A DNA stretch of 64,000 bases from Betaproteobacteria bacterium (GTDB lineage: Bacteria > Pseudomonadota > Gammaproteobacteria > Burkholderiales > SG8-41): the NCBI GenBank assembly GCA_028291945.1, contig JAQGNH010000343.1, positions 1-64,000 of the forward strand. The letters are read 5' to 3'. Positions 1-64,000 of the stretch are shown in pieces; position 1 is the stretch's first letter; every line of letters starts with the position of its first letter. The notes beneath the pieces are model-generated. The model saw only the letters and a list, made by a program, of their open reading frames with translations. It searched no databases and had not been told where the DNA came from. Made by a program: the position numbers and the translations under genes.

Positions 1-447
1 CGGGTTGTCGAACAAAAAATCCCACAGCTTGAAGTCGCGAGTCAGCACACCATAGATCGCCATTGCGCGCCGGCCGCTGAGCTGCTTGTTGTAGTCGTCG
101 TCGCCCGAAGGATCTGCCTGTCCGAAGATCGACAGTGGCGGCAGCTGCCCCTTGGCATTTTTGTGTTTCTGCCGTAAGGGGGGCACTGCCTTGAGCATCG
201 CCGCTACGCTGGGGTTGGGAAAAGAAGAATCGAAATCGAACAGGATGACGGGCAACTGCACACAAGCCACCGCAACTAAATCGAGGCTGAGAGTGTTGAA
301 GTCGTCCTCGGTGGTGGGCGCGACAAGAAAAGGCTGCGCCAGGCGCGGCGGATGCGAGGCGGATATTCCAGCCTTGGCGCCGGCCGCTGCCGCCGCGGTC
401 GTGCCGGCCGTGCCGGCCACTGGGCCTTGATCGTCGTCTTGGCTCAT
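1..447 (-). CDS. OmpA-like domain protein, C-terminus beyond the window
   Basis: The reading frame starts at an ATG (445-447 on the minus strand) and stays open through the left edge, giving 149 residues. Residues 8-27 are an Ala/Gly-rich linker. From about residue 66 the sequence looks like the start of an OmpA-type peptidoglycan-associating fold: a strand ending FDFDSSFP (70-77), then SIFGQADPSGDDDYN and LSGRRAMAIY, which match the conserved G-x-(A/T)-D..G....N..LS..RA pattern. There is no signal peptide. The next gene upstream (524-1123) is a LysM/peptidoglycan-binding protein 76 bp away on the same strand, so the pair probably forms one unit. In relatives such cytoplasm-start OmpA/LysM proteins often sit near secreted effector clusters; that role is inference. 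The low-complexity N-terminus makes the exact start uncertain. Confidence 0.6.
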   Translation of the reverse strand, partial: MSQDDDQGPVAGTAGTTAAAAAGAKAGISASHPPRLAQPFLVAPTTEDDFNTLSLDLVAVACVQLPVILFDFDSSFPNPSVAAMLKAVPPLRQKHKNAKGQLPPLSIFGQADPSGDDDYNKQLSGRRAMAIYGVLTRDFKLWDFLFDNP

Positions 448-523
448 ACCGACCCCGGCGCGCAACGGCGGCTGGCAGTTTCCGGCTCAATGCAGGTGCA
501 TGGGTTTTTCATGCCTGCGCCGC

Positions 524-1123
524 CTATGTTCCATGTTCCTGTTTCAACTTCGCTGGGGTGGCGCCGTCGAGTTCACCCGTCACCTTCAGCGCGTGATCGC
601 ACTGAAACTCTTCGATCGCATGGCGCATTTGCTCGGCGTCGTTGTCGCCCACCGCGCCGGCGTAGTAGCCCAGGTTGACCAGCCGCCCCTGCCAGCCGGA
701 GTCCTCGACCAGCGGGTCCAGGAAGCCGATCTTCAGCGGGTGCTCGATGTCCATGTCCGGAATCTTCAGCACGCCGCCTGTGGCGCCCTTCGGGATCGGC
801 GTTTCGGTGATGCCATCGCCGTCGGAGGTGAGCTGGTAGACCGTCCCGTCGACCGTCAGCACACACGCCGTGCCGGTGATCGGCTGGTTGTCGAAATCCT
901 TCAACGCAATGCGCAGCTTGAGCGGCTTGGAGGCGACCCGGAAACGATGCGACTTGTCGGTCGGGCGCGACTCGTTGCGTGGTGCCTTGTCCGGAATGAC
1001 CACGGTGTCGCCCGGGTACAGCACATGCGGATCGACGCGCTCTTGCTTGAGCTGCTCGTTGTCCGGATGGTCCCAGATGGTGTGGAAATCCCTGAAGCCA
1101 TACTGCTGCGCAATGCCGGTCAT
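524..1123 (-). CDS. LysM / peptidoglycan-binding-like protein, 5' end unclear
   Basis: The 199-residue frame begins inside what looks like a LysM module: GDHMTGIAQQYGF at the start and VLYPGDTVVIPD near residue 40 match the two ends of LysM, but the usual first strand (y-x-V-x-x-G-D) is only partly encoded. Reading upstream in frame gives AAAGDH and then a stop at 1163-1165, with no ATG and no Shine-Dalgarno sequence, so either translation starts at a rare codon near 1144 or the 5' end has been lost. Residues about 60-130 form a beta-rich middle region. Residues 138-199 (SGWQGRLVNLGYYAG ... HAIEEFQCDHALKVTG) resemble a peptidoglycan-binding type 1 domain. It lies 76 bp upstream of the OmpA-like gene on the same strand. 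Function is probably cell-wall binding; no enzymatic domain is visible. Confidence 0.55.
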   Translation of the reverse strand: MTGIAQQYGFRDFHTIWDHPDNEQLKQERVDPHVLYPGDTVVIPDKAPRNESRPTDKSHRFRVASKPLKLRIALKDFDNQPITGTACVLTVDGTVYQLTSDGDGITETPIPKGATGGVLKIPDMDIEHPLKIGFLDPLVEDSGWQGRLVNLGYYAGAVGDNDAEQMRHAIEEFQCDHALKVTGELDGATPAKLKQEHGT

Positions 1124-1165
1124 GTGATCGCCGGCTGCCGCCAGACCAGAGGATGGGCTGTTTCA

Positions 1166-1415
1166 GTCTGCGTCAGGCAACGCCGGCTGTCAATGGGCCA
1201 GGCAATTTGTGTCGGAAGCAATCTGCTATCAGATGAAATGACGGGGCCACATCAGCTTGAATGGGGGTGCTCCGAGGCTGCCTGGCCAAACCTGTGTTTG
1301 CCTGAGTGATGGCAGCCACCAAGGCGTCGCCGGCAGGCCCCTGACTCGTCCGACCAAAGCTCAGGCATGATCCTTTGGGCCGAGCAAAACCTGTCCATCG
1401 TGGCCCACCCGCGCC
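1166..1415. other. No recognisable gene; probably degenerate DNA
   Basis: This 250-base stretch lies between the broken LysM gene and the SRAP remnant. Short open frames exist on both strands but none has a credible start or any familiar motif. The right part (from about 1300) may be further decayed SRAP coding sequence, because it leads directly into the recognisable remnant, but I cannot align it by eye. Confidence 0.4.
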
Positions 1416-1621
1416 CGGTTTCGCATGGCGGTGATCGTGCGCCCGGAGCATTACAGGCTATGGCTTGATCCGCGGATGTGCGGGATCCTGCCGCGCTGGC
1501 GCCTGTGCTCGAGCCGTTCCCGGCTGAGGAGATGCGGGCCATTCCGGTGAGCAAGCGGGTGAACAGTCCGAAGAACAACGATGCGGAACTCGTTGAGCCT
1601 GTGGTGACTCGATCGGCCTAG
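1416..1621 (+). pseudogene. 3' remnant of an SRAP (YedK/HMCES-type) gene, frameshifted
   Basis: SRAP proteins crosslink to abasic sites in single-stranded DNA. Only the C-terminal part is recognisable. One frame (from 1416) reads RFRMAVIVRPEHYRLWLDP, the counterpart of the family's RMPVIL...Y..WLDP segment. A second frame (from 1484) reads DPAALAPVLEPFPAEEMRA then IPVSKRVNSPKNNDAELVEP, the characteristic end of the family, and stops at TAG 1619-1621. The two parts lie in different frames, so at least one indel separates them near 1473-1483. The N-terminal half with the catalytic Cys2 is not visible. The end is one base from the converging membrane-protein gene. It is a dead gene fragment, consistent with a decaying accessory region. 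Confidence 0.75.
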
Positions 1622-1622
1622 C

Positions 1623-2182
1623 CTATTCGAGGTCAGGAGTTTTCCCCAACTTCAGTCGGGCCACGATTTCGCGACGAGCCCTGCAGAGCACGAGGTGTGT
1701 TTCTTTCGCCGAGAAATAAAACAGACCACTTGCCACGATGGCGAGGAGCCCGAGAATTATTGGGGGTACAGGGCGCTATTGAAATTTTCGTAATAAGCCG
1801 CCGCAAGCCCAGTCAACGCAAATGGCGATGCGATAACCATTGCTAGCTCGAAGTAGAGAGTAGTAGCCCGGCGGCTTATGTATCTAAACCCAATGGGCTC
1901 GGGAGGGTGGCTCGCAAGATAGTCGTACCAATTAGCGTGCACTGAGAATTCAGAATCTCTTTGCTTATCCCAGCGCGCCTCAAAATGAGTCACGATAATC
2001 TCGATAATGCAGCCGATCAAAATCGCCAGACCAACAAGCATCGCGTTCGCTAAGATATCGTATGTCTTATATATCTGGTCGAATTTCGGCACCTTCGACG
2101 CGAACCAGAACGCCCACGGCGCGAGCGCCACGAAGCCAGGTAACAAGATCACGAGCAATGAACGAGTCAGCGTTATCGGCAT
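1623..2182 (-). pseudogene. Small multi-spanning membrane protein, frameshift at a C run
   Basis: From ATG 2180-2182 (a TTG at 2210-2212 is an alternative start) the frame encodes two hydrophobic segments near the N-terminus (SLLVILLPGFVALAPWAFWF; NAMLVGLAILIGCIIEIIV), a polar middle with HFEARWDKQRDSEF, and a third segment LYFELAMVIASPFALTGLAA, then stops at 1757-1759. One frame over, the DNA continues as coding sequence: PPIILGLLAIVASGLFYFSA, then a basic tail ending ARLKLGKTPDLE, to a TAG at 1623-1625. The switch point is a run of five C on the coding strand (1762-1766). One more C would restore a protein of about 185 residues with four membrane segments. The gene may be a true frameshift mutant, a phase-variable gene or a sequencing indel. 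I do not recognise the family. Confidence 0.6.
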
Positions 2183-2251
2183 GGAGGTAATGTCGCGTCT
2201 TCGTGCGATCAATCAAAAAACAGGGGCTCGGAAAGCCCCGCAGACGAATGC

Positions 2252-2635
2252 TCAGCTAACCTTTAAGCCACTTTCCTGGATCTGCACAATCATCCTGAAA
2301 TCCCCTTGTTGCTGCAGCGCTTGCTCATAGTGGAACTCCAGCAGCGCAATCCATTTCTCCAGAAGCACTCGTCCGTCCACTTCGTTGCATCGGAAGCTAA
2401 TGCGCCCGAGTCTGCGAAATGCGCGGCGATTCCCTTCAGGCACGCGCTGAACGATTTTTTCGAAATCCCGATCCCATGTGACCACGATCGCAGAGAGCCG
2501 ATCGCCCATCGCCGCAATCACTGGATCGGGAGTGCCTGCGGGGAATAGATCGCGTACAAAACGTACGTCGTGCCCGCGATCGGCGAAGAAAGCCGCGACC
2601 GAGTTCGGCACGTTCTCATCAATGAGCAGTAGCAT
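2252..2635 (-). CDS. DUF5615 PIN-like toxin of a type II toxin-antitoxin pair
   Basis: The 127-residue protein begins MLLLIDENVPNSVAAFF and continues GHDVRFVRDLFPAGTPDPVI and IVVTWDRDFEKIV. This is the DUF5615 (Mut7-C/PIN-like) layout: an N-terminal acidic strand (D6, E7), then a central D-x-D-F segment, as in probable metal-dependent RNases. I chose ATG 2633-2635 because GAGGGGCG lies about 7 bases upstream; an ATG at 2659 has no such site. The gene follows the stop of the MerR-DUF433 gene by 28 bases on the same strand, the usual antitoxin-then-toxin order for this family pair. The C-terminal extension after about residue 90 (WIALLEFHYEQALQQQ) is helical. Assignment to DUF5615 is by motif recognition; RNase activity is family-based inference. 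Confidence 0.7.
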   Translation of the reverse strand: MLLLIDENVPNSVAAFFADRGHDVRFVRDLFPAGTPDPVIAAMGDRLSAIVVTWDRDFEKIVQRVPEGNRRAFRRLGRISFRCNEVDGRVLLEKWIALLEFHYEQALQQQGDFRMIVQIQESGLKVS

Positions 2636-2663
2636 CCGGCGCCCCTCGGCTGCCGGCATAACC

Positions 2664-3305
2664 TCAAGCAGCCTGGCGCCGGGATTCTTCGAATTCGATG
2701 GCCGCGCGAACATCGTCAGCGGTCAGGCGTGGGTATTCGCCTATTATCGCTACGGCATCGTAGCCAGCCGAATGAAAATTCCAGATGGCGGTAGTTGGGA
2801 TTCGCGTACCAGACACAACCCACGCGTTGTGAACCACGTATCGATTGCGAACAAGCTGCCCCACCTGCTCTGGTCGGCGCTCGCGGAGCTGCTCTGCTGC
2901 CCCTCGCATTTCGTTCGCGATCGGCTCGAGCGCAATCGATAGCACTGTCTGACCTGCGCCGCGCGGCTCAACCGCAACGCCTGTAGATGGGTCAATGAAT
3001 ACCACCCGCCTTCCAAGCAAGCCAAAACGCAAGCTCGACCACGGCGTTTCGTGGTGCTCATGAAGCCACGCACCGACACGGCGCAACTCCTGAAGCGGCA
3101 CGCGATGCTGATTGCGGAGAATCGCAATCGTTCGAAGTCCGACTACATCGCGGAAAGTGTAAATGCGCCCGAACGCGCGCTTGGGATAGCCGTCGACCAA
3201 AGCTGGGGAGAAGAATTCCGTGTCGTCCCAGTACCGCAACTGGCGAGCTGATAGCCCCGTCAGCCGGCATACGTGCTCTGCGGTAAATGCTACGAGCTCA
3301 GACAC
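2664..3305 (-). CDS. MerR-type HTH plus DUF433 antitoxin
   Basis: About 213 residues. Residues 6-75 form a MerR-like winged helix (FTAEHVCRLTGLSARQLRYW, then RIYTFRDVVGLRTI), and residues about 155-205 form a DUF433 domain (SGTRIPTTAIWNFHSAGY ... IGEYPRLTADDVRAAIEF). DUF433 proteins are the usual antitoxin partners of DUF5615 toxins; here the DUF433 part is fused to a DNA-binding domain, so the protein probably binds its own promoter and the toxin. I chose GTG 3303-3305, which has GAAGGCGAG just upstream; another in-frame GTG at 3345-3347 has no clear ribosome-binding site. The toxin gene follows by 28 bases. The operator is probably in 3306-3430, but I see no convincing inverted repeat there. 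The tRNA-Ala gene lies about 130 bp upstream. Confidence 0.72.
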   Translation of the reverse strand: MSELVAFTAEHVCRLTGLSARQLRYWDDTEFFSPALVDGYPKRAFGRIYTFRDVVGLRTIAILRNQHRVPLQELRRVGAWLHEHHETPWSSLRFGLLGRRVVFIDPSTGVAVEPRGAGQTVLSIALEPIANEMRGAAEQLRERRPEQVGQLVRNRYVVHNAWVVSGTRIPTTAIWNFHSAGYDAVAIIGEYPRLTADDVRAAIEFEESRRQAA

Positions 3306-3437
3306 GCTCTCGCCTTCTGTCGCCCAGTCAAAAACGGAGCGTACCACAACGGTTATCGTGATCCGCGGTCGGTCCTACTATGCGGCTATTTTAGAGCTCG
3401 GAGTTAGCGGGTGCTTACGGCTAACCACTTGATTTTA

Positions 3438-3513
<76 letters not shown>

Positions 3514-3587
3514 GTGAAGAGCGCCTTATTTTACCGCATGTCTCAGCGGCAACAAATAGCCCGCGCAACGCGAACTGCCAAAGCACT

Positions 3588-4382
3588 TCATGCAGCGCGC
3601 CGCTCCTCCTGTCGATACGCCCGGGCAAGCAGTACCACACCGAGGATGATCATCGGGAGCGACAGCCACTGTCCCATCGTGAGCCCGAGCGCGAGGACGC
3701 CGAGAAAGCTGTCGGGCTGGCGGGTGAATTCAACGGCAAAGCGAAAGCAGCCGTAGCAAATGAGGAAAAGACCGGAAACAGCCCCTCGCGGTCGAGGTTT
3801 GCTTGAGAACCACCAGAGAATGACGAACAGGGCCACGCCCTCGAGCGCAAACTCATAAAGTTGCGATGGATGACGCGGCAGGGTGTCGACATTCGGGAAC
3901 ACCATCGCCCACGGCACGTTCGTAGGACGGCCCCACAATTCTGCGTTGATGAAATTGCCAAGCCGGCCCGTTGCAAGTCCGATCGGCACGAGAGGGGCGA
4001 TGAAATCGGTGATCGCAAGCCAGTCCTGTTTGCGCGTGCGTGCAAAGAGCCACATCGCGAGAATCACCCCGATCATTCCGCCATGAAACGACATGCCGCC
4101 TTCCCACACGAAGAAAATACGCCAGGGTTCCGCCAGATATTCACCCGCTTTATAGAACAGCACGTACCCCAGCCGGCCGCCGATGATCGTTCCGAGAATG
4201 CCGTAGAAGAGTGCATCGCTCAGGTCCTTCTCGCTCCACACGCCGCCGGGTCGCGCGGCGATGCGCCTGCGACCGATCCACCATACAAGGCTGAAACCGA
4301 TGAGATACATCAGGCCATACCAGCGTATCGCGAGTGGGCCCAAATGCAGGGCGACCGGGTCGAATTGAGGATGGATGAACAT
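3588..4382 (-). CDS. lgt: Prolipoprotein diacylglyceryl transferase
   Basis: Lgt moves diacylglycerol from phosphatidylglycerol to the lipobox cysteine of prelipoproteins in the inner membrane, the first step of lipoprotein maturation. The 264-residue protein has about seven membrane segments. The family signature is clear: [14 protein letters not shown] at 139-152, with the essential arginine at 140, and a conserved histidine at 100 in SFHGGMIG (E. coli H103). The LYEFALEG segment near 175 is also typical. The N-terminus [16 protein letters not shown] aligns with family starts, so ATG 4380-4382 is sound. It is divergent from ilvD across 65 bp. The tRNA-Ala gene follows. Length is slightly below E. 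coli Lgt (291). Confidence 0.96.
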
Positions 4383-4447
4383 GAGGTCGTGAAGAAACGA
4401 TGCGGTACAATGAGGCGCTCATTATAGAACCCCGCAAGGACCTTTCG

Positions 4448-6121
4448 ATGGCGCTCAACAAACGCAGTCGGCTCATTACGCAAGGCGTCGCGCGCTCGCC
4501 GAATCGAGCGATGCTGCGCGCGGTGGGTTTCGGCGACGGCGATTTCGAGAAACCGATCATCGGTGTTGCAAACGGGCACTCCACGATGAACCCGTGCAAC
4601 GCGGGGATACAGCCGCTCGTCGACCGTGCGATCGCGGCGCTGCGCAACGCAGGCGCAATGCCGCAGGTGTTCGGCGTGCCGACCGTGACAGACGGCATCG
4701 GCATGGGCACGGAGGCGATGAAGTATTCGCTCGTCTCCCGTGAGGTCATCGCCGACGCGATCGAGACCGCGGTCAACGGCCAATCGATGGACGGTGTCCT
4801 CGTCTGCGGCGGCTGCGACAAGAACATGCCGGGCGGAATGATCGCCATGGTTCGCATGAACGTACCCGGCATCTATGTCTATGCAGGCACGATCAAACCC
4901 GGCAGGTGGAAAGGTCAGGACCTGACGATCGTGAGCGCATTCGAAGCCGTGGGCGCATACGCTGCAGGCAAGATGAGCGACGAAGATTTCATCGGCATCG
5001 AGAAGAACGCATGCCCGAGCGTCGGCGCCTGCGGCGGCATGTACACGGCGAATACGATGTCGTCCTCGTTCGAAGCGCTCGGCATGAGCCTGCTCGGTTC
5101 GTCGCAGCTCGCTTCGCCCGATTCCGAGAAAGCCGATTCTGCGGAGAAATCCGCCGAAATACTGGTGCGCGCGGTGAAAGATCAGATCAAGCCGCGCGAC
5201 ATCGTGACGCGCAAATCGATCGAAAACGCGGTTGCGCTCATCATGGCGACTGGCGGCTCAACGAACGCGGTGCTGCACTACCTGGCGATTGCGCACGCCG
5301 CCCGGGTCAAATGGACGATCGACGACTTCGAGCGCATTAGAAAGAAAGTCCCCGTGCTGTGCGACCTCAAGCCTTCGGGCCGCTATGTCGCAGTGGATTT
5401 CAACGCCGCGGGCGGTGTGCCGCAGGTGCTCAAGATGTTGCTCGAGCAAGATCTTCTCCACGGCGATTGCGTGACGATCACGGGGCGCACGATCTCCGAA
5501 GAGCTCAAGACGGTACCGGCCGAGCCGCGCGCGGATCAGGACGTGATCCGGCCCTGGGCAAATCCGATGTACTCACAGGGCCACCTCGCGATCCTCAAAG
5601 GCAATCTCTCGCCGGAGGGTTGCGTGGCGAAGATCACCGGGCTTAAATCACCGCGCATCACCGGTCCGGCACGCGTCTTCGACTCGGAGAACGCGTGCAT
5701 GAAAGCCATCATGGCCCGCCGCATCAAGGCCGGCGATGTGATGGTGATCCGCTACGAAGGGCCGAAAGGCGGTCCCGGCATGCAGGAGATGCTCGCACCC
5801 ACTGCAGCCCTCATCGGACAGGGTCTCGGCGAATCGGTGGGTCTCATTACGGATGGGCGCTTTTCAGGCGGCACGTGGGGGATGGTCGTCGGCCACGTCG
5901 CTCCGGAAGCCTTCGTCGGCGGTCCGATCGCACTCGTGGAAAACGGCGACTCCATAACGATTGACGCCAACAAGCGGCTGATCCAGCTGAACGTGTCGGA
6001 TAAAGAACTCGGGCGCCGGCGCAAAAAATGGAAACAGCCGAAGGCGCGCTACACGAGCGGCGTGCTGGCGAAGTACACCGCCCTCGTATCTACGGCGTCG
6101 CGGGGCGCAGTCACCGATTAG
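4448..6121 (+). CDS. ilvD: Dihydroxy-acid dehydratase
   Basis: IlvD dehydrates 2,3-dihydroxy-acids to 2-oxo-acids in isoleucine and valine synthesis, using an Fe-S cluster and Mg2+. The 557-residue protein has the three cysteines expected for a [2Fe-2S] cluster: C50 (MNPCNAG), C123 (GGCDKNMPG) and C195 ([12 protein letters not shown]). The catalytic serine region [15 protein letters not shown] lies near residue 475. I chose ATG 4448 because AAGGA sits 8 bases upstream and the product [14 protein letters not shown] aligns with family starts; the frame extends upstream with no support. At 557 residues it belongs to the shorter IlvD group rather than the E. coli-like 616-residue group. The ion-channel gene starts two bases after the stop. 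Confidence 0.95.
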
Positions 6122-6122
6122 C

Positions 6123-6950
6123 ATGGTACGCGCTGTGCGGGTGCGTCCGGTGCAGGCGTTCGCAGGTCGCATCGTCGCAGCGCGATGGTTCGAGCCGTTC
6201 ATGATCGGGCTCATCATCTTCAATGCCGTCCTGATCGGCCTTGAAACTTCGCACGATTTCGTCGCGCACTACGGCTATTGGCTGCACTTGGGAAATGATG
6301 TGATCCTCGCTGTATTCGTACTCGAGGCGGCCCTGAAAATCACCGCCGTCGCACCGCGGTGGCGGCTCTACTTCGGCAACAGCTGGAATCTGTTCGATTT
6401 TTCGATTGTCGCGCTCTCCCTGATTCCCGCGACAGGTGAATTCGCGCTGGTTGCCCGGCTCATCCGTATCTTGCGGGTGCTACGACTCATTTCAGCCGTT
6501 CCGCAGCTTCGTCTTATAGTGGCGACACTGGTGCGCTCGATCCCAAGCATGGGACACGTCATCATGCTGATGAGCGTCATCTTCTACATTTACGCCGTCA
6601 CGGGCTTCCATTTTTTCGAACGCGACGACCCAGAACACTAGGGCACGCTCGGCACCTCGCTGCTGACCCTTTTCCAATTGGTCACGCTCGAAGGCTGGGT
6701 CGATGTGATGGACGCAGTACTCGAAGCGCATCCATGGTCATGGATTTTCTTCGTAAGCTTCGTTCTGCTCGGCACCTTTGTCGTGTTGAACCTATTCATC
6801 GCGGTGGTCATCAATAACCTCGAAACCAGCAAAGTCGAGCAGCTCCAGGAGCTCGAAAAACCGATTACGCACGATGATGTCCTGAGGGAGCTCGAGCGCA
6901 CGAGCAGGGCACTTAAAGACCTCCAAGCGAAACTCGCACGCTTGTCGTAG
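6123..6950 (+). pseudogene. Bacterial voltage-gated sodium channel (NaChBac type) with an internal TAG
   Basis: The frame encodes a complete single-repeat six-segment channel, split only by TAG at 6639-6641 (codon 173). Before it: S1 (24-42), S2 (56-73), S3 (88-102), an S4 sensor with arginines at 112, 115, 118 and 121, and S5 (143-165). After it, in the same frame: the pore helix, the selectivity motif TLEGW (188-192, like TLESW of NaChBac), S6 (about 203-228) and a C-terminal helical tail with heptad-like leucines. The TAG falls in DPEH[15 protein letters not shown], where relatives commonly have tryptophan (TGG), so one G-to-A change explains it. As written, translation gives a pore-less 172-residue protein. 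It could be a young pseudogene, a read-through gene or a base error. It starts two bases after ilvD without a strong ribosome-binding site. Confidence 0.85.
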
Positions 6951-7063
6951 ACTGCGTGGAGGGCACGTTGCCCGAAGAGCGATAAACCAGTTTTGCCTCC
7001 GCAATAGCGTCGTTCGATGTGCGCATCGAAACGGCAGGCGCACACCCTGCACCTCGGTTAGTC

Positions 7064-9121
7064 ATGGCCAATCGGCTCGCCCTCGAAACATCTCCCTATC
7101 TGCAGCAGCATGCGGACAATCCCGTCGAGTGGTATCCATGGAGCGATGAAGCGCTCGCGCTCGCTCGCGAGCAGCGCAAACCCATTTTGCTTTCGATCGG
7201 GTACTCTGCGTGCCACTGGTGTCATGTCATGGCGCACGAGTCGTTCGAGGACCCTGAGACCGCGGCGCAGATGAATCGCAGCTTCGTGAACATCAAAGTG
7301 GACCGCGAAGAGCGGCCGGACCTCGATCAGATCTACCAGACGGCGCACCACATGCTGACGCAGCGCAACGGTGGCTGGCCGCTCACCCTGTTCCTCATGC
7401 CCGACGGCACGCCTTTTTTCGCGGGCACGTATTTCCCGACAACGGCGCGTTACGGCATGCCGGGTTTCAAGGAGGTGCTCGGGCGCATTGCAGAGGCGTA
7501 TCGGGACAAGCGCGAAGAGATCGCACGGCAGAACGCATCGCTGATGGACGCGTTGAAGCGCACAGCACCCGCGATCGCGGACGAGCAGGAGTTGACCCGT
7601 GCGCCTATCGACGCCGCGGTGCTCGAGCTCGTACAGTTATTCGATGACGTGCACGGCGGCATCGGTCATGCACCGAAGTTTCCGCACCCCTTCGAGCTTG
7701 CCTTCTGCCTGCGCCGCCACGCACTCGAAGGCAGTCAGCTATCGGGCGCCATCGCGACGCTGACTCTGACCAAAATGGCTGAAGGCGGAATTTACGATCA
7801 GCTGGGCGGGGGTTTCTGCCGCTACAGCGTCGACCGGTTCTGGACAATCCCGCACTTCGAAAAGATGTTGTACGACAACGGCCCGTTGCTCGCGCTGTAC
7901 AGCGATGCGTGGCTCCTCACACGGGTACCGCTCTATCAGAAGATCGCCGAGCAAACCGCCGCCTGGGTAATGCGCGACATGCAGTCTGCGCAAGGCGGCT
8001 ACTACTCCTCGTTCGACGCGGATTCGGAAGGAGAGGAAGGCAAGTACTACGTATGGACGCGCGAAGAAATTCACGCGTTGCTCCCGCCTGAGGAATACGC
8101 GGTTGTTGAACTGCACTACGGTCTGGATACGCCGCCTAACTTCGAAGACCGTTATTGGAACCTTCGAATCGCAAAGCCGTTGCCGGAAGTCTCCGCCGAG
8201 CTCCGGATTCCTCTGGATGAGTGCGTTTCCAGGCTGCATTCCGCGCGGTCGAAGCTCTACGCGGCCCGCGAACGGCGCGTGCGGCCGGGGCGCGACGAAA
8301 AAGTCCTGACCAGTTGGAACGCCCTGATGGCGAAAGGCATGGCGCGCGCAGGCCGCATTTTCGGGTGCGCCGAATGGATTGATTCCGCTCGCCGGGCGGT
8401 CGATTTTCTGCACGCGACGCTGTGGCGCGACGGGCGGCTGCTGGCCACGTACAAAGACGGGAAAGCACACCTGAACGCCTATCTGGACGACCACGCGTTT
8501 CTGCTCGATGCCCTGCTCGAGCTCATGCAGGCCGAATTCCGCGAAGAGGATCTCCGCTGGGCGCGAGCGCTCGCCGATCTGCTGCTCGAGCAGTTCGAAG
8601 ATCCACAGCGCGGCGGTTTCTATTTCGTCAGCCACGACCACGAGTCGCTCTTTCATCGCCCAAAGACGGCTCATGACAATGCGACACCCTCGGGAAACGG
8701 CGTGGCAGGTTTTGCTTTACAGCGCCTGGGCCATCTCACCGGTGAAGTGCGCTACATCAGCTCGGCTGAGCGTACGCTCAAGCTCTTTTACGAAAGCCTG
8801 AAACGCAGCCCCAGTGGGTATACGACCCTGCTTTGCGCGCTCGAGGAGGCACTCGCGCCGCCGCGAGTTGTCGTGCTTCGCGGCGAACCGAATTCAATCG
8901 CCCTATGGCGCGCGCAGCTCGCCAAGACATATCGGCCTGACGCACTGATCCTGGCGATACCTGTGGGCGTGCGCGGCTTGCCGTCAGCGCTTGATAAAAA
9001 TGTCCCGCACGATTCCGGCACGGTGGCGGCATGGGTATGCGAGGGCACAACCTGTCTGCCGCCGGTTTTCGAGCTCGCAGGGCTCGAGGATAGTCTGGCC
9101 TCGCGCAGCGGCTTGAATTGA
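7064..9121 (+). CDS. DUF255 thioredoxin-domain protein (YyaL / SSP411 family)
   Basis: The 685-residue protein belongs to the family annotated as thioredoxin domain-containing or spermatogenesis-associated protein 20-like. The N-terminus MANRLALETSPYLQQHADNP is the family's hallmark start, supporting ATG 7064 over an upstream in-frame GTG. A thioredoxin-like domain follows (about 1-165) with C50-H-W-C53 in SIGYSACHWCHVM and VDREERPDLD. The rest (about 200-600) is an all-helical alpha/alpha-barrel of the glycosyl-hydrolase/epimerase type, with HFEKMLYDN and SSFDADSEGEEGKYYVWT. No signal peptide is present, so it is cytoplasmic. The biochemical function is not established for the family. It stands alone between the channel gene and a cytochrome c gene. 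Confidence 0.88.
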   Translation: MANRLALETSPYLQQHADNPVEWYPWSDEALALAREQRKPILLSIGYSACHWCHVMAHESFEDPETAAQMNRSFVNIKVDREERPDLDQIYQTAHHMLTQRNGGWPLTLFLMPDGTPFFAGTYFPTTARYGMPGFKEVLGRIAEAYRDKREEIARQNASLMDALKRTAPAIADEQELTRAPIDAAVLELVQLFDDVHGGIGHAPKFPHPFELAFCLRRHALEGSQLSGAIATLTLTKMAEGGIYDQLGGGFCRYSVDRFWTIPHFEKMLYDNGPLLALYSDAWLLTRVPLYQKIAEQTAAWVMRDMQSAQGGYYSSFDADSEGEEGKYYVWTREEIHALLPPEEYAVVELHYGLDTPPNFEDRYWNLRIAKPLPEVSAELRIPLDECVSRLHSARSKLYAARERRVRPGRDEKVLTSWNALMAKGMARAGRIFGCAEWIDSARRAVDFLHATLWRDGRLLATYKDGKAHLNAYLDDHAFLLDALLELMQAEFREEDLRWARALADLLLEQFEDPQRGGFYFVSHDHESLFHRPKTAHDNATPSGNGVAGFALQRLGHLTGEVRYISSAERTLKLFYESLKRSPSGYTTLLCALEEALAPPRVVVLRGEPNSIALWRAQLAKTYRPDALILAIPVGVRGLPSALDKNVPHDSGTVAAWVCEGTTCLPPVFELAGLEDSLASRSGLN

Positions 9122-9156
9122 ATGCATGACTGCACCGGCGCGGCCCGCTTCTGGGT

Positions 9157-9162
9157 TAAAAT
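9157..9162 (+). promoter_or_regulatory. Possible -10 box for the small cytochrome c gene
   Basis: TAAAAT lies 28 bases before the cytochrome ATG, in an AT-rich patch within GC-rich DNA. It is flanked by a short inverted repeat, GCCCGC (9143-9148) and GCGGGC (9165-9170). No good -35 hexamer is visible, so this is a weak call. Confidence 0.3.
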
Positions 9163-9190
9163 GCGCGGGCTTTTACCTGCGAGGATCGAA

Positions 9191-9502
9191 ATGAAAAAAT
9201 TGTTGGCTGCCTGTGCGCTTTGTGCGGGTCTCGCGTTGATGGCTTCGGTTCACGCTAACGAGAAGCTGGCGCAGTCGAGCGGCTGCATGACGTGTCACGC
9301 CATCGACAAGAAGGGTATCGGCCCGTCGTATAAAGAGGTAGCGGCCAAATATCGCAACGACAAGACGGCGGAAGCTGCACTGTTCAAGAAAGTCAAAGCG
9401 GGCGGCAAAGGGGTCTGGGGCGAAACACCGATGCCTCCGAATGCGCACGTCAAAGACGAAGACATTAAGACCCTCGTACACTGGATACTGTCGCTCAAGT
9501 AG
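9191..9502 (+). CDS. Class I cytochrome c (c551-like), periplasmic
   Basis: A 103-residue electron carrier. The N-terminus MKKLLAACALCAGLALMASV is a Sec signal with probable cleavage after VHA (residue 22), leaving about 81 residues, the usual size of cytochrome c551/c8. The heme is attached at C32-M-T-C35-H36, and M81 in ETPMPPN is the likely sixth ligand. K, A and G-rich helices follow the standard fold, ending in LVHWILSLK. ATG 9191 has GAGGATCG upstream. The protein would be matured by the ResB-CcsA system encoded at 33.2-36.4 kb. The transporter solute-binding gene follows after 28 bp, which probably reflects chance proximity rather than shared function. Confidence 0.92.
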   Translation: MKKLLAACALCAGLALMASVHANEKLAQSSGCMTCHAIDKKGIGPSYKEVAAKYRNDKTAEAALFKKVKAGGKGVWGETPMPPNAHVKDEDIKTLVHWILSLK

Positions 9503-9530
9503 AGAACAATAGGTCTAACCGGGAGACGCC

Positions 9531-10826
9531 ATGAAGCGCAGACAGATACTCGCCGTTGTATTCGCAGTTGGATTGGCCAGTTTGGTGGCAGGCTGCAAGA
9601 AAGAACAACCGCCCGCACCAAAAACCGAGGCGCCGAGACCCATCGAAGCGGCCGCGGTCAAGATCGGTAGCGCGTCGCCGCTGACCGGACCCCAAGCTCA
9701 TATCGGGATCGACATCCGCAACGGCGTGCAACTCGCCATCGAAGATGCGAATGCGGCCGGTGTCGAAATCGGCGGCAAGAAAGTCAAATTCGAGCTCATC
9801 CCCGAAGACGATGAAGCGAACCCCACCAAGGCGACCACGGTCGCGCAGAAACTCGTCGACTCGAAAGTAGTCGCAGTCATCGGCCACTTTAATTCCGGCG
9901 CATCGATCCCGGCCTCGAAGATTTATTCGGATGGCGGAATCCCCCAGATTTCGCCGTCGTCGACCAATCCCAAGTACACGCAACAGGGCTTCAAGACGAC
10001 TTTTCGCGTGGTTGCGAACGACGACCAGCAGGGACCCACGATTGGTCGGTACGCCGTGGAGAATCTCAAGGCGAAAAAGATCGCTGTGATCGATGACAGC
10101 ACCGCTTACGGACAGGGACTCGCCGATGCGTTCGAAAAGACCGCCAAAGGGCTTGGCTCTCAGATCGTAGCGCGCGAGCACACGACGGACAAAGACACCG
10201 ACTTCAAAGCGATTCTGACCAAGATCAAGGGTCGCGGTCCGGACCTGATCATGTTTGGCGGTATCGATCCGCAAGCAGGTCCGATGGTCAAGCAGATGTC
10301 CGAGCTCGGGATCAAAGCCAAGTACATCGGCGGGGACGGCATGCAGACGCCCAACTTCATCAAGCTCGCGGGTCCTGCTTCGGATGGCGTCATGGCCTCG
10401 ATGCCGGGCTTGCCGAAAGAGAAGATGCCCGGAGGGCCGGCCTTCCTGCAGAAATACAAGGCCAAGTTCAATAGCGACGTCGAGCTCTTTGCGCCGATGG
10501 GATACGACGCCGTAATGGTGTTCGTCGATGCCATGAAACGCGCGGGATCGACTGAGCCGGCCAAGTTCCTGCCGGAGCTCAGCAAGACGAATTACGAAGG
10601 TGTCATCGGCCCGATCGCATTTGACGAGAAGGGAGACCTGAAAAACGGTCCGATCACGATCTATGTCGTCAAAGGCGGCAAATGGGAGCCGCTTGAGACG
10701 GTGACACCTGGCACAACAGAAGCCGCTGGCGCAACGGCTTCCGGCGCATCAGCGACAGCAACTGCGGGCGCCGCCAGTGCCAGTTCTACGGCCGGGACGG
10801 GAACGACGGCGACGGACAAGAAGTGA
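9531..10826 (+). CDS. Branched-chain amino acid type ABC transporter solute-binding lipoprotein
   Basis: The 431-residue protein starts MKRRQILAVVFAVGLASLVAGC, a lipoprotein signal with the lipid-anchored cysteine at 22. Residues about 48-385 form a LivJ-type periplasmic binding protein: VKIGSASPLTGPQAHIGI, NGVQLAIEDANAAG, VAVIGHFNSGASIPAS, and FFRV-type strand FRVVANDDQQGPTI. The domain ends near GGKWEPLETV; then comes a 40-residue tail made almost only of Ala, Thr, Ser and Gly, ending TATDKK, which is unusual for the family. It precedes the permease and ATPase genes livH, livM, livG and livF, separated from them by a terminator hairpin. Substrate cannot be read from sequence; Leu/Ile/Val or related amino acids are likely. 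Confidence 0.9.
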   Translation: MKRRQILAVVFAVGLASLVAGCKKEQPPAPKTEAPRPIEAAAVKIGSASPLTGPQAHIGIDIRNGVQLAIEDANAAGVEIGGKKVKFELIPEDDEANPTKATTVAQKLVDSKVVAVIGHFNSGASIPASKIYSDGGIPQISPSSTNPKYTQQGFKTTFRVVANDDQQGPTIGRYAVENLKAKKIAVIDDSTAYGQGLADAFEKTAKGLGSQIVAREHTTDKDTDFKAILTKIKGRGPDLIMFGGIDPQAGPMVKQMSELGIKAKYIGGDGMQTPNFIKLAGPASDGVMASMPGLPKEKMPGGPAFLQKYKAKFNSDVELFAPMGYDAVMVFVDAMKRAGSTEPAKFLPELSKTNYEGVIGPIAFDEKGDLKNGPITIYVVKGGKWEPLETVTPGTTEAAGATASGASATATAGAASASSTAGTGTTATDKK

Positions 10827-10870
10827 CAGCACCGCAGCTCGCTCCACACGGAGCACGCGGCCAGCAACGA

Positions 10871-10894
10871 AACGGCACCTTGGGGTGCCGTTTT
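10871..10894 (+). terminator. Rho-independent terminator between the binding-protein gene and livH
   Basis: CGGCACC (10873-10879) pairs with GGTGCCG (10884-10890) around a TTGG loop, extended by AA/TT pairs and followed by TTTT. It lies 45 bp after the binding-protein stop and 17 bp before livH. Partial termination here would give more binding protein than permease, a common arrangement in ABC transporter operons. Confidence 0.8.
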
Positions 10895-10911
10895 CACATC
10901 GGCTCGTCTTG

Positions 10912-11835
10912 ATGGATATCTTCCTGCAGCAGATCGTGAACGGCCTGGTACTCGGGAGTATCTATGCGCTGGTGGCGCTGGGCTACACGATGGTTTATGG
11001 CATCCTCGGCCTGATCAACTTCGCTCATGGCGATATCGTGATGGTTGCGGCTTTGGTAGCGTTGACCGTTGTGCAGCTGCTTTCCGGAAGCGGCTTACCG
11101 CCGGCCGTGGTCATTGCGGCAGCCATGGGCGCTGCCATGCTCGTGTGCATCGTGATTGGTGTCACCGTCGAGCGTGTGGCTTACCGCCCCTTGCGTCGAG
11201 CCCCGCGTCTTGCCCCGCTCATTACCGCTATTGGGGTTTCGATCCTCATTCAGTATTCCGCCGCGCTGGTCTGGGGTAAGCAGTACATTTCTTTGCCTGA
11301 GCTTCTGCAGCCGACCAGCATCGCGTTCGGGGGCGCTCAATTCACGGATTTGCAAGTCTACATTTTTCTGCTTGCGGCTGCCGTCATGGCGGGTTTGCTG
11401 TGGTTCATCAAATCGAGCCGGATCGGTCGCGCCATGCGCGCCACCGAGCAAAATCCGGATATCGCGGGGCTGATGGGCGTCGATACGAACCGCATCATCG
11501 CCTTCACCTTCGTTCTGGGATCGGCGATTGGCGCCATTGCGGGTGTGATGGTCGTGCTGTACTACGGCCTCGGCCACTACTTCATGGGCTTCATGCTCGG
11601 ACTGAAGGCATTCACTGCAGCGGTGCTCGGCGGAATCGGGAACGTCGCAGGCGCAATGCTGGGCGGGCTGCTGCTCGGCGTGATCGAAAGTCTCGCTGCG
11701 GGTTACATCGGCGATTTGAGCGGCGGCGTACTCGGAAGCAACTACCGGGACATATTTGCATTTCTGGTGTTGATATTCGTGCTGGTATTGCGACCGTCAG
11801 GCCTCATGGGACAACGGATCAGCGATCGTGCATGA
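10912..11835 (+). CDS. livH: Branched-chain amino acid ABC transporter permease LivH
   Basis: A 307-residue inner-membrane permease with about eight membrane segments. It opens MDIFLQQIVNGLVLGSIYAL and has the LivH hallmarks GYTMVYGILGLINFAHGD (about 25-42) and ERVAYRPLRRAPRLAPLI (about 85-102). The C-terminal part LGGIGNVAGAMLGGLLLG is also typical. I chose ATG 10912; the frame is open further upstream through the terminator hairpin, which cannot be coding. Its last 8 bases overlap the GTG start of livM, so the two are probably translationally coupled. It pairs with LivM as the membrane channel powered by LivG and LivF. Confidence 0.94.
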   Translation: MDIFLQQIVNGLVLGSIYALVALGYTMVYGILGLINFAHGDIVMVAALVALTVVQLLSGSGLPPAVVIAAAMGAAMLVCIVIGVTVERVAYRPLRRAPRLAPLITAIGVSILIQYSAALVWGKQYISLPELLQPTSIAFGGAQFTDLQVYIFLLAAAVMAGLLWFIKSSRIGRAMRATEQNPDIAGLMGVDTNRIIAFTFVLGSAIGAIAGVMVVLYYGLGHYFMGFMLGLKAFTAAVLGGIGNVAGAMLGGLLLGVIESLAAGYIGDLSGGVLGSNYRDIFAFLVLIFVLVLRPSGLMGQRISDRA

Positions 11836-12994
11836 ACCGCAGGAAAGCGGGGTTCAGCATCCAATAATGCCGGGGAATACGGCGATCACACCGCTGGCTC
11901 GCGTAGTCCGCAACTCTCGGCTGCGCTTCGTTCTGTATGTGGCCATCGCCGCATTGCTGATTGCTGCGCCGTTCCTGATCGAAGCCGCGCTCGGGCGCGC
12001 GTGGGTACGCATCATTGACATCGCTCTGCTGTTCGTGATGCTCGCGCTTGGTCTCAATATCGTGGTCGGCTACGCCGGACTGCTCGACCTTGGTTACATC
12101 GCTTTCTTTGCGGTCGGCGCATACACGTACGCGCTGCTGGCTTCGCCGCAGTTCGATCTGCACTGGTCATTTCTCGCGCTGCTGCCGATAGGAGCTCTCG
12201 TGGCAGCGTTCTTCGGCGTTTTGCTTGGAGCGCCGACGCTGCGCCTGCGAGGCGACTATCTCGCGATCGTGACGCTGGGTTTCGGCGAAATCGTCCGCAT
12301 TTTTCTGAACAATCTGAACCGTCCGTACAACATCACGAATGGACCGCAGGGCATCACGCTCATCGATCCTCTCCATATTGCGGGCGCGAATCTCGCAAAA
12401 ACGCAGACCGTTGCGGGCGTCTCCATCCCGTCCCTTCATAGCTATTACTTCGTGTTTCTTGTTTGTGCGCTCATTGCAGCTTTTATTTCAGTAAGGCTCG
12501 AAAATTCGCGGATCGGCCGCGCCTGGATCGCTATACGAGAAGACGAGCTCGCCGCCGCCGCAATGGGTATCAACACCCGCAATGTGAAGCTGCTCGCGTT
12601 TGCGATGGGTGCAACGTTCGGCGGTGTTGCCGGGGGACTCTTCGCATCGTTCCAGGGCTTCATCAGCCCGGAGAGTTTTACGCTGCTCGACTCGATCATG
12701 GTGTTGTGCATGGTCGTGCTGGGCGGCATGGGGAACGTTGCAGGCGTTGTGCTTGGTGCAGTGCTGCTTACAGCGCTCCCTGAAGCGCTGCGGTATGCGG
12801 GTCCGCTGCAGCAGTCACTGTTCGGAGCCGTTTACATCGATCCTTCCGATCTGCGCATGCTCTTGTTCGGCCTCGCCCTCGTGCTCATGATGCTGTTCCG
12901 GCCGGCCGGTCTGTGGCCGTCGTCGATCCGCCGCCGCGAGCTGGCCGCAACGAGGGAACCCTCCGGCACGGAAGGAGCGGATGTCCGACGCTGA
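11828..12994 (+). CDS. livM: Branched-chain amino acid ABC transporter permease LivM
   Basis: A 388-residue permease. After a polar N-terminus it has about nine to ten hydrophobic segments and the LivM signatures LGLNIVVGYAGLLDLGYIAF and LRLRGDYLAIVTLGFGEI, and FGGVAGGLFASFQGFISP near the C-terminal half. The start is uncertain: GTG 11828 overlaps the end of livH by 8 bases, while ATG 11867 (MPGNTAITPL) would also leave a complete permease. The end overlaps livG by 14 bases. It works as a heterodimer with LivH. Confidence 0.92.
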   Translation: MHEPQESGVQHPIMPGNTAITPLARVVRNSRLRFVLYVAIAALLIAAPFLIEAALGRAWVRIIDIALLFVMLALGLNIVVGYAGLLDLGYIAFFAVGAYTYALLASPQFDLHWSFLALLPIGALVAAFFGVLLGAPTLRLRGDYLAIVTLGFGEIVRIFLNNLNRPYNITNGPQGITLIDPLHIAGANLAKTQTVAGVSIPSLHSYYFVFLVCALIAAFISVRLENSRIGRAWIAIREDELAAAAMGINTRNVKLLAFAMGATFGGVAGGLFASFQGFISPESFTLLDSIMVLCMVVLGGMGNVAGVVLGAVLLTALPEALRYAGPLQQSLFGAVYIDPSDLRMLLFGLALVLMMLFRPAGLWPSSIRRRELAATREPSGTEGADVRR

Positions 12995-13757
12995 TGGCTT
13001 GTTGCGCGTAGAGCGCGTCGACAAACGTTTTGGCGGCCTGAGTGCGCTGTCAGAGGTTACGCTCGCTGTGCGCAGCCGCGAGATCTTTGGTTTGATCGGC
13101 CCGAATGGCGCCGGCAAGACGACGCTCTTCAATGTCGTCACTGGAGTCTATGCGCCCGACGCGGGCCTAGTCACTTTCGCGGGCGAGCGGGTAAGCGGCC
13201 TTAAACCGCATGCGATTGCCCATCGCGGCATCGCGAGAACGTTTCAGAACATTCGTCTGTTTGCGAACATGACCGCCCTCGAGAACGTCATGGTAGGTCG
13301 GCACCTGCGCACGCACGCAGGCGTCATCGGTGCGGTCCTGCGCGGTTCGCGTACGAGAGCCGAGGAAGCAGCGATCGAACAGCGCGCACAGGAGCTCCTT
13401 GCGTACTGCGACATCGCAGCGCATGCCAATGAGCTCGCCCGCACGCTCTCTTATGGAGACCAGCGGCGCCTCGAGATCGCGCGCGCCCTCGCGACCGAGC
13501 CGCGCCTGCTCGCGCTGGACGAGCCCGCCGCAGGAATGAATGCGACGGAGCGCACATCGCTGACCCGGCTCCTCGAGCGGATTCGAGCGGATGGAACGAC
13601 CCTGTTCCTGATTGAGCACGATGTGAAGCTCGTGATGGGCCTGTGTGACCGCATCGCGGTGCTCGACTATGGACGCAAGATCGCAGAGGGCGCACCGGCA
13701 GACGTGCAGCGCAACCCTGCTGTGATCGAGGCCTACCTCGGGGGCTCGCTTGCTTGA
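12981..13757 (+). CDS. livG: Branched-chain amino acid ABC transporter ATPase LivG
   Basis: A 258-residue ABC ATPase. Walker A is GPNGAGKTT (40-48), the Q-loop region is ARTFQNIRLFANMT, the signature is LSYGDQRRLEIARAL (about 155-169) and Walker B is LLALDEPAAGMN. LSYGDQ in place of LSGGQ, and the extended region between Q-loop and signature, are LivG features. ATG 12981 has GGAAGGAG 4 bases upstream and lies inside the end of livM. The gene's end overlaps livF by 8 bases. It energises the LivH/LivM permease in the cytoplasm together with LivF. Confidence 0.95.
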   Translation: MSDADGLLRVERVDKRFGGLSALSEVTLAVRSREIFGLIGPNGAGKTTLFNVVTGVYAPDAGLVTFAGERVSGLKPHAIAHRGIARTFQNIRLFANMTALENVMVGRHLRTHAGVIGAVLRGSRTRAEEAAIEQRAQELLAYCDIAAHANELARTLSYGDQRRLEIARALATEPRLLALDEPAAGMNATERTSLTRLLERIRADGTTLFLIEHDVKLVMGLCDRIAVLDYGRKIAEGAPADVQRNPAVIEAYLGGSLA

Positions 13758-14451
13758 AGTCGAAGCACTTGAAGTCGGTTACGGCGGCATCAGAGCCGTC
13801 AAAGGGATCGGGCTTACAGTTCGCGATGGCGAGCTGGTAACACTGATCGGTGCAAATGGCGCCGGCAAAACGACGACGCTCAAAGCGCTCTCTGGATTGC
13901 TGCGACCGTCTGCGGGCCGCGTACGGTACAACGATCGCGACATTACGGGACTGCCAGCCCACGAGCTCGTGAAATCCGGAATAGCGCTCGTTCCGGAGGG
14001 CCGCGGCGTGTTCGCGCGACTTACTATCGAAGAGAATCTCGCGATGGGCGCCTATATCCGGCGCGACCCCGACGTCGCCGCCGATTACAACCGCGCCTAT
14101 ACATTATTCCCACGGCTCGCCGAAAGACGGAAACAGCTTGCCGGGACGCTGTCGGGCGGCGAGCAGCAAATGCTCGCGATCGCCCGGGCGTTGATGAGCC
14201 GACCCAAACTGCTTCTGCTCGATGAACCCAGCATGGGCCTCGCGCCGCTCATGGTGCAGAAAATTTTCGAGACGATCAAAGCGGTGGCCGCAGAGGGTGT
14301 CACGCTGCTGCTGGTCGAGCAGAACGCAAAGCTCGCGCTCGAGCTCTGCAGCCGCGGGTATGTCATGGAGAGCGGCATGATCGTACTTGCCGATGATGCA
14401 GACTCATTGCTCCGCAATCCTCAAGTACGCCATGCCTATTTGGGGGAGTAA
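13750..14451 (+). CDS. livF: Branched-chain amino acid ABC transporter ATPase LivF
   Basis: A 233-residue ABC ATPase, the shorter partner of LivG. Walker A is GANGAGKTT (34-42), the signature is LSGGEQQMLAIARAL (about 134-148) and Walker B is LLLLDEPSMGLAPLM. LVPEGRGVFARLTIEENL between them is typical of LivF. The start is TTG 13750, overlapping the livG stop by 8 bases, which fits coupled translation at the end of a five-gene operon. It converges with hemF, leaving 36 bp with no clear terminator. Confidence 0.95.
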   Translation: MLEVEALEVGYGGIRAVKGIGLTVRDGELVTLIGANGAGKTTTLKALSGLLRPSAGRVRYNDRDITGLPAHELVKSGIALVPEGRGVFARLTIEENLAMGAYIRRDPDVAADYNRAYTLFPRLAERRKQLAGTLSGGEQQMLAIARALMSRPKLLLLDEPSMGLAPLMVQKIFETIKAVAAEGVTLLLVEQNAKLALELCSRGYVMESGMIVLADDADSLLRNPQVRHAYLGE

Positions 14452-14487
14452 CGGGGACCGGGCGCGACCGACGTGACCGATAATGTG

Positions 14488-15396
14488 CTAGTCACCGCTG
14501 CCGATCCAGTCTTTGGCAACCAGAAAATCCCGATAGAGCCGCGCTTCGGCGCTTCCCGGCTCAGGGCTCCAGTCGTAACGCCAGGCGACTCGCGGCGGCA
14601 TCGAGATCAGAATGGATTCGGTGCGCCCTCCCGACTGCAAGCCGAACAGCGTGCCCCGGTCGTATACGAGGTTGAACTCTACGTATCGTCCTCGGCGATA
14701 GGCCTGGAAATCACGCTCCCGCTCTCCGTAAGGCTGTGCACGGCGGCGTTCGACAATCGGCTCGTAGGCGGGCGTAAAGTGTTCACCCACGCTACGCAGC
14801 AAAGCGAAGCACGTATCGAAATCCGGCTCGCTCAAATCGTCAAAAAAAATCCCACCCACCCCCCGTGGTTCGTTGCGGTGTGGAATGACAAAGTATCGAT
14901 CGCACCATTGCTTGTACTGCGCATAACGATCGGCGCCGAAGGGCGTCAGCGCGTCACGGCACGCGACATGAAAGTGCCGAACGTCCTCCTCGAACGGATA
15001 GTAGGGTGTCAGGTCCATCCCTCCGCCGAACCACCACACCGGCGCATTGCCAGATTTCTCGGCGCCGAAAAACCGCACATTCATGTGCACGGTCGGCACG
15101 TAAGGATTTCGCGGATGCAGCACGAGCGAAACGCCAAGTGCCTGAAAATGGCGGCCGGCGAGTTCCGGGCGAGCAGCCGAAGCCGAAGGCGGCAGACTGG
15201 AGCCATACACGTGGGAGTAGCCCACTCCTGCACGCTCGAAGAGATCACCCTCTTCGAGGATGCAGGTGACACCGCCACCGCCACGAGCGCGCTGCCACGG
15301 GTCGCGAAGAAACGGGCTGCCATCGAGCGCCGACAGACGCGCAACGAGGCGCTCCTGCAGGTCCTTCAGAAAGTGCTCGACTGCTGCGACATCCAC
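14488..15396 (-). CDS. hemF: Oxygen-dependent coproporphyrinogen III oxidase
   Basis: HemF decarboxylates coproporphyrinogen III to protoporphyrinogen IX using O2, in the cytoplasm. The 302-residue protein has the family's conserved blocks: [14 protein letters not shown] (about 97-110), [34 protein letters not shown] and [20 protein letters not shown] near the end. The start is GTG 15394-15396; an in-frame stop lies only 24 bases upstream (the purD stop, 15418-15420), so no longer version exists. It follows purD by 21 bp on the same strand and is the last gene of the minus-strand series. Its presence implies an organism that makes heme aerobically. Confidence 0.95.
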
Positions 15397-15417
15397 GTTA
15401 AGCCGCTCTGCGCTTTG

Positions 15418-16731
15418 TCACCGCGCGGCTGGGGGCGGCCCAACCGGGGACGCGCGTTTGGCGCGAGCGTTCAGCGCGCGATGTCCGATGTCGTGCCGGT
15501 ATTGCATGCCATCGAAACGGATGCGCTCGACGATTTCGTAGGCGCGTTTTTGTGCCGTGCGCACATTGTGTCCGAGCGCAGTGACGCATAGGACCCGTCC
15601 GCCGGTGACAACCACCTGCTCTGCGTCGAGCGCGGTGCCGGCATGAAAAACGTGATAGTCGTCGCCGGCGTCGGGCAGGCCCTCGATCCGATCACCTTTC
15701 CTGGGATTCTCCGGATAGCCCTCAGCGGCAAGCACAACGCTGAGCGCGACGCGCGGATCCCACTCCGCGTCGACGCTGTCGAGCGTCTGGTCGAGCGCGT
15801 GCTCGATCAGCGTGACGAGGTCGCTTTTCAACCGCATCAATATGGGTTCCGTTTCAGGGTCGCCCATCCGACAGTTGAACTCTAGCACCTTCAGCTCGCC
15901 GCTCCGACCGATCATGAGCCCTGCATAAAGAAAGCCCGTGTAGGGGATACCGTCGGCGCGCATGCCCGCAATCGCGGGATCGATCACTTCGCGCATGACT
16001 CGCGCATGCACCGCCGGAGTCACGACTGGGGCTGGCGAGTACGCGCCCATGCCGCCGGTGTTGGGACCCCGGTCCGCATCAAGCAACCTTTTATGGTCCT
16101 GGCTGCTCGCAAGCGGTAACGCATGACGGCCATCGGCGAGCACGATGAAGCTCGCTTCCTCGCCTTCGAGACATTCTTCGATGACGACGCGTGCGCCGGC
16201 AGCGCCCATGCGGTTATCGACGAGCATCATGTCGACTGCGGCATGAGCTTCCGCCGAGGTGAGTGCGACCACGACGCCTTTTCCTGCGGCAAGCCCGTCT
16301 GCTTTGATCACGATCGGAGCACCCTGAGCCTCGATGTAATCATGCGCCGAAAGGGCATCGCTGAACGTCGCGTACGCCGCAGTGGGTATTCCATGCCTCA
16401 CCATAAAATTCTTGGCGAAGTCCTTAGAACTCTCGAGCTGTGCCCCCCGCTGGGTGGGCCCGAAGATGCGCAAACCGGCTGCAGTGAAGGCGTCGACGAC
16501 GCCATCGGCCAGCGGTGCTTCGGGCCCGACGACAGTCAGACCGACACCTTCTGCCTTCACGAAATCGATCAACGCTGAAGTACTTGTGTGCGGGATATTG
16601 CTGATGCCATCGCCGGCCGCTGTGCCGGCGTTGCCCGGCGCGACAAAAACCTTGAATACCCGTGGTGATTGCGCGAGCTTCCAGGCAAGCGCGTGCTCGC
16701 GCCCTCCGGACCCGATGACGAGGATCTTCAT
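15418..16731 (-). CDS. purD: Phosphoribosylamine-glycine ligase
   Basis: PurD joins phosphoribosylamine and glycine with ATP, the second step of purine synthesis. The 437-residue protein starts MKILVIGSGGREHALAWKLA, the standard family N-terminus, and shows the ATP-grasp elements: GAPIVIKADGLAAGKGVVVA (about 140-160), EECLEGEEASFIVLADG, the PurD block DHKRLLDADRGPNTGGMGAY and VLEFNCRMGDPETEPILMRL. Length is normal. The last 15 residues are Pro/Ala-rich (SPVGPPPAAR). It lies between purH (77 bp upstream) and hemF (21 bp downstream), so purH-purD form a purine unit. Confidence 0.97.
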   Translation of the reverse strand: MKILVIGSGGREHALAWKLAQSPRVFKVFVAPGNAGTAAGDGISNIPHTSTSALIDFVKAEGVGLTVVGPEAPLADGVVDAFTAAGLRIFGPTQRGAQLESSKDFAKNFMVRHGIPTAAYATFSDALSAHDYIEAQGAPIVIKADGLAAGKGVVVALTSAEAHAAVDMMLVDNRMGAAGARVVIEECLEGEEASFIVLADGRHALPLASSQDHKRLLDADRGPNTGGMGAYSPAPVVTPAVHARVMREVIDPAIAGMRADGIPYTGFLYAGLMIGRSGELKVLEFNCRMGDPETEPILMRLKSDLVTLIEHALDQTLDSVDAEWDPRVALSVVLAAEGYPENPRKGDRIEGLPDAGDDYHVFHAGTALDAEQVVVTGGRVLCVTALGHNVRTAQKRAYEIVERIRFDGMQYRHDIGHRALNARAKRASPVGPPPAAR

Positions 16732-16808
16732 CGAGAAAAGAGGAGATCCGCGAGAGGCGCAAAAGACATCATGGTCGCTCTGCTTTTTTACGCGTCCCTC
16801 TTTTCATG

Positions 16809-18374
16809 TCAGTGCCGGAAATGCCTGACGCCGGTAAAGACCATCGCCACGTCTCGCTCGTCTGCAGCTGCTATCACTTCAGCATCGCGCATGCTGCCCC
16901 CGGGCTGAATGATGGCGCGCGCTCCAGCGTCCGCCACCACGTCCACGCCGTCGCGAAACGGGAAAAACGCATCAGATGCAACAACGGAACCGGCGAGCGT
17001 CAAGCCGGCATTCTGCGCCTTTATCGACGCGATTCGCGCGGAATCGACGCGGCTCATCTGGCCCGCGCCTACGCCGAGCGTCTGTCCATCGCCGCAAAAG
17101 ACGATCGCGTTCGACTTCACGTACTTCGCCACGCGCCATGCGAACAGAAGGTCTGCTAGCTCCTGCTCGACCGGCTCGCGCTTCGTGACGACTTTGAGTT
17201 GATTCGCGTCGATATCGAGCGTATCAGGGGTTTGCACGAGGATACCGCCACCGACGCGCTTCAGGTCGAACGCGTTCACACCATCTCCCGCTCCCACTTG
17301 CAGGAGACGAATATTCGGTTTTGAAGCGAGCAGCGCGACAGCCTCCGGTGATATGGCGGGTGCTATGACGACCTCGACGAATTGCTCCGATACCGCTCGA
17401 GCTGCGGCTTCATCGAGGACGCGATTTAAAGCGATGATGCCGCCAAATGCGGACGTGGGGTCGGTTGTGAATGCTTTTCGATAAGCCTCAACGCTGCTGG
17501 CACCGATTGCAACGCCACAGGGATTAGCATGCTTGATGATCACGCACGCGCAACGACCGAATGTCTTCACGCACTCCCAAGCGGCATCGGCGTCGGCAAT
17601 GTTGTTATACGAGAGCTCTTTACCCTGCAGCTGTACGTAATTTGCAAGGCTCCCGATGTGAGGCTGGGGATCGCGATAGAAAGCAGCGGCCTGGTGGGGG
17701 TTTTCACCATAGCGCAGGCGTTGCGCGAGATCGAACTGCAGATTCAATCGTTGCGGAAAGTTTTCGCGCCGGGTGCCCGAGGCATCCATTGCAGTCAGGT
17801 AGCTGCTGATCGCGCCATCGTAAGCAGCCGTAAGCGAGAACGCCTTCTGCGCGAGTTTGAAGCGTATCTCAGCGCTCACCGCGCCGCCGCCGGCTGTCAG
17901 CTCCTTGAGTACGGTTCCGTAATCCGAGGGATCGGTCACGACAGCGACGTGGCGATAATTCTTTGCGGCACTTCGCACCATCGCGGGCCCCCCGATATCG
18001 ATGTTCTCGATGGCGTCCTCAAGTGTGCAGTCTTCACGCGCGACCGTTTGCGTGAACGGATAGAGATTGACTACCACGAGGTCGATCGGCTCAATGCCGG
18101 CACCTTCTATGGCACGCATATGCTCCACAAGATCGCGGCGGGCGAGCAACCCCCCGTGTACTTTGGGGTGCAGCGTTTTGACGCGGCCATCCAGCATCTC
18201 GGGGAAACCCGTGTATGCGGCAACTTCGATGACATCCAGACCGGCTTGCTGCAGAAGGTTTGCCGTGCCGCCGGTCGAGATCAGCTTGATGCCGTGAGCG
18301 GCAAGACCGCGCGCGAATTCCACGAGCCCGGTCTTGTCGGAAACGCTGAGTAGCGCCTGTTTGATCACGGCCAT
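16809..18374 (-). CDS. purH: Bifunctional AICAR transformylase / IMP cyclohydrolase
   Basis: PurH carries out the last two steps of IMP synthesis. The 521-residue protein has an N-terminal MGS-like IMP cyclohydrolase domain (about 1-195; starts [20 protein letters not shown], with [16 protein letters not shown]) and a C-terminal AICAR transformylase domain (about 200-521) with the catalytic K-H motif in [15 protein letters not shown]. The C-terminus [11 protein letters not shown] is standard. ATG is at 18372-18374. It follows fis by 89 bp and precedes purD by 77 bp. A purine-responsive site may lie upstream of it, but I do not see an operator I would name. Confidence 0.97.
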
Positions 18375-18463
18375 TTATCGTTAGGCGTCAGCCGCAGATC
18401 CAAATCGTCGATCGACCGGCTTCGAGGTTTACGCTGAGGGCTTGCCGTTGCTATAGGTCGGCT

Positions 18464-18703
18464 TCAGAACTTGATTCCGTGCGCTTTCATCTTCTTGCGC
18501 AGCGTGTTGCGGTTGATGCCGAGCATCTCCGCAGCATGTGTCTGATTGCCCTGGACACGGTGGAGTACCGATTCGAGCAAAGGCTTCTCGACGCAATTGA
18601 TTACCATGTCGTAAACGCCTCGCGCGCGCTCACCATCCAGATCCTTGAAGTAGCCATCGATGGCTCTGCGCACGACGCGTGCCATCTCATTCTCGTTCAT
18701 CAT
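18464..18703 (-). CDS. fis: Fis family DNA-binding protein
   Basis: A 79-residue nucleoid-associated regulator. The C-terminal helix-turn-helix is VQGNQTHAAEMLGINRNTLR followed by KKMKAHGI, nearly identical to the Fis/NtrC-type element. The N-terminus MMNENEMARVVRRAIDGYF is short compared with E. coli Fis (98 residues) and lacks most of the beta-hairpin that contacts the Hin/Gin invertases; this shorter form is usual in betaproteobacteria. The start (ATG 18701-18703, or the next ATG) overlaps the dusB stop, with GAGGAA just upstream. The dusB-fis pair is conserved across proteobacteria. Confidence 0.95.
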   Translation of the reverse strand: MMNENEMARVVRRAIDGYFKDLDGERARGVYDMVINCVEKPLLESVLHRVQGNQTHAAEMLGINRNTLRKKMKAHGIKF

Positions 18704-19743
18704 GCTGCCAGTTCCTCGCTGTACTGCAGGCGCCGGCCGCGTCCGGCGAGCTCTGCGAAGAACTCGTCGACGGCCGCGAGTTGCTCGGCGCACGTTTGTA
18801 GCTGATTCATGCCATGGCGGAATGCCGCCGAGCCCGCCAGCCCTTTCGTGTACCACGATATGTGCTTACGCGCGACGCGCACTCCCGTGTGCTCGCCGTA
18901 AAATTCGTACAGGTCCTTCAGATGCGCGCCGAGCACGCGATGTATTTCATCGACTTCGGGCGGCGGCAAGTGCTCGCCGGTCTCGAGGTAGTATGTGATT
19001 TCGCGGAACATCCACGGACGTCCCTGCGCAGCGCGCCCGATCATCACTGCATCGGCACCCGTGCGCTCAAGCACTTCTTTCACGCGCTCGGGCGTGGCGA
19101 TGTCGCCATTGGCAATGATCGGTATTTTGATCGCCGACTTCACCTCGGCGATCGTGTCGTACTCCGCCTCGCCCGAAAAACCGCACGCGCGCGTGCGCCC
19201 GTGAATTGCAAGCGCCTGAACACCGCTCGCTTCCGCAATTCTCGCGACGATCAACGCATTTCGATTCGAGCGGTCCCAGCCGGTGCGTATCTTCAACGTC
19301 ACGGGTACCTCAACGGCACGCACAACGGCCTCCAGAATGCGTGCAACGAGCGGCTCGTCTTTCAGCAGCGCCGAGCCTGCCATTACGTTACAGACCTTCT
19401 TGGCGGGGCAACCCATGTTGATGTCGATGATCTGCGCGCCCTCATCGACGTTGTATCTTGCCGCGTCAGCGAGCATTTGCGGATCTGCGCCGGCGATCTG
19501 CACCGAGATCGGATCCACTTCGCCTTCGTGGTTAGCGCGCCGGCGCGTCTTCGCAGATCCCCAAAGCAGTGAGTTGCTCGCGACCATCTCGGACACAGCC
19601 ATTCCGGCGCCCATTGTTTTGCAAAGCTGACGGAACGGGCGATCGGTCACGCCCGCCATGGGCGCGACGATCAGATTGTTCTTGAGCTTATAAGGGCCGA
19701 TATGCATCGGACACGCGTCGGAAATTCTGGGAAAGGGCGTCAT
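18700..19743 (-). CDS. dusB: tRNA-dihydrouridine synthase B
   Basis: DusB reduces uridine to dihydrouridine in the D-loop of tRNAs, using FMN and NADPH. The 347-residue protein shows LIVAPMAGVTDRPFRQLC near the N-terminus, the active-site cysteine in IIDINMGCPAKKVCNVMAGS, LKIRTGWD, AIHGRTRACGFSG and GADAVMIGRAAQGRPW. ATG 19741-19743 gives a 12-residue extension relative to E. coli DusB; ATG 19705-19707 (MHIGPYKLKNN) aligns better with the E. coli start, and neither has a clear ribosome-binding site. The stop overlaps the fis start, so expression is coupled to fis. Confidence 0.95.
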   Translation of the reverse strand: MTPFPRISDACPMHIGPYKLKNNLIVAPMAGVTDRPFRQLCKTMGAGMAVSEMVASNSLLWGSAKTRRRANHEGEVDPISVQIAGADPQMLADAARYNVDEGAQIIDINMGCPAKKVCNVMAGSALLKDEPLVARILEAVVRAVEVPVTLKIRTGWDRSNRNALIVARIAEASGVQALAIHGRTRACGFSGEAEYDTIAEVKSAIKIPIIANGDIATPERVKEVLERTGADAVMIGRAAQGRPWMFREITYYLETGEHLPPPEVDEIHRVLGAHLKDLYEFYGEHTGVRVARKHISWYTKGLAGSAAFRHGMNQLQTCAEQLAAVDEFFAELAGRGRRLQYSEELAA

Positions 19744-19849
19744 TGTAATCGCAGCGCGCAGCCAAAGAAATGAGAATTGCCGGTGCTGTCGTCACAGCTT
19801 GCATCCACTACGATACGCTGGTATCACGACCGAAACAGCCGAAGGCAGT

Positions 19850-20998
19850 TCAGCCGCGTGTGCCGAAGATCATGCGACGCACAACGAAATTTTTTGCGGC
19901 TGGCAGACAATCGAGCAGCGTCAGTCCGGCGCCACGTGCAACGCCGAGCGGCAGAAAGTCATTCGAAAAAATTCTGATCAGCGCATCAGTAAATGCAATT
20001 CCGCCCGCCCGATCGATGCGGCGTCTTGCGCGGTAGGCATTGAAAAGATGTTCATCGCGCGGACCACGTGTCTGGATTTCAGTTGCAAGTTCCCAGGCGT
20101 CGCGCAAGCCGAGATTGAACCCTTGTCCGGCAACCGGATGCAGCGCCTGCGCCGCATTGCCTATGATGAATGCCCGTCCCCACGTGGTGCGTTGCGCGAC
20201 ACGCAACGTGAGACGCTGCGCGCTGCGTGTGCCTACTGCTACGAAACGGCCGACGCGCTCGCCAAACCGGTCCTGCAGGAGATTCAGGAATGAAGGCGCC
20301 GTTACGTTGACGAGCTCATCCGCTTCGTCGCTTCGCGTAGTCCATACGAGGCCGTAACTTTGCTGGAAAGGCAACAGCGCAATGGGGCCGTCAGGCGTAA
20401 ATCGCTCATACGCGGTGTGCCGATGCGGCAATTCCGTGTCGACACGGGCGGTGACTGCGCTTTGCCTGTAGTCGATCGTGCGGACCTCGAGGTCTGCCGC
20501 GAGTGCGCTGCCGTCCGCGACAACGACGAGCGAACCGATACAGTCGCGTACCCCGTCGACAGTCGAGAATTCCACGCGTGCTGACGTTGCGCCGTGCGCG
20601 ACCGACGTCACTGTTGCACCGCGTATCACCTCCAGGCGGGAAGTAAACACCGCCGCATCGAGCGCGCGGGCCAGCGCCGTGTAGTCAAGGACGTAGCCGA
20701 GGTTAGGCAGCCCCGCTTCGCGCGCGGTGAGCTCGGAGCGCCCGAAGCGGCCTCGCTGCGAGATGTGGATGCGTGCGATAGGCGTCGCGGTGGTCGCCAG
20801 CTCGCGCCAGACAGCAAGCCGCTCAAAAATGAGCCGGCTGCCGTACGAAAGCGCGAGCGGCCGCAGACTAGTCGACTGCGCAGCGCGTTCACGCGCCTCG
20901 AGCAGGACGACGCCCACGCCGGCGGCGTGCAGCGCGAGTGCGAGCGCGGCACCCACCGGACCGCCCCCCACGACGACAACGTCGTAGTGGTCCGTCAT
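19850..20998 (-). CDS. ubiH: UbiH/UbiF/VisC-family FAD monooxygenase
   Basis: A 382-residue flavin hydroxylase of ubiquinone synthesis. The FAD Rossmann motif VVVGGGPVGAALALAL is at about 8-23; the second FAD block, GNAAQALHPVAGQGFNLGLRD, lies near 285-305, with Q where most relatives have H. Assignment to UbiH (the C4 step) rather than UbiF/UbiI rests on overall similarity and on the common pepP-ubiH pairing. The ATG overlaps the pepP stop (TAATG), so the two are translationally coupled. The C-terminus LPAAKNFVVRRMIFGTRG is standard. A 106-bp gap follows before dusB. Confidence 0.85.
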   Translation of the reverse strand: MTDHYDVVVVGGGPVGAALALALHAAGVGVVLLEARERAAQSTSLRPLALSYGSRLIFERLAVWRELATTATPIARIHISQRGRFGRSELTAREAGLPNLGYVLDYTALARALDAAVFTSRLEVIRGATVTSVAHGATSARVEFSTVDGVRDCIGSLVVVADGSALAADLEVRTIDYRQSAVTARVDTELPHRHTAYERFTPDGPIALLPFQQSYGLVWTTRSDEADELVNVTAPSFLNLLQDRFGERVGRFVAVGTRSAQRLTLRVAQRTTWGRAFIIGNAAQALHPVAGQGFNLGLRDAWELATEIQTRGPRDEHLFNAYRARRRIDRAGGIAFTDALIRIFSNDFLPLGVARGAGLTLLDCLPAAKNFVVRRMIFGTRG

Positions 20999-22296
20999 TA
21001 CGGACGCATCAGCGCTTCGATGTCGGCGATCGTTTTTGGAGCGGCGCCAGTAATGATTTCACAGCCGGACGCCGTCACCAAAGCGTCATCTTCAATGCGC
21101 ACGCCGATTCCGGCGTAGTGCTCGGGCACGTTGGAGCCCGGGCGTATGTAGCAGCCGGGCTCGACCGTGAGCACCATGCCGGGCTCGAGCTGACGCCAAT
21201 CGCCATCGCGCTTGTAGTCGCCTGCATCGTGGACGTCCAGCCCCAGCCAGTGACCCGTGCGGTGCATGTAGAACTGCTTGTAGCTTTCGGTTTCCAGTAC
21301 CTGCTCTAATGAGCCTTTGAGCAGACCTAAGTCGACGAACCCCTGGGCCAGCACTTTAACAGCCGCATCATGCGGCGCGATCCATGGACTGCCCGGTTTG
21401 ATTTCAGCGATGGCCTCCTGCTGCGCCGAGAGTACGAGGTCGTATACATCGCGCTGGGGTCCGCTGAAACGCCCGTTGACGGGGAAGGTGCGTGTAATAT
21501 CGGATGCATAACCATCGAGCTCGCATCCGGCATCGATGAGGATCAGGTCTCCATCACGCAGTACATCTGCGTTTTCGACGTAGTGCAGCACGCATGCATG
21601 CGCTCCGGACGCAACGATCGGGGTGTAAGCCGGCGCCTGCGCGCCGTTGCGCCTGAATTCGTGCATGAGCTCTGCCTCGATCGCGAATTCGCCGATCCCG
21701 GGTTTCGCCGCACGCATGGCACGCCTGTGAGCGTCCGTCGAAATGCGGGCAGCACGGCGCATTAACTCGATTTCGCTGGCGTCCTTCAGCAGACGCATTT
21801 CATCGAGCGGCGCGTGGAGGTCGCGGATCGTCTGTGGAGCAGTAACGCCGGTGCGCGCGCGCCCGCGCACCTCGTTTACCCAACGCATTAAGCGTGCGTC
21901 CCATTCGCCGTCCGAACCGAGGTGGTAGTAGAGCGCAGGCTGGTTCGAAAGGAGTTGCGGCATCATTTCGTCGAGTTGCCGAACCGGATAAGCCTCGTCG
22001 AAGCCGAACATCGAGCGCGCGGCATCCGGCCCGTAGCGAAAACCGTCCCACACCTCGCGCTCAGGGTCCTTCTCTCTGCAAAACAGAATGCTTTTGGTCG
22101 TGTCGCCTGCAACGACCACCAATACGGCCTCGGGCTCGCGAAAACCCGTCAGATAGTAAAAATAGCTGTCGTACCGATACGGATAGTGCGAGTCGCGGTT
22201 ACGCGCGTGCTCGGGCGCAGTGGGCAGAACAGCAAGGCCGTGCTCCATTTGACTCGCCAAGCGCGCACGGCGGGCGTGGTAAATCGAGGGTTCCAT
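20998..22296 (-). CDS. pepP: Xaa-Pro aminopeptidase P
   Basis: PepP removes N-terminal residues that precede proline. The 432-residue protein has the N-terminal creatinase-like domain (about 1-170, DSHYPYRYDSYFYYLTGF) and a C-terminal pita-bread M24B domain with the metal ligands in LILIDAGCELDGYASDITRT (two Asp), HRTGHWLGLDVHD (His), LTVEPGCYI (Glu) and GIGVRIEDDALV (Glu). I chose ATG 22294-22296 (MEPSIYHARRARL), 8 bases after murU ends; the frame extends further into murU without family support. It is coupled to ubiH by a TAATG overlap. Confidence 0.95.
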   Translation of the reverse strand: MEPSIYHARRARLASQMEHGLAVLPTAPEHARNRDSHYPYRYDSYFYYLTGFREPEAVLVVVAGDTTKSILFCREKDPEREVWDGFRYGPDAARSMFGFDEAYPVRQLDEMMPQLLSNQPALYYHLGSDGEWDARLMRWVNEVRGRARTGVTAPQTIRDLHAPLDEMRLLKDASEIELMRRAARISTDAHRRAMRAAKPGIGEFAIEAELMHEFRRNGAQAPAYTPIVASGAHACVLHYVENADVLRDGDLILIDAGCELDGYASDITRTFPVNGRFSGPQRDVYDLVLSAQQEAIAEIKPGSPWIAPHDAAVKVLAQGFVDLGLLKGSLEQVLETESYKQFYMHRTGHWLGLDVHDAGDYKRDGDWRQLEPGMVLTVEPGCYIRPGSNVPEHYAGIGVRIEDDALVTASGCEIITGAAPKTIADIEALMRP

Positions 22297-22304
22297 CGGG
22301 CAAA

Positions 22305-22976
22305 TTATAAGCGCAGCCGGCGATCGAGCGCGGCAAGCCGTTCTGGCGTTCCGATATCCGACCAATGACCTGCATAATGCTCGCCGCTTACGAGACCTGC
22401 GTCGATTTGCGGGCGCAGCACAGCAGCGAGCTGGCGCTTCGTTCCGGCAGGCACGCTCGCGAACAACGCAGGTTGATATACGCCGATTCCGCTGAATGTT
22501 AAGCGCGTCCCTTCATTTGCGACACGCATTGCCTCCAGTGCGAAATCGCCACCGCTATGGTGAGGCGGATTGTCGATGAGCACGAGATGCGCGAGCACGG
22601 GCCCGTCTTGCGGAACGGCGGTGAGCGCGCGGGTAAAATCGAAGTCCGTATGAATATCAGCATTCACGACGAGGAACGGCGCATCGCCGAGCAACGGCAG
22701 CGCTGTTGCGATGCCGCCCGCAGTTTCCAGCGGCTCCTCTTCACGCGAGTAGCGTATTCGGACGTCCCAGTGCCGCCCGTCCCCGAGCGCGCTTACGACT
22801 CGATCACCGAGGTGCGACACATTGATGACAAGCTCGCGAAAACCGGCGCGCGTGAGCGCTTCGATGGTCCATACGATCAGCGGCTTGCCCCCGGCTTCAA
22901 GCAATGGCTTCGGAGTGCTCTCGGTCAGCGGACGCATCCGTTCGCCGCGGCCGGCCGCGAGAATCATCGCTCTCAT
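22305..22976 (-). CDS. murU: N-acetylmuramate alpha-1-phosphate uridylyltransferase
   Basis: MurU makes UDP-N-acetylmuramic acid from MurNAc-1-phosphate in the peptidoglycan recycling pathway that bypasses MurA-MurB and confers intrinsic fosfomycin tolerance in pseudomonads. The 223-residue nucleotidyltransferase begins MRAMILAAGRGERMRPLT, then STPKPLLEAGGKPLIVW, with EPLETAGGIATALPLLG and VVNADIHTDFDF, all as in MurU. ATG 22974-22976 follows the amgK stop by 7 bases. The C-terminal block YAGHWSDIGTPERLAAL is diagnostic. The amgK-murU pairing makes this assignment firmer than a generic sugar nucleotidyltransferase label. Confidence 0.9.
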   Translation of the reverse strand: MRAMILAAGRGERMRPLTESTPKPLLEAGGKPLIVWTIEALTRAGFRELVINVSHLGDRVVSALGDGRHWDVRIRYSREEEPLETAGGIATALPLLGDAPFLVVNADIHTDFDFTRALTAVPQDGPVLAHLVLIDNPPHHSGGDFALEAMRVANEGTRLTFSGIGVYQPALFASVPAGTKRQLAAVLRPQIDAGLVSGEHYAGHWSDIGTPERLAALDRRLRL

Positions 22977-22983
22977 CGCGTGA

Positions 22984-23988
22984 TCAGAACGTATATCCCG
23001 TGCGCGGCGCACGCTGCTCGAGCATGTCGAACAGCTTCACAAGACCTCCCAGCCCCGCATACCGCTCCGCGACTTTGCGCGCATAACCGACAAATCGGGG
23101 TGTGTCATCCAGATAGCCGGGCTTACCATCACGGTAATGAATGCGCGCGAATATGCCGAGCACCTTCAGGTGCCGCTGCAAACCCATCCATTCGAAATCC
23201 CGATAAAAGGCACCAAAGTCGTCGCCCACGGGCAACGCGGCACGCTTCGCGCGCTCCCAGTAGCGCACCGTCCAGTCGAGCGCCTGCTGCTCGGGCCAGC
23301 TGATGAAGGCGTCGCGAAAGAGAGAGACGGCGTCGTAGGTGACTGGTCCATACACCGCATCCTGAAAATCGAGCACGCCGGGATTGGGCGTGCTCAGCAT
23401 GAGGTTACGCGGCATGTAGTCGCGATGCACATACACCCTCGGTTGCGCGAGACTGGCAGCGATCAGCGTCGAGAAAAGCTCGTCGAGCAGCTTCCGCTGG
23501 CCGATATCGGGCTTGATTCCGAGGTGATGGGTCATGTACCACTCGGGGAAAAGCTCGAGCTCTCGCCTGAGTAGCGGCTCGTCGTAAGGAGGCAGAACAC
23601 CTTCCTGGCTGGCAAGTTGCCACTTGATGAGCGCATCGATCGCGTCATTGAACAGCGAATCAGCGTTCTCCTCGTTCAACGCCTTCAGGTACGTCGTCGT
23701 GCCGAGATCCGTTAGCAGCAGAAACCCGCGCCCTAGATCCTGCGCGATCACTTCAGGCACATGGACACCGGCAGCGCGCATCAGAGCCGCGACTTTGACG
23801 AAAGCGCTGCAATCCTCCCGCTCGGGCGGAGCGTCCATGGCAATCCACGTCCGGCCGTTCGCCCGTATGCGGAAATATCGACGGAAGCTTGCATCTTCGG
23901 AAGCGCGCTCTAGAGGTACGTCGCGCAGATTCAGAAAGTCAGATACCCAGCGCTGTAACTGGTCGAAACGAGGATCGGGGCTCGACAA
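22984..23988 (-). CDS. amgK: N-acetylmuramate/N-acetylglucosamine anomeric kinase
   Basis: AmgK phosphorylates recycled MurNAc at the anomeric carbon, giving the substrate of MurU. The 334-residue protein has the aminoglycoside phosphotransferase fold: ASFRRYFRIRANGRTWIAMD (N-lobe), the catalytic loop VYVHRDYMPRNLML and the metal-binding PGVLDFQDAVYGPVTYD. The start is TTG 23986-23988 with AAGG about 10 bases upstream; no better start exists in the frame. It opens the minus-strand series amgK-murU-pepP-ubiH and is divergent from lptD across 58 bp, as in many betaproteobacteria. Confidence 0.9.
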   Translation of the reverse strand: MSSPDPRFDQLQRWVSDFLNLRDVPLERASEDASFRRYFRIRANGRTWIAMDAPPEREDCSAFVKVAALMRAAGVHVPEVIAQDLGRGFLLLTDLGTTTYLKALNEENADSLFNDAIDALIKWQLASQEGVLPPYDEPLLRRELELFPEWYMTHHLGIKPDIGQRKLLDELFSTLIAASLAQPRVYVHRDYMPRNLMLSTPNPGVLDFQDAVYGPVTYDAVSLFRDAFISWPEQQALDWTVRYWERAKRAALPVGDDFGAFYRDFEWMGLQRHLKVLGIFARIHYRDGKPGYLDDTPRFVGYARKVAERYAGLGGLVKLFDMLEQRAPRTGYTF

Positions 23989-24046
23989 CGCGGATTGCCT
24001 TCAGCAGTGAATTGTGCGATTTTACCATCCCTCACGCTCCCTCCCG

Positions 24047-26395
24047 ATGCACAGAACTCAAACAAAGCGCATCACGCTCGCCGTACTCTGCGCGCTGCCG
24101 CTCGCCGCTCAGGCGGAAGAGGTCCCATCAACTCAGGACGGCCTCAAGCTCAAGCCAGAACGTAGCTTGCTTTCGCCGCCACAATCGCGCGACGACACGG
24201 CGCCCGTTTTCATCGAGGCCGACCGACTTCGGGGGCACAGCGAGAAAGAAACCGAAGCCGAAGGCAATGTACAGTTGCGCCGATCCGGTCAATTCATCTT
24301 CTCCGACCGTCTGCGCTTCGAGTCGGCGGAGCAGGAGCTCGAGGCATCCGGCAATGTGCGTCTGGAGCAGCAAGGAGACGTACTACAGGGTGAGTATTTG
24401 CGGTTCAATCTCGGCACTGAGCGCGGCTTTATGGACAAACCGGTGTTCAAGCTGACGCCTATTCCACCCACTCCAGCACCCGGGGTGCGTCCCTCGCCAG
24501 GGTCAGTCGCAGGAATCGGGCCGCTTTCCACGCCGCGCCCCGGCGAGCTTGAATCGCGCGGCGACGCCGATCGGATGCGGTTTCTTGGCCCCGACTTGTA
24601 CCGAATGGAACAGGCGAGCTATACGACTTGCGGACCAGGCAATGATGACTGGTTTATCCGAGCGAACGAGCTCGACATAGACAAGAACCGGGACGTCGGT
24701 GTGGCGCGCGGCGCGAGTATCGTCTTTATGGACCAGACGATTTTTTATACGCCTTATATCTCCTTCCCCCTGCACCAACAGCGGAAGTCCGGATTCCTCG
24801 CTCCTCATTACGGTACCGCATCGACGACGGGCACGGAGTTCACGCAGCCTTATTACTGGAACATCGCGCCGAATCTCGACGCCACGTTTTCTCCGCGTGT
24901 AATGACCAAGCGCGGATTACAGCTGGGCAGCGAGTTCCGCTATCTTGAACCTAGTTATCGAGGCGAAGCGCGCGTCGAAATCCTGCCTGGAGATCGGGAA
25001 GCAGGACGGGACCGCTGGGCCTACTTTCTGAAGCACACACAGTCGTTTGCGAACGGGTGGTCGGGCGCGCTCAATTTGAACCGAGTATCGGACGCAAACT
25101 ATTTCACCGATTTGTCCACACTCATTTCGCTCACGTCGCAGGCGACGCTGCCGAACGAGGCGACTCTCTCGCACGGCGGTACGTGGGGTCAGGGCAGCTA
25201 TTCGTTTTCCGCTCTGGGTCAGCAGTGGCAGACGCTGCAGAACGACCCGCTCGCACCGATCACGCCTCCCTACAATCGACTGCCACAGCTCACATGGAGT
25301 GGTTTCCGACAGGACATACTCAAGAGCGATCTCGACGTGCAGTCAAGCTTTGTCGCGTTCAATCATCCGACGCTCGTGAATGGGCAGCGCGTACTCGCCT
25401 ACCCCAGCCTGTCGTTGCCTCTGCAGACCTCATACGCGTACTTCACGCCCAAAGTCGGCATGCATGCGTCGCACTATTTCGTAGGCGCGAACGACCAGGG
25501 GTTTCAGAGTCAAACCCGAACGCTGCCGATCTTCACTGCTGATACGGGTCTCATATTCGATCGCGAGACGCGGTTTCTCGGGCGCGCGTACAACCAGACG
25601 CTGGAACCCAAGCTTTACTATGTTTACATTCCTTTTCGGGATCAAAGCCGAATACCCAATTTTGAAAGTGGTTTGCAGGACGTCAGTTTCGCGACGATAT
25701 TTTCCGAAAACCAATTCAGCGGCAGCGACCGCATCAACGACGCAAATCAGGTGACAGTGGGCGTCACGTCTCGCTTCATCGAGCCCGAATCCGGGGTGGA
25801 GAGGCTGCGCGTCGCACTGGCACAGCGCTACTATTTCGCGGGGCAGCGCGTGACTTTGCCTGGGGTTCCGCCACGTCCCGACCACACGAACAGCTCCGAC
25901 CTCCTTGCTGGCGTAAGCGCCACGATCTTGCCGAAATGGACGATCGAGACCGGATGGCAATACACCACCGACACGAATCAGACTCAGAAAGCGAATCTCG
26001 CGACACGCTACCAGCCGGCCGCGCGCAAGGTCCTGAACCTTGCATATCGCAGCGACACGCTTAATTTGATCAAGCAAACCGACATGTCATTTCAGTGGCC
26101 GGTGACCTCGCAATGGACTGCGGTCGGTCGTTGGAACTACTCGATACTGGACAAGCGCACTCTCGAAGCACTCGCGGGATTCGAATACGACGCCGGCTGC
26201 TGGCAGTTCCGCGCCGTGGGTCACCGGTTTGCAACCGCAGTGAGCACCGCCAGTACGTCCTTCTTTCTTCAGCTCGAGTTGAACGGAGTCTCACGGATCG
26301 GATCGAATCCACTGGACGTTCTGCGACGCAATATCGGCGGGTATACTCCGAATGACCCGCGTGCCCCGCGGACTGACGAGTATTTCGTTCCCTAA
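24047..26395 (+). CDS. lptD: LPS assembly outer-membrane protein LptD
   Basis: LptD with LptE inserts lipopolysaccharide into the outer leaflet. The 782-residue protein has a signal peptide cleaved near AQA (residue 23), a periplasmic LptA-like jellyroll (about 50-170: PVFIEADRLRGHSEKETEAE, FIFSDRLRFESAEQELEASG), a Pro-rich insertion (TPIPPTPAPGVRPSPG, near 145-160) and a 26-strand barrel domain. The mature protein has just two cysteines, in YTTCGPGNDDWF and YDAGCWQFRAVG, enough for one inter-domain disulfide; E. coli has four. ATG 24047 is preferred over an upstream GTG. surA follows after 15 bp, the conserved order. Confidence 0.95.
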   Translation: MHRTQTKRITLAVLCALPLAAQAEEVPSTQDGLKLKPERSLLSPPQSRDDTAPVFIEADRLRGHSEKETEAEGNVQLRRSGQFIFSDRLRFESAEQELEASGNVRLEQQGDVLQGEYLRFNLGTERGFMDKPVFKLTPIPPTPAPGVRPSPGSVAGIGPLSTPRPGELESRGDADRMRFLGPDLYRMEQASYTTCGPGNDDWFIRANELDIDKNRDVGVARGASIVFMDQTIFYTPYISFPLHQQRKSGFLAPHYGTASTTGTEFTQPYYWNIAPNLDATFSPRVMTKRGLQLGSEFRYLEPSYRGEARVEILPGDREAGRDRWAYFLKHTQSFANGWSGALNLNRVSDANYFTDLSTLISLTSQATLPNEATLSHGGTWGQGSYSFSALGQQWQTLQNDPLAPITPPYNRLPQLTWSGFRQDILKSDLDVQSSFVAFNHPTLVNGQRVLAYPSLSLPLQTSYAYFTPKVGMHASHYFVGANDQGFQSQTRTLPIFTADTGLIFDRETRFLGRAYNQTLEPKLYYVYIPFRDQSRIPNFESGLQDVSFATIFSENQFSGSDRINDANQVTVGVTSRFIEPESGVERLRVALAQRYYFAGQRVTLPGVPPRPDHTNSSDLLAGVSATILPKWTIETGWQYTTDTNQTQKANLATRYQPAARKVLNLAYRSDTLNLIKQTDMSFQWPVTSQWTAVGRWNYSILDKRTLEALAGFEYDAGCWQFRAVGHRFATAVSTASTSFFLQLELNGVSRIGSNPLDVLRRNIGGYTPNDPRAPRTDEYFVP

Positions 26396-26410
26396 AATCG
26401 GTTGGCTTCC

Positions 26411-27742
26411 ATGCAAAATTTGTTTAGCGATTATGTCAAGCACGGCTTCGCGTGCGTCGTGCTTGCTTGCGTCGCTGCCGCGCCATTTGCCGCGTTCGGT
26501 CAAAACCAGAAACAGCGTCAGCCTGTCGTGCTCGACCGCATCGTCGCGGTGGTCAACGACGAGGCGATTACCGCGCGGGAGCTCGACGAGCGGGCGCAGA
26601 TCGCGCTGAAGCAGCTGGCGCAGCAAGGTACGTCGCCACCGCCGCGTCCGGTTGTCGAGCGACAACTGTTGGAGCGCATGATTGCCGATCGCGTCCAGGT
26701 TCAGTTCGCGAAGGAAAGCGGTATGCGGATCGAAGATGCAGAGCTCGACCGCGCAATTGGACGCATCGCAGAACAGAACAAGCTCTCGCCGCAGGCTTTG
26801 CGCGAGGCTCTCGAGCGCGATGGCGTGCCCTATGCGAAATTTCGCGAAGACATCCGTTCGGAGATCGTGATGGCACGGCTGCGCGAACGCGAAGTCGATA
26901 ACAAGATGGTTATCACGGAGAGCGAGATCGATACGTTCCTCGCGAACGAGCAGCAGGACGGACGGGGCGACGAAGTCGACCTCTCGCATATCCTCGTGGT
27001 CGTGCCGGAACGTGCAAGTCCTGAGCAGGTGCAGGGCAGGCGCGCGCGGGCCGAAGAAGCTCTCGGCCAGCTCGTGAAGGGAACGGACTTCCGCCAGGTG
27101 GCTGCTGCCTATTCAGAGGCGCCGGATGCGTTGCAGGGCGGCTCGATGGGTTGGCGCCCGGGAGACCGTCTGCCGACCATTTTTCACGACGCGTTGAAAA
27201 GCATGAAACCTGGTGACGTTAGCGCGGTGTTGCGAAGCGCGAATGGTTTTCACATACTCAAATTGAATGACCGGCGCGGCGGCCCGGTTCCCGCCAGCGT
27301 ACAGCAGACGCACGTGCGACATATTCTGCTGAAAACCAATGAGCTGATTTCTGAAAACGAAGCCCGTAACCGATTGCGAATACTGAAGGAACGGCTCGAG
27401 AACAAAGCGGATTTCGCGGAGCTCGCGCGCGTGCACTCGGAAGACGCCAGCGCTTCCCGCGGCGGCGACCTCGGCTGGATCCTCCCCGGTGACACGGTCC
27501 CGGAGTTCGAGCGCGTCATGAACAACCTGCAGCCCGGACAAATCAGCGATCCGGTGCAAACACCTTTCGGCTGGCACCTGATTCAGGTTGTCGAACGCGG
27601 CTCGCAGGACGTATCAAAGGAACGCCGCCGGCTGCTCGCTCGCCAGACGTTGCGTGCCCGCAAGTCCGACGAAGCCTATCAGGAATGGGTTCGGCAGCTT
27701 CGCGATCGTGCATACGTCGAAGTGCGACTCGATGAACGCTAG
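26411..27742 (+). CDS. surA: Periplasmic chaperone / peptidyl-prolyl isomerase SurA
   Basis: SurA escorts outer-membrane proteins, including LptD, through the periplasm. The 443-residue protein has a signal peptide to about residue 30 (AAPFAAFG), the N-terminal chaperone domain (VVLDRIVAVVNDEAITAREL, about 40-170), two parvulin domains (first about 185-290 with VDLSHILVVVPE and GWRPGDRLPTIF; second about 300-400 with THVRHILLKTNE and LGWILPGDTVPEFE) and a short C-terminal helix. ATG 26411 is preferred to TTG 26402. It lies between lptD and pdxA. Confidence 0.95.
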   Translation: MQNLFSDYVKHGFACVVLACVAAAPFAAFGQNQKQRQPVVLDRIVAVVNDEAITARELDERAQIALKQLAQQGTSPPPRPVVERQLLERMIADRVQVQFAKESGMRIEDAELDRAIGRIAEQNKLSPQALREALERDGVPYAKFREDIRSEIVMARLREREVDNKMVITESEIDTFLANEQQDGRGDEVDLSHILVVVPERASPEQVQGRRARAEEALGQLVKGTDFRQVAAAYSEAPDALQGGSMGWRPGDRLPTIFHDALKSMKPGDVSAVLRSANGFHILKLNDRRGGPVPASVQQTHVRHILLKTNELISENEARNRLRILKERLENKADFAELARVHSEDASASRGGDLGWILPGDTVPEFERVMNNLQPGQISDPVQTPFGWHLIQVVERGSQDVSKERRRLLARQTLRARKSDEAYQEWVRQLRDRAYVEVRLDER

Positions 27743-27775
27743 GCCTTCGTGCCTCGCGTTTGGTGGCGCTTGAGG

Positions 27776-28855
27776 ATGGGTCGCGTGTCACTCAATGCTG
27801 GCCCCCGGGAACGCAGCACACCTCTCGTGGCTGTCACGGCAGGCGAGCCTGCGGGTATTGGCCCCGATCTGTGCGTCATGCTCGCCGGCAAGCAGCTTCC
27901 GGCGCGCTTAGTGGTCGTCGCTGATCGGAGCCTTCTCGCTGACCGCGCTGGACAGCTCGGCATCGAGCTGGAGATCGTTGAATTCGAGCCGGGTTTGCCC
28001 CAGCAATGGCACCCGAACCTCCTCCTCGTTCATCATGTGCCGCTAAACGCCGCGGTTGACGCGGGGCGATTGAATCCTGCGAACAGCCGCTACGTACTGC
28101 GTACTCTCGAAGTTGCCGCGGACGAATGCATGCGCGGCTCTTTCGATGCATTGGCGACGGCACCGGTACACAAGAGCGTCATCAACGACGGCGGAATCGC
28201 TTTCACTGGCCACACTGAATTTCTTGCCGAGCGCACGCACACCGCTCACGTCGTGATGATGCTCGTGGGCGGCGGCATGCGCGTTGCGCTTGCGACGACA
28301 CATCTCGCACTGCGAGATGTTCCTGCAGCCATCACGCGCGAGTCGCTTACGTCGACGCTGTCGGTTCTCTATTCCGAGCTCGCGACACGATTCGGCATAA
28401 GCCAGCCCCGCGTACTCGTTGCTGGCCTCAATCCACATGCAGGCGAGTCCGGTCACCTCGGACGCGAAGAAATCGAAGTGATTACACCGTCGATCGAAGC
28501 ATTTCGGCGCGAAGGACACTATGTTATAGGCCCTCTGCCTGCTGACACTCTCTTCAATCCGGACAAGCTGTCGCACGCCGACGCGGTGCTCGCCATGTAC
28601 CACGACCAGGGCTTACCTGTGCTGAAGCACGCAAGCTTCGGCTCTGGTGTGAACGTCACGCTCGGGCTTCCCATCATTCGCACTTCAGTAGATCACGGAA
28701 CTGCGCTCGATCTTGCCGGGACCGGCCGCGCCGATGTTGGTAGTCTCGTCGCAGCGATCGAGCTCGCTTCAGAGCTCGCGCGGCAGACGCCACGCTACCA
28801 AGAAACTCTGACGCGCCCAATGCAGGCGAACCGCGCACCGCGCACCAAGCGCTAG
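27776..28855 (+). CDS. pdxA: 4-hydroxythreonine-4-phosphate dehydrogenase
   Basis: PdxA oxidises 4-phosphohydroxy-L-threonine in pyridoxal phosphate synthesis. The 359-residue protein has VAVTAGEPAGIGPDLCVML at the start, APVHKSVINDGG, TGHTEFLAERT, the metal-site segment LNPHAGESGHLGREE and MYHDQGLPVLKH. ATG 27776 is my choice; GTG codons at 27749 and 27785 are possible alternatives and the N-terminus is not conserved enough to decide. It follows surA by 33 bp and precedes rsmA by 16 bp, the conserved surA-pdxA-rsmA series. The C-terminal 20 residues are basic. Confidence 0.94.
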   Translation: MGRVSLNAGPRERSTPLVAVTAGEPAGIGPDLCVMLAGKQLPARLVVVADRSLLADRAGQLGIELEIVEFEPGLPQQWHPNLLLVHHVPLNAAVDAGRLNPANSRYVLRTLEVAADECMRGSFDALATAPVHKSVINDGGIAFTGHTEFLAERTHTAHVVMMLVGGGMRVALATTHLALRDVPAAITRESLTSTLSVLYSELATRFGISQPRVLVAGLNPHAGESGHLGREEIEVITPSIEAFRREGHYVIGPLPADTLFNPDKLSHADAVLAMYHDQGLPVLKHASFGSGVNVTLGLPIIRTSVDHGTALDLAGTGRADVGSLVAAIELASELARQTPRYQETLTRPMQANRAPRTKR

Positions 28856-28871
28856 CGCGCGACAGCGATGC

Positions 28872-29648
28872 ATGGCACATCGCCCCCGCAAGCGGTTCAG
28901 CCAGAATTTTCTGGTCGACCGCTCGATCATCGACGCCATCGTGAGAGCGGTTAAGCCAGCGCCCACCGACAACATGGTGGAGATCGGACCGGGGCTCGCA
29001 GCGATAACGAAACCCCTCAGTAAGGTCGTGCGTCCTTTGCACGTAATCGAAATCGATCGCGACATCGTCGAGCGCCTGCGAATCGACTTTCCAGAAGGGT
29101 GTCTCACCATCCACGAGGGTGACGCTCTGAAATTCGACTTCGCAGCACTCGGAACCGAACTGCGCGTCGTCGGTAACCTGCCATACCATATCTCCACAGC
29201 CATACTCTTTCGTCTTGCCGGGATCGCTCACGCGCTACGGGATATACACGTCATGCTGCAGGCTGAAGTGGTAGAGCGCATGACCGCCGCAGCGGGTTCT
29301 TCGGACTATGGACGACTTTCAGTGATGATGCAGTATCACTTCGATATGGAGGCTGTCCTCGATGTGCCGGCCGCGGCGTTCCGCCCTGTGCCGAAGGTTG
29401 AATCAGCAGTCATACGCATGTTGCCGCGCCGCGACCCCACCGCACGCGCTAAGGATGAAGACCTGCTGGCTCAGACGGTCGCGCTCGCATTCTCGCAGCG
29501 GCGTAAGACCTTGCGCAACACACTCGGACAAGTGCTGTCAGCGGCAGATTTCAAGACGTTGGATCTGGACCCGCAGGCGCGCGCTCAGACACTTGCGGCG
29601 GGAGAATTTGTAAAAATTACTAACTACCGATGTGAGCAAGGGACCTGA
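28872..29648 (+). CDS. rsmA: 16S rRNA dimethyladenosine transferase
   Basis: RsmA (KsgA) dimethylates the two adjacent adenosines near the 3' end of 16S rRNA. The 258-residue protein starts MAHRPRKRFSQNFLVDRSII, with the SAM motif VEIGPGLAAITKPLSKVV, the acidic motif HVIEIDRDIVERL, and the catalytic motif VVGNLPYHISTAILF. FRPVPKVESAVIRMLP and FSQRRKTLRNTLG are also conserved. GPGLAAIT replaces the more common GPGLGALT. It ends the lptD-surA-pdxA-rsmA unit and converges with gloA across 51 bp without an obvious terminator. Confidence 0.96.
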   Translation: MAHRPRKRFSQNFLVDRSIIDAIVRAVKPAPTDNMVEIGPGLAAITKPLSKVVRPLHVIEIDRDIVERLRIDFPEGCLTIHEGDALKFDFAALGTELRVVGNLPYHISTAILFRLAGIAHALRDIHVMLQAEVVERMTAAAGSSDYGRLSVMMQYHFDMEAVLDVPAAAFRPVPKVESAVIRMLPRRDPTARAKDEDLLAQTVALAFSQRRKTLRNTLGQVLSAADFKTLDLDPQARAQTLAAGEFVKITNYRCEQGT

Positions 29649-29699
29649 CGAGCAGCGCGATCCGCCGCCCTAGTTCGCAAAGAGAACCGATCCTGCTGA

Positions 29700-30086
29700 T
29701 CAGCTCTTGCGTTGCACGAACTCAATCTTGCAGCCATCCGGATCTTCGATAAATGCAATCACGGTCGTTCCATGTTTCATCGGCCCCGGCTCACGCGTGA
29801 CTTTGCCGCCCCGCCGGCGCACCTCGTCACACGCCTTGTAAGCGTCGTCGACTTCCAGCGCCACGTGTCCGAATGCATTGCCCATGTCGTAGGATTTGGT
29901 GTCCCAGTTGTGCGTAAGCTCCAGCACGGCAGCTTTCGATTCGTCGTCATAACCCACAAATGCGTTCGTAAAGCGGCCCTCAGGATAGTCACTCTTACGT
30001 AAGAGTCGCATTCCGAGCACTTGCGTGTAGAAATCGATAGAGCGCTGGAGGTCAACAACGCGGATCATGGTATGCAATATGCGCAT
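29700..30086 (-). CDS. gloA: Lactoylglutathione lyase (glyoxalase I)
   Basis: GloA converts the methylglyoxal-glutathione hemithioacetal to S-lactoylglutathione. The 128-residue protein has the four expected metal ligands: H5 (RILHTMIRV), E in [11 protein letters not shown] in [10 protein letters not shown] and E in CKIEFVQRK. The short form without extra loops is the Ni/Co-type bacterial enzyme. I chose ATG 30084-30086, which has AGGGG 5 bases upstream, over GTG 30092. It is transcribed toward rsmA and lies downstream of the rubredoxin gene (67 bp), possibly on the same transcript. Confidence 0.95.
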
Positions 30087-30153
30087 GGACACCCCTGTGC
30101 TTGTAGTGTGGCAGCAACGCCTGGCCGAAGGCCGCTAATTCGGCAAATGAGAC

Positions 30154-30342
30154 TCAGATTTCGATCATCTCGAAATCCTCTTTGCGCGCACCACATTCCG
30201 GACATGTCCAGTTCATGGGCACATCCTCCCATTTAGTGCCGGGCGCGATGCCGTCTTCCGGAATACCTGCTGATTCGTCGTAGATGTAACCGCAGATGAG
30301 GCACATGTAGGTCTTGAATGGTTCCGTGTCTGCTGATGCCAT
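30154..30342 (-). CDS. Rubredoxin
   Basis: A 62-residue iron-sulfur electron carrier with one iron bound by four cysteines: C14 and C17 in MCLICGYIYDE, and C47 and C50 in WTCPECGARK. The spacing and the PEDGIAPGTKWEDVP segment are standard for rubredoxin. The first 10 residues (MASADTEPFK) are an N-terminal extension seen in betaproteobacterial forms. It is divergent from thiD; gloA follows. The partner reductase is not in the window. Confidence 0.95.
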   Translation of the reverse strand: MASADTEPFKTYMCLICGYIYDESAGIPEDGIAPGTKWEDVPMNWTCPECGARKEDFEMIEI

Positions 30343-30374
30343 GTGTGATGAGAGGGGAATGCGGGAGGAATTGG

Positions 30375-30394
30375 GTTAAAATTTGATTTTAAAC
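30375..30394. promoter_or_regulatory. AT-rich near-palindrome between rubredoxin and thiD genes
   Basis: GTTAAAAT (30375-30382) and ATTTTAAAC (30386-30394) form an inverted repeat, interrupted by TTG and with one extra base on the right. It sits in the middle of the 95-bp divergent region and includes TAAAAT-type hexamers readable on both strands. It probably contains -10 elements for both directions; an operator is possible. Confidence 0.35.
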
Positions 30395-30437
30395 GATTCG
30401 CCTCACCTTCTCATCACTTGAGGTGGGCCACTCCCAC

Positions 30438-31280
30438 ATGCCGGACCTCCCACCCATCGTGCTGGTGTTCGCTGCGTCCGATCCGAGCGGTGGGGCGGGC
30501 CTCCAAGCCGACATCATGACGCTGTCCAGCATGGGATGCCATCCGCTTTCGGTGGTGACGGCGGTTACAATACAGGACACGACAGGTGTCGACGACGTCA
30601 GCCCGATTGACGCGGAATGGGTCGCCGATCAGGCGCGCTGTGTTCTCGAAGACATGGCGGTCGCGGCTTTCAAGATCGGCGTTTTGGGTAGTGTCGAGAC
30701 GATAGCGGCAATCGCGGAAGTCGTGTCCGATTACCCCGAGATTCCGCTCGTGCTCGACCCTGTGCTTGCCTCGGGACGCGGCGATGAGCTCGCTTCGGAA
30801 GAAATGGTTGCAGCGCTACGTGAGTTGCTGGTACCTCAGACAACGATCATTACGCCTAACAGTCTGGAAGCGCGCCGGCTCGCGATCGACGATAACAACG
30901 AGGAGGATGATCCCGACCTGGCGGAGTGTGCACAGCGGTTGATCGCCAGCGGCTGCGAATATGTGCTTGTCACAGGCACACACGAGAACACGCCGCAGGT
31001 TGTGAACACGCTTTACGGGCAGGAGGGTATATTGCGCAGTGACAGTTGGCAGCGCCTGCCCGGTTCCTATCACGGCTCGGGTTGCACGCTCGCGTCTGCC
31101 ATTGCCGCCACGATCGCAAACGGCCTGCCGATCGGCGACGCAGTCAAAGACGCGCAGGAGTACACCTGGCAGACTCTGAAAGCAGCGTTTCGGCCGGGGA
31201 TGGGCCAATACATCCCGGACCGCTTGTTCTGGGCGCGCGAAGACGAAGCCGCTGAAGAGCGCGGCCCGCGCGAGGAGTGA
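30438..31280 (+). CDS. thiD: Hydroxymethylpyrimidine/phosphomethylpyrimidine kinase
   Basis: ThiD phosphorylates HMP and HMP-P for thiamine synthesis. The 280-residue ribokinase-fold protein shows VLVFAASDPSGGAGLQADIM near the N-terminus, VTAVTIQDTTGV, VLDPVLASGRGDEL, TIITPNSLEARRL and the anion-hole/catalytic motif GSYHGSGCTLASAIAA. C-terminal residues after about 255 ([14 protein letters not shown]) are an acidic tail. ATG 30438 is preferred; GTG 30423 is in frame. It overlaps the GTG start of thiE by 4 bases. No TPP riboswitch is evident in the short leader. Confidence 0.93.
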   Translation: MPDLPPIVLVFAASDPSGGAGLQADIMTLSSMGCHPLSVVTAVTIQDTTGVDDVSPIDAEWVADQARCVLEDMAVAAFKIGVLGSVETIAAIAEVVSDYPEIPLVLDPVLASGRGDELASEEMVAALRELLVPQTTIITPNSLEARRLAIDDNNEEDDPDLAECAQRLIASGCEYVLVTGTHENTPQVVNTLYGQEGILRSDSWQRLPGSYHGSGCTLASAIAATIANGLPIGDAVKDAQEYTWQTLKAAFRPGMGQYIPDRLFWAREDEAAEERGPREE

Positions 31281-31921
31281 ACGCGCGGGTCTCGCGCCAC
31301 ACGACGCGTGGGTTGTACGCCGTTACGCCTGACATCGCCGACACTCAAGCATTAGTCGCACAGGTCAGCGCCGCAATCACGGGCGGCGCACGTTTCGTCC
31401 AATATCGCAACAAGACAGCGACTGCGGACGTGACGCTGGAACAGGCATACGCATTGAAATCGGTGTGCAACAAAACTGGCGCATGTCTCATCATCAACGA
31501 TCATGTTGAGCTCGCGCTCGCGATTGATGCCGACGGCGTGCACGTTGGTGCAGAAGACGCCTCCGTTCATGACGCGCGCCGCGCACTAGGCCGTGAAAAG
31601 CTAGTTGGCGTATCGTGCTACAACCAGCTTGCTCTCGCGCTGTCAGCACAAGCTAGCGGCGCCGACTACGTCGCATTCGGCAGTTTTTTTCCATCTCGGA
31701 TCAAGCCAGGTGCCGTGCATGCGCCGTTGAATCTGCTGATCGATGCCAAACGTGAGCTCAACGTGCCGATCGTCGCGATCGGCGGCATCACCGTCGAGAA
31801 CGGCGCGTCGCTGATTGCCGCGGGGGCTTCTGCGCTCGCAGTCATCTCGGCATTGTTTCAGGTCCCGGACGTGACAACCGCCGCACGCCGCTTTACCACT
31901 TTGTTCGAAGCTTCGCGATGA
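31277..31921 (+). CDS. thiE: Thiamine phosphate synthase
   Basis: ThiE joins HMP-PP and thiazole phosphate. The 214-residue TIM-barrel protein has [59 protein letters not shown] (the phosphate/pyrophosphate loop) and [29 protein letters not shown] corresponds to the family's IINDR-D-VALA, with H in place of R. GTG 31277 overlaps the thiD stop, and the thiE stop overlaps the hemL ATG (ATGA), so thiD-thiE-hemL are coupled. Confidence 0.93.
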
Positions 31922-33207
31922 AAGGCAGTCAACGACTGTTCAAGCAGGCGCAACTGGTAACGCCAGGTGGCGTGAACTCCCCGGTACGCGCGTTTCGGGC
32001 GGTAGGCGGTACACCCTTGTTCTTGCAGCGGGGCAAGGGTGCGATCGTGTGGGATGTGGACGGAGCGAGCTACGTAGACTACGTGGGCTCGTGGGGACCA
32101 CTCATCGCCGGGCACGCGCACCCTGACGTTGTGCGCGCAGTCGAGCGCGCAGCAGCGAAAGGCCTTTCATTTGGTGCCCCGACCGAGGCGGAAGTTGAGA
32201 TGGCCGAACTCCTTTGCAAGCTCATACCGTCGATTGAGCAAGTACGGCTCGTGAGCTCCGGCACCGAGGCGACAATGAGCGCAATCCGGCTTGCGCGCGG
32301 CTTTACGAACCGGTCCAAGATAGTCAAGTTCGAAGGGTGTTATCACGGGCACGCCGATGCGCTGCTCGTAAAGGCAGGTTCAGGAGGATTGACGCTGGGC
32401 CAGCCGAGCTCCGCTGGGGTGCCCCCCGAAACGATACAGCACACCATTGTGCTCGATTACAACGACGAAACCGGGCTACAACGTTCGTTTGAAACGGGCG
32501 GCGCTGACATCGCAGCGGTCATCGTCGAGCCCGTTGCAGGCAACATGAACCTGGTCGCGCCCCGCACGGGTTTCCTTCAGGCATTGCGAGCGCTGTGCAC
32601 GCGCTATGGCGCATTGCTCATCTTCGACGAGGTGATGACGGGGTTTCGTGTCGGCTCCGGGGGCGCGCAGGCACTGTACGGAATAGAGCCGGACCTCACC
32701 ACGCTTGGCAAGGTCATCGGCGGAGGTATGCCCGTCGGCGCCTTTGGTGGACGCCGCGATGTCATGCAGGTGCTTGCCCCGCTTGGGCCCGTTTACCAGG
32801 CGGGTACTCTCTCAGGCAATCCCGTGGCGCTCGCGGCGGGGCTGGCAACTTTGAAACTCACTCAGGCGCCGCGCTTCTATGACGACCTCACCGCAGCTAC
32901 ACGCTTGGTTTGCGAGAGGTTGACGGCAGCCGCTCACGCGAGCGGCATTGCTTTTTGCGCACAGAACGTTGGTGGGATGTTCGGTGTTTACTTTCGCGAC
33001 ACTCCGCCGCAATCGTTTGCGCAAGTGATGCAATGTAACGCGGCGACCTTCAGCGCCTTTTTTCATGCGATGCTGGCGGAAGGCGTCTACCTTGCACCTT
33101 CGGCTTACGAAGCGGGCTTTGTATCCTCAGCGCACGGGCCTGAGGAAATCGAAAAAACAGCGGCAGCGGCCGCACGAGCATTCGCGAGCCTGAAGGACGG
33201 GCGATAG
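31918..33207 (+). CDS. hemL: Glutamate-1-semialdehyde 2,1-aminomutase
   Basis: HemL makes 5-aminolevulinate from glutamate-1-semialdehyde, the C5 route to heme. The 429-residue PLP enzyme has [17 protein letters not shown] at the start, [50 protein letters not shown] and the PLP lysine in [19 protein letters not shown]. Its ATG overlaps the thiE stop. It supplies the substrate of HemB (37,970). It converges with ccsA across 18 bp. Glu-tRNA reductase (HemA) is not in the window. Confidence 0.97.
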
Positions 33208-33225
33208 CTCTTCAGCTGACGCGGA

Positions 33226-34371
33226 TCAAAGCTGCCCGTAAGAATGTAAACCTGAAAGAAACATGTTCACGCCGAGGAAGGCAAACAGCGTGACGAAAAG
33301 ACCTATGACTGCCCACCATGCCAGCACAGGCCCCCGCAGTCCTTTTATCAGACGCATATGCAGCCAGGCGGCATAATTGAGCCAGACGATCAACGCCCAG
33401 GTTTCTTTGGGATCCCACGACCAATAGCCGCCCCATGCCTCAGCGGCCCACATCGCGCCCAGTATCGTGGCGATGGTGAAGAATGCGAAACCGATGGCAA
33501 TCAGTTTGTACATCAAGTCGTCCATCACATCCGCTGGGGGCAGCGCTGTCGTAAACCGTCCGCCTTTGACGAGCAGATAAGGCACGGCAACCATCGCTGC
33601 GACCGAAAATGCACCGTAACCGACGAAATTCGCGGGGACGTGTATTTTCATCCACCAGGACTGCAGCGCGGGCACGAGCGGCTGGATCTCGTGTGCGCCG
33701 CGATCGAAGGTGTACCACAGCAGAAAGCCCACGGCAGCCATGATAACGATCGAAACGAAAGCGCCGATCTGACGTGCGCCGTAACGGGCTTCGTAGTACA
33801 GGTGCAACAGCGATGTAATGATGCAGAACAGGACGAACACTTCGTAAAGATTGCTGATCGGGATATGGCCGACGTCCGGGCTGATGAGGTACGACTCATA
33901 CCATCGAGCGAGCAGGCCGACGAGCGCCATGGCAACTGCACCCCACGTCAGAGCGCTCGCCAGTGCTCCCGCCGTAGCACTGCGACCCACCAGGGCGCTC
34001 CAGTACGCGAGCGTCGCGAGCGCGAAAAGAACGCTCATCCACATGATTGCCGTCTGGCTCGAGAGAAAGTACTTCAGGCCAAACACGTGGTCGGCGCGTG
34101 CGAGATCGCCCTGATAGAGGGAGATAGCGGCGAGTGCGCCGACAGTGATGACAGCAAGCAGAACGCGCACCGCTTTCCAATGCCAGCCGAGACCGGTCAA
34201 AGCGCCGGCTGCGCCGATGAGCACCGCCTGCTCATAGCCTTCCATGTGCGAGCCGTAGCGGGCCAGCGCGTAGCCAGCCCCTGCAATGACGAGCGCGGCA
34301 TACACCCAATCGAGCCAATTCAGACGCCTGAATAGCGGCTGAGGTGCGGGTAAGGCGTGAGTGAGTTCCAT
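33226..34371 (-). CDS. ccsA: System II cytochrome c biogenesis protein CcsA (CcsB)
   Basis: Part of the heme delivery and ligation complex of cytochrome c maturation System II in the inner membrane. The 381-residue protein has about eight membrane segments and the tryptophan-rich WWD heme-handling motif EAWGGYWSWDPKETWAL near residue 315. Conserved histidines flank it in the outer loops (KIHVPANFVGYG). It is named CcsB or CcsA depending on the annotation scheme. ATG 34369-34371 lies one base after the resB stop, so the two are one unit. Likely clients are the cytochromes at 9191 and 36475. Confidence 0.93.
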   Translation of the reverse strand: MELTHALPAPQPLFRRLNWLDWVYAALVIAGAGYALARYGSHMEGYEQAVLIGAAGALTGLGWHWKAVRVLLAVITVGALAAISLYQGDLARADHVFGLKYFLSSQTAIMWMSVLFALATLAYWSALVGRSATAGALASALTWGAVAMALVGLLARWYESYLISPDVGHIPISNLYEVFVLFCIITSLLHLYYEARYGARQIGAFVSIVIMAAVGFLLWYTFDRGAHEIQPLVPALQSWWMKIHVPANFVGYGAFSVAAMVAVPYLLVKGGRFTTALPPADVMDDLMYKLIAIGFAFFTIATILGAMWAAEAWGGYWSWDPKETWALIVWLNYAAWLHMRLIKGLRGPVLAWWAVIGLFVTLFAFLGVNMFLSGLHSYGQL

Positions 34372-34372
34372 G

Positions 34373-36418
34373 CTAAGCCTCGATGAGTTGCGCTAATGCC
34401 ACGCGGTGCAGAGCGACCTCTCGCTCGAACTCGGGACTGGGCCTGTTCGTGGACATCGCGAAGAGCACCGTACCGGCGCCCGGTTTGACCAACAGCCAGA
34501 GACGCCGTTCACGAATGTAAAACATGGCGAATACACCGAGCACGAGGAAGAGCGAGCCAGCGTAAACAATACTCTTTCCCGGCGAACGCGTCATTTGCAA
34601 GCCGCTCGCCTTCACTTCTTCGTATCGGTTGAGCTGAAGGTACACTGGGGCGCCAAAGTGAAAGCTGTCGCTCACCGCATTCAGACTGTCTCGCACGAAA
34701 AACGCCGTTCCCTCGTCGGCAATTGCGGGCGGTAATCCGCCTCGCGAGCGACCGAGTTGCAAGGCCTCGAACGCGGCGCCTTCCAGCACTTTGAGATAGA
34801 CTTGCGCCGCTTTTTCCTGCTCGCTTTCAGGCACAGCCTTGCCGAGAAAATCGGCCACGGCTTCGAACCCGCCTCGAGTAAACAGATCAAGCACGCGCTC
34901 CGCACTCTCGGCCAAGCGTTCGCGCATGGTCTCGTTCGCAGCCTCCCCGCGTGCAGCATTTTGCGCAAAGCGGCGTGCGACATCGCGACGTGCTTCAGAA
35001 TCGAACAACATCGCACGCAGTGCCATGTGGCCCTGGATACCGCCGTCCGCATCCAGGGGAAGGCGCAGGTAACGGAAAGCCTCGTTCGGGCTCGATCGTA
35101 CACCGCTCAGCAAATACCAACGCCCGTCGAGCTCGAGTGGCAGCATGTAGTTGTGGTATTCACGGGCCTGACCCTGCGCATCGCGTAACCTGTATTGAAA
35201 ACTGGGGCCGATATTCCGCAAATCCTTGCCGGACATGTTGGCGGCGCCCGATCCCAGCTGCGCGAGTATCCGTTTCGAGACGCTGGCGACTTCCACTCGC
35301 GATCCGGCGTTTTCGGAAAGATTTTCGACATTGAACGGACGAAAGTCGGAGAATTCGACGCGATACTCCACGTCCGCATTCTTCAGCTGCGCCACCTGGT
35401 TTACCGCCCCAGTCAAAGTGAACGATGCGATGCGGCCCGAGAAAAGGGGCCAGCCGGTGAGTGTCATACGGGTGCCGCCGTCGGCAAAACTCGCCTGATA
35501 GATCGCAATCCCGTCATGAATTAGGGGGTGATTTACCCGAATGGTGTGCTCAGAAACCTGCCCCGTCGATTTGTCCTGCACGATGACGTCGCTGGCGAAA
35601 TCCTTCGGCTGGCCGGTAGTGTAGTGCTCGATGTAAAACTTCTTCAGAGCCACCGTGAACGGCAGCTCCTGCACGTAGTAACCGTCGCCGACATTAAAGA
35701 ACACCACGTCGGCGCTGCTTCCCTCCGGGATCGTGATATTGCCGCGAAAAGATGCATTTCGAGCAGACAGGCGGCTCGGCGCGGGGACCTGGCTTTGCGG
35801 TATGTCCCGCGTTTCAGGCACTCGGGCGCCCGCGACCTGCAGTATTTTGAGCGGGAGATTGCCGTCGATGAGACCACCGATGCAAATCACCACGATGCCG
35901 ACATGCGTGAAAAGATAGCCTGCACGATGAAAGCTGCCGGCCTTTGCCGCGATCAGCCGCGAAGCATCTGCCCGGACGTCGGTAAGCCTGTAGCGGAACC
36001 CGTGTTGAGCGAGATAGCTCGTGACGGGGTTCAACAGCTCGTCCGTGGTCCTACCCGACGCAAACTCGAAGCGGTGAGTGAACTGCAGCAGAGATTTTTC
36101 TGTGGCGTTTTCGCGAAAGCTGCGCATCTCGCGCAACATGAGCGGCCCATTGCGGTAGATGCACAATGCCGTGGACGCGACCAGGAAGGCAAGGATTATG
36201 ACGAACCAGGTCGCGTGGTAGACGTCATAAAGGCTAAGGGCCTCAAAAACCGGAAACCAGAACTGACCGAACTGCTCGACATAATTCGGATAGGGCTCCG
36301 CCTGTCTGAGCACGGTTCCGAGTACGGAGGCGATTGCGAGCACGGTGAGGAGGCTCACCGCGAATCGCATGGAGGACAGCAGCTCGTAGACACCGCTGCC
36401 GTGAGCGCGTCTGGTCAT
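34373..36418 (-). CDS. resB: System II cytochrome c biogenesis protein ResB (Ccs1)
   Basis: ResB/Ccs1 holds apocytochrome and, with CcsA, forms the synthetase that attaches heme. The 681-residue protein has three N-terminal membrane segments (SSMRFAVSLLTVLAIASVLG; YHATWFVIILAFLVASTALC; SFHRAGYLFTHVGIVVICIG), a large periplasmic domain (about 190-600) and a C-terminal segment (KSIVYAGSLFLVLGVFAMFY) followed by a cytoplasmic tail. RQAEPYPNYVEQFGQFWF near the N-terminus is typical. It is followed after one base by ccsA and preceded by cytochrome c4 (56 bp), all on the minus strand. Confidence 0.93.
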   Translation of the reverse strand: MTRRAHGSGVYELLSSMRFAVSLLTVLAIASVLGTVLRQAEPYPNYVEQFGQFWFPVFEALSLYDVYHATWFVIILAFLVASTALCIYRNGPLMLREMRSFRENATEKSLLQFTHRFEFASGRTTDELLNPVTSYLAQHGFRYRLTDVRADASRLIAAKAGSFHRAGYLFTHVGIVVICIGGLIDGNLPLKILQVAGARVPETRDIPQSQVPAPSRLSARNASFRGNITIPEGSSADVVFFNVGDGYYVQELPFTVALKKFYIEHYTTGQPKDFASDVIVQDKSTGQVSEHTIRVNHPLIHDGIAIYQASFADGGTRMTLTGWPLFSGRIASFTLTGAVNQVAQLKNADVEYRVEFSDFRPFNVENLSENAGSRVEVASVSKRILAQLGSGAANMSGKDLRNIGPSFQYRLRDAQGQAREYHNYMLPLELDGRWYLLSGVRSSPNEAFRYLRLPLDADGGIQGHMALRAMLFDSEARRDVARRFAQNAARGEAANETMRERLAESAERVLDLFTRGGFEAVADFLGKAVPESEQEKAAQVYLKVLEGAAFEALQLGRSRGGLPPAIADEGTAFFVRDSLNAVSDSFHFGAPVYLQLNRYEEVKASGLQMTRSPGKSIVYAGSLFLVLGVFAMFYIRERRLWLLVKPGAGTVLFAMSTNRPSPEFEREVALHRVALAQLIEA

Positions 36419-36474
36419 TAAAAAGACGACAGGCGGCTTGCGACGCCCATAGTACCTAAAGAGTGGGCGGCGCC

Positions 36475-37110
36475 TTAGCGCAGTCCCTGGATATACTGCG
36501 CCACTGCGTCGATCTCGCGATCACTCAGCTTAGACGCGACTGCTCGCATCATGCGATTCGGATCATTGGCGCGCGCGTCGGCGCGAAATGCTTTCAACTG
36601 GTCGCCCGTGTATTGTGCGTGCTGTCCTGCAAGCCGAGGAAACTGCGCCGGGATGCCGGCACCGTTCGGCCCGTGGCACGACGCGCAGGCGGCAATTGCT
36701 TTAGCCGCAACACCCCCGCGATAGATCGACTGGCCGAGCTTGACCAATTCGGCATTTCGAGCTGCGCGTGGCTTAGCTTCCTGCCCGCCGAAATACAGTG
36801 CCGCGTTTGCAATGTCATCGCGGCTCAAGGTCGCGACGATTGCAGTCATTACGGGGCTTGGCCGTTCAGGCGCCTTCCCGTTTTCGGCCTTGAAATTCGT
36901 CAGCTGCTTGAACGTATATTCGGGGTGTTGTCCGGCGAGCACCGGGTTCGTCGGTATCACACTGTTGCCATCCGCAGCGTGGCACGCTGCGCAAACCTGT
37001 GTGACGAGCTGCTGTGCCTTGGCGGGATCCCCTTTAACCGCGATCTGGCCGCTGGCGGCGGCAGACAGCAATGAGCCAGCGAGCGCCGCCGCAACCAGGC
37101 GTACATCCAT
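36475..37110 (-). CDS. Diheme cytochrome c4
   Basis: A 211-residue periplasmic electron carrier. A signal peptide (residues 1-21, LAGSLLSAAASG) is followed by two homologous cytochrome domains. Hemes attach at C40-A-A-C43-H44 and C142-A-S-C145-H146; M88 (SPVMTAIVATLS) and a methionine in MMRAVASKLS are the likely axial ligands. LAGQHPEYTFKQLTNFK and LAGQHAQYTGDQLKAFR mark the internal duplication. ATG 37108-37110 has AGGAGCAAG directly upstream. It precedes resB-ccsA, which mature it; c4 proteins donate electrons to terminal oxidases. Confidence 0.95.
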   Translation of the reverse strand: MDVRLVAAALAGSLLSAAASGQIAVKGDPAKAQQLVTQVCAACHAADGNSVIPTNPVLAGQHPEYTFKQLTNFKAENGKAPERPSPVMTAIVATLSRDDIANAALYFGGQEAKPRAARNAELVKLGQSIYRGGVAAKAIAACASCHGPNGAGIPAQFPRLAGQHAQYTGDQLKAFRADARANDPNRMMRAVASKLSDREIDAVAQYIQGLR

Positions 37111-37203
37111 TCTTGCTCCTAGGAAATTTGTTCAAGCGGGAAGGCGGCATTGTATAGTACTCGTCTTCTCACGCGCCAGTTTCAGACGCGATAACAACGA
37201 CCT

Positions 37204-37794
37204 ATGTCGCTCTTCGCAGGCACGCATTTCATCGCTTCCGCGCACGATGCGCACGAGCTTCCACCGGACGTGGGAAGTGAGATCGCGTTCGCAGGTCGTT
37301 CCAATGCGGGCAAGTCGAGTGCGATCAATTCGATAACACACCGCAATCGTCTCGCGTTCGTAAGCAAGACCCCCGGGCGTACGCAGACGATCAACTTTTT
37401 TGCTTGCGGCGCGAACAGGCGGCTCGTCGATCTGCCGGGATACGGTTATGCGGCTGTGCCGAAACATGAGCGCGCTCATTGGGGAACGTTAATAAGCACT
37501 TACTTATCACGTCGCAGCTCTTTGAAAGCACTTGTCTTGATAGCGGATGCACGGCACCCGCTTAGCGTCATGGACGAGCAGCTGCTCGGCTGGTATGCGC
37601 CCTATGGACAGCCGGTTCTCGTCCTGCTCACGAAGTCGGATAAGCTCGGACGCCAAGCTGCGCTCAACGCATTAAAAAGCGCGGAGGCGGTCTTGACGTC
37701 CCGCTACCCGGCCGCCACCGCTCAGTTATTTTCCGCGGTCAGCGGCACCGGCTTACGCGCCGCGCAGGGCTTGTTGCACGGCTGGCTGAAATAA
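37204..37794 (+). CDS. engB: Ribosome biogenesis GTPase EngB (YsxC/YihA)
   Basis: EngB assists 50S subunit assembly. The 196-residue GTPase has G1 GRSNAGKSS (31-39), G2 region KTPGRTQTINFF, G3 DLPGYG (76-81) and G4 TKSD (143-146). The GYGYA switch segment is characteristic. It is divergent from cytochrome c4 and lies upstream of a small-RNA locus on the opposite strand and of hemB. The C-terminus RAAQGLLHGWLK is standard. Confidence 0.95.
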   Translation: MSLFAGTHFIASAHDAHELPPDVGSEIAFAGRSNAGKSSAINSITHRNRLAFVSKTPGRTQTINFFACGANRRLVDLPGYGYAAVPKHERAHWGTLISTYLSRRSSLKALVLIADARHPLSVMDEQLLGWYAPYGQPVLVLLTKSDKLGRQAALNALKSAEAVLTSRYPAATAQLFSAVSGTGLRAAQGLLHGWLK

Positions 37795-37797
37795 AAA

Positions 37798-37829
37798 GCC
37801 CCCGGTTAAAGGGGAGTAAAACCGGGGGC
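37798..37829 (-). terminator. Second, distal terminator of the small-RNA locus
   Basis: GCCCCCGGTT (37798-37807) and AACCGGGGGC (37820-37829) form a perfect 10-bp stem. On the minus strand it is followed by TTTTTAT (37797-37791), so it terminates leftward transcription. On the plus strand only A runs flank it. Its 12-base minus-strand loop TTACTCCCCTTT is again C-rich. It lies just beyond the T run of the first terminator. Confidence 0.75.
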
Positions 37830-37855
37830 AAAAAAGCCTTAATAAGCATTAAGGC
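37830..37855 (-). terminator. Primary terminator of the small RNA
   Basis: On the minus strand GCCTTAAT (37855-37848) pairs with ATTAAGGC (37843-37836) around GCTT, followed by TTTTTT (37835-37830). This is a textbook Rho-independent terminator and defines the likely 3' end of the small RNA. Confidence 0.8.
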
Positions 37856-37904
37856 GCCCGCTCAGGGAGGAGAAGCGGGAGACGATGAAACATCGTCTGT
37901 TCGA
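37830..37904 (-). ncRNA. Probable small RNA with a CUCCUCCC anti-Shine-Dalgarno loop
   Basis: The engB-hemB intergenic region, read on the minus strand, is a run of stable hairpins. First AGACGATG-TTT-CATCGTCT (37898-37880); then CCCGCT (37879-37874), an 11-base loop TCTCCTCCCTG (37873-37863) and AGCGGG (37862-37857); then the terminator at 37855-37830. The second loop carries CUCCUCCC, able to pair with Shine-Dalgarno sequences. The 5' end is estimated from a -10 box at 37916-37911, giving about 75 nt. C-rich-loop RNAs of this kind (for example Neisseria RcoF, and the Rfam family called betaproteobacterial toxic small RNA) repress translation by blocking ribosome binding; membership of that Rfam family is my inference from structure and position, not a search result. 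Confidence 0.65.
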
Positions 37905-37910
37905 TAGACG

Positions 37911-37918
37911 ACTATAAT
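37911..37918. promoter_or_regulatory. Bidirectional -10 box for hemB and the small RNA
   Basis: ACTATAAT reads as TATAAT (37913-37918) on the plus strand, 51 bases before the hemB ATG, and as TATAGT (37916-37911) on the minus strand, just before the small RNA. One nearly symmetric element could therefore start transcription both ways. No strong -35 hexamer is seen in either direction. Confidence 0.45.
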
Positions 37919-37927
37919 TGTGAATAG

Positions 37928-39579
<1,652 letters not shown>

Positions 39580-39588
39580 AGGCTCGCT

Positions 39589-41922
39589 TCAGAATAGCTG
39601 GTTGCGAACTTCCTCAGCGGGCCGCTCGCCAGTCGCGGAGGCGCTTGCGGCACCGCCTTCAGGCGGCACGAACTCCTGGTAGAAGTAATCGACGACACCG
39701 CCTTCGCCGTCTGTGACGCGCATGCCGGTCTCCGGATTGACTCTGAGTGCCAGCACACCTGGGGGGGGCGTGAATGGCTGTTCGGCGACACCTTTCAGGA
39801 CAGAACTCATGTAGCCCATCCAGATAGGCAACGCCGCCGTGCCCCCTGTTTCATTGCGCCCAAGCGTTTGCGGTTGGTCAAAACCGATCCACGCAATTGC
39901 GACAAGCGACGGGTTGAAACCGCAGAACCATGCGTCGATGAAATCATTGGTCGTGCCGGTCTTGCCGGCGAGATCTCCGCGCCCGAGCTTCATCGCTCGA
40001 GCAGCCGTTCCCATGCGTACGACGTCACGCATGATGCTGTGCATGATGAAGGCGTTCCGGCCATCGATCACCCGCTCCGCATCTTCGCCGGCGCGCTGCG
40101 GCTTTGCCTGCAACAACACGTTGCCGCGATTGTCCTCGACGCGTTCGATAAAGTAAGGTGACACACGAAACCCTCCGTTCGCGAAGACCGCATACGCCTG
40201 CGTCATCTGCATAGGCGTAACGTTACCCGCGCCGAGAGCCATCGTGAGGTAGGGCGGGTGCATCTTCGGGTCGAAGCCGAAACGAGTTATGTAATCCTGT
40301 GCGTATTGCGGACTGATCGCTTGCAGTATTCGCACGGAGACAAGGTTCTTGGATTTCACCAGCGCTGTACGCAGGCGCATCGGGCCCTCGAACTTGCCGT
40401 CGTAATTCTTGGGTTCCCACGGCTCGGAGCCGGTTTGTATCGACGAAAACGTCAGCGGCGCATCGTTGATGATCGTGGCCGCCGTGAAGCCCTTCTCAAG
40501 CGCGGCCGAATAGATAAAGGGCTTGAAACTCGATCCCGGCTGACGCAACGCCTGCGTGACGTGATTGTATTGGTTGCGGTTGAAATCGAACCCGCCGATC
40601 AGCGCGCGTATGGCGCCGTCGCGCGGGTCAGCAGAGATGAGCGCGGATTCGACGGCAGGAAGTTGTGCGATATGCCATCTCGCTTTGTCGTCCTTCTGCA
40701 CACGTATGATGGCGCCACGCCGAATCCGCTGATTGGCATTCACCTTGTCGCCCAACATACGCGAGGCAAAGCGAAGGCCGTCCTCATTGATCTCGACCAC
40801 TTCGCCGCCGCGACGATATGCCTTCACCAATCGCGCACTCGCTTCGGTCACGACGGCTGCGATCAGATCGTCGTTATCAGCAACGTCCTGCAGCGCTTCT
40901 TCCAGTACCTCATCGTTCAGCTTGCCAGGGAGCTCGGCATAGCCTTCCGGTCCCCGGTAACCATGACGCCGGTCGTACTCCTGCACGCCGCGTCGCACCG
41001 CGAGATATGCCGCTTCCTGATGCTGGGCCGAAAGCGTGGTGTAGACCCGTATACCGCGCGTGTACGTCTCGTCTTTATAGCGCTCGAAAACGGCTTGCCG
41101 GACCATTTCGGCGAAGTGCTCTGCATGTGTGCCAAAGTCATTGGATACCCGCTTGATCACCATCGGGTGATGCTCCGCTTCCGTAAGCTGCTGGTCGGTG
41201 ATCATGCCGAGCTCGCGCATGCGCCTCAACACGTATTGCTGGCGCAATTCCGCTCGCTTGGGATTCGCTATCGGGTTGTAAGCGGAAGGCGCTTTCGGCA
41301 GACCAGCAAGCATTGCGTGCTCCGCGAGACTTAGTTTGTCCAACGGTTTGCCGAAATAAATCTGGGCGGCCGCAGCAAACCCGTACGCCCGCTGACCGAG
41401 GTAGATTTGGTTGATGTAGAGCTGAAGAATTTCGTCCTTGCTGAGGCTCGCTTCGATTTTGAAGGCGAGCAGCATCTCATTGAATTTGCGAGTAAGCGTG
41501 CGCTCCTTGGATAGAAAAAAGTTCCGCGCTACCTGCATGGTAATCGTCGAGGCGCCCTGTCGCACACCGCCCGATACGAAATTCGATAGGGCCGCCCTGG
41601 CGACTCCGATGTAGTCAACTCCGCGATGGTGGTAAAAGCGCTCGTCCTCGGCCGCCAATATGGCAGACACCATCGTTTTCGGGACAGTACCGATCGAAAC
41701 GAAGGCCCGACGTTCTTCACCGAATTCCCCGAGCAGGTTGCCTTCTGCACTGTAAACACGTAACGGGATCTTCGGCTGGTAGTCCGTCAAGACCTGCAGT
41801 GAAGGGAGGGTCGGATACACCACGACAGCCGCGAACGCCGCGAGGATGACGCAGACAAGAAAAGTCGATGCGAGCAGCAGTAACGGGAAAGCCCACCAGC
41901 GGGGCAACATCTTAGAGGCCAT
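39589..41922 (-). CDS. mrcA: Penicillin-binding protein 1A
   Basis: A 777-residue bifunctional peptidoglycan synthase. A cytoplasmic start and one membrane anchor (about 11-36) precede the glycosyltransferase domain (about 60-230) with the catalytic glutamate in AEDERFYHHRG (E92) and GASTITMQVARNFFLSKERT. An OB-like region (about 320-430) follows. The transpeptidase domain has the active serine in RQPGSSFKPFIYSAAL, the SKN triad in KSKNLVSVR and LAGKTGTTNDF. The C-terminal tail is Ala/Glu-rich. Family forms run to 770-850 residues. It lies divergent from pilM, the order seen in many proteobacteria, and upstream of the unknown gene. Confidence 0.96.
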   Translation of the reverse strand: MASKMLPRWWAFPLLLLASTFLVCVILAAFAAVVVYPTLPSLQVLTDYQPKIPLRVYSAEGNLLGEFGEERRAFVSIGTVPKTMVSAILAAEDERFYHHRGVDYIGVARAALSNFVSGGVRQGASTITMQVARNFFLSKERTLTRKFNEMLLAFKIEASLSKDEILQLYINQIYLGQRAYGFAAAAQIYFGKPLDKLSLAEHAMLAGLPKAPSAYNPIANPKRAELRQQYVLRRMRELGMITDQQLTEAEHHPMVIKRVSNDFGTHAEHFAEMVRQAVFERYKDETYTRGIRVYTTLSAQHQEAAYLAVRRGVQEYDRRHGYRGPEGYAELPGKLNDEVLEEALQDVADNDDLIAAVVTEASARLVKAYRRGGEVVEINEDGLRFASRMLGDKVNANQRIRRGAIIRVQKDDKARWHIAQLPAVESALISADPRDGAIRALIGGFDFNRNQYNHVTQALRQPGSSFKPFIYSAALEKGFTAATIINDAPLTFSSIQTGSEPWEPKNYDGKFEGPMRLRTALVKSKNLVSVRILQAISPQYAQDYITRFGFDPKMHPPYLTMALGAGNVTPMQMTQAYAVFANGGFRVSPYFIERVEDNRGNVLLQAKPQRAGEDAERVIDGRNAFIMHSIMRDVVRMGTAARAMKLGRGDLAGKTGTTNDFIDAWFCGFNPSLVAIAWIGFDQPQTLGRNETGGTAALPIWMGYMSSVLKGVAEQPFTPPPGVLALRVNPETGMRVTDGEGGVVDYFYQEFVPPEGGAASASATGERPAEEVRNQLF

Positions 41923-42144
41923 CGTTTATCGCGAAAAACTTGAGTCAGACTGAGGCTTACGATGCAGACAGCGCATCGCATCCAAGCGCAGAATCCCGCC
42001 GCAGTTCAGAAGCGACCACGCTAAGCAGCAAATCCATTATAAGCGGCCTCAACCGTGAAATAGGGACGAGGACAGAATTATTTACTTATCGTAAGCTTAT
42101 TGCTAGTATTTAAAGTGAACTCTGGATGAGTGAGCCAGGCATCT
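41923..42144. promoter_or_regulatory. Divergent mrcA-pilM control region
   Basis: A 222-bp region. TATAAT on the minus strand (42041-42036) is a good -10 candidate for mrcA. Next to pilM an AT-rich tract (about 42076-42115: TTATTTACTTATCGTAAGCT and onward) stands out from the GC-rich surroundings; TTACTT and TAGTAT spaced by 16 bases within it could serve as a pilM promoter. I see no sigma-54 type GG-N10-GC element. Confidence 0.4.
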
Positions 42145-43272
42145 ATGTTTAAAGGCAAATTCGGCTTTGACCCCACATGGTTGAAGCTTAACACCGCAGC
42201 ACTGGACGGCTTCTTTAAGCCGAAGGCGCCGCCGTTGATCGGGGCCGACGTGAGCTCGTCAGGGGTCAAAATGGTCGAGCTCACCGCGAGCGGGCCGGGG
42301 CGCTACCGCATTGAACGATACGCGATAGAGGCCTTGCCCAAAGACAGCGTAGTCGACGGCAATATCAATAACCTTGACGCAGTATGCGACGCGCTCAAGC
42401 GCTGCCATAAGCGCCTTGGCACCAATATCAAGAATCTTGCGCTTGCTTTGCCCAACGCTGCCGTGATCAGCAAGAAAATCTTGGTCCCAGCAGGGCAGTC
42501 GGAAGAAGAGCTTGAACTTCAGGTCGAAACCGAAGCGAACCAGTACATCCCGTTCTCGCTTGACGAGGTAAATCTCGACTTTCAGGTTTTAGGGCCCGCG
42601 CCGAACAGTCCCGATGACGTCGAGGTACTCATTGCGGCGTCTCGTAAGGAAAAGATTGAAGACCGCGTCGCAGCCGCCGAAGCCGTCGGTCTCAAGGCCA
42701 CGGTCATGGATGTCGACCTTTACGCCGCACAGTCCGCTTACGAATCAATGGCTATAGGCGCCGGCGAGGACGAAAAAGATCAAAACATCGCCATGGTGGA
42801 CGTCGGGGCCACGACCATGACGGTCAACGTGCTACGGAACGGCCAGTCCATCTACCTGCGCGAGCAGCCGTTCGGTGGAAACGAGCTCACGCAGGAAATA
42901 CAGAACAAATTTGGCCTGTCTGGAGACGAAGCCGAGGTGGCTAAACGTGATGGGGGTCTGCCCGAAGACTACGACACAGACGTGCTGCAACCGTTTGTAG
43001 AAAAAATGGGGCTCGAAATCTCCCGGGCACTTCATTTTTTCTTCAGCTCGACACCTTACAACCAGGTGAGCCGAATCGTGTTGTCCGGGGGCTGTGCCGC
43101 AATTCGGGGCGTCGAGGCCGCTATCACGAAGCGTACGCAAGTGCCGACCGTGATCGCTAACCCTTTTGCCAACATGGATGTGTCGTCGAAGATCAAAGCA
43201 AAGAGCCTCGCGCAGGACGCGCCATCGCTGATGGTCGCGTGCGGACTCGCCATGCGGAGGTTTGATCAATGA
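42145..43272 (+). CDS. pilM: Type IV pilus inner-membrane platform protein PilM
   Basis: PilM is an actin-like cytoplasmic protein that binds the PilN N-terminus and links the pilus motor to the alignment subcomplex. The 375-residue protein has the SHS2/actin-fold signatures PPLIGADVSSSGVKMVEL near the N-terminus, FSLDEVNLDFQVLGP, NIAMVDVGATTMTVNVLRNG and RIVLSGGCAAIRGVE. ATG 42145 (MFKGKFGFDPTWLK) is my choice; GTG 42130 is in frame. It opens pilMNOPQ, and its stop overlaps the pilN ATG by 4 bases. Confidence 0.96.
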   Translation: MFKGKFGFDPTWLKLNTAALDGFFKPKAPPLIGADVSSSGVKMVELTASGPGRYRIERYAIEALPKDSVVDGNINNLDAVCDALKRCHKRLGTNIKNLALALPNAAVISKKILVPAGQSEEELELQVETEANQYIPFSLDEVNLDFQVLGPAPNSPDDVEVLIAASRKEKIEDRVAAAEAVGLKATVMDVDLYAAQSAYESMAIGAGEDEKDQNIAMVDVGATTMTVNVLRNGQSIYLREQPFGGNELTQEIQNKFGLSGDEAEVAKRDGGLPEDYDTDVLQPFVEKMGLEISRALHFFFSSTPYNQVSRIVLSGGCAAIRGVEAAITKRTQVPTVIANPFANMDVSSKIKAKSLAQDAPSLMVACGLAMRRFDQ

Positions 43273-43862
43273 TCCGCGTCAATTTACTGCCGCATCGTGA
43301 GCTGCGCCGCCGACGCCAGCAGCAACAGTTCTTCACGATGGTCGGTGTCATGGCGTTCGTCGGAGCCATTGTTTGGTTCCTAGTCCATAGCTCGCTCAGC
43401 GCCCATTCTGAGGACCAGTTGGCGCGGAACAAGTTCATGCAAGATGAGATTAGCAAGCTCGATAAGGAAATTGAGGACATCAAGAAGCTACGAGAGATGA
43501 CGGCTTCGTTGCTTGCCCGCAAGAAAGTCGTTGAAACGTTGCAAAGCAATCGCTCGGAAGTCGTACATTTGCTCGATGAAATGGCACGACAGCTGCCCGA
43601 TGGTATCTATTTGAAGGGCATAAGACAGCAGGGCGGTAGAGTCACCATCAATGGCTTCACCCAGTCACAGGCGCGCGTGTCTACGCTGATGCGCAATCTC
43701 GATGCTTCCCCTCATCTGGAAAATGCGAACCTGATCGAAATCAAGGCTACCCCGCAGGCTTCCGCCCGCATCAATGAATTCACATTGAACGTGAACATCG
43801 AGCGGCCCAAACAGGATGATGACAAGGCGACGAAGACCGCTAAAACGGCGGCTTCGAAATAG
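43269..43862 (+). CDS. pilN: Type IV pilus assembly protein PilN
   Basis: A 197-residue bitopic inner-membrane protein. The short cytoplasmic MIRVNLLPHRELRRRRQQ contains the conserved INLLP-type peptide that binds PilM; a membrane segment follows (about 22-42), then a periplasmic coiled-coil (about 50-100, EDQLARNKFMQDEISKLDKE) and a ferredoxin-like domain (VTINGFTQSQARVSTLMRNL). The C-terminal KQDDDKATKTAKTAASK is a basic tail. It is coupled to pilM by an ATGA overlap and followed by pilO after 2 bases. PilN and PilO form a heterodimer. Confidence 0.95.
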   Translation: MIRVNLLPHRELRRRRQQQQFFTMVGVMAFVGAIVWFLVHSSLSAHSEDQLARNKFMQDEISKLDKEIEDIKKLREMTASLLARKKVVETLQSNRSEVVHLLDEMARQLPDGIYLKGIRQQGGRVTINGFTQSQARVSTLMRNLDASPHLENANLIEIKATPQASARINEFTLNVNIERPKQDDDKATKTAKTAASK

Positions 43863-43864
43863 AC

Positions 43865-44491
43865 ATGACGTTCGACGACATCAAACGGCTCGACCCCAAA
43901 AAGATCGGCTCATGGCCAGCTGTGCCCAAACTGGCAGTCCTGCTGATCGTACTGTTCATCGTGGTAGCTGTCGCTTACTGGTTCGACTGGAAGGGACAGG
44001 TTGAGCATATAGACGCTGAAAAGGCCAAGGAAGAGCAGCTTAAAACGACCTTCGTCGATAAAAAGAAACAGGCGCTCGATCTTCCTGCGTATCGTAAACA
44101 GCTGGAAGACATCGAGAAGCAGTTCGGCGCATTACTTCGCCAACTGCCGGGCAAATCTGAAATGGATGCTCTGCTGACTGACATTAACCAGGCAGGACTC
44201 GGGCGCGGGCTTCAGTTCGAGCTGTTCAAGCCAGCCACCGAGGAAACCGTACGGGATTTCTACGCTGAGCTGCCAATCACGATAAAGATCAGCGGGAGCT
44301 ATCACGATATTGGTGCGTTCGCGAGCGACATCGGGAAACTTTCGCGGATTGTCACCCTGAACGACATTTCGCTGTCTGGTGGCAAGGACGCGCTCATCAT
44401 GGACGCGACAGCAAAGACGTTTCGCTACCTCGACGACGACGAAATCGCCGCCCAGAGGAAGTCGGCGAAGGATAAAAAGGGAGCCAAGTGA
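43865..44491 (+). CDS. pilO: Type IV pilus assembly protein PilO
   Basis: A 208-residue bitopic protein with a cytoplasmic start (MTFDDIKRLDPKKIGSWPAV), one membrane segment (LAVLLIVLFIVVAVAYWF, about 23-40), a coiled-coil (about 48-100) and a periplasmic core domain with PGKSEMDALLTDINQAGLGR and ITIKISGSYHDIGAFASDI, both typical of PilO. The Lys-rich C-terminus (RKSAKDKKGAK) encodes the ribosome-binding site of pilP. It acts with PilN and PilP to connect the motor platform with the PilQ secretin. Confidence 0.96.
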   Translation: MTFDDIKRLDPKKIGSWPAVPKLAVLLIVLFIVVAVAYWFDWKGQVEHIDAEKAKEEQLKTTFVDKKKQALDLPAYRKQLEDIEKQFGALLRQLPGKSEMDALLTDINQAGLGRGLQFELFKPATEETVRDFYAELPITIKISGSYHDIGAFASDIGKLSRIVTLNDISLSGGKDALIMDATAKTFRYLDDDEIAAQRKSAKDKKGAK

Positions 44492-45021
44492 TGGCCGCGC
44501 ATCGTTTCGTGATGGTTCTTGCCTGCTTAGCCGCAGTCGCTTGCTCCACGGAAGAGCACGCGGACTTACGGCAGTTCGTGAAGGAATCTGACAAGCTCCC
44601 GCACGGACGGATTCCGCCGTTACCCGATGTGAAACCGTACGAGCCCTTCACTTATAGCGCGTTTGATCTGCTTGATCCGTTCAAGCCGCGCAAGATAGAG
44701 CCGCCAAAAGGCTCTGGGGCAGGTTCGCTGGCGCCGGATTTAAATCGACGCCGTGAGCCCCTCGAGGCATATCCATTGGAAAGCTTGCGTATGGTCGGCA
44801 CTCTCGAACAGAGCAAACTCATGTACGCGTTGGTACGGGCACCGGACAACACCCTTTTCCGGGTCCGCAGCGGTAACTACGTGGGCCAGAATTTTGGTCG
44901 TATCGTGGGTATCGCAGAAGCATCCGTCAAGTTGAAAGAGATCGTACAAGACAGTGGCGGGAACTGGGAAGAAAAAGATCAAGCACTCCTATTGCAGGAG
45001 GAGCAGGAGGGAAGAAAATGA
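44491..45021 (+). CDS. pilP: Type IV pilus lipoprotein PilP
   Basis: A 176-residue lipoprotein that bridges PilN/PilO to the N0 domain of PilQ. The signal MAAHRFVMVLACLAAVAC ends at C18, the likely lipidated residue, though the lipobox (AVAC) is loose. A disordered stretch with LPHGRIPPLPDVKPYEPFTY is followed by DLLDPFKPRKIEPP and the beta-sandwich core (ESLRMVGTLEQSKLMYALVR, VGQNFGRIVGIAEASVKLKE). ATG 44491 overlaps the pilO stop by one base and has AGGGAG upstream; GTG 44488 is a possible alternative. The stop overlaps the pilQ ATG. Confidence 0.95.
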   Translation: MAAHRFVMVLACLAAVACSTEEHADLRQFVKESDKLPHGRIPPLPDVKPYEPFTYSAFDLLDPFKPRKIEPPKGSGAGSLAPDLNRRREPLEAYPLESLRMVGTLEQSKLMYALVRAPDNTLFRVRSGNYVGQNFGRIVGIAEASVKLKEIVQDSGGNWEEKDQALLLQEEQEGRK

Positions 45022-47156
45022 AGGCCAGGACAATTTCCGTGGGTACCGCACTGCACGCGCTGGTTGCAGTCGCATTATTTATTACCCACACCTGCGCTTC
45101 TGCGCAAGCTAACAGCATTCAGTCGGTGAATATCTCGCCCCAGGGCGGTGGCCGAACGTTGGTGCGGATTGATATGCAAGACGCTCCGACCAATCCTCCT
45201 GCCGGCTTTACCGTGAGCAATCCTCCAAGGATTGCACTCGATTTCCCAAATACGTCAAACGCTCTTGGCCGCACTGTTCAGGAGGTTTCTGAAGGCGATC
45301 TGAGACGCATAAACGTTGTGCAATCGGGGGATCGCACACGTATGGTCTTCGAACTTGGCCGTACCGTTACCTACGACACGCAGATCGAGGGCAAGAGCGT
45401 CCTGATAACGCTCGCCGCCGCGAGCGATACAGCTAAGCCACGTGCCACTCAGCCGATTACGCAACATTTCGCTGAGGTCGCGCCAGGGGATGGCCGACAC
45501 GCATTGCGCGACATCGATTTCCGTCGCGGCACCGCAGGAGAGGGGCGTATCGTTGTCGACCTCTCTGACAGCCAGGTTGGCATTAGCGTCAAGACGCAGG
45601 GACGATCGGTCGTGGTCGATTTCGCAAACACAACACTGCCGCGAAATCTCGAGCGCCGTTTGGATGTGACGGACTTCGGAACCCCTGTGCAAGTCGTGGA
45701 GTCATTCACCCAAGGTGGCAACACGCGCCTCGTCATACAGCCGCGTGGCAATTGGGAGCACTCTGCATATCAGACTGACAACCGCTTCATCGTCGAAGTA
45801 AAACAGGTGGTCGAGGATCCGAACCGAATCGTGCGACCAGGCTACGTCGGTGAAAAGCTTTCCCTCAACTTTCAGAACGTGGAAGTGAGGGCTGTTCTGC
45901 AGGTAATCGCTGATTTTACCGGGCTCAACATCATCACCAGCGATACTGTAACCGGTAACCTCACGTTGCGTCTACGAGACGTGCCGTGGGACCAAGCTCT
46001 GGACATAATCCTTCAGAGCAAGGGCCTCGACATGCGCAAGACCGGCAACGTGGTATGGATAGCCCCGCGCGACGAGCTTGCAACGCGAGAGAAACTCGCT
46101 CTTGAAACGCAAGCGCAGATTGCTGAGTTGGAGCCTACGCGAACAGAGACTTTTCAGCTGAACTACCAGCGAGCTGACGCGTTTACCAAAATTCTGACCG
46201 ATGACAAACAGCGCATCCTGTCCAGGCGCGGAAGCGCGGTCGTGGATCCTCGGACGAACACGATGTTCATACAGGACACACCAACCAAGCTCGAGGAAAT
46301 TCGTAAATTGATCCGGAAGATCGACGTACCGGTGCGACAGGTCATGATCGAATCGCGCATCGTGGAGGCATTGGACACCTTCAGCCGCAATCTGGGTGTA
46401 CGGCTCGGGCAAACGGACTTGACTCCCGGCAGCGGCAACCAAGGATTTCAGCTCGGCAGCTCAAATGCCCGACTTCTCACCGGTGGTAATCTACAAAGCA
46501 CCGGCGTGCAGACGGGACAGACACCTAGCTATCCGCAAAGCTTCATACCGGATTCCCTAAATGTGAATCTGCCAGCGACAGCAATCGGAGGTGCGACACC
46601 GGGCCTGTTCTCGTTCCTGCTCTTCAACACCGCGGGCACCCGTTTTCTGAACCTCGAGCTTTCTGCGCTCCAGGCAGATGGCCGTGGCAAGATTATCTCA
46701 AGTCCGCGTGTGATCACGGCCGACCAGGTCGAAGCGCTGATCGAGCAAGGCACGGAGATCCCGTACCAGCAGGCCACGTCCAGCGGCGCAACGGCCGTTC
46801 AGTTCAAAAAAGCGACGTTGTCACTCAAGGTGAAACCACAGATCACCCCCGACGACAATGTGATCATGAGCCTGAACGTTCATAAGGACAGTGTCGGACA
46901 AACCACCCTTTCGGGCCCGAGCATCGACACCAAGCAAGTGACCACTGAGGTACTCGTGGAGAACGGCGGCACCGTCGTGATCGGCGGTATCTACACGCAG
47001 GATGAGCGCAACACGGTTACGAAAGTACCGGTGCTCGGTGACCTTCCCTATCTGGGATTCCTGTTCAAAAACACGAACAAGCAAGACAACCGTAACGAGC
47101 TTCTGATCTTCGTGACGCCGCGGATCATGAAAGACACGTTGCGCGTAAATCCCTAG
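45018..47156 (+). CDS. pilQ: Type IV pilus secretin PilQ
   Basis: PilQ forms the outer-membrane pore for the pilus. The 712-residue protein has a signal peptide ending near ASAQA (residue 31), two AMIN domains that bind peptidoglycan (about 35-130 and 160-265), the STN/N0 domain (LSLNFQNVEVRAVLQVIADF, about 275-340), an N1/NolW domain (about 365-430, NYQRADAFTKILTDDKQRIL) and the secretin barrel (about 440-705) with VEALIEQGTEIPYQQATSSG and VVIGGIYTQDERNTVTKVPV. Unlike Neisseria PilQ there is no small-repeat region. A strong terminator follows, closing the pil operon. Confidence 0.96.
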   Translation: MKARTISVGTALHALVAVALFITHTCASAQANSIQSVNISPQGGGRTLVRIDMQDAPTNPPAGFTVSNPPRIALDFPNTSNALGRTVQEVSEGDLRRINVVQSGDRTRMVFELGRTVTYDTQIEGKSVLITLAAASDTAKPRATQPITQHFAEVAPGDGRHALRDIDFRRGTAGEGRIVVDLSDSQVGISVKTQGRSVVVDFANTTLPRNLERRLDVTDFGTPVQVVESFTQGGNTRLVIQPRGNWEHSAYQTDNRFIVEVKQVVEDPNRIVRPGYVGEKLSLNFQNVEVRAVLQVIADFTGLNIITSDTVTGNLTLRLRDVPWDQALDIILQSKGLDMRKTGNVVWIAPRDELATREKLALETQAQIAELEPTRTETFQLNYQRADAFTKILTDDKQRILSRRGSAVVDPRTNTMFIQDTPTKLEEIRKLIRKIDVPVRQVMIESRIVEALDTFSRNLGVRLGQTDLTPGSGNQGFQLGSSNARLLTGGNLQSTGVQTGQTPSYPQSFIPDSLNVNLPATAIGGATPGLFSFLLFNTAGTRFLNLELSALQADGRGKIISSPRVITADQVEALIEQGTEIPYQQATSSGATAVQFKKATLSLKVKPQITPDDNVIMSLNVHKDSVGQTTLSGPSIDTKQVTTEVLVENGGTVVIGGIYTQDERNTVTKVPVLGDLPYLGFLFKNTNKQDNRNELLIFVTPRIMKDTLRVNP

Positions 47157-47162
47157 TAACTG

Positions 47163-47200
47163 ACGAAGGCGGCGTTGGCGCCGCCTTCGTTCTTCTTTCC
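47163..47200 (+). terminator. Rho-independent terminator after pilQ
   Basis: ACGAAGGCGGCG (47163-47174) pairs with CGCCGCCTTCGT (47179-47190) around TTGG, giving a 12-bp stem followed by the T-rich TCTTCTTTCC. It begins seven bases after the pilQ stop and separates the pil operon from aroK. Confidence 0.88.
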
Positions 47201-47244
47201 TCGTGTAGCCTGTGACGTTGCAGTGATTCCGCTAGAATTGTTGC

Positions 47245-47856
47245 ATGAAAGGCGATAGTGCCAGGGCGCCGAGCAACGCTTCCAGCACAAATATCTTCCT
47301 GGTAGGACTGATGGGCGCGGGCAAAACGTCCGTGGGTAGGCTTTTGGCGCGCCGTTTGGGCAAAACGTTCGTCGACTCGGATCAGGAGATTGAACGCATA
47401 ACGGGCGTGCGCATTGCCGTAATATTCGAGATCGAAGGCGAAACCGGTTTTCGTGCCCGGGAAGGCAGAATGCTCGCGGACCTAGCAGCGCGATCAAACC
47501 TTGTGTTAGCTACCGGAGGCGGTGCCGTATTGTCGGAGCAGAATCGGCGCCTGCTCTTCCAACACGGAACGGTCGTGTACCTACGGGCAGCACCGCTAGA
47601 TTTGTGGCAGCGTACACGGCAGGATCGCAATCGCCCTCTGTTGCACACCCCTAACCCCCTGGCAAAACTAACTGACTTATTTACCGAACGCGATCCACTT
47701 TACCGCGAGATCGCACACATTATCATGGACACCGGCAATCAGAGTCTCAGCAGCCTGGCTCACCGTCTGGAGCAAAAGCTTGCGGAGCGATCACCTGCTC
47801 TGCCCATTGACCCAGGCTCGACCGACGCGGGTTGCGACAACACATGCGCACCCTGA
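47245..47856 (+). CDS. aroK: Shikimate kinase
   Basis: AroK phosphorylates shikimate in chorismate synthesis. The 203-residue P-loop kinase has Walker [10 protein letters not shown] (21-29), the shikimate-binding [11 protein letters not shown] (about 44-54), R70 in [19 protein letters not shown] (about 89-97) and the LID arginine in [11 protein letters not shown]. The first 16 residues ([16 protein letters not shown]) are a non-conserved extension; the P-loop normally begins near residue 10, so a later start would fit but no in-frame ATG exists. It overlaps aroB by 13 bases, as is common. Confidence 0.95.
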
Positions 47857-48929
47857 ACGTCGAACTGAAGGACCGCAGCTATTCGATCCACATTGGGAGC
47901 GGTTTGCTTTCGCACTCGAAGCTCCTCACCGAACGCTTTAAACAGAGGCGCGCCGCCGTAATAACGAACGAAACGATAGCGCAGTTGTATTTGGAACGAC
48001 TAGTCACCGCTTTGGGCGAGCAAGGCGTTGAAACAGTTCGAATCATCATCCCGGATGGAGAGGCTTACAAGAATTCACACACCCTCAACGCAATCTTTGA
48101 TGGCCTCATCGAGAACCGTTGTGAACGCGGCACGCCGATAATCGCGCTGGGCGGCGGCGTGGTAGGTGATATCGCTGGATTTGCCGCCGCAGTTTACCAG
48201 CGCGGTGTGCCCTTTTTTCAGGTACCTACGACATTGCTGGCACAGGTCGATTCTTCTGTAGGTGGCAAAACCGCAATCAACCATCCATTCGGCAAGAACA
48301 TGATCGGCGCGTTCTATCAGCCCCGTGCGGTGATCGCTGACACAGACACGCTGGAGACCCTACCGCAACGCGAGCTCGCCGCCGGCCTCGCGGAAGTCAT
48401 CAAATATGGCCTGATTCGCGATTACGCGTTTCTGAATTGGATTGAGGCTAATGCCGAACGCCTGATCGGCCGTGACCCGGAGGCGCTCGCTTACGCGATC
48501 GAGCTGTCGTGCCGGACCAAGGCCGACGTCGTCGAGCTCGACGAGCGTGAACACGGCTTACGCGCGCATCTGAACTTCGGCCACACCTTCGGTCACGCGA
48601 TCGAAGCCGGCACGGGTTATGGCACGTGGCTGCACGGGGAAGCGGTGGCGGCTGGAATGGTGCTCGCCGCTCAGCTGTCTCAGCGCATGGGCTATTTGAG
48701 TACAACGGATGTAGCTCGCATCAGTGCACTTCTAACTCGCGTAGGGCTTCCCATAGACGCGCCGGATTTGGGCGCGGCCCGCTATCTCGAACTCATGGCG
48801 CATGACAAGAAGGTCGAGGGCGGCAGATTGCAATTGATCTTGCTTGAAAAACTCGGCACCGCGTTTGTGACCGAAGCGCCTGGCGCGGCGCTGCACGGCG
48901 TTCTGGAGCAGCTTACTGTTCATGCGTGA
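47844..48929 (+). CDS. aroB: 3-dehydroquinate synthase
   Basis: AroB makes 3-dehydroquinate from DAHP with NAD and a divalent metal. The 361-residue protein has PDGEAYKN, the NAD-binding [39 protein letters not shown] with metal-site partners, and the zinc motif [19 protein letters not shown] 47844 ([15 protein letters not shown]) is preferred over TTG 47832. It overlaps aroK at the start and dgt by 8 bases at the end, so aroK-aroB-dgt are co-translated. Confidence 0.96.
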
Positions 48930-50055
48930 GGCGCCGCTCGCACGGTGCGCGGCCGCCGCGCAAAATACCCGCGGCCGCCGCTTTTCCGAAACACCTCCGC
49001 GCGGACGCAGTGAATATCAGCGCGACCGCGATCGGATCATTCACTCGACCGCGTTCCGCAGGCTCGAGTACAAGACGCAGGTCTTCGTCAACCACGAAGG
49101 AGATTTGTTCCGCACGCGTTTGACTCACAGCCTTGAAGTTGCACAGCTAGGTCGTTCGATCGCCCGCAACCTTAACTTGGAAGAAGACCTGACCGAAGCG
49201 ATCGCGCTTGCACATGATCTCGGTCACACCCCGTTTGGGCACTCTGGACAGGATGCGCTCAATGAGTGCATGAAACCGCACGGTGGCTTCGAGCACAACT
49301 TGCAGAGTCTGCGCGTCGTTGACCTGCTCGAACAGCGCTACGCTGCATTCGACGGTCTCAATCTTACCTTCGAAACGCGCGAAGGGATCCTGAAGCACTG
49401 CTCGTTGCGCAATGCTCGCGAGCTCGGCGACGTCGGTGAGCGGTTTCTGAAAAGACAGCGACCGTCGTTGGAGGCTCAAATCGCGAACCTTGCCGACGAG
49501 ATCGCTTACAACAATCACGATGTCGATGATGGTCTGCGCTCGGGCTTGATCGAACTCGAGCAGCTAGCCGAGATTACGATCTTCAAGCGCCACAAGGAAC
49601 AGGTCGTTACAGCCTTTCCGAGCATTACCGGTCGACGCCTCATACATGAAACGATCCGTCGTATGATCGACACGCTTGTGACGGATCTGATCGAATCTAG
49701 CGCCGCCAAGATCCGTGAACATGAGCCCCAGACCGTAGAAGACGTTCGCGCTGCGCCCCCGCTGATTGCTTTCAGCAGTGGCATACGCGACGAGCAGCTC
49801 GAGTTGAAGCGGTTCCTGCATGACAATCTGTACCGGCATTACAAAGTCGCACGCATGGCGAGCAAGGGGCGGCGCGTCGTTGCCGATTTGTTCGAGGCCT
49901 TCCAAGCTGAGCCCATCCTCCTGCCCCCCGAATTCCAAGCTCGCGCCGGGGAGAACAAGGCGCGCGCGATAGCGGACTACGTGGCCGGTATGACTGACCG
50001 CTACGCGATCCTGGAGCACCGGCGGCTGTTCGCGATCGACCCGAACGCCGACTGA
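48922..50055 (+). CDS. dgt: dGTPase-like HD-domain deoxynucleotide triphosphohydrolase
   Basis: Members hydrolyse dNTPs (dGTP in the best-studied case) to nucleoside and triphosphate. The 377-residue protein has the HD superfamily residues in [18 protein letters not shown] (His) and [20 protein letters not shown] (HD), then [11 protein letters not shown] and a distal aspartate in [37 protein letters not shown] is the conserved N-terminal block. The length fits the type 2 dGTPase-like group rather than the 505-residue E. coli enzyme. ATG 48922 overlaps the aroB stop. Substrate preference cannot be read from sequence. Confidence 0.92.
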
Positions 50056-50205
50056 TTGCGCCGTCGCGCCGACGACATTTTTGTTGAAGCAAGCCCTTGA
50101 ACTGGGTAGACTTAACGGGTTTCACTCCCGGTTTGGCCCCACGCTTGCCGCACCGCAACAGCGTGCCTGACCGTTTTGGCGTAGTGGTTTTTTGGAGAAC
50201 ACCCT

Positions 50206-53200
50206 GTGAACGGTTCAGGTCTGCCACGGCCCCAGGGCCTTTACGACCCTGCCAATGAGCATGACGCGTGCGGCGTAGGTTTCGTCGCGAACATCAAGGG
50301 TAAAAAAAGCCACACGATCGTACAGCAGGGCTTGCAGATTCTGCGCAACCTCACCCATCGCGGCGCAGTGGGTGCCGATCCGCTGGCCGGCGATGGTGCT
50401 GGCATCCTGCTGCAGATTCCGGATCGTTTGTTTCGCGAGGAAATGGTCCGGCAGGGGATCCATCTGCCACCTATAGGCCAATACGGCGTGGGGATGGTGT
50501 TTCTGCCGCAGGAGCCCGCTTCGCGCCTCGCGTGCGAATACGAGATCGAGCGCGCCATCAAGGACGAGGGGCAGATCCTCCTCGGCTGGCGCGACGTGCC
50601 GTGCGACAACGCCGGGCTCGGTGTGTCGGTCAAGAAGATCGAACCCGTTATTCGCCAGGTTTTCGTCGGGCGTGGGAAAGGCGTCACCGTCACCGACGCG
50701 CTTGAGCGCAAGCTGTACATCATCCGGAAGGCTTCGGGACATGCGATCCAGGCGCTAAAGCTGGCTCACAGCAAGGAGTTCTACGTTCCCTCCATGTCGG
50801 CCCGCACGGTCGTCTACAAGGGCATGCTGCTCGCACATCAAGTAGGCACGTATTACAAGGACTTGCAGGACCCGCGAGTCACGTCGGCGCTCGCGCTCGT
50901 GCACCAGCGCTTTTCCACGAATACGTTTCCGACGTGGGACCTTGCGCATCCATTCCGGTTGATCGCTCATAACGGCGAAATCAACACGTTGCGTGGGAAC
51001 GTGAACTGGATACGTGCGCGCCAAGGCGCCATTTCCAGCCCGATACTCAATCGCGACCTCGATAAGGTCTGGCCGCTTATTTACGACGGTCAATCGGACT
51101 CCGCCTCGTTCGACAATGCATTCGAGCTTTTGGTCATGAGCGGGTATTCGATCGCTCACGCGATGATGATGATGATTCCGGAGGCCTGGGAAAATCATGC
51201 GCACATGGACGCAAGCCGTCGCGCATTCTACGAGTATCACGCCGCGATGATGGAGCCTTGGGACGGGCCTGCGTCGATTGCGTTCACCGACGGAAGGCAG
51301 ATCGGCGCAACGCTCGACCGCAACGGCCTTAGGCCATCGCGCTACATCGTGACCGACGACGACCTTGTCATTATGGGATCGGAATGCGGCTGCCTTCCAA
51401 TACCGGAGGAGCGCATCGTCAAAAAATGGCGGCTGCAGCCGGGCAAGATGTTCCTCGTCGATCTCGAAAAAGGCCGCATCATCGACGATCGAGAGCTGAA
51501 GGAAAGCCTCGCCTCAGCGCGCCCCTACGCCGAATGGATCGATCGCATCCGCATAAAGCTCGACGATCTTCCGCCCCCGACCGAGCAGCGTCCGGTACCT
51601 AACGAGACCCTGCTCGACCTGCAGCAGGCATTCGCCTATACCCAGGAAGAGGTCAAGTTCATCATGGCCCCCATGGGCTCTAACGGCGAAGAGCCCATCG
51701 GCTCGATGGGCAACGACTCCCCGCTAGCAGTTCTCTCGGACAAGAACAAGACGCTCTATCATTATTTCAAGCAGCTGTTCGCGCAGGTAACGAATCCGCC
51801 GATCGACCCCATACGCGAAGAGCTTGTCACAAGCCTCGTCTCCTTCATCGGACCGAAGCCGAATCTGCTCGGTGTCGATGAGATGAATCCGCCATTGCGT
51901 CTGGAAGTCTCGCAGCCGGTGCTCGACTTCGAACAGATGGAAACGATCCGTCACATCGAGCGCTACACGGACGGGAAGTTCAAGTCGTTCGAACTCGACA
52001 TCACATACCCGCTGTTGTGGGGCAAAGAAGCGATTGAGGCACGGCTCGCGAGTCTCGCTGCACAAGCCGAAGACGCGGTGCGCGCTGGCTACTCGATTCT
52101 CATCCTCTCGGATCGTAGGGTGCATCGCGACCAACTCGCGATCCCGGCATTGCTCGCCCTGTCCGCGATACACCAGCATCTGGTCAACAAAGGCTTGCGC
52201 ACCTCCACCGGTCTGGTCATGGAAACCGGGTCTGCACGTGAAGTGCACCACTTTGCTCTGCTCGGCGGCTACGGTGCGGAGGCGGTGCATCCTTATATTG
52301 CGCTCGACACATTGAGTGAGCTCGCGGCAAAGAAGCTGCTTGGCCCAGACGTCGACGACAAGAAGGCCTGCAAGAATTTTGTCAAAGCCATAGGTAAAGG
52401 CCTCAAGAAGGTGATGTCCAAAATGGGCATCTCCACCTATATGTCTTACACCGGAGCACAGATTTTTGAGGCGGTGGGACTCTCTCGTGAACTGATCACC
52501 AAGTACTTCTCAGGCACGACCTCCAATGTTGGAGGTATCGGGGTGTTCGAAGTCGCTGAAGAAGCGATTCGCGTGCATCGCGCGGCGTTCAGCCGAGATG
52601 CCGTTCTCGCAGGCGCGCTAGACGCCGGCGGCGAATACGCGTGGCGTGTACGCGGCGAAGAGCATATGTGGACGCCTGACGCTATTGCAAAACTGCAGCA
52701 TGCTGCGCGCGCTGCCAGCTACCCTACTTACAAAGAATACGCACAGCTGATCAATGAACAGTCGCGCCGCTTCATGACGTTCCGCGGACTCTTCAATTTC
52801 AGGCTGGACCGATGCACGCCTGTGCCGCTCGATGAAGTGGAATCTGCGGCAGAAATCGTCAAGCGTTTCTCCACGGGTGCGATGTCGCTAGGCTCCATCT
52901 CGACCGAGGCGCATACGTCACTCGCAATCGCGATGAACCGCCTCGGGGGCAAATCCAATACCGGCGAAGGCGGAGAGGACCGCAACCGGTACGCGCTCGT
53001 AGCCGCTGGTGAGACCCTCGCATCGCGCCTCGGCCGCAGCCGAGTCGAACGAGACATTGCATTGAATGCTGGGGATTCGCTGAAATCGAAGATCAAGCAG
53101 GTCGCTTCCGGACGCTTCGGCGTCACCGCCGAGTACCTCGCAAGCGCGGAGCAGATTCAGATCAAAATGGCGCAGGGTGCAAAACCGGGCGAGGGTGGCC

Positions 53201-54864
53201 AGCTGCCGGGTCGTAAAGTGTCGGAATATATCGCCCTGATTCGCTACTCCACGCCCGGTGTCGAACTCATTTCGCCACCGCCGCACCACGACATTTACTC
53301 CATCGAAGACCTCGCGCAACTCATACACGATCTGAAGAACGCGAATTCGGCCGCCTCGATTTCAGTGAAGCTCGTATCCGAGGTGGGCGTCGGAACGGTT
53401 GCCGCCGGTGTAGCAAAAGCGAAGGCTGACCACGTGACAATTTCCGGCCATGACGGCGGCACCGGCGCGTCACCGTGGTCATCGATCAAACATGCAGGCA
53501 CGCCTTGGGAGCTGGGTCTTGCCGAGACACAGCAAACACTCGTGTTGAACCGGTTACGGGGCCGCATCGCGGTGCAGGCCGACGGCCAGATGAAGACTGG
53601 CCGTGACGTCATCGTCGGTGCGCTGCTGGGCGCAGACGAGTTCGGCTTCGCCACTGCGCCCCTGGTCGTTCAGGGCTGCATCATGATGCGCAAGTGCCAT
53701 CTGAACACCTGCCCGGTCGGCGTTGCAACACAGGATCCGGTCCTGCGCAAGAAGTTCACAGGCAAACCCGAACACGTAATCAATTATTTCTTCTTTGTCG
53801 CAGAGGAAGCCCGCGAGCTGATGGCTCAGCTGGGCATCCGTCGTTTCAACGATCTAATCGGCCGCTCCGATCTGCTCGATACCAGAAAAGGCATCGAACA
53901 TTGGAAAGCGCGCGGACTTGACTTCAGCAAGATTTTTTATCAGCCGCAGGTGGGCCCGGAAGTAGCCCGATATCACAGCGAACGACAGGATCATGGGCTT
54001 GAGAAGGCGCTTGATCATCGATTGATCGAGCTTGCGCAATCGGCGCTTGAGCGTGGAGAGAAAGTCTCGATCGACATGCCGATACGCAATATCAATCGCA
54101 CGGTGGGCACGATGCTCTCCGGTGAAATCGCCAAGCGCTACGGTCACGACGGCTTGCCTGACGATACGATACATCTCCGATTCGCGGGATCGGCTGGACA
54201 AAGCCTGGGTGCGTTCCTCGCAAAGGGCGTGACGATCGACTTGCTCGGTGACACGAACGACTACTGCGGGAAGGGACTATCTGGCGGCCGGATTTCGGTG
54301 CAGCCTTCGCCCAAATTCCGTGGCGATCCGCGCGAGAACATCATTACCGGCAACGTCGTGCTCTATGGTGCTATTAGTGGGCAAGCCTACTTTCGCGGCG
54401 TGGCAGGTGAACGGTTCGCCGTTCGCAATTCTGGGGCTGATGCAGTCGTAGAGGGCGTGGGCGATCACGGTTGCGAATACATGACCGGAGGCACGGTCGC
54501 GGTGCTCGGAGCAACCGGCCGCAACTTCGCAGCGGGCATGTCCGGGGGCATTGCCTATGTCCTCGATGAGGATGGCAGCTTCAAGAGTCACTGCAATCCC
54601 GCAATGGTTGATCTCGAACCCGTTTTGTCAGAAGGCGAGCAGGACGCCAAAACGGAACGGGATTTGTGGCACCAGGGAGCAACCGACGAAGCACTATTGC
54701 GCCGATTGATCGCGGATCATGCGCGCTACACCGGAAGCGCGCGCGCACGGGTAATCCTTGACGGTTGGACGCAATACCGTGCGCGATTCGTGAAAGTCTT
54801 TCCGAAGGAATACCGGCGCGCTCTCAGCGAGCTCGCCGCGAAGCACAAGAAAATCGCCGCCTGA
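50206..54864 (+). CDS. gltB: Glutamate synthase large subunit
   Basis: GltB transfers the glutamine amide to 2-oxoglutarate. The 1552-residue protein starts at GTG 50206 with GGAGA 7 bases upstream. A 21-residue propeptide precedes the N-terminal nucleophile C22 ([14 protein letters not shown]). Domains in order: class II amidotransferase (22-430), central domain (about 440-790), FMN-binding synthase domain (about 800-1200) with [20 protein letters not shown] and [20 protein letters not shown], the [3Fe-4S] cysteines in [20 protein letters not shown], and the GXGXG beta-helix (about 1270-1500). gltD follows after 82 bp. The 150-bp leader after dgt may hold the promoter. Confidence 0.98.
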
Positions 54865-54946
54865 TCCGCAGACGATCGCTTCTGTCGGTCGCATTCCGCT
54901 GGGCGGCTGTCGTATCACTCGCTTCACGCATTAGACTAGAACGCAT

Positions 54947-56383
54947 ATGGGCAAGATCACGGGATTCATGGAGTTCGAGCGGCTCGCGGAAACGTACGAG
55001 CCGCCACAGGAACGCGTCACGCATTGGCGTGAATTTGTTGCGCGGTTAGCGGACGAGCACGCAGGGGTCCAAGGCGCACGCTGCATGGACTGCGGGACAC
55101 CGTTCTGCATGAGCGGATGTCCTGTCAACAACATCATTCCGGACTGGAATGATCTGGTCTATCGGCAAGACTGGAAAACCGCGATCGATACGCTGCATTC
55201 GACGAACAACTTTCCGGAATTCACGGGTCGGGTCTGTCCCGCGCCTTGCGAAGCTGCGTGCACACTGAACATCAACAATGACCCGGTCGGAATCAAATCG
55301 ATAGAGCATGCAATCGGCGACAAGGCCTGGGAGATGGGGTGGGTCGCCGCGAGACCCCCTGAGCGCAAGACGGGCAAGCGCGTTGCGGTAATCGGATCGG
55401 GACCTGCAGGCCTTGCAGCCGCACAGCAACTCGCGCGCGCAGGTCACGCAGTTGTTGTTTTTGAGAAGGCGGATCGTATCGGCGGGCTGCTGCGATACGG
55501 TATTCCCGACTTCAAGATGGAGAAGCATCTCATTGATCGGCGCGTCGAGCAGATGGCCGCCGAAGGTGTCGAGTTCCGCGTGAACCAGCATGTGGGTGGG
55601 AATGTCGACTCGCGTCAGCTTGCGTCTGAATTCGACGCGCTCGTGCTCGCTGGGGGCGCGGAATATCCGCGCGATTTACCAGTCCCTGGACGCGAGCTTG
55701 CTGGGGTTCATTTCGCCATGGAGTTTCTGCCGCAACAGAATAAGGTGGTCGCCGGGGACCGCGTCGAAAATCAAATCCTCGCCACGGACAAGCATGTCAT
55801 CGTGATCGGCGGTGGTGATACCGGGTCCGACTGTGTCGGAACGTCTAACCGCCACAGCGCTAAATCTGTAACCCAGTTCGAGCTACTGCCCGCGCCACCC
55901 GAACAGGAAAACAAGCCCCTGGTATGGCCGTACTGGCCCGTCAAGCTGCGCAGTTCCAGCTCGCACGAGGAAGGCTGCCAGCGTGATTGGGCCGTCGCAA
56001 CCAAGCACTTCGAGGGGCACGGCGGCACAGTCGAAAAGCTCGTCGCCGCCCGAGTCGCGTGGCAAAAAGAGCCCAATGGCCAGATGGTGATGCGTGAGGT
56101 ACCAGGCAGCGAGTTCGAGATGAAAGCAGACCTCGTCCTGCTTGCAATGGGTTTCCTTGGTCCCGTGCAGGGTGGCCTGCTCGAGGCACTCGCGGTCAAC
56201 AAAGACCCGCGGGGCAACGTTGCGGCTGACACTGACAGCTATCGTACGTCGCTTCCGAAAGTCTTTGCAGCTGGAGATATGCGTCGTGGCCAGTCGCTGG
56301 TAGTTTGGGCAATCCGCGAGGGACGCCAGTGCGCGCGCGCAGTCGACGAGTTCCTCATGGGGTGCTCGGAGCTGCCGCGATAA
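54947..56383 (+). CDS. gltD: Glutamate synthase small subunit
   Basis: GltD feeds NADPH electrons to GltB. The 478-residue protein has N-terminal Fe-S cysteine clusters ([37 protein letters not shown]), the FAD motif [21 protein letters not shown] (about 143-163) and the NADPH motif [20 protein letters not shown] (about 284-303). [13 protein letters not shown] at the N-terminus is the family hallmark, supporting ATG 54947. The C-terminal FAD block is [20 protein letters not shown]. hemE starts 3 bases after its stop. Confidence 0.97.
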
Positions 56384-56386
56384 CTT

Positions 56387-57448
56387 GTGGCCAAGCTCCG
56401 GAATGACGCGCTGATCAAGGCGCTGTTGCGCCAACCGACGCCATACACTCCCGTCTGGATCATGCGCCAGGCGGGGCGTTATCTCCCCGAGTACAACGAA
56501 ACCCGGTCACGCGCCGGGAGCTTTCTCGCGCTCGCGAAAAATCCAGACCTTGCCACTGAAGTTACGTTGCAGCCCTTGGCGCGGTTTGCCCTCGACGCTG
56601 CTATTTTGTTCTCGGACATCCTAACTGTTCCGGACGCTATGGGGCTCGGTCTGTATTTTGTTGAGGGTGAGGGCCCCAAGTTTGAGCGTCCCCTGCGTGA
56701 CGAATGGGAAATTCGCAATCTGTTTGTCCCCGACCCAAACGAACATCTGCGATACGTCTTGGATGCCGTCGCTCAGATCCGGCGCGCGCTCGACAGCCGC
56801 GTTCCTCTGATAGGCTTTTCCGGGAGTCCCTTTACCCTGGCATGTTATATGGTGGACGGCGGCGCAAGCGCTGACTTCCGTCTGACCAAAGCTATGATGT
56901 ACAGCCGCCCAGACCTACTTCACCAGATCTTGTCAATCAACGCTCGCGCAGTTACGGCCTACTTGAACGCACAGATCGAAGCAGGTGCACAGACGGTGAT
57001 GCTGTTCGATACGTGGGGCGGTTCTCTGACCGGTTCGGCGTACCGTGAGTATTCGCTCACTTACATGGAACAAGTCGTTGGCGGCCTGCTGCGTTGGCAA
57101 AATGGGGACCGCGTGCCGAACATCATATTTACGAAGGGCGGCGGGGCGTGGCTCGAGGACATTGCTGCGATCGGCACAGATGCGGTGGGATTGGATTGGA
57201 CTACGGATATGACCGCGGCCCGACTGCGCGTCGGCGATCGCGTCGCGCTCCAAGGTAATCTGGACCCGGGGGTCCTGTTCGGTTCGCCGGAAAGAATTCG
57301 AACCGAAGTGCAGGCGGTGCTGCAAGGATACGGTATCGGCACCGGGCATGTGTTCAACCTGGGGCACGGGATTTCGCAATACACAGACCCCGATAACGTG
57401 GGCCTCCTTGTGAATGCGGTCCATGATCTCAGCCGAGCGAACCACTGA
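56387..57448 (+). CDS. hemE: Uroporphyrinogen decarboxylase
   Basis: HemE converts uroporphyrinogen III to coproporphyrinogen III, the substrate of HemF. The 353-residue protein shows the two family signatures: [15 protein letters not shown] (22-36) and [12 protein letters not shown] (75-86, with the catalytic aspartate D77). [19 protein letters not shown] and [18 protein letters not shown] are also conserved. The start is GTG 56387, three bases after gltD; alignment of [20 protein letters not shown] with relatives supports it. The 319-bp region downstream holds no gene. Confidence 0.97.
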
Positions 57449-57767
57449 TCATGGTGACGCGCTCAAGCAGCTTATGCACAGAACGCTCTTGGGCAAAGGT
57501 TTTCGCCCGGTCATAACTACCACTTTGAACTGGGCCTCTAAGCTACTGTTTTTGCTGTAGGTTCTAGGCTGTTGGCGGCGGCGCATCAAGCGTTGAATAG
57601 CAGTATCAGAAGTCGCCCAGCGGCTAAGGCTAAAACCATCAACATACATATCCACAGCTGCCTGTGAACAACCCGCAAATCGAGCGCTGCGGCAGCGGGT
57701 TGAGCCCCATTGTTCGAAGCCGCGATAAGTATCGCGTCTAAGTCACGAACGCTTTTCGGCTGGTTCA
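57449..57767. other. Gene-free hemE-priA region with DnaA-box-like sites
   Basis: No credible coding frame is visible on either strand. Three 9-mers resemble DnaA boxes: TTATGCACA (57472-57480) fits TTWTNCACA exactly; ATATCCACA (57648-57656) differs at the first base; TGTGAACAA (57663-57671), read as TTGTTCACA on the minus strand, differs at one position. The last two lie 6 bases apart. The region presumably also contains the priA promoter. Confidence 0.4.
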
Positions 57768-59945
57768 ATGAAAATCGTGCGGGTCGGGCTCGATGTACCC
57801 GTAGGGCAGACTTTCGACTATTTGTCATGCGACGCTGGGGTTGGCGACGTAGGGTCTCGGGTGCTCGTGCAGTTCGGCAAGCGCGCGATGATCGGTATCG
57901 TGCTTGAAGTGCAGGATAGCTCTGAGGTACCCGCCACTCGGCTCAAACAAGTCGTACGGCTCCTCAGAGACACACCCGCATTGAGCCACGAGGACTTGCG
58001 CTTGCTGCGGTTCGCAAGCCAGTACTACCACTATCCAATGGGGCAGGTGGTTGTTAGCGCGTTGCCTCAGCGGCTTAGGCGCGTCGGCAAATGCATTCCT
58101 GCTGAAACGGACTATGCGCTCACAAAGGTCGGATTGGAGGCGCAAGTCGACCAGCTCCCGACACGCGCACGGGCTCGACGCAAGTTGTTGCTCGCCTGCC
58201 AAGCCCAGAGCGTGCTGAGTTCAGCTGATGTGCAGCGGCTGTCTCCCGCAGAGCGCAAGGCACTCAATGCTTTCGTTGCCGTTGGCTGGCTTGAACGACG
58301 CGCGCGCGAAAGCGCTGCTCCTGCGCAGTCCTATGCCGCGCTCCCCGGTCTGCCGCTAACCCCACGGCAATCCGATGCGGTTGAGTCGCTTCTCGGTGCG
58401 CTCGGGCAGTTTCGAGCTTTCCTGCTCCGTGGGGTAACGGGGAGCGGCAAGACGGAGGTCTATCTGCGTGCGGCGGCGGCAGCAGTAGCGCGCGGCACGC
58501 AAGTGCTGTTGCTCGTACCGGAAATTGCGCTCACACCGCAGTTGGAAGCAACGGTTGGGGAGCGATTTCCCGACGTTCGTATCAGCAGCTTGCACAGCGG
58601 TCTGAACGAGACCGAGCGCCTGCGAAACTGGCTTGCGGCATACACGGGCGAGGCGCGCATTGTTCTCGGGACCCGCCTCGCCATATTCACGCCTTTGCCG
58701 AATCTCGGCTTGATCGTCGTCGACGAAGAGCACGACGCTTCGTTCAAGCAAAGCGAAGGGTTCTGTTATTCAGCGCGTGACTTGGCCGTTGTACGAGCGA
58801 GTCAGCGCGGTGTGCCGGTGGTGCTCGGCTCCGCGACGCCTTCGCTGGAAACCTATTACAACGCAAAGGTCGGGCGTTACACACTTTTGGAGTTACCCAC
58901 GCGGATCAATGCCCGGCCGCCGAGCATCGCATCTATCCCTCTGCGCGGCGTTCACGCGGCGGATGGGCTCTCGCCGCAGCTTCTAGAGGCCGTTGCAAAA
59001 CGTTTGGCGCGCGGCGATCAGACGCTCATTTTCATAAACCGGCGCGGATTTGCGCCCGTGCTGATGTGTCACAGCTGCGGCTGGCTGTCCGGTTGTCACC
59101 GCTGTTCTGCGCAGCTTGTCCTGCACCTGCCTGCGCGCGAGCTTCGTTGCCATCATTGCGGGTATCGGGCACCGGTGCCACAAGCGTGCCCGGAGTGCGG
59201 AAATCCGGCTCTCGCACCCCTCGGACAGGGCACACAGCGTATCGAAGCTGCGCTTGCGCAGCATTTTCCGGCCGCCCGCATCTTGCGCATTGACCGGGAC
59301 ACGACCCGGCGCAAGCATTCTTGGAACGATATGCGGGATCGCATCCGTTCACGGGAAGTGGATATCCTGGTCGGCACCCAGATCCTCGCCAAAGGGCACG
59401 ATTTTCCGCATCTGGCGCTGGTAGGAGTGTTGAACGCAGACGCGATGCTCTACAGCGCCGACTTTCGTGCGTCCGAGCGCCTGTACGCTTTGCTCACACA
59501 AGTTTCCGGGCGCGCGGGTAGAGGGGACGCCCACGGCGAAGTCCTTATTCAAACGGAATTTCCCGAGCATCCTCTGTACAGCGCACTGCGCGCTCAAGAT
59601 CTAGAAAGGTTCGCCGAAGGCCTGCTCGCGGATCGGCGACGGGCGGGATTCCCGCCCTTCGTCCACCAGGCTCTATTGCGTGCAGAGGCGACTAAAGTCG
59701 AATTGGCTCTCGCATTTCTCGAACACGCGAAAGAGATCGGTCGCGTCCTCGGTGGCGTCGACCTCTACGACGCAGTACCAGCACCAATGGTAAGGCTGGC
59801 CGGTCGTGAACGGGCGCAGCTCCTGGTGCAGTCGACGTCGCGGCCCGCCCTACACAGATTCCTTGCAACATGGCGTGACTTGCTCGAAAAAAGCAAATCG
59901 CGCGCAGCCCGTTGGACACTCGAAGTCGATCCGCTCGAGCTCTGA
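57768..59945 (+). CDS. priA: Primosomal protein N' (replication restart helicase)
   Basis: PriA reloads the replisome at stalled forks. The 725-residue protein has the N-terminal 3'-OH-binding domain (about 1-105), the winged-helix region, and helicase motifs Walker A GVTGSGKTEVYL (about 224-235), DEEH in LIVVDEEHDASFKQSEGFCY, ATPSLETYY and the C-terminal helicase core VDILVGTQILAKGHDFPHLA. The zinc-binding insertion has the cysteines CHSCGWLSGCHRC, RCHHCG and CPECG. ATG 57768 fits the family start MKIVRVGLDVPVGQTFDYL. It follows hemE, a common betaproteobacterial order. Confidence 0.96.
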   Translation: MKIVRVGLDVPVGQTFDYLSCDAGVGDVGSRVLVQFGKRAMIGIVLEVQDSSEVPATRLKQVVRLLRDTPALSHEDLRLLRFASQYYHYPMGQVVVSALPQRLRRVGKCIPAETDYALTKVGLEAQVDQLPTRARARRKLLLACQAQSVLSSADVQRLSPAERKALNAFVAVGWLERRARESAAPAQSYAALPGLPLTPRQSDAVESLLGALGQFRAFLLRGVTGSGKTEVYLRAAAAAVARGTQVLLLVPEIALTPQLEATVGERFPDVRISSLHSGLNETERLRNWLAAYTGEARIVLGTRLAIFTPLPNLGLIVVDEEHDASFKQSEGFCYSARDLAVVRASQRGVPVVLGSATPSLETYYNAKVGRYTLLELPTRINARPPSIASIPLRGVHAADGLSPQLLEAVAKRLARGDQTLIFINRRGFAPVLMCHSCGWLSGCHRCSAQLVLHLPARELRCHHCGYRAPVPQACPECGNPALAPLGQGTQRIEAALAQHFPAARILRIDRDTTRRKHSWNDMRDRIRSREVDILVGTQILAKGHDFPHLALVGVLNADAMLYSADFRASERLYALLTQVSGRAGRGDAHGEVLIQTEFPEHPLYSALRAQDLERFAEGLLADRRRAGFPPFVHQALLRAEATKVELALAFLEHAKEIGRVLGGVDLYDAVPAPMVRLAGRERAQLLVQSTSRPALHRFLATWRDLLEKSKSRAARWTLEVDPLEL

Positions 59946-59973
59946 GCACCGGCGCCGCCCCTGTTTGTACTGA

Positions 59974-59979
59974 TAAAAT
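59974..59979 (+). promoter_or_regulatory. Possible -10 box upstream of argS
   Basis: TAAAAT within TGTACTGATAAAATTCCGCG lies 29 bases after the priA stop and about 130 bases before argS. It is the only AT-rich hexamer in this 167-bp gap that looks like a -10 element; the -35 is not clear. Confidence 0.35.
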
Positions 59980-60112
59980 TCCGCGTTTTCCCCCAATCCC
60001 ATTCCCGATGCGGACCCTCCATGACCATCCAGCTGAATGCGTGACTCCCTGGATAGAGCATGCCGGGTTGAAAACCGTGTCACGCACTCGCGTAAAGACC
60101 CCGCGCATTTAA

Positions 60113-61903
60113 GTGCGGCCGAAAACTCCGGATCGACCAAGATTGACATCAGTTTCTGAGGTGCACAGCGTACCTACAACGAGCGCACGGGGGATCTGCG
60201 CAGAGCTAATACGACAGGCGTTGGCGCAAGCGTGGCCCGACGGCAGCAATTCGGACGTCGTCCTCGACCGACCCAAGGACCTGCGACACGGGGACTACGC
60301 TTGCAACGTCGCGCTACAGCTCGCGCGCACGCTAAAACGCTCGCCACGCGAAATCGCAAACGCGATCGTGGCAGCCATTCCACCCTCTTCATACGTGGAA
60401 AAGGCTGAGGTCGCCGGGGCAGGCTTCATCAACCTCTTTCTGAAGCGCTCGTTCAAGCAACAGATCGTCGCCGAAGTACTGCAACGAGGCGTACAGTTCG
60501 GCAGTCTCGAGCTGGGTCAGGGTCAGAATATCCAGGTGGAGTTTGTGTCGGCCAATCCGACGGGCCCCGTGCACGTCGGGCATGGACGCGGTGCCGCGTA
60601 TGGCGCAAGCCTCGCGAACATATTGACGACAGCCGGCTTTCGGGTTGCACGCGAATATTACGTCAATGACGCGGGACGACAGATGGACATCCTCGCGCTG
60701 TCGACATGGCTGCGGTATCTGGAGCTTGCGGCTGAGGGTATCCCTTTTCCACCCAATGCTTATCAGGGCGAGTACGTGCGTACGATGGCTCAGGCGATGG
60801 CGCACGCACACGGCACACGATTTGTCAGGCCCGCTCAGGAATTAACGCGCGGCGTGTTGCACGCCTCGGACCCGGAAGCTTATCTCGATGCGCTGATTGC
60901 TCAGGCAAAATCGATGCTAGGCGCCGATTACGACTACGTCCATAGCTACGCTCTCAGCGAACAGCTCGCTGACTGCCGCGACGATCTGACTGAATTCGGT
61001 GTCGTTTTCGATAACTGGTTTTCCGAGCGCTCATTGTTCGATTCCGGGCTTGTCGAGCGCGTCGTAAACAGGCTCGCCGAAAGCGGGCATACCTACACGA
61101 AAGACGGAGCACTGTGGTTTCGCTCGACGCAATTTGGTGATGAAAAGGATCGCGTGGTCCGACGTGAGAATGGCCAGTACACGTACTTCGCTTCGGATAT
61201 CGCATATCACCTCAACAAATTCGAGCGTGGTTATGACCTGGTGATCAACGTCTGGGGCGCCGATCACCACGGTTACATCGCCCGAGTCAAAGGCGCGCTC
61301 GAGGCACTCGGCTTGAACCAGGAGCAGCTGAGCATCTCACTGGTGCAATTCGCTGTCCTTTATCGCCAGGGCGAAAAGGTATCTATGTCCACGCGCGCGG
61401 GAGAATTCGTGACACTGCGCGAGCTTCGGCACGAAGTCGGTAACGATGCAGCACGCTTCTTCTACGTATTGCGCAAGAGCGATCAGCACCTTGATTTCGA
61501 TCTCGATCTGGCGAAATCCCAAAGCAACGAAAACCCGGTTTACTACATCCAATATGCGCATGCGCGTGTATGCAGCCTACTCGACCAATGGGGCGGCGAC
61601 GTGTCCCGCTTGTGGCAAGCGGATACTTTCACGCTCGACTCGGAGCATGAGCTTGCGCTACTCGAAAAAATGATTTCGTATCCGGATATCGCTGAAAGCG
61701 CCGCCCGCGAGTACGCGCCGCACCTTATTGCTTTTTATTTGAAGGAGCTCGCCGGCGATTTTCATAGCTATTACAACGCGACGCGTATTCTGGTTGACGA
61801 GGAACCGGTCAAACTGGCGCGTCTTGCGCTTGCGACAGCCGTGCGCCAGGTGCTCCGTAACGGGCTCACCCTGTTGGGTGTGTCAGCGCCTGAAAAAATG
61901 TAA
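60113..61903 (+). CDS. argS: Arginyl-tRNA synthetase
   Basis: A class I synthetase of about 596 residues. The N-terminal Add-1 domain (about 20-120) precedes the HIGH motif, here HVGH in ANPTGPVHVGHGRGAAYG (about 149-166). The KMSKS counterpart is KVSMS in GEKVSMSTRAGEFVTL, the weak form usual in ArgS. The DALR anticodon-binding domain is C-terminal (ENPVYYIQYAHARVCSLLDQ onward). The start is uncertain: GTG 60113 gives a non-conserved N-terminus, TTG 60143 or GTG 60161 would also fit, and none has a strong ribosome-binding site. The SPOR gene follows after 9 bp. Confidence 0.95.
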   Translation: MRPKTPDRPRLTSVSEVHSVPTTSARGICAELIRQALAQAWPDGSNSDVVLDRPKDLRHGDYACNVALQLARTLKRSPREIANAIVAAIPPSSYVEKAEVAGAGFINLFLKRSFKQQIVAEVLQRGVQFGSLELGQGQNIQVEFVSANPTGPVHVGHGRGAAYGASLANILTTAGFRVAREYYVNDAGRQMDILALSTWLRYLELAAEGIPFPPNAYQGEYVRTMAQAMAHAHGTRFVRPAQELTRGVLHASDPEAYLDALIAQAKSMLGADYDYVHSYALSEQLADCRDDLTEFGVVFDNWFSERSLFDSGLVERVVNRLAESGHTYTKDGALWFRSTQFGDEKDRVVRRENGQYTYFASDIAYHLNKFERGYDLVINVWGADHHGYIARVKGALEALGLNQEQLSISLVQFAVLYRQGEKVSMSTRAGEFVTLRELRHEVGNDAARFFYVLRKSDQHLDFDLDLAKSQSNENPVYYIQYAHARVCSLLDQWGGDVSRLWQADTFTLDSEHELALLEKMISYPDIAESAAREYAPHLIAFYLKELAGDFHSYYNATRILVDEEPVKLARLALATAVRQVLRNGLTLLGVSAPEKM

Positions 61904-61912
61904 GATAGCCCG

Positions 61913-62509
61913 ATGTCGAAGGACTATAAGGGTAACGAGCGCCGACGCTCAGGGCGTGGCAAGGGCAGCTCTCTTCTTACAGGTATTCTGATCGGCCTCA
62001 TACTCGGGCTCGCTGTGGCTTTAGGCGTAGCGTGGTACATCAACAAGATGCCGAGTCCGTTTTCATCGCGAACGACGCAACCGAGCAAGGCCGAATCGCC
62101 CAAAGCACCGCCAAGCCAAACTGCGAAAATCGAAGAGAAGGCGGCGAAGACGGAAGATGGGAAACCGCGCTTCGATTTTTACAAGATTCTGCCGGGCGCC
62201 GAAGAGGCCGCACCGGAGAAAGCCCCCAAACCCTTGCAGAAGGGGTCAACGGGGGGCGTTAATGAGGCGTTCTTTCTGCAGGCAGGCGCGTTCCAGAACG
62301 CCCCTGACGCCGATAACCTCAAAGCTCGGCTTGCGCTCCTCGGCGTGGAGGCCAGCATCGAGACGACTACGCTGCCGGAGAAAGGTGTGTGGCATCGCGT
62401 GCGCATGGGTCCGTACACGAGCGTGGAAGAACTCAATCGCATCCGCGACACTCTCAAGCAGAATGGCGTTCAAACAACGCTCGTCAAAGCGCGCGAGACT
62501 GAACGCTGA
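61913..62509 (+). CDS. SPOR-domain cell division protein (FtsN-like)
   Basis: A 198-residue bitopic protein. A basic cytoplasmic start (MSKDYKGNERRRSGRGKGSS) leads into one membrane segment (LLTGILIGLILGLAVALGVAW, about 21-41), then a Pro/Lys/Glu-rich periplasmic linker and a short segment RFDFYKILPGAEE that resembles the FtsN essential helix region. The C-terminal SPOR domain (about 118-193: AFFLQAGAFQNAPDADNLKA, HRVRMGPYTSVEELNRIRDT) binds denuded glycan at the septum. The argS-SPOR-dsbA order is common in betaproteobacteria. The family label is secure; calling it FtsN is inference. Confidence 0.9.
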   Translation: MSKDYKGNERRRSGRGKGSSLLTGILIGLILGLAVALGVAWYINKMPSPFSSRTTQPSKAESPKAPPSQTAKIEEKAAKTEDGKPRFDFYKILPGAEEAAPEKAPKPLQKGSTGGVNEAFFLQAGAFQNAPDADNLKARLALLGVEASIETTTLPEKGVWHRVRMGPYTSVEELNRIRDTLKQNGVQTTLVKARETER

Positions 62510-62541
62510 AACCTCAAGATACGGAATCACGGAGTAACGAC

Positions 62542-63198
62542 ATGCAACGTTTTGCAAGCTGGCTGCGCCTGGTCACAGCCTTGATATGGCTGTCCGTATC
62601 CGTCACGGCCGCCGCCCAGGTGGCAGGAAAAGACTTCCAGCTTATCAATCCACCTCAGCCCACAGAGAGCGGCAACAAAATCGAGGTGATCGAGTTCTTC
62701 TCGTACGCGTGCCCGCACTGCCATTCACTGCAGCCGTCGCTCGCGGCGTGGCTCAAACGTAAACCCGCTGATGTGGAATTCCGGCGTATTCCTGCCGTGT
62801 TTCAGGACAACTGGATCCCATTTGCGCGAATCTTTTACACGCTCGACGCCATGGGCCTGGTGGACAAACTTCATCATGACGTGTTCGCCGCCATACACGA
62901 TCAGAGGGTACGTCTTCAGGAACCCAAAGTGCTGTTTGACTGGGTAGCGTCCAAAGGCGTCGACAAGCAGAAGTTCATCGATACCTATAACTCGTTTTCC
63001 GTACAAAGCCGCACTCAAAGGGCAACGGACGTAACGCGCCGCTATAACGTGCCCTTTACACCGGCTATCGTCGTCGACGGGCGGTATCTCACAGGGCCCT
63101 CCATGACTGCAACTGGCAATGCTGTCGACTACGACCGCTTTTTCAAAGTGCTCGACCAGATAATAGCGAGCGCTCGTAAAAACCACTCAGCGAAGTGA
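62542..63198 (+). CDS. dsbA: Thiol:disulfide interchange protein DsbA
   Basis: A periplasmic oxidase that introduces disulfides into exported proteins. The 218-residue protein has a signal peptide (to about residue 26, VTAAAQ), the catalytic C57-P-H-C60 in FFSYACPHCHSLQP, the classic DsbA sequence, a helical insertion (about 105-170) and the cis-proline loop in NVPFTPAIVVDGRYLTGP. It follows the SPOR gene by 32 bp and overlaps the next dsbA-like gene by 4 bases. Likely clients in this window include LptD. Confidence 0.95.
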   Translation: MQRFASWLRLVTALIWLSVSVTAAAQVAGKDFQLINPPQPTESGNKIEVIEFFSYACPHCHSLQPSLAAWLKRKPADVEFRRIPAVFQDNWIPFARIFYTLDAMGLVDKLHHDVFAAIHDQRVRLQEPKVLFDWVASKGVDKQKFIDTYNSFSVQSRTQRATDVTRRYNVPFTPAIVVDGRYLTGPSMTATGNAVDYDRFFKVLDQIIASARKNHSAK

Positions 63199-63863
63199 GT
63201 CCAGACCGAACAAGCGCGAGGTGGAGTTGCGCGCTCACCTGGATCTTTTTTTTCCTTATTGCGAACGGTTGCATCCCGACCGCTGACGCACAGCAGCCGC
63301 GGGTCAATTACGAGTACCGGCTCATCCCGCCGCAATTGTCGGCGACCGGTGAGCGGATCGAGGTCGTCGAATTTTTCTGGTACGGCTGCCCGTACTGCAA
63401 TCAGTTGCAGCCTTTCCTCGAAAGCTGGCTGCAGCGCAAGCCTGCAGATGTTGAACTGAGGCGTATCCCCGCCGTTTTTCGTGAGAGCTGGATGCCCTAT
63501 GCCAGGCTTTATTACACTCTCGAAGCGCTCGATGAGCTCGGTCGCCTCCATCAGGAGGTTTACCGGACCCATCATCTCGAGCACGAGAATCTGAACTCAG
63601 CCGAACGCAGTGCGGATTGGGCTGCTCGCCACTTGATAGACCGCACGACCTGGCTGGCAGTCTACAACTCTCCTCAAATCGATGAAAAAGTACGGCGAGC
63701 CATTGCCGACACCCGGGCGTATTCGGTCCAAGGCACCCCGTCCTTAGTCGTCAACGGCCGTTATATCACTTCAACGGGAATGACGGAGACGGTCTCGGGT
63801 GTCATTCCGATTCTCGACGAACTGATTCGCCTCGCGCGTGAGCAACGCACGCTGGGCAAGTGA
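63195..63863 (+). CDS. Second DsbA-type thiol oxidoreductase (CPYC)
   Basis: A 222-residue paralogue of the preceding protein. It has a signal peptide (CALTWIFFFLIANG, cleavage probably after TADA near residue 32) and the same fold, with C65-P-Y-C68 in FFWYGCPYCNQLQP, RKPADVELRRIPAVFRESW and the cis-proline in VQGTPSLVVNGRYITST. The dipeptide PY in place of PH implies a less oxidising redox potential. The signal region contains IANGC, but it does not match the lipobox well. GTG 63195 overlaps the dsbA stop. About half of the residues around the active site and central strands are shared with the upstream gene, so this is a tandem duplication that has diverged. Confidence 0.9.
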   Translation: MSPDRTSARWSCALTWIFFFLIANGCIPTADAQQPRVNYEYRLIPPQLSATGERIEVVEFFWYGCPYCNQLQPFLESWLQRKPADVELRRIPAVFRESWMPYARLYYTLEALDELGRLHQEVYRTHHLEHENLNSAERSADWAARHLIDRTTWLAVYNSPQIDEKVRRAIADTRAYSVQGTPSLVVNGRYITSTGMTETVSGVIPILDELIRLAREQRTLGK

Positions 63864-63884
63864 CACGCCATCGTCAATCGCGCA

Positions 63885-64000
63885 ATGCGCGTGTTCATCA
63901 CAGGTGCATCATCTGGATTGGGTCGCGCTTTGGCTGCGCGCTACGCGGCGCGTGGTGCATCGCTTGGTCTGGTTGCGCGCCGACGTGCCGAGCTCGAAGC
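63885..64000 (+). CDS. Short-chain dehydrogenase/reductase, C-terminus beyond the window
   Basis: The frame from ATG 63885 encodes MRVFITGASSGLGRALAARY and then AARGASLGLVARRRAELE before the right edge cuts it. TGASSGLG (6-13) is the TGxxxGxG coenzyme motif of classical SDRs, and ARR after the second strand suggests NADP(H) preference. It begins 21 bp after the second dsbA-like gene. Substrate and full length cannot be judged from 38 residues. Confidence 0.85.
   Translation, partial: MRVFITGASSGLGRALAARYAARGASLGLVARRRAELE

Follow-up and report, generated by a model that had tools for sequence, protein, structure and literature searches.

A candidate envelope-stress small RNA of the anti-hemB family and its possible kinship with ErsA and sX13

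Opposite the gap between engB and hemB, the minus strand of the window (the whole 64,000-nucleotide stretch of betaproteobacterial DNA analyzed here) carries an RNA gene of the Rfam family anti-hemB, RF02837. We think it likely that this gene encodes a trans-acting, anti-Shine-Dalgarno small RNA (sRNA) of the envelope stress response rather than an antisense RNA to hemB. In the open-access literature we found neither a function nor an inducer for anti-hemB, whose name points at hemB, and no paper that ties anti-hemB, or the Burkholderia RNA ncS04, to RpoE or to the sRNAs ErsA and sX13. A sigma-E-type promoter and a locus in common with ErsA and sX13 would place anti-hemB, in a testable manner, among the sRNAs that serve the envelope stress response across much of the order. 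Neither the promoter nor the synteny with engB and polA appeared in a first-pass annotation of this DNA, whose interpretation is borne out in part.

The anti-hemB RNA and its hairpins

The RF02837 match extends from 37882 to 37791 on the minus strand and scores 76.6 bits (E = 3.3e-16, 64 kb searched), spanning the full model (1-81) and exceeding the curated cut-off of 49.5. Together with our own covariance model R2, the fold and the promoter position, it delimits a predicted transcript of ~108 nt (37791..37898, minus strand), in agreement with the ~110 nt foreseen in the first-pass annotation; the 5′ end at 37898, the first base of a 5′ hairpin, is placed by that hairpin and the promoter. R2, which counts the window itself among its training sequences, gives 101.4 bits over 37900-37791. 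For these 108 nt (37898-37791, minus strand) the predicted fold has four hairpins and an energy of -49.0 kcal/mol (z = -7.56), and none of 200 shuffles is equally stable. The remaining Rfam matches on the minus strand of 37701-38060 at E ≤ 1, namely ar14 (28.5 bits), LhrC, PrrF and Qrr, are all far under their own cut-offs; the alphaproteobacterial ar14 (RF02344, cut-off 58.8) has a similar C-rich-loop architecture.

Judged by its family score, the window gene is a further copy of a known family, and the RNA itself is not new because its B. cenocepacia counterpart has already been published: in the text available to us, ncS04 of strain J2315 is a 105-nt RNA, alternatively named anti-hemB, documented by Northern blot, a 3′ end from RACE and Hfq binding cited from earlier work (PMC5688073). 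The available part of a computational study of another Burkholderia species lists anti-hemB among trans-acting RNAs (PMC3521395). The window RNA resembles ncS04/RF02837 in covariance-model family, in its hemB neighborhood (by name) and in length (105 nt published, ~108 nt predicted), but it has a conserved 5′ hairpin that lies outside the Rfam model.

The family is widespread: RF02837 exceeds its cut-off in 84 of 100 relatives, in 191 of 299 genomes of the order and in 10 of 187 genomes of a class-level sample; two of these 10 belong to the window's order, one of them being its own genome. At E ≤ 0.001, 94 of the 187 class-sample genomes match, as do 3 of 14 controls (E. coli, Caulobacter vibrioides and Deinobacterium chartae, none over cut-off), so weak RF02837 matches are not all real. 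The 53 class-level copies considered below are the best-scoring matches (L116-L122 and 40 further stretches) from these 94 genomes; 52 of them, from 45 genomes, come from outside the order, and L116 belongs to a genome (G107) of the window's own order. The class is presumably Gammaproteobacteria, going by its RF02232 (sX13) and RF01719 (ErsA) members, which occur in 4 and 1 of 321 class genomes, respectively (E ≤ 1e-5).

From 5′ to 3′ on the minus strand, the predicted RNA comprises the 5′ hairpin (AGACGAUG/CAUCGUCU, 37880..37898), absent from the RF02837 model; hairpin 1 (37857..37879), whose loop UCUCCUCCCUG contains the proposed seed CUCCUCCC at 37872-37865; hairpin 2 (37836..37855), followed by six U at 37835-37830; and hairpin 3 (37793..37829), a Rho-independent terminator with a U tail and a 10-bp stem-loop at 37829-37798. 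The loop of hairpin 3, UUACUCCCCUUU, is a second C-rich loop with ACUCCCC at 37817-37811. The first-pass annotation had described hairpins, six U after hairpin 2 and a 10-bp hairpin 3 within 37791-37918 (minus strand), and all are present; the 5′ hairpin that covariation supports is the one at 37898-37880, and 37899-37918 is predicted promoter rather than RNA.

We aligned 64 copies picked for variety from 110 copies of the order, excluding three loci (L094, L095, L107) discussed below. In this alignment, whose structure is that of the window sequence and is somewhat favored by that choice, 91.6% of cells hold standard pairs and 27 of 32 pairs show double-sided changes, in accord with the earlier proposal of stems conserved through compensatory changes. 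None of 500 shuffles attained any of five measures; shifting the structure by 1-3 columns left at most 53.0% of cells paired. Double-sided changes occur in 8/8 pairs of the 5′ hairpin (its innermost pair being unpaired in 29 of the 64 copies) and in 7/8 pairs of hairpin 2. CCUCCC is found in the first hairpin region of 108/110 order copies and 45/53 class-level copies, the full CUCCUCCC in only 63/110 and 8/53. The minus-strand sRNA with a C-rich, presumably anti-Shine-Dalgarno loop that had been proposed from the window alone is borne out.

The two terminators read in tandem from the window sequence are both there, but their tandem arrangement is not conserved: our pattern recognized hairpin 2 in 81 of 110 order copies, and in 32 of these the base next to the stem is not T, while 26 have a run of at least four T there (runs after one intervening base were left uncounted). 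We consequently rejected tandem terminators as a conserved trait. By sequence, hairpin 3 is the general terminator of the family copies.

The window RNA may bear a likeness to Neisseria RcoF/NmsR, and its CU-rich loops and short, structured form would also suit a betaproteobacterial toxic small RNA of the double-hairpin type, the family of which the first-pass annotation had taken it to be a member or analogue. The accessible text on ncS04 likens the double-hairpin RNAs to NmsRs (PMC5688073). However, RF02278, the model of the toxic small RNAs, has no match here at E ≤ 1 (cut-off 50), which refutes membership at the covariance-model level; the family is RF02837, which that annotation did not name. 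It is hardly credible that the gene is a toxic small RNA or the equivalent of RcoF/NmsR. At E ≤ 0.001 the sole RF02278 match in the window's own genome lies on another contig and scores 36.3 bits, below the cut-off of 50; the toxic-small-RNA-like locus there (L003:1501-1567, plus strand; G000:C357:13086-13152) has CUCCUCC and CCUCCUCC stretches.

A sigma-E-type promoter motif

Apart from GGAACT and TCTNA at constant spacing, the sequences upstream of the sRNA copies appear highly variable by eye. We take the GGAACT...TC motif to be the consensus of sigma-E (RpoE), an extracytoplasmic function (ECF) sigma factor. In the window it consists of a -35 element GGAACT (37926..37931, minus strand), picked out by motif count and by a matrix trained on rpoE upstream sites, and a -10 element TCTAT (37904..37908, minus strand) 5 nt ahead of the predicted start; in E. 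coli micA, a sigma-E-dependent gene used as a yardstick, GAACT-N17-TCTGA is separated from the annotated start by 6 nt. The pattern GGAACT N16-18 TC[TC].A occurs within 75 nt upstream of 59 of 88 copies; in the remainder of these loci it turns up in 3 of 5956 windows. These copies comprise 87 of the 88 over-cut-off matches among the 100 relatives (a second match in one genome, G002, was left out) and the sub-cut-off L088 (45.2 bits); L089, L090 and L092 were not used as copies. A scan of 37601-38100 for a sigma-70 promoter found none.

The RpoE of the window's own genome scores 333.5 bits and is followed by ORFs that resemble RseA and RseB by eye; TGAACTT-N16-TCAGT lies ~149 nt upstream of its gene. 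Searched with a regular expression over 350 nt, 21 of 30 rpoE loci have a sigma-E-type site and 2 have none, the start being unlocated in the other 7 (a raw count). A matrix trained on 19 rpoE-upstream sites, with a background of 5210 windows, places 41 of the 88 regions upstream of the sRNA beyond the 99th percentile, 13 of them also beyond the 99.9th; the 41 sites lie 43-53 nt before the model start, and the other 47 regions fall below the 99th percentile, some of them far below. The window site scores 9.7, at a background fraction of 0.001, and is at motif level an ErsA-like sigma-E/sigma22-type promoter. Among the class-level copies, 45/53 have a loose GAAC-N-TC site no more than 62 nt upstream (background, 142/3751 windows) and 30/53 a stricter site (background, 6/3751). 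These sequence patterns suggest that sigma-E, which responds to cell-envelope stress, turns on transcription of the sRNA.

Such control would not be universal, because the published qPCR table records no significant change of ncS04 under any condition (PMC5688073) and the three loci L094, L095 and L107, presumptively labeled Burkholderia-like (family f32), lack the motif found in the window: the rpoE-trained matrix finds no significant site upstream of them (background fractions 0.04, 0.08 and 0.50), and such a loss would fit the flat expression of ncS04. All three keep the RNA, with a TATATCATA or TATATGATA stretch in place of the motif. The same two observations could be accommodated by a constitutive C-rich-loop regulator with no role in envelope stress, its GGAACT box being a relic or a site for another ECF sigma factor; sX13 is described in print as constitutive and Hfq-independent, and the window's genome has 11 RpoE-model matches, one of them over the cut-off. 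Yet the motif, its position and its spacing persist across much of the order and the class, and the motif agrees with the sites upstream of rpoE; we regard purely constitutive expression as unlikely and favor sigma-E control. A genome-wide regulon could not be drawn from the strict pattern GGAACTT-N16-TCTNA, since it yields 2 sites in the window's own genome and 1 in the control; the window site, GGAACTA-TCTAT, cannot match it.

Genomic neighborhood and the hemB question

The ORFs at 37204..37794 and 37970..38983, both on the plus strand, are presumably engB and hemB (names as in the first-pass annotation); the former is convergent with the sRNA on its 3′ side, the latter divergent, and the sRNA lies opposite the gap between them. 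Among the 110 order copies, 88 sit between a convergent engB and a divergent hemB, hemB alone is found at 8 and engB alone at 2, a further 8 follow engB on its own strand and have no hemB beside them, and 4 have neither gene (contig ends limit some of these counts); engB is opposite and on the 3′ side in 90/110. No polA was found beside the order copies within the flanks examined, where the engB side is kept.

The family name itself raises the prospect of cis-antisense control, in which the sRNA or its transcription would repress hemB through leader pairing or promoter interference. The RNA is opposite hemB in 96 of 117 copies, and a plus-strand TATAAT (37913..37918), a possible hemB -10 box, falls within the sigma-E spacer. 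According to the part of a review available to us, the Hfq-copurified Bc7 has hemB as a predicted target and Salmonella RybB as a homolog (PMC6321483); going by the names, Bc7 would be Burkholderia RNA 7 (RF02837). But in all 96 copies with hemB the sRNA start, set 18 nt ahead of the model start, is 57-237 nt upstream of hemB. Transcription thus proceeds away from that gene, and the name anti-hemB describes a strand rather than a demonstrated target. The 8 same-strand copies downstream of engB have no hemB, and none was found within ~1.5 kb of the 53 class-level copies. Because its predicted 5′ end diverges from hemB, the RNA would not be mainly a hemB antisense RNA; the start positions and the copies without hemB disfavor that role, which we consider quite improbable, and we retain the trans-acting reading. 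By eye, the plus-strand TATAAT recurs in many copies of the same family; as a hemB -10 box it would make two overlapping divergent promoters.

Although the 53 class-level copies were selected on RNA score alone, 42 of them sit at engB and/or polA, that is, at the locus of ErsA, sX13 and Spot 42: 19 lie between polA and a convergent engB, 12 have engB only, 8 have polA only and 3 show the inverse order, with 11 at neither gene.

Relation to ErsA, sX13 and Spot 42, and proposed function

Three described sRNAs share features of this locus. ErsA (Pseudomon-1, RF01719) of Pseudomonas is encoded between polA and engB (PMC8575079), depends on sigma22, and represses algC with Hfq as well as the porin gene oprD (PMC8395346), as stated in the accessible parts of these papers. 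Its locus L205 has polA upstream and, by eye, a GAACTT-N16-TCATA site, C-rich loops and a hairpin where the RNA presumably begins, but lacks the CUCCUCCC hairpin. sX13 (RF02232, Xanthomonadaceae) likewise has hairpins with C-rich loops; the available text notes that it adjoins polA, draws a parallel to Spot 42, and reports that repression depends both on its C-rich loops and on G-rich motifs of the target mRNAs (PMC3771888). Unlike the window, the sX13 loci L206-L208 display no clear sigma-E motif by eye; an inverted repeat across the model start (for example, ACAGGCG/CGCCTGT), likewise seen by eye, hints that sX13 may begin with a 5′ hairpin as well. Spot 42 (RF00021) is encoded by E. coli spf in the order polA, sRNA, convergent yihA/engB, as are many class-level copies. 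None of the three families has a match at E ≤ 1 in 37701-38060 of the window, a search of 1.5 kb around L205-L208, the loci of ErsA and sX13, turned up no engB, and E. coli spf has no RF02837 match at E ≤ 5.

Our own covariance models detect the resemblance across families. The first, R1, was built from 50 sequences that included two copies of an sRNA array (L192/L209), and it scored sX13 at 29.3-34.1 bits, ErsA at 24.2 and Spot 42 at 16.2 (E = 0.015-0.022 for the last, not significant). R2 was built from 37 sequences without ErsA, sX13 or the array; over 213 kb that included E. coli and rpoE stretches, it found three sX13 loci at 30.0-32.4 bits and one ErsA locus at 25.3 (E-values of 3e-7 to 3e-5), compared with 11.7 bits for the best unrelated stretch, and it left Spot 42 not significant at 13.1 bits (E = 0.11). 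In the four-copy array beside engB (L209), one copy scores 48.3 bits with the sX13 model (cut-off 50) and 35.9 with anti-hemB, another 41.8 with anti-hemB and 37.1 with ErsA. Genome-wide, however, R2 also matches second C-rich double-hairpin RNAs in sX13 genomes (G358, 32.7 bits; G623, 30.2; G481, 29.0) and RNAs in genomes outside the class (28.2-32.9 bits). As other C-rich double hairpins reach ~28-33 bits, R2 scores near 30 are no proof of descent; the sequence-level link is weaker than the E-values suggest, so the connection to ErsA and sX13 rests on the locus, the promoter and the L209 bridge. In the ErsA genome itself (G479) R2 has no match at E ≤ 1e-4; among the genomes listed for its family (f179), G802 matched at that threshold, and G479, G712, G716 and G720 did not. 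Other C-rich double-hairpin RNAs were seen in an sX13-bearing genome (L227, G358) and outside the class (L229, L233); sRNAs with C-rich loops thus seem to form a structural class of some breadth.

Shared ancestry of anti-hemB with the polA/engB-locus sRNAs ErsA and sX13 is, on these sequence comparisons, likely but unproven. We lean, by a small measure, toward a more inclusive reading in which anti-hemB, ErsA, sX13 and many unnamed relatives would represent a single, ancient sRNA gene shared by Beta- and Gammaproteobacteria. This gene would be anchored at engB/polA and would have started out under sigma-E control, with C-rich anti-Shine-Dalgarno loops and a 5′ hairpin that caps the RNA. It would correspond, outside the enterobacteria, to MicA and RybB, would have lost its stress promoter in Burkholderia and Xanthomonadaceae, and may have Spot 42 as an occupant or descendant of the same locus. 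RF02837, RF01719 and RF02232 belong to no clan in the Rfam tables examined; the place proposed for anti-hemB would speak for comparing them and for including the 5′ hairpin in RF02837.

We posit that during envelope stress RpoE and RNA polymerase would start at about 37898 and produce an ~108-nt RNA ending at hairpin 3. With the assistance of Hfq in trans pairing, CUCCUCCC, exposed in loop 1, and ACUCCCC in the loop of the terminator could then pair with G-rich ribosome-binding sites and block translation initiation on selected mRNAs, with envelope proteins as a first guess. That the C-rich loops probably block ribosome-binding sites is argued by analogy; this step has precedent, since sX13 repression requires its C-rich loops and ErsA represses algC and oprD. 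In the window's own genome, AGGGAGGAG followed by N3-11 ATG occurs in 5 rows (4 distinct places), against 2 matches in the reversed control; by eye, the products are c-type-cytochrome-like, a tripartite-tricarboxylate-type binding protein and short ORFs, with no outer-membrane pattern among these sites.

Several loci carry the sRNA in tandem (L192/L209 of G486, L170, L195, L120 and L042), most copies having their own upstream motif; G486 has four copies beside engB, and G253 has five R2 matches. The window's own genome holds a second anti-hemB-like RNA (L002:1501-1570, minus strand; G000:C180:14787-14856), with CCCCU and CCCUCCCC stretches, at 29.6 bits with RF02837 (sub-cut-off) and 27.7 bits with R2. 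By eye, TGGCAC and CTGCT upstream of this RNA resemble a sigma-54 -24/-12 promoter, and an amidase-like ORF lies near.
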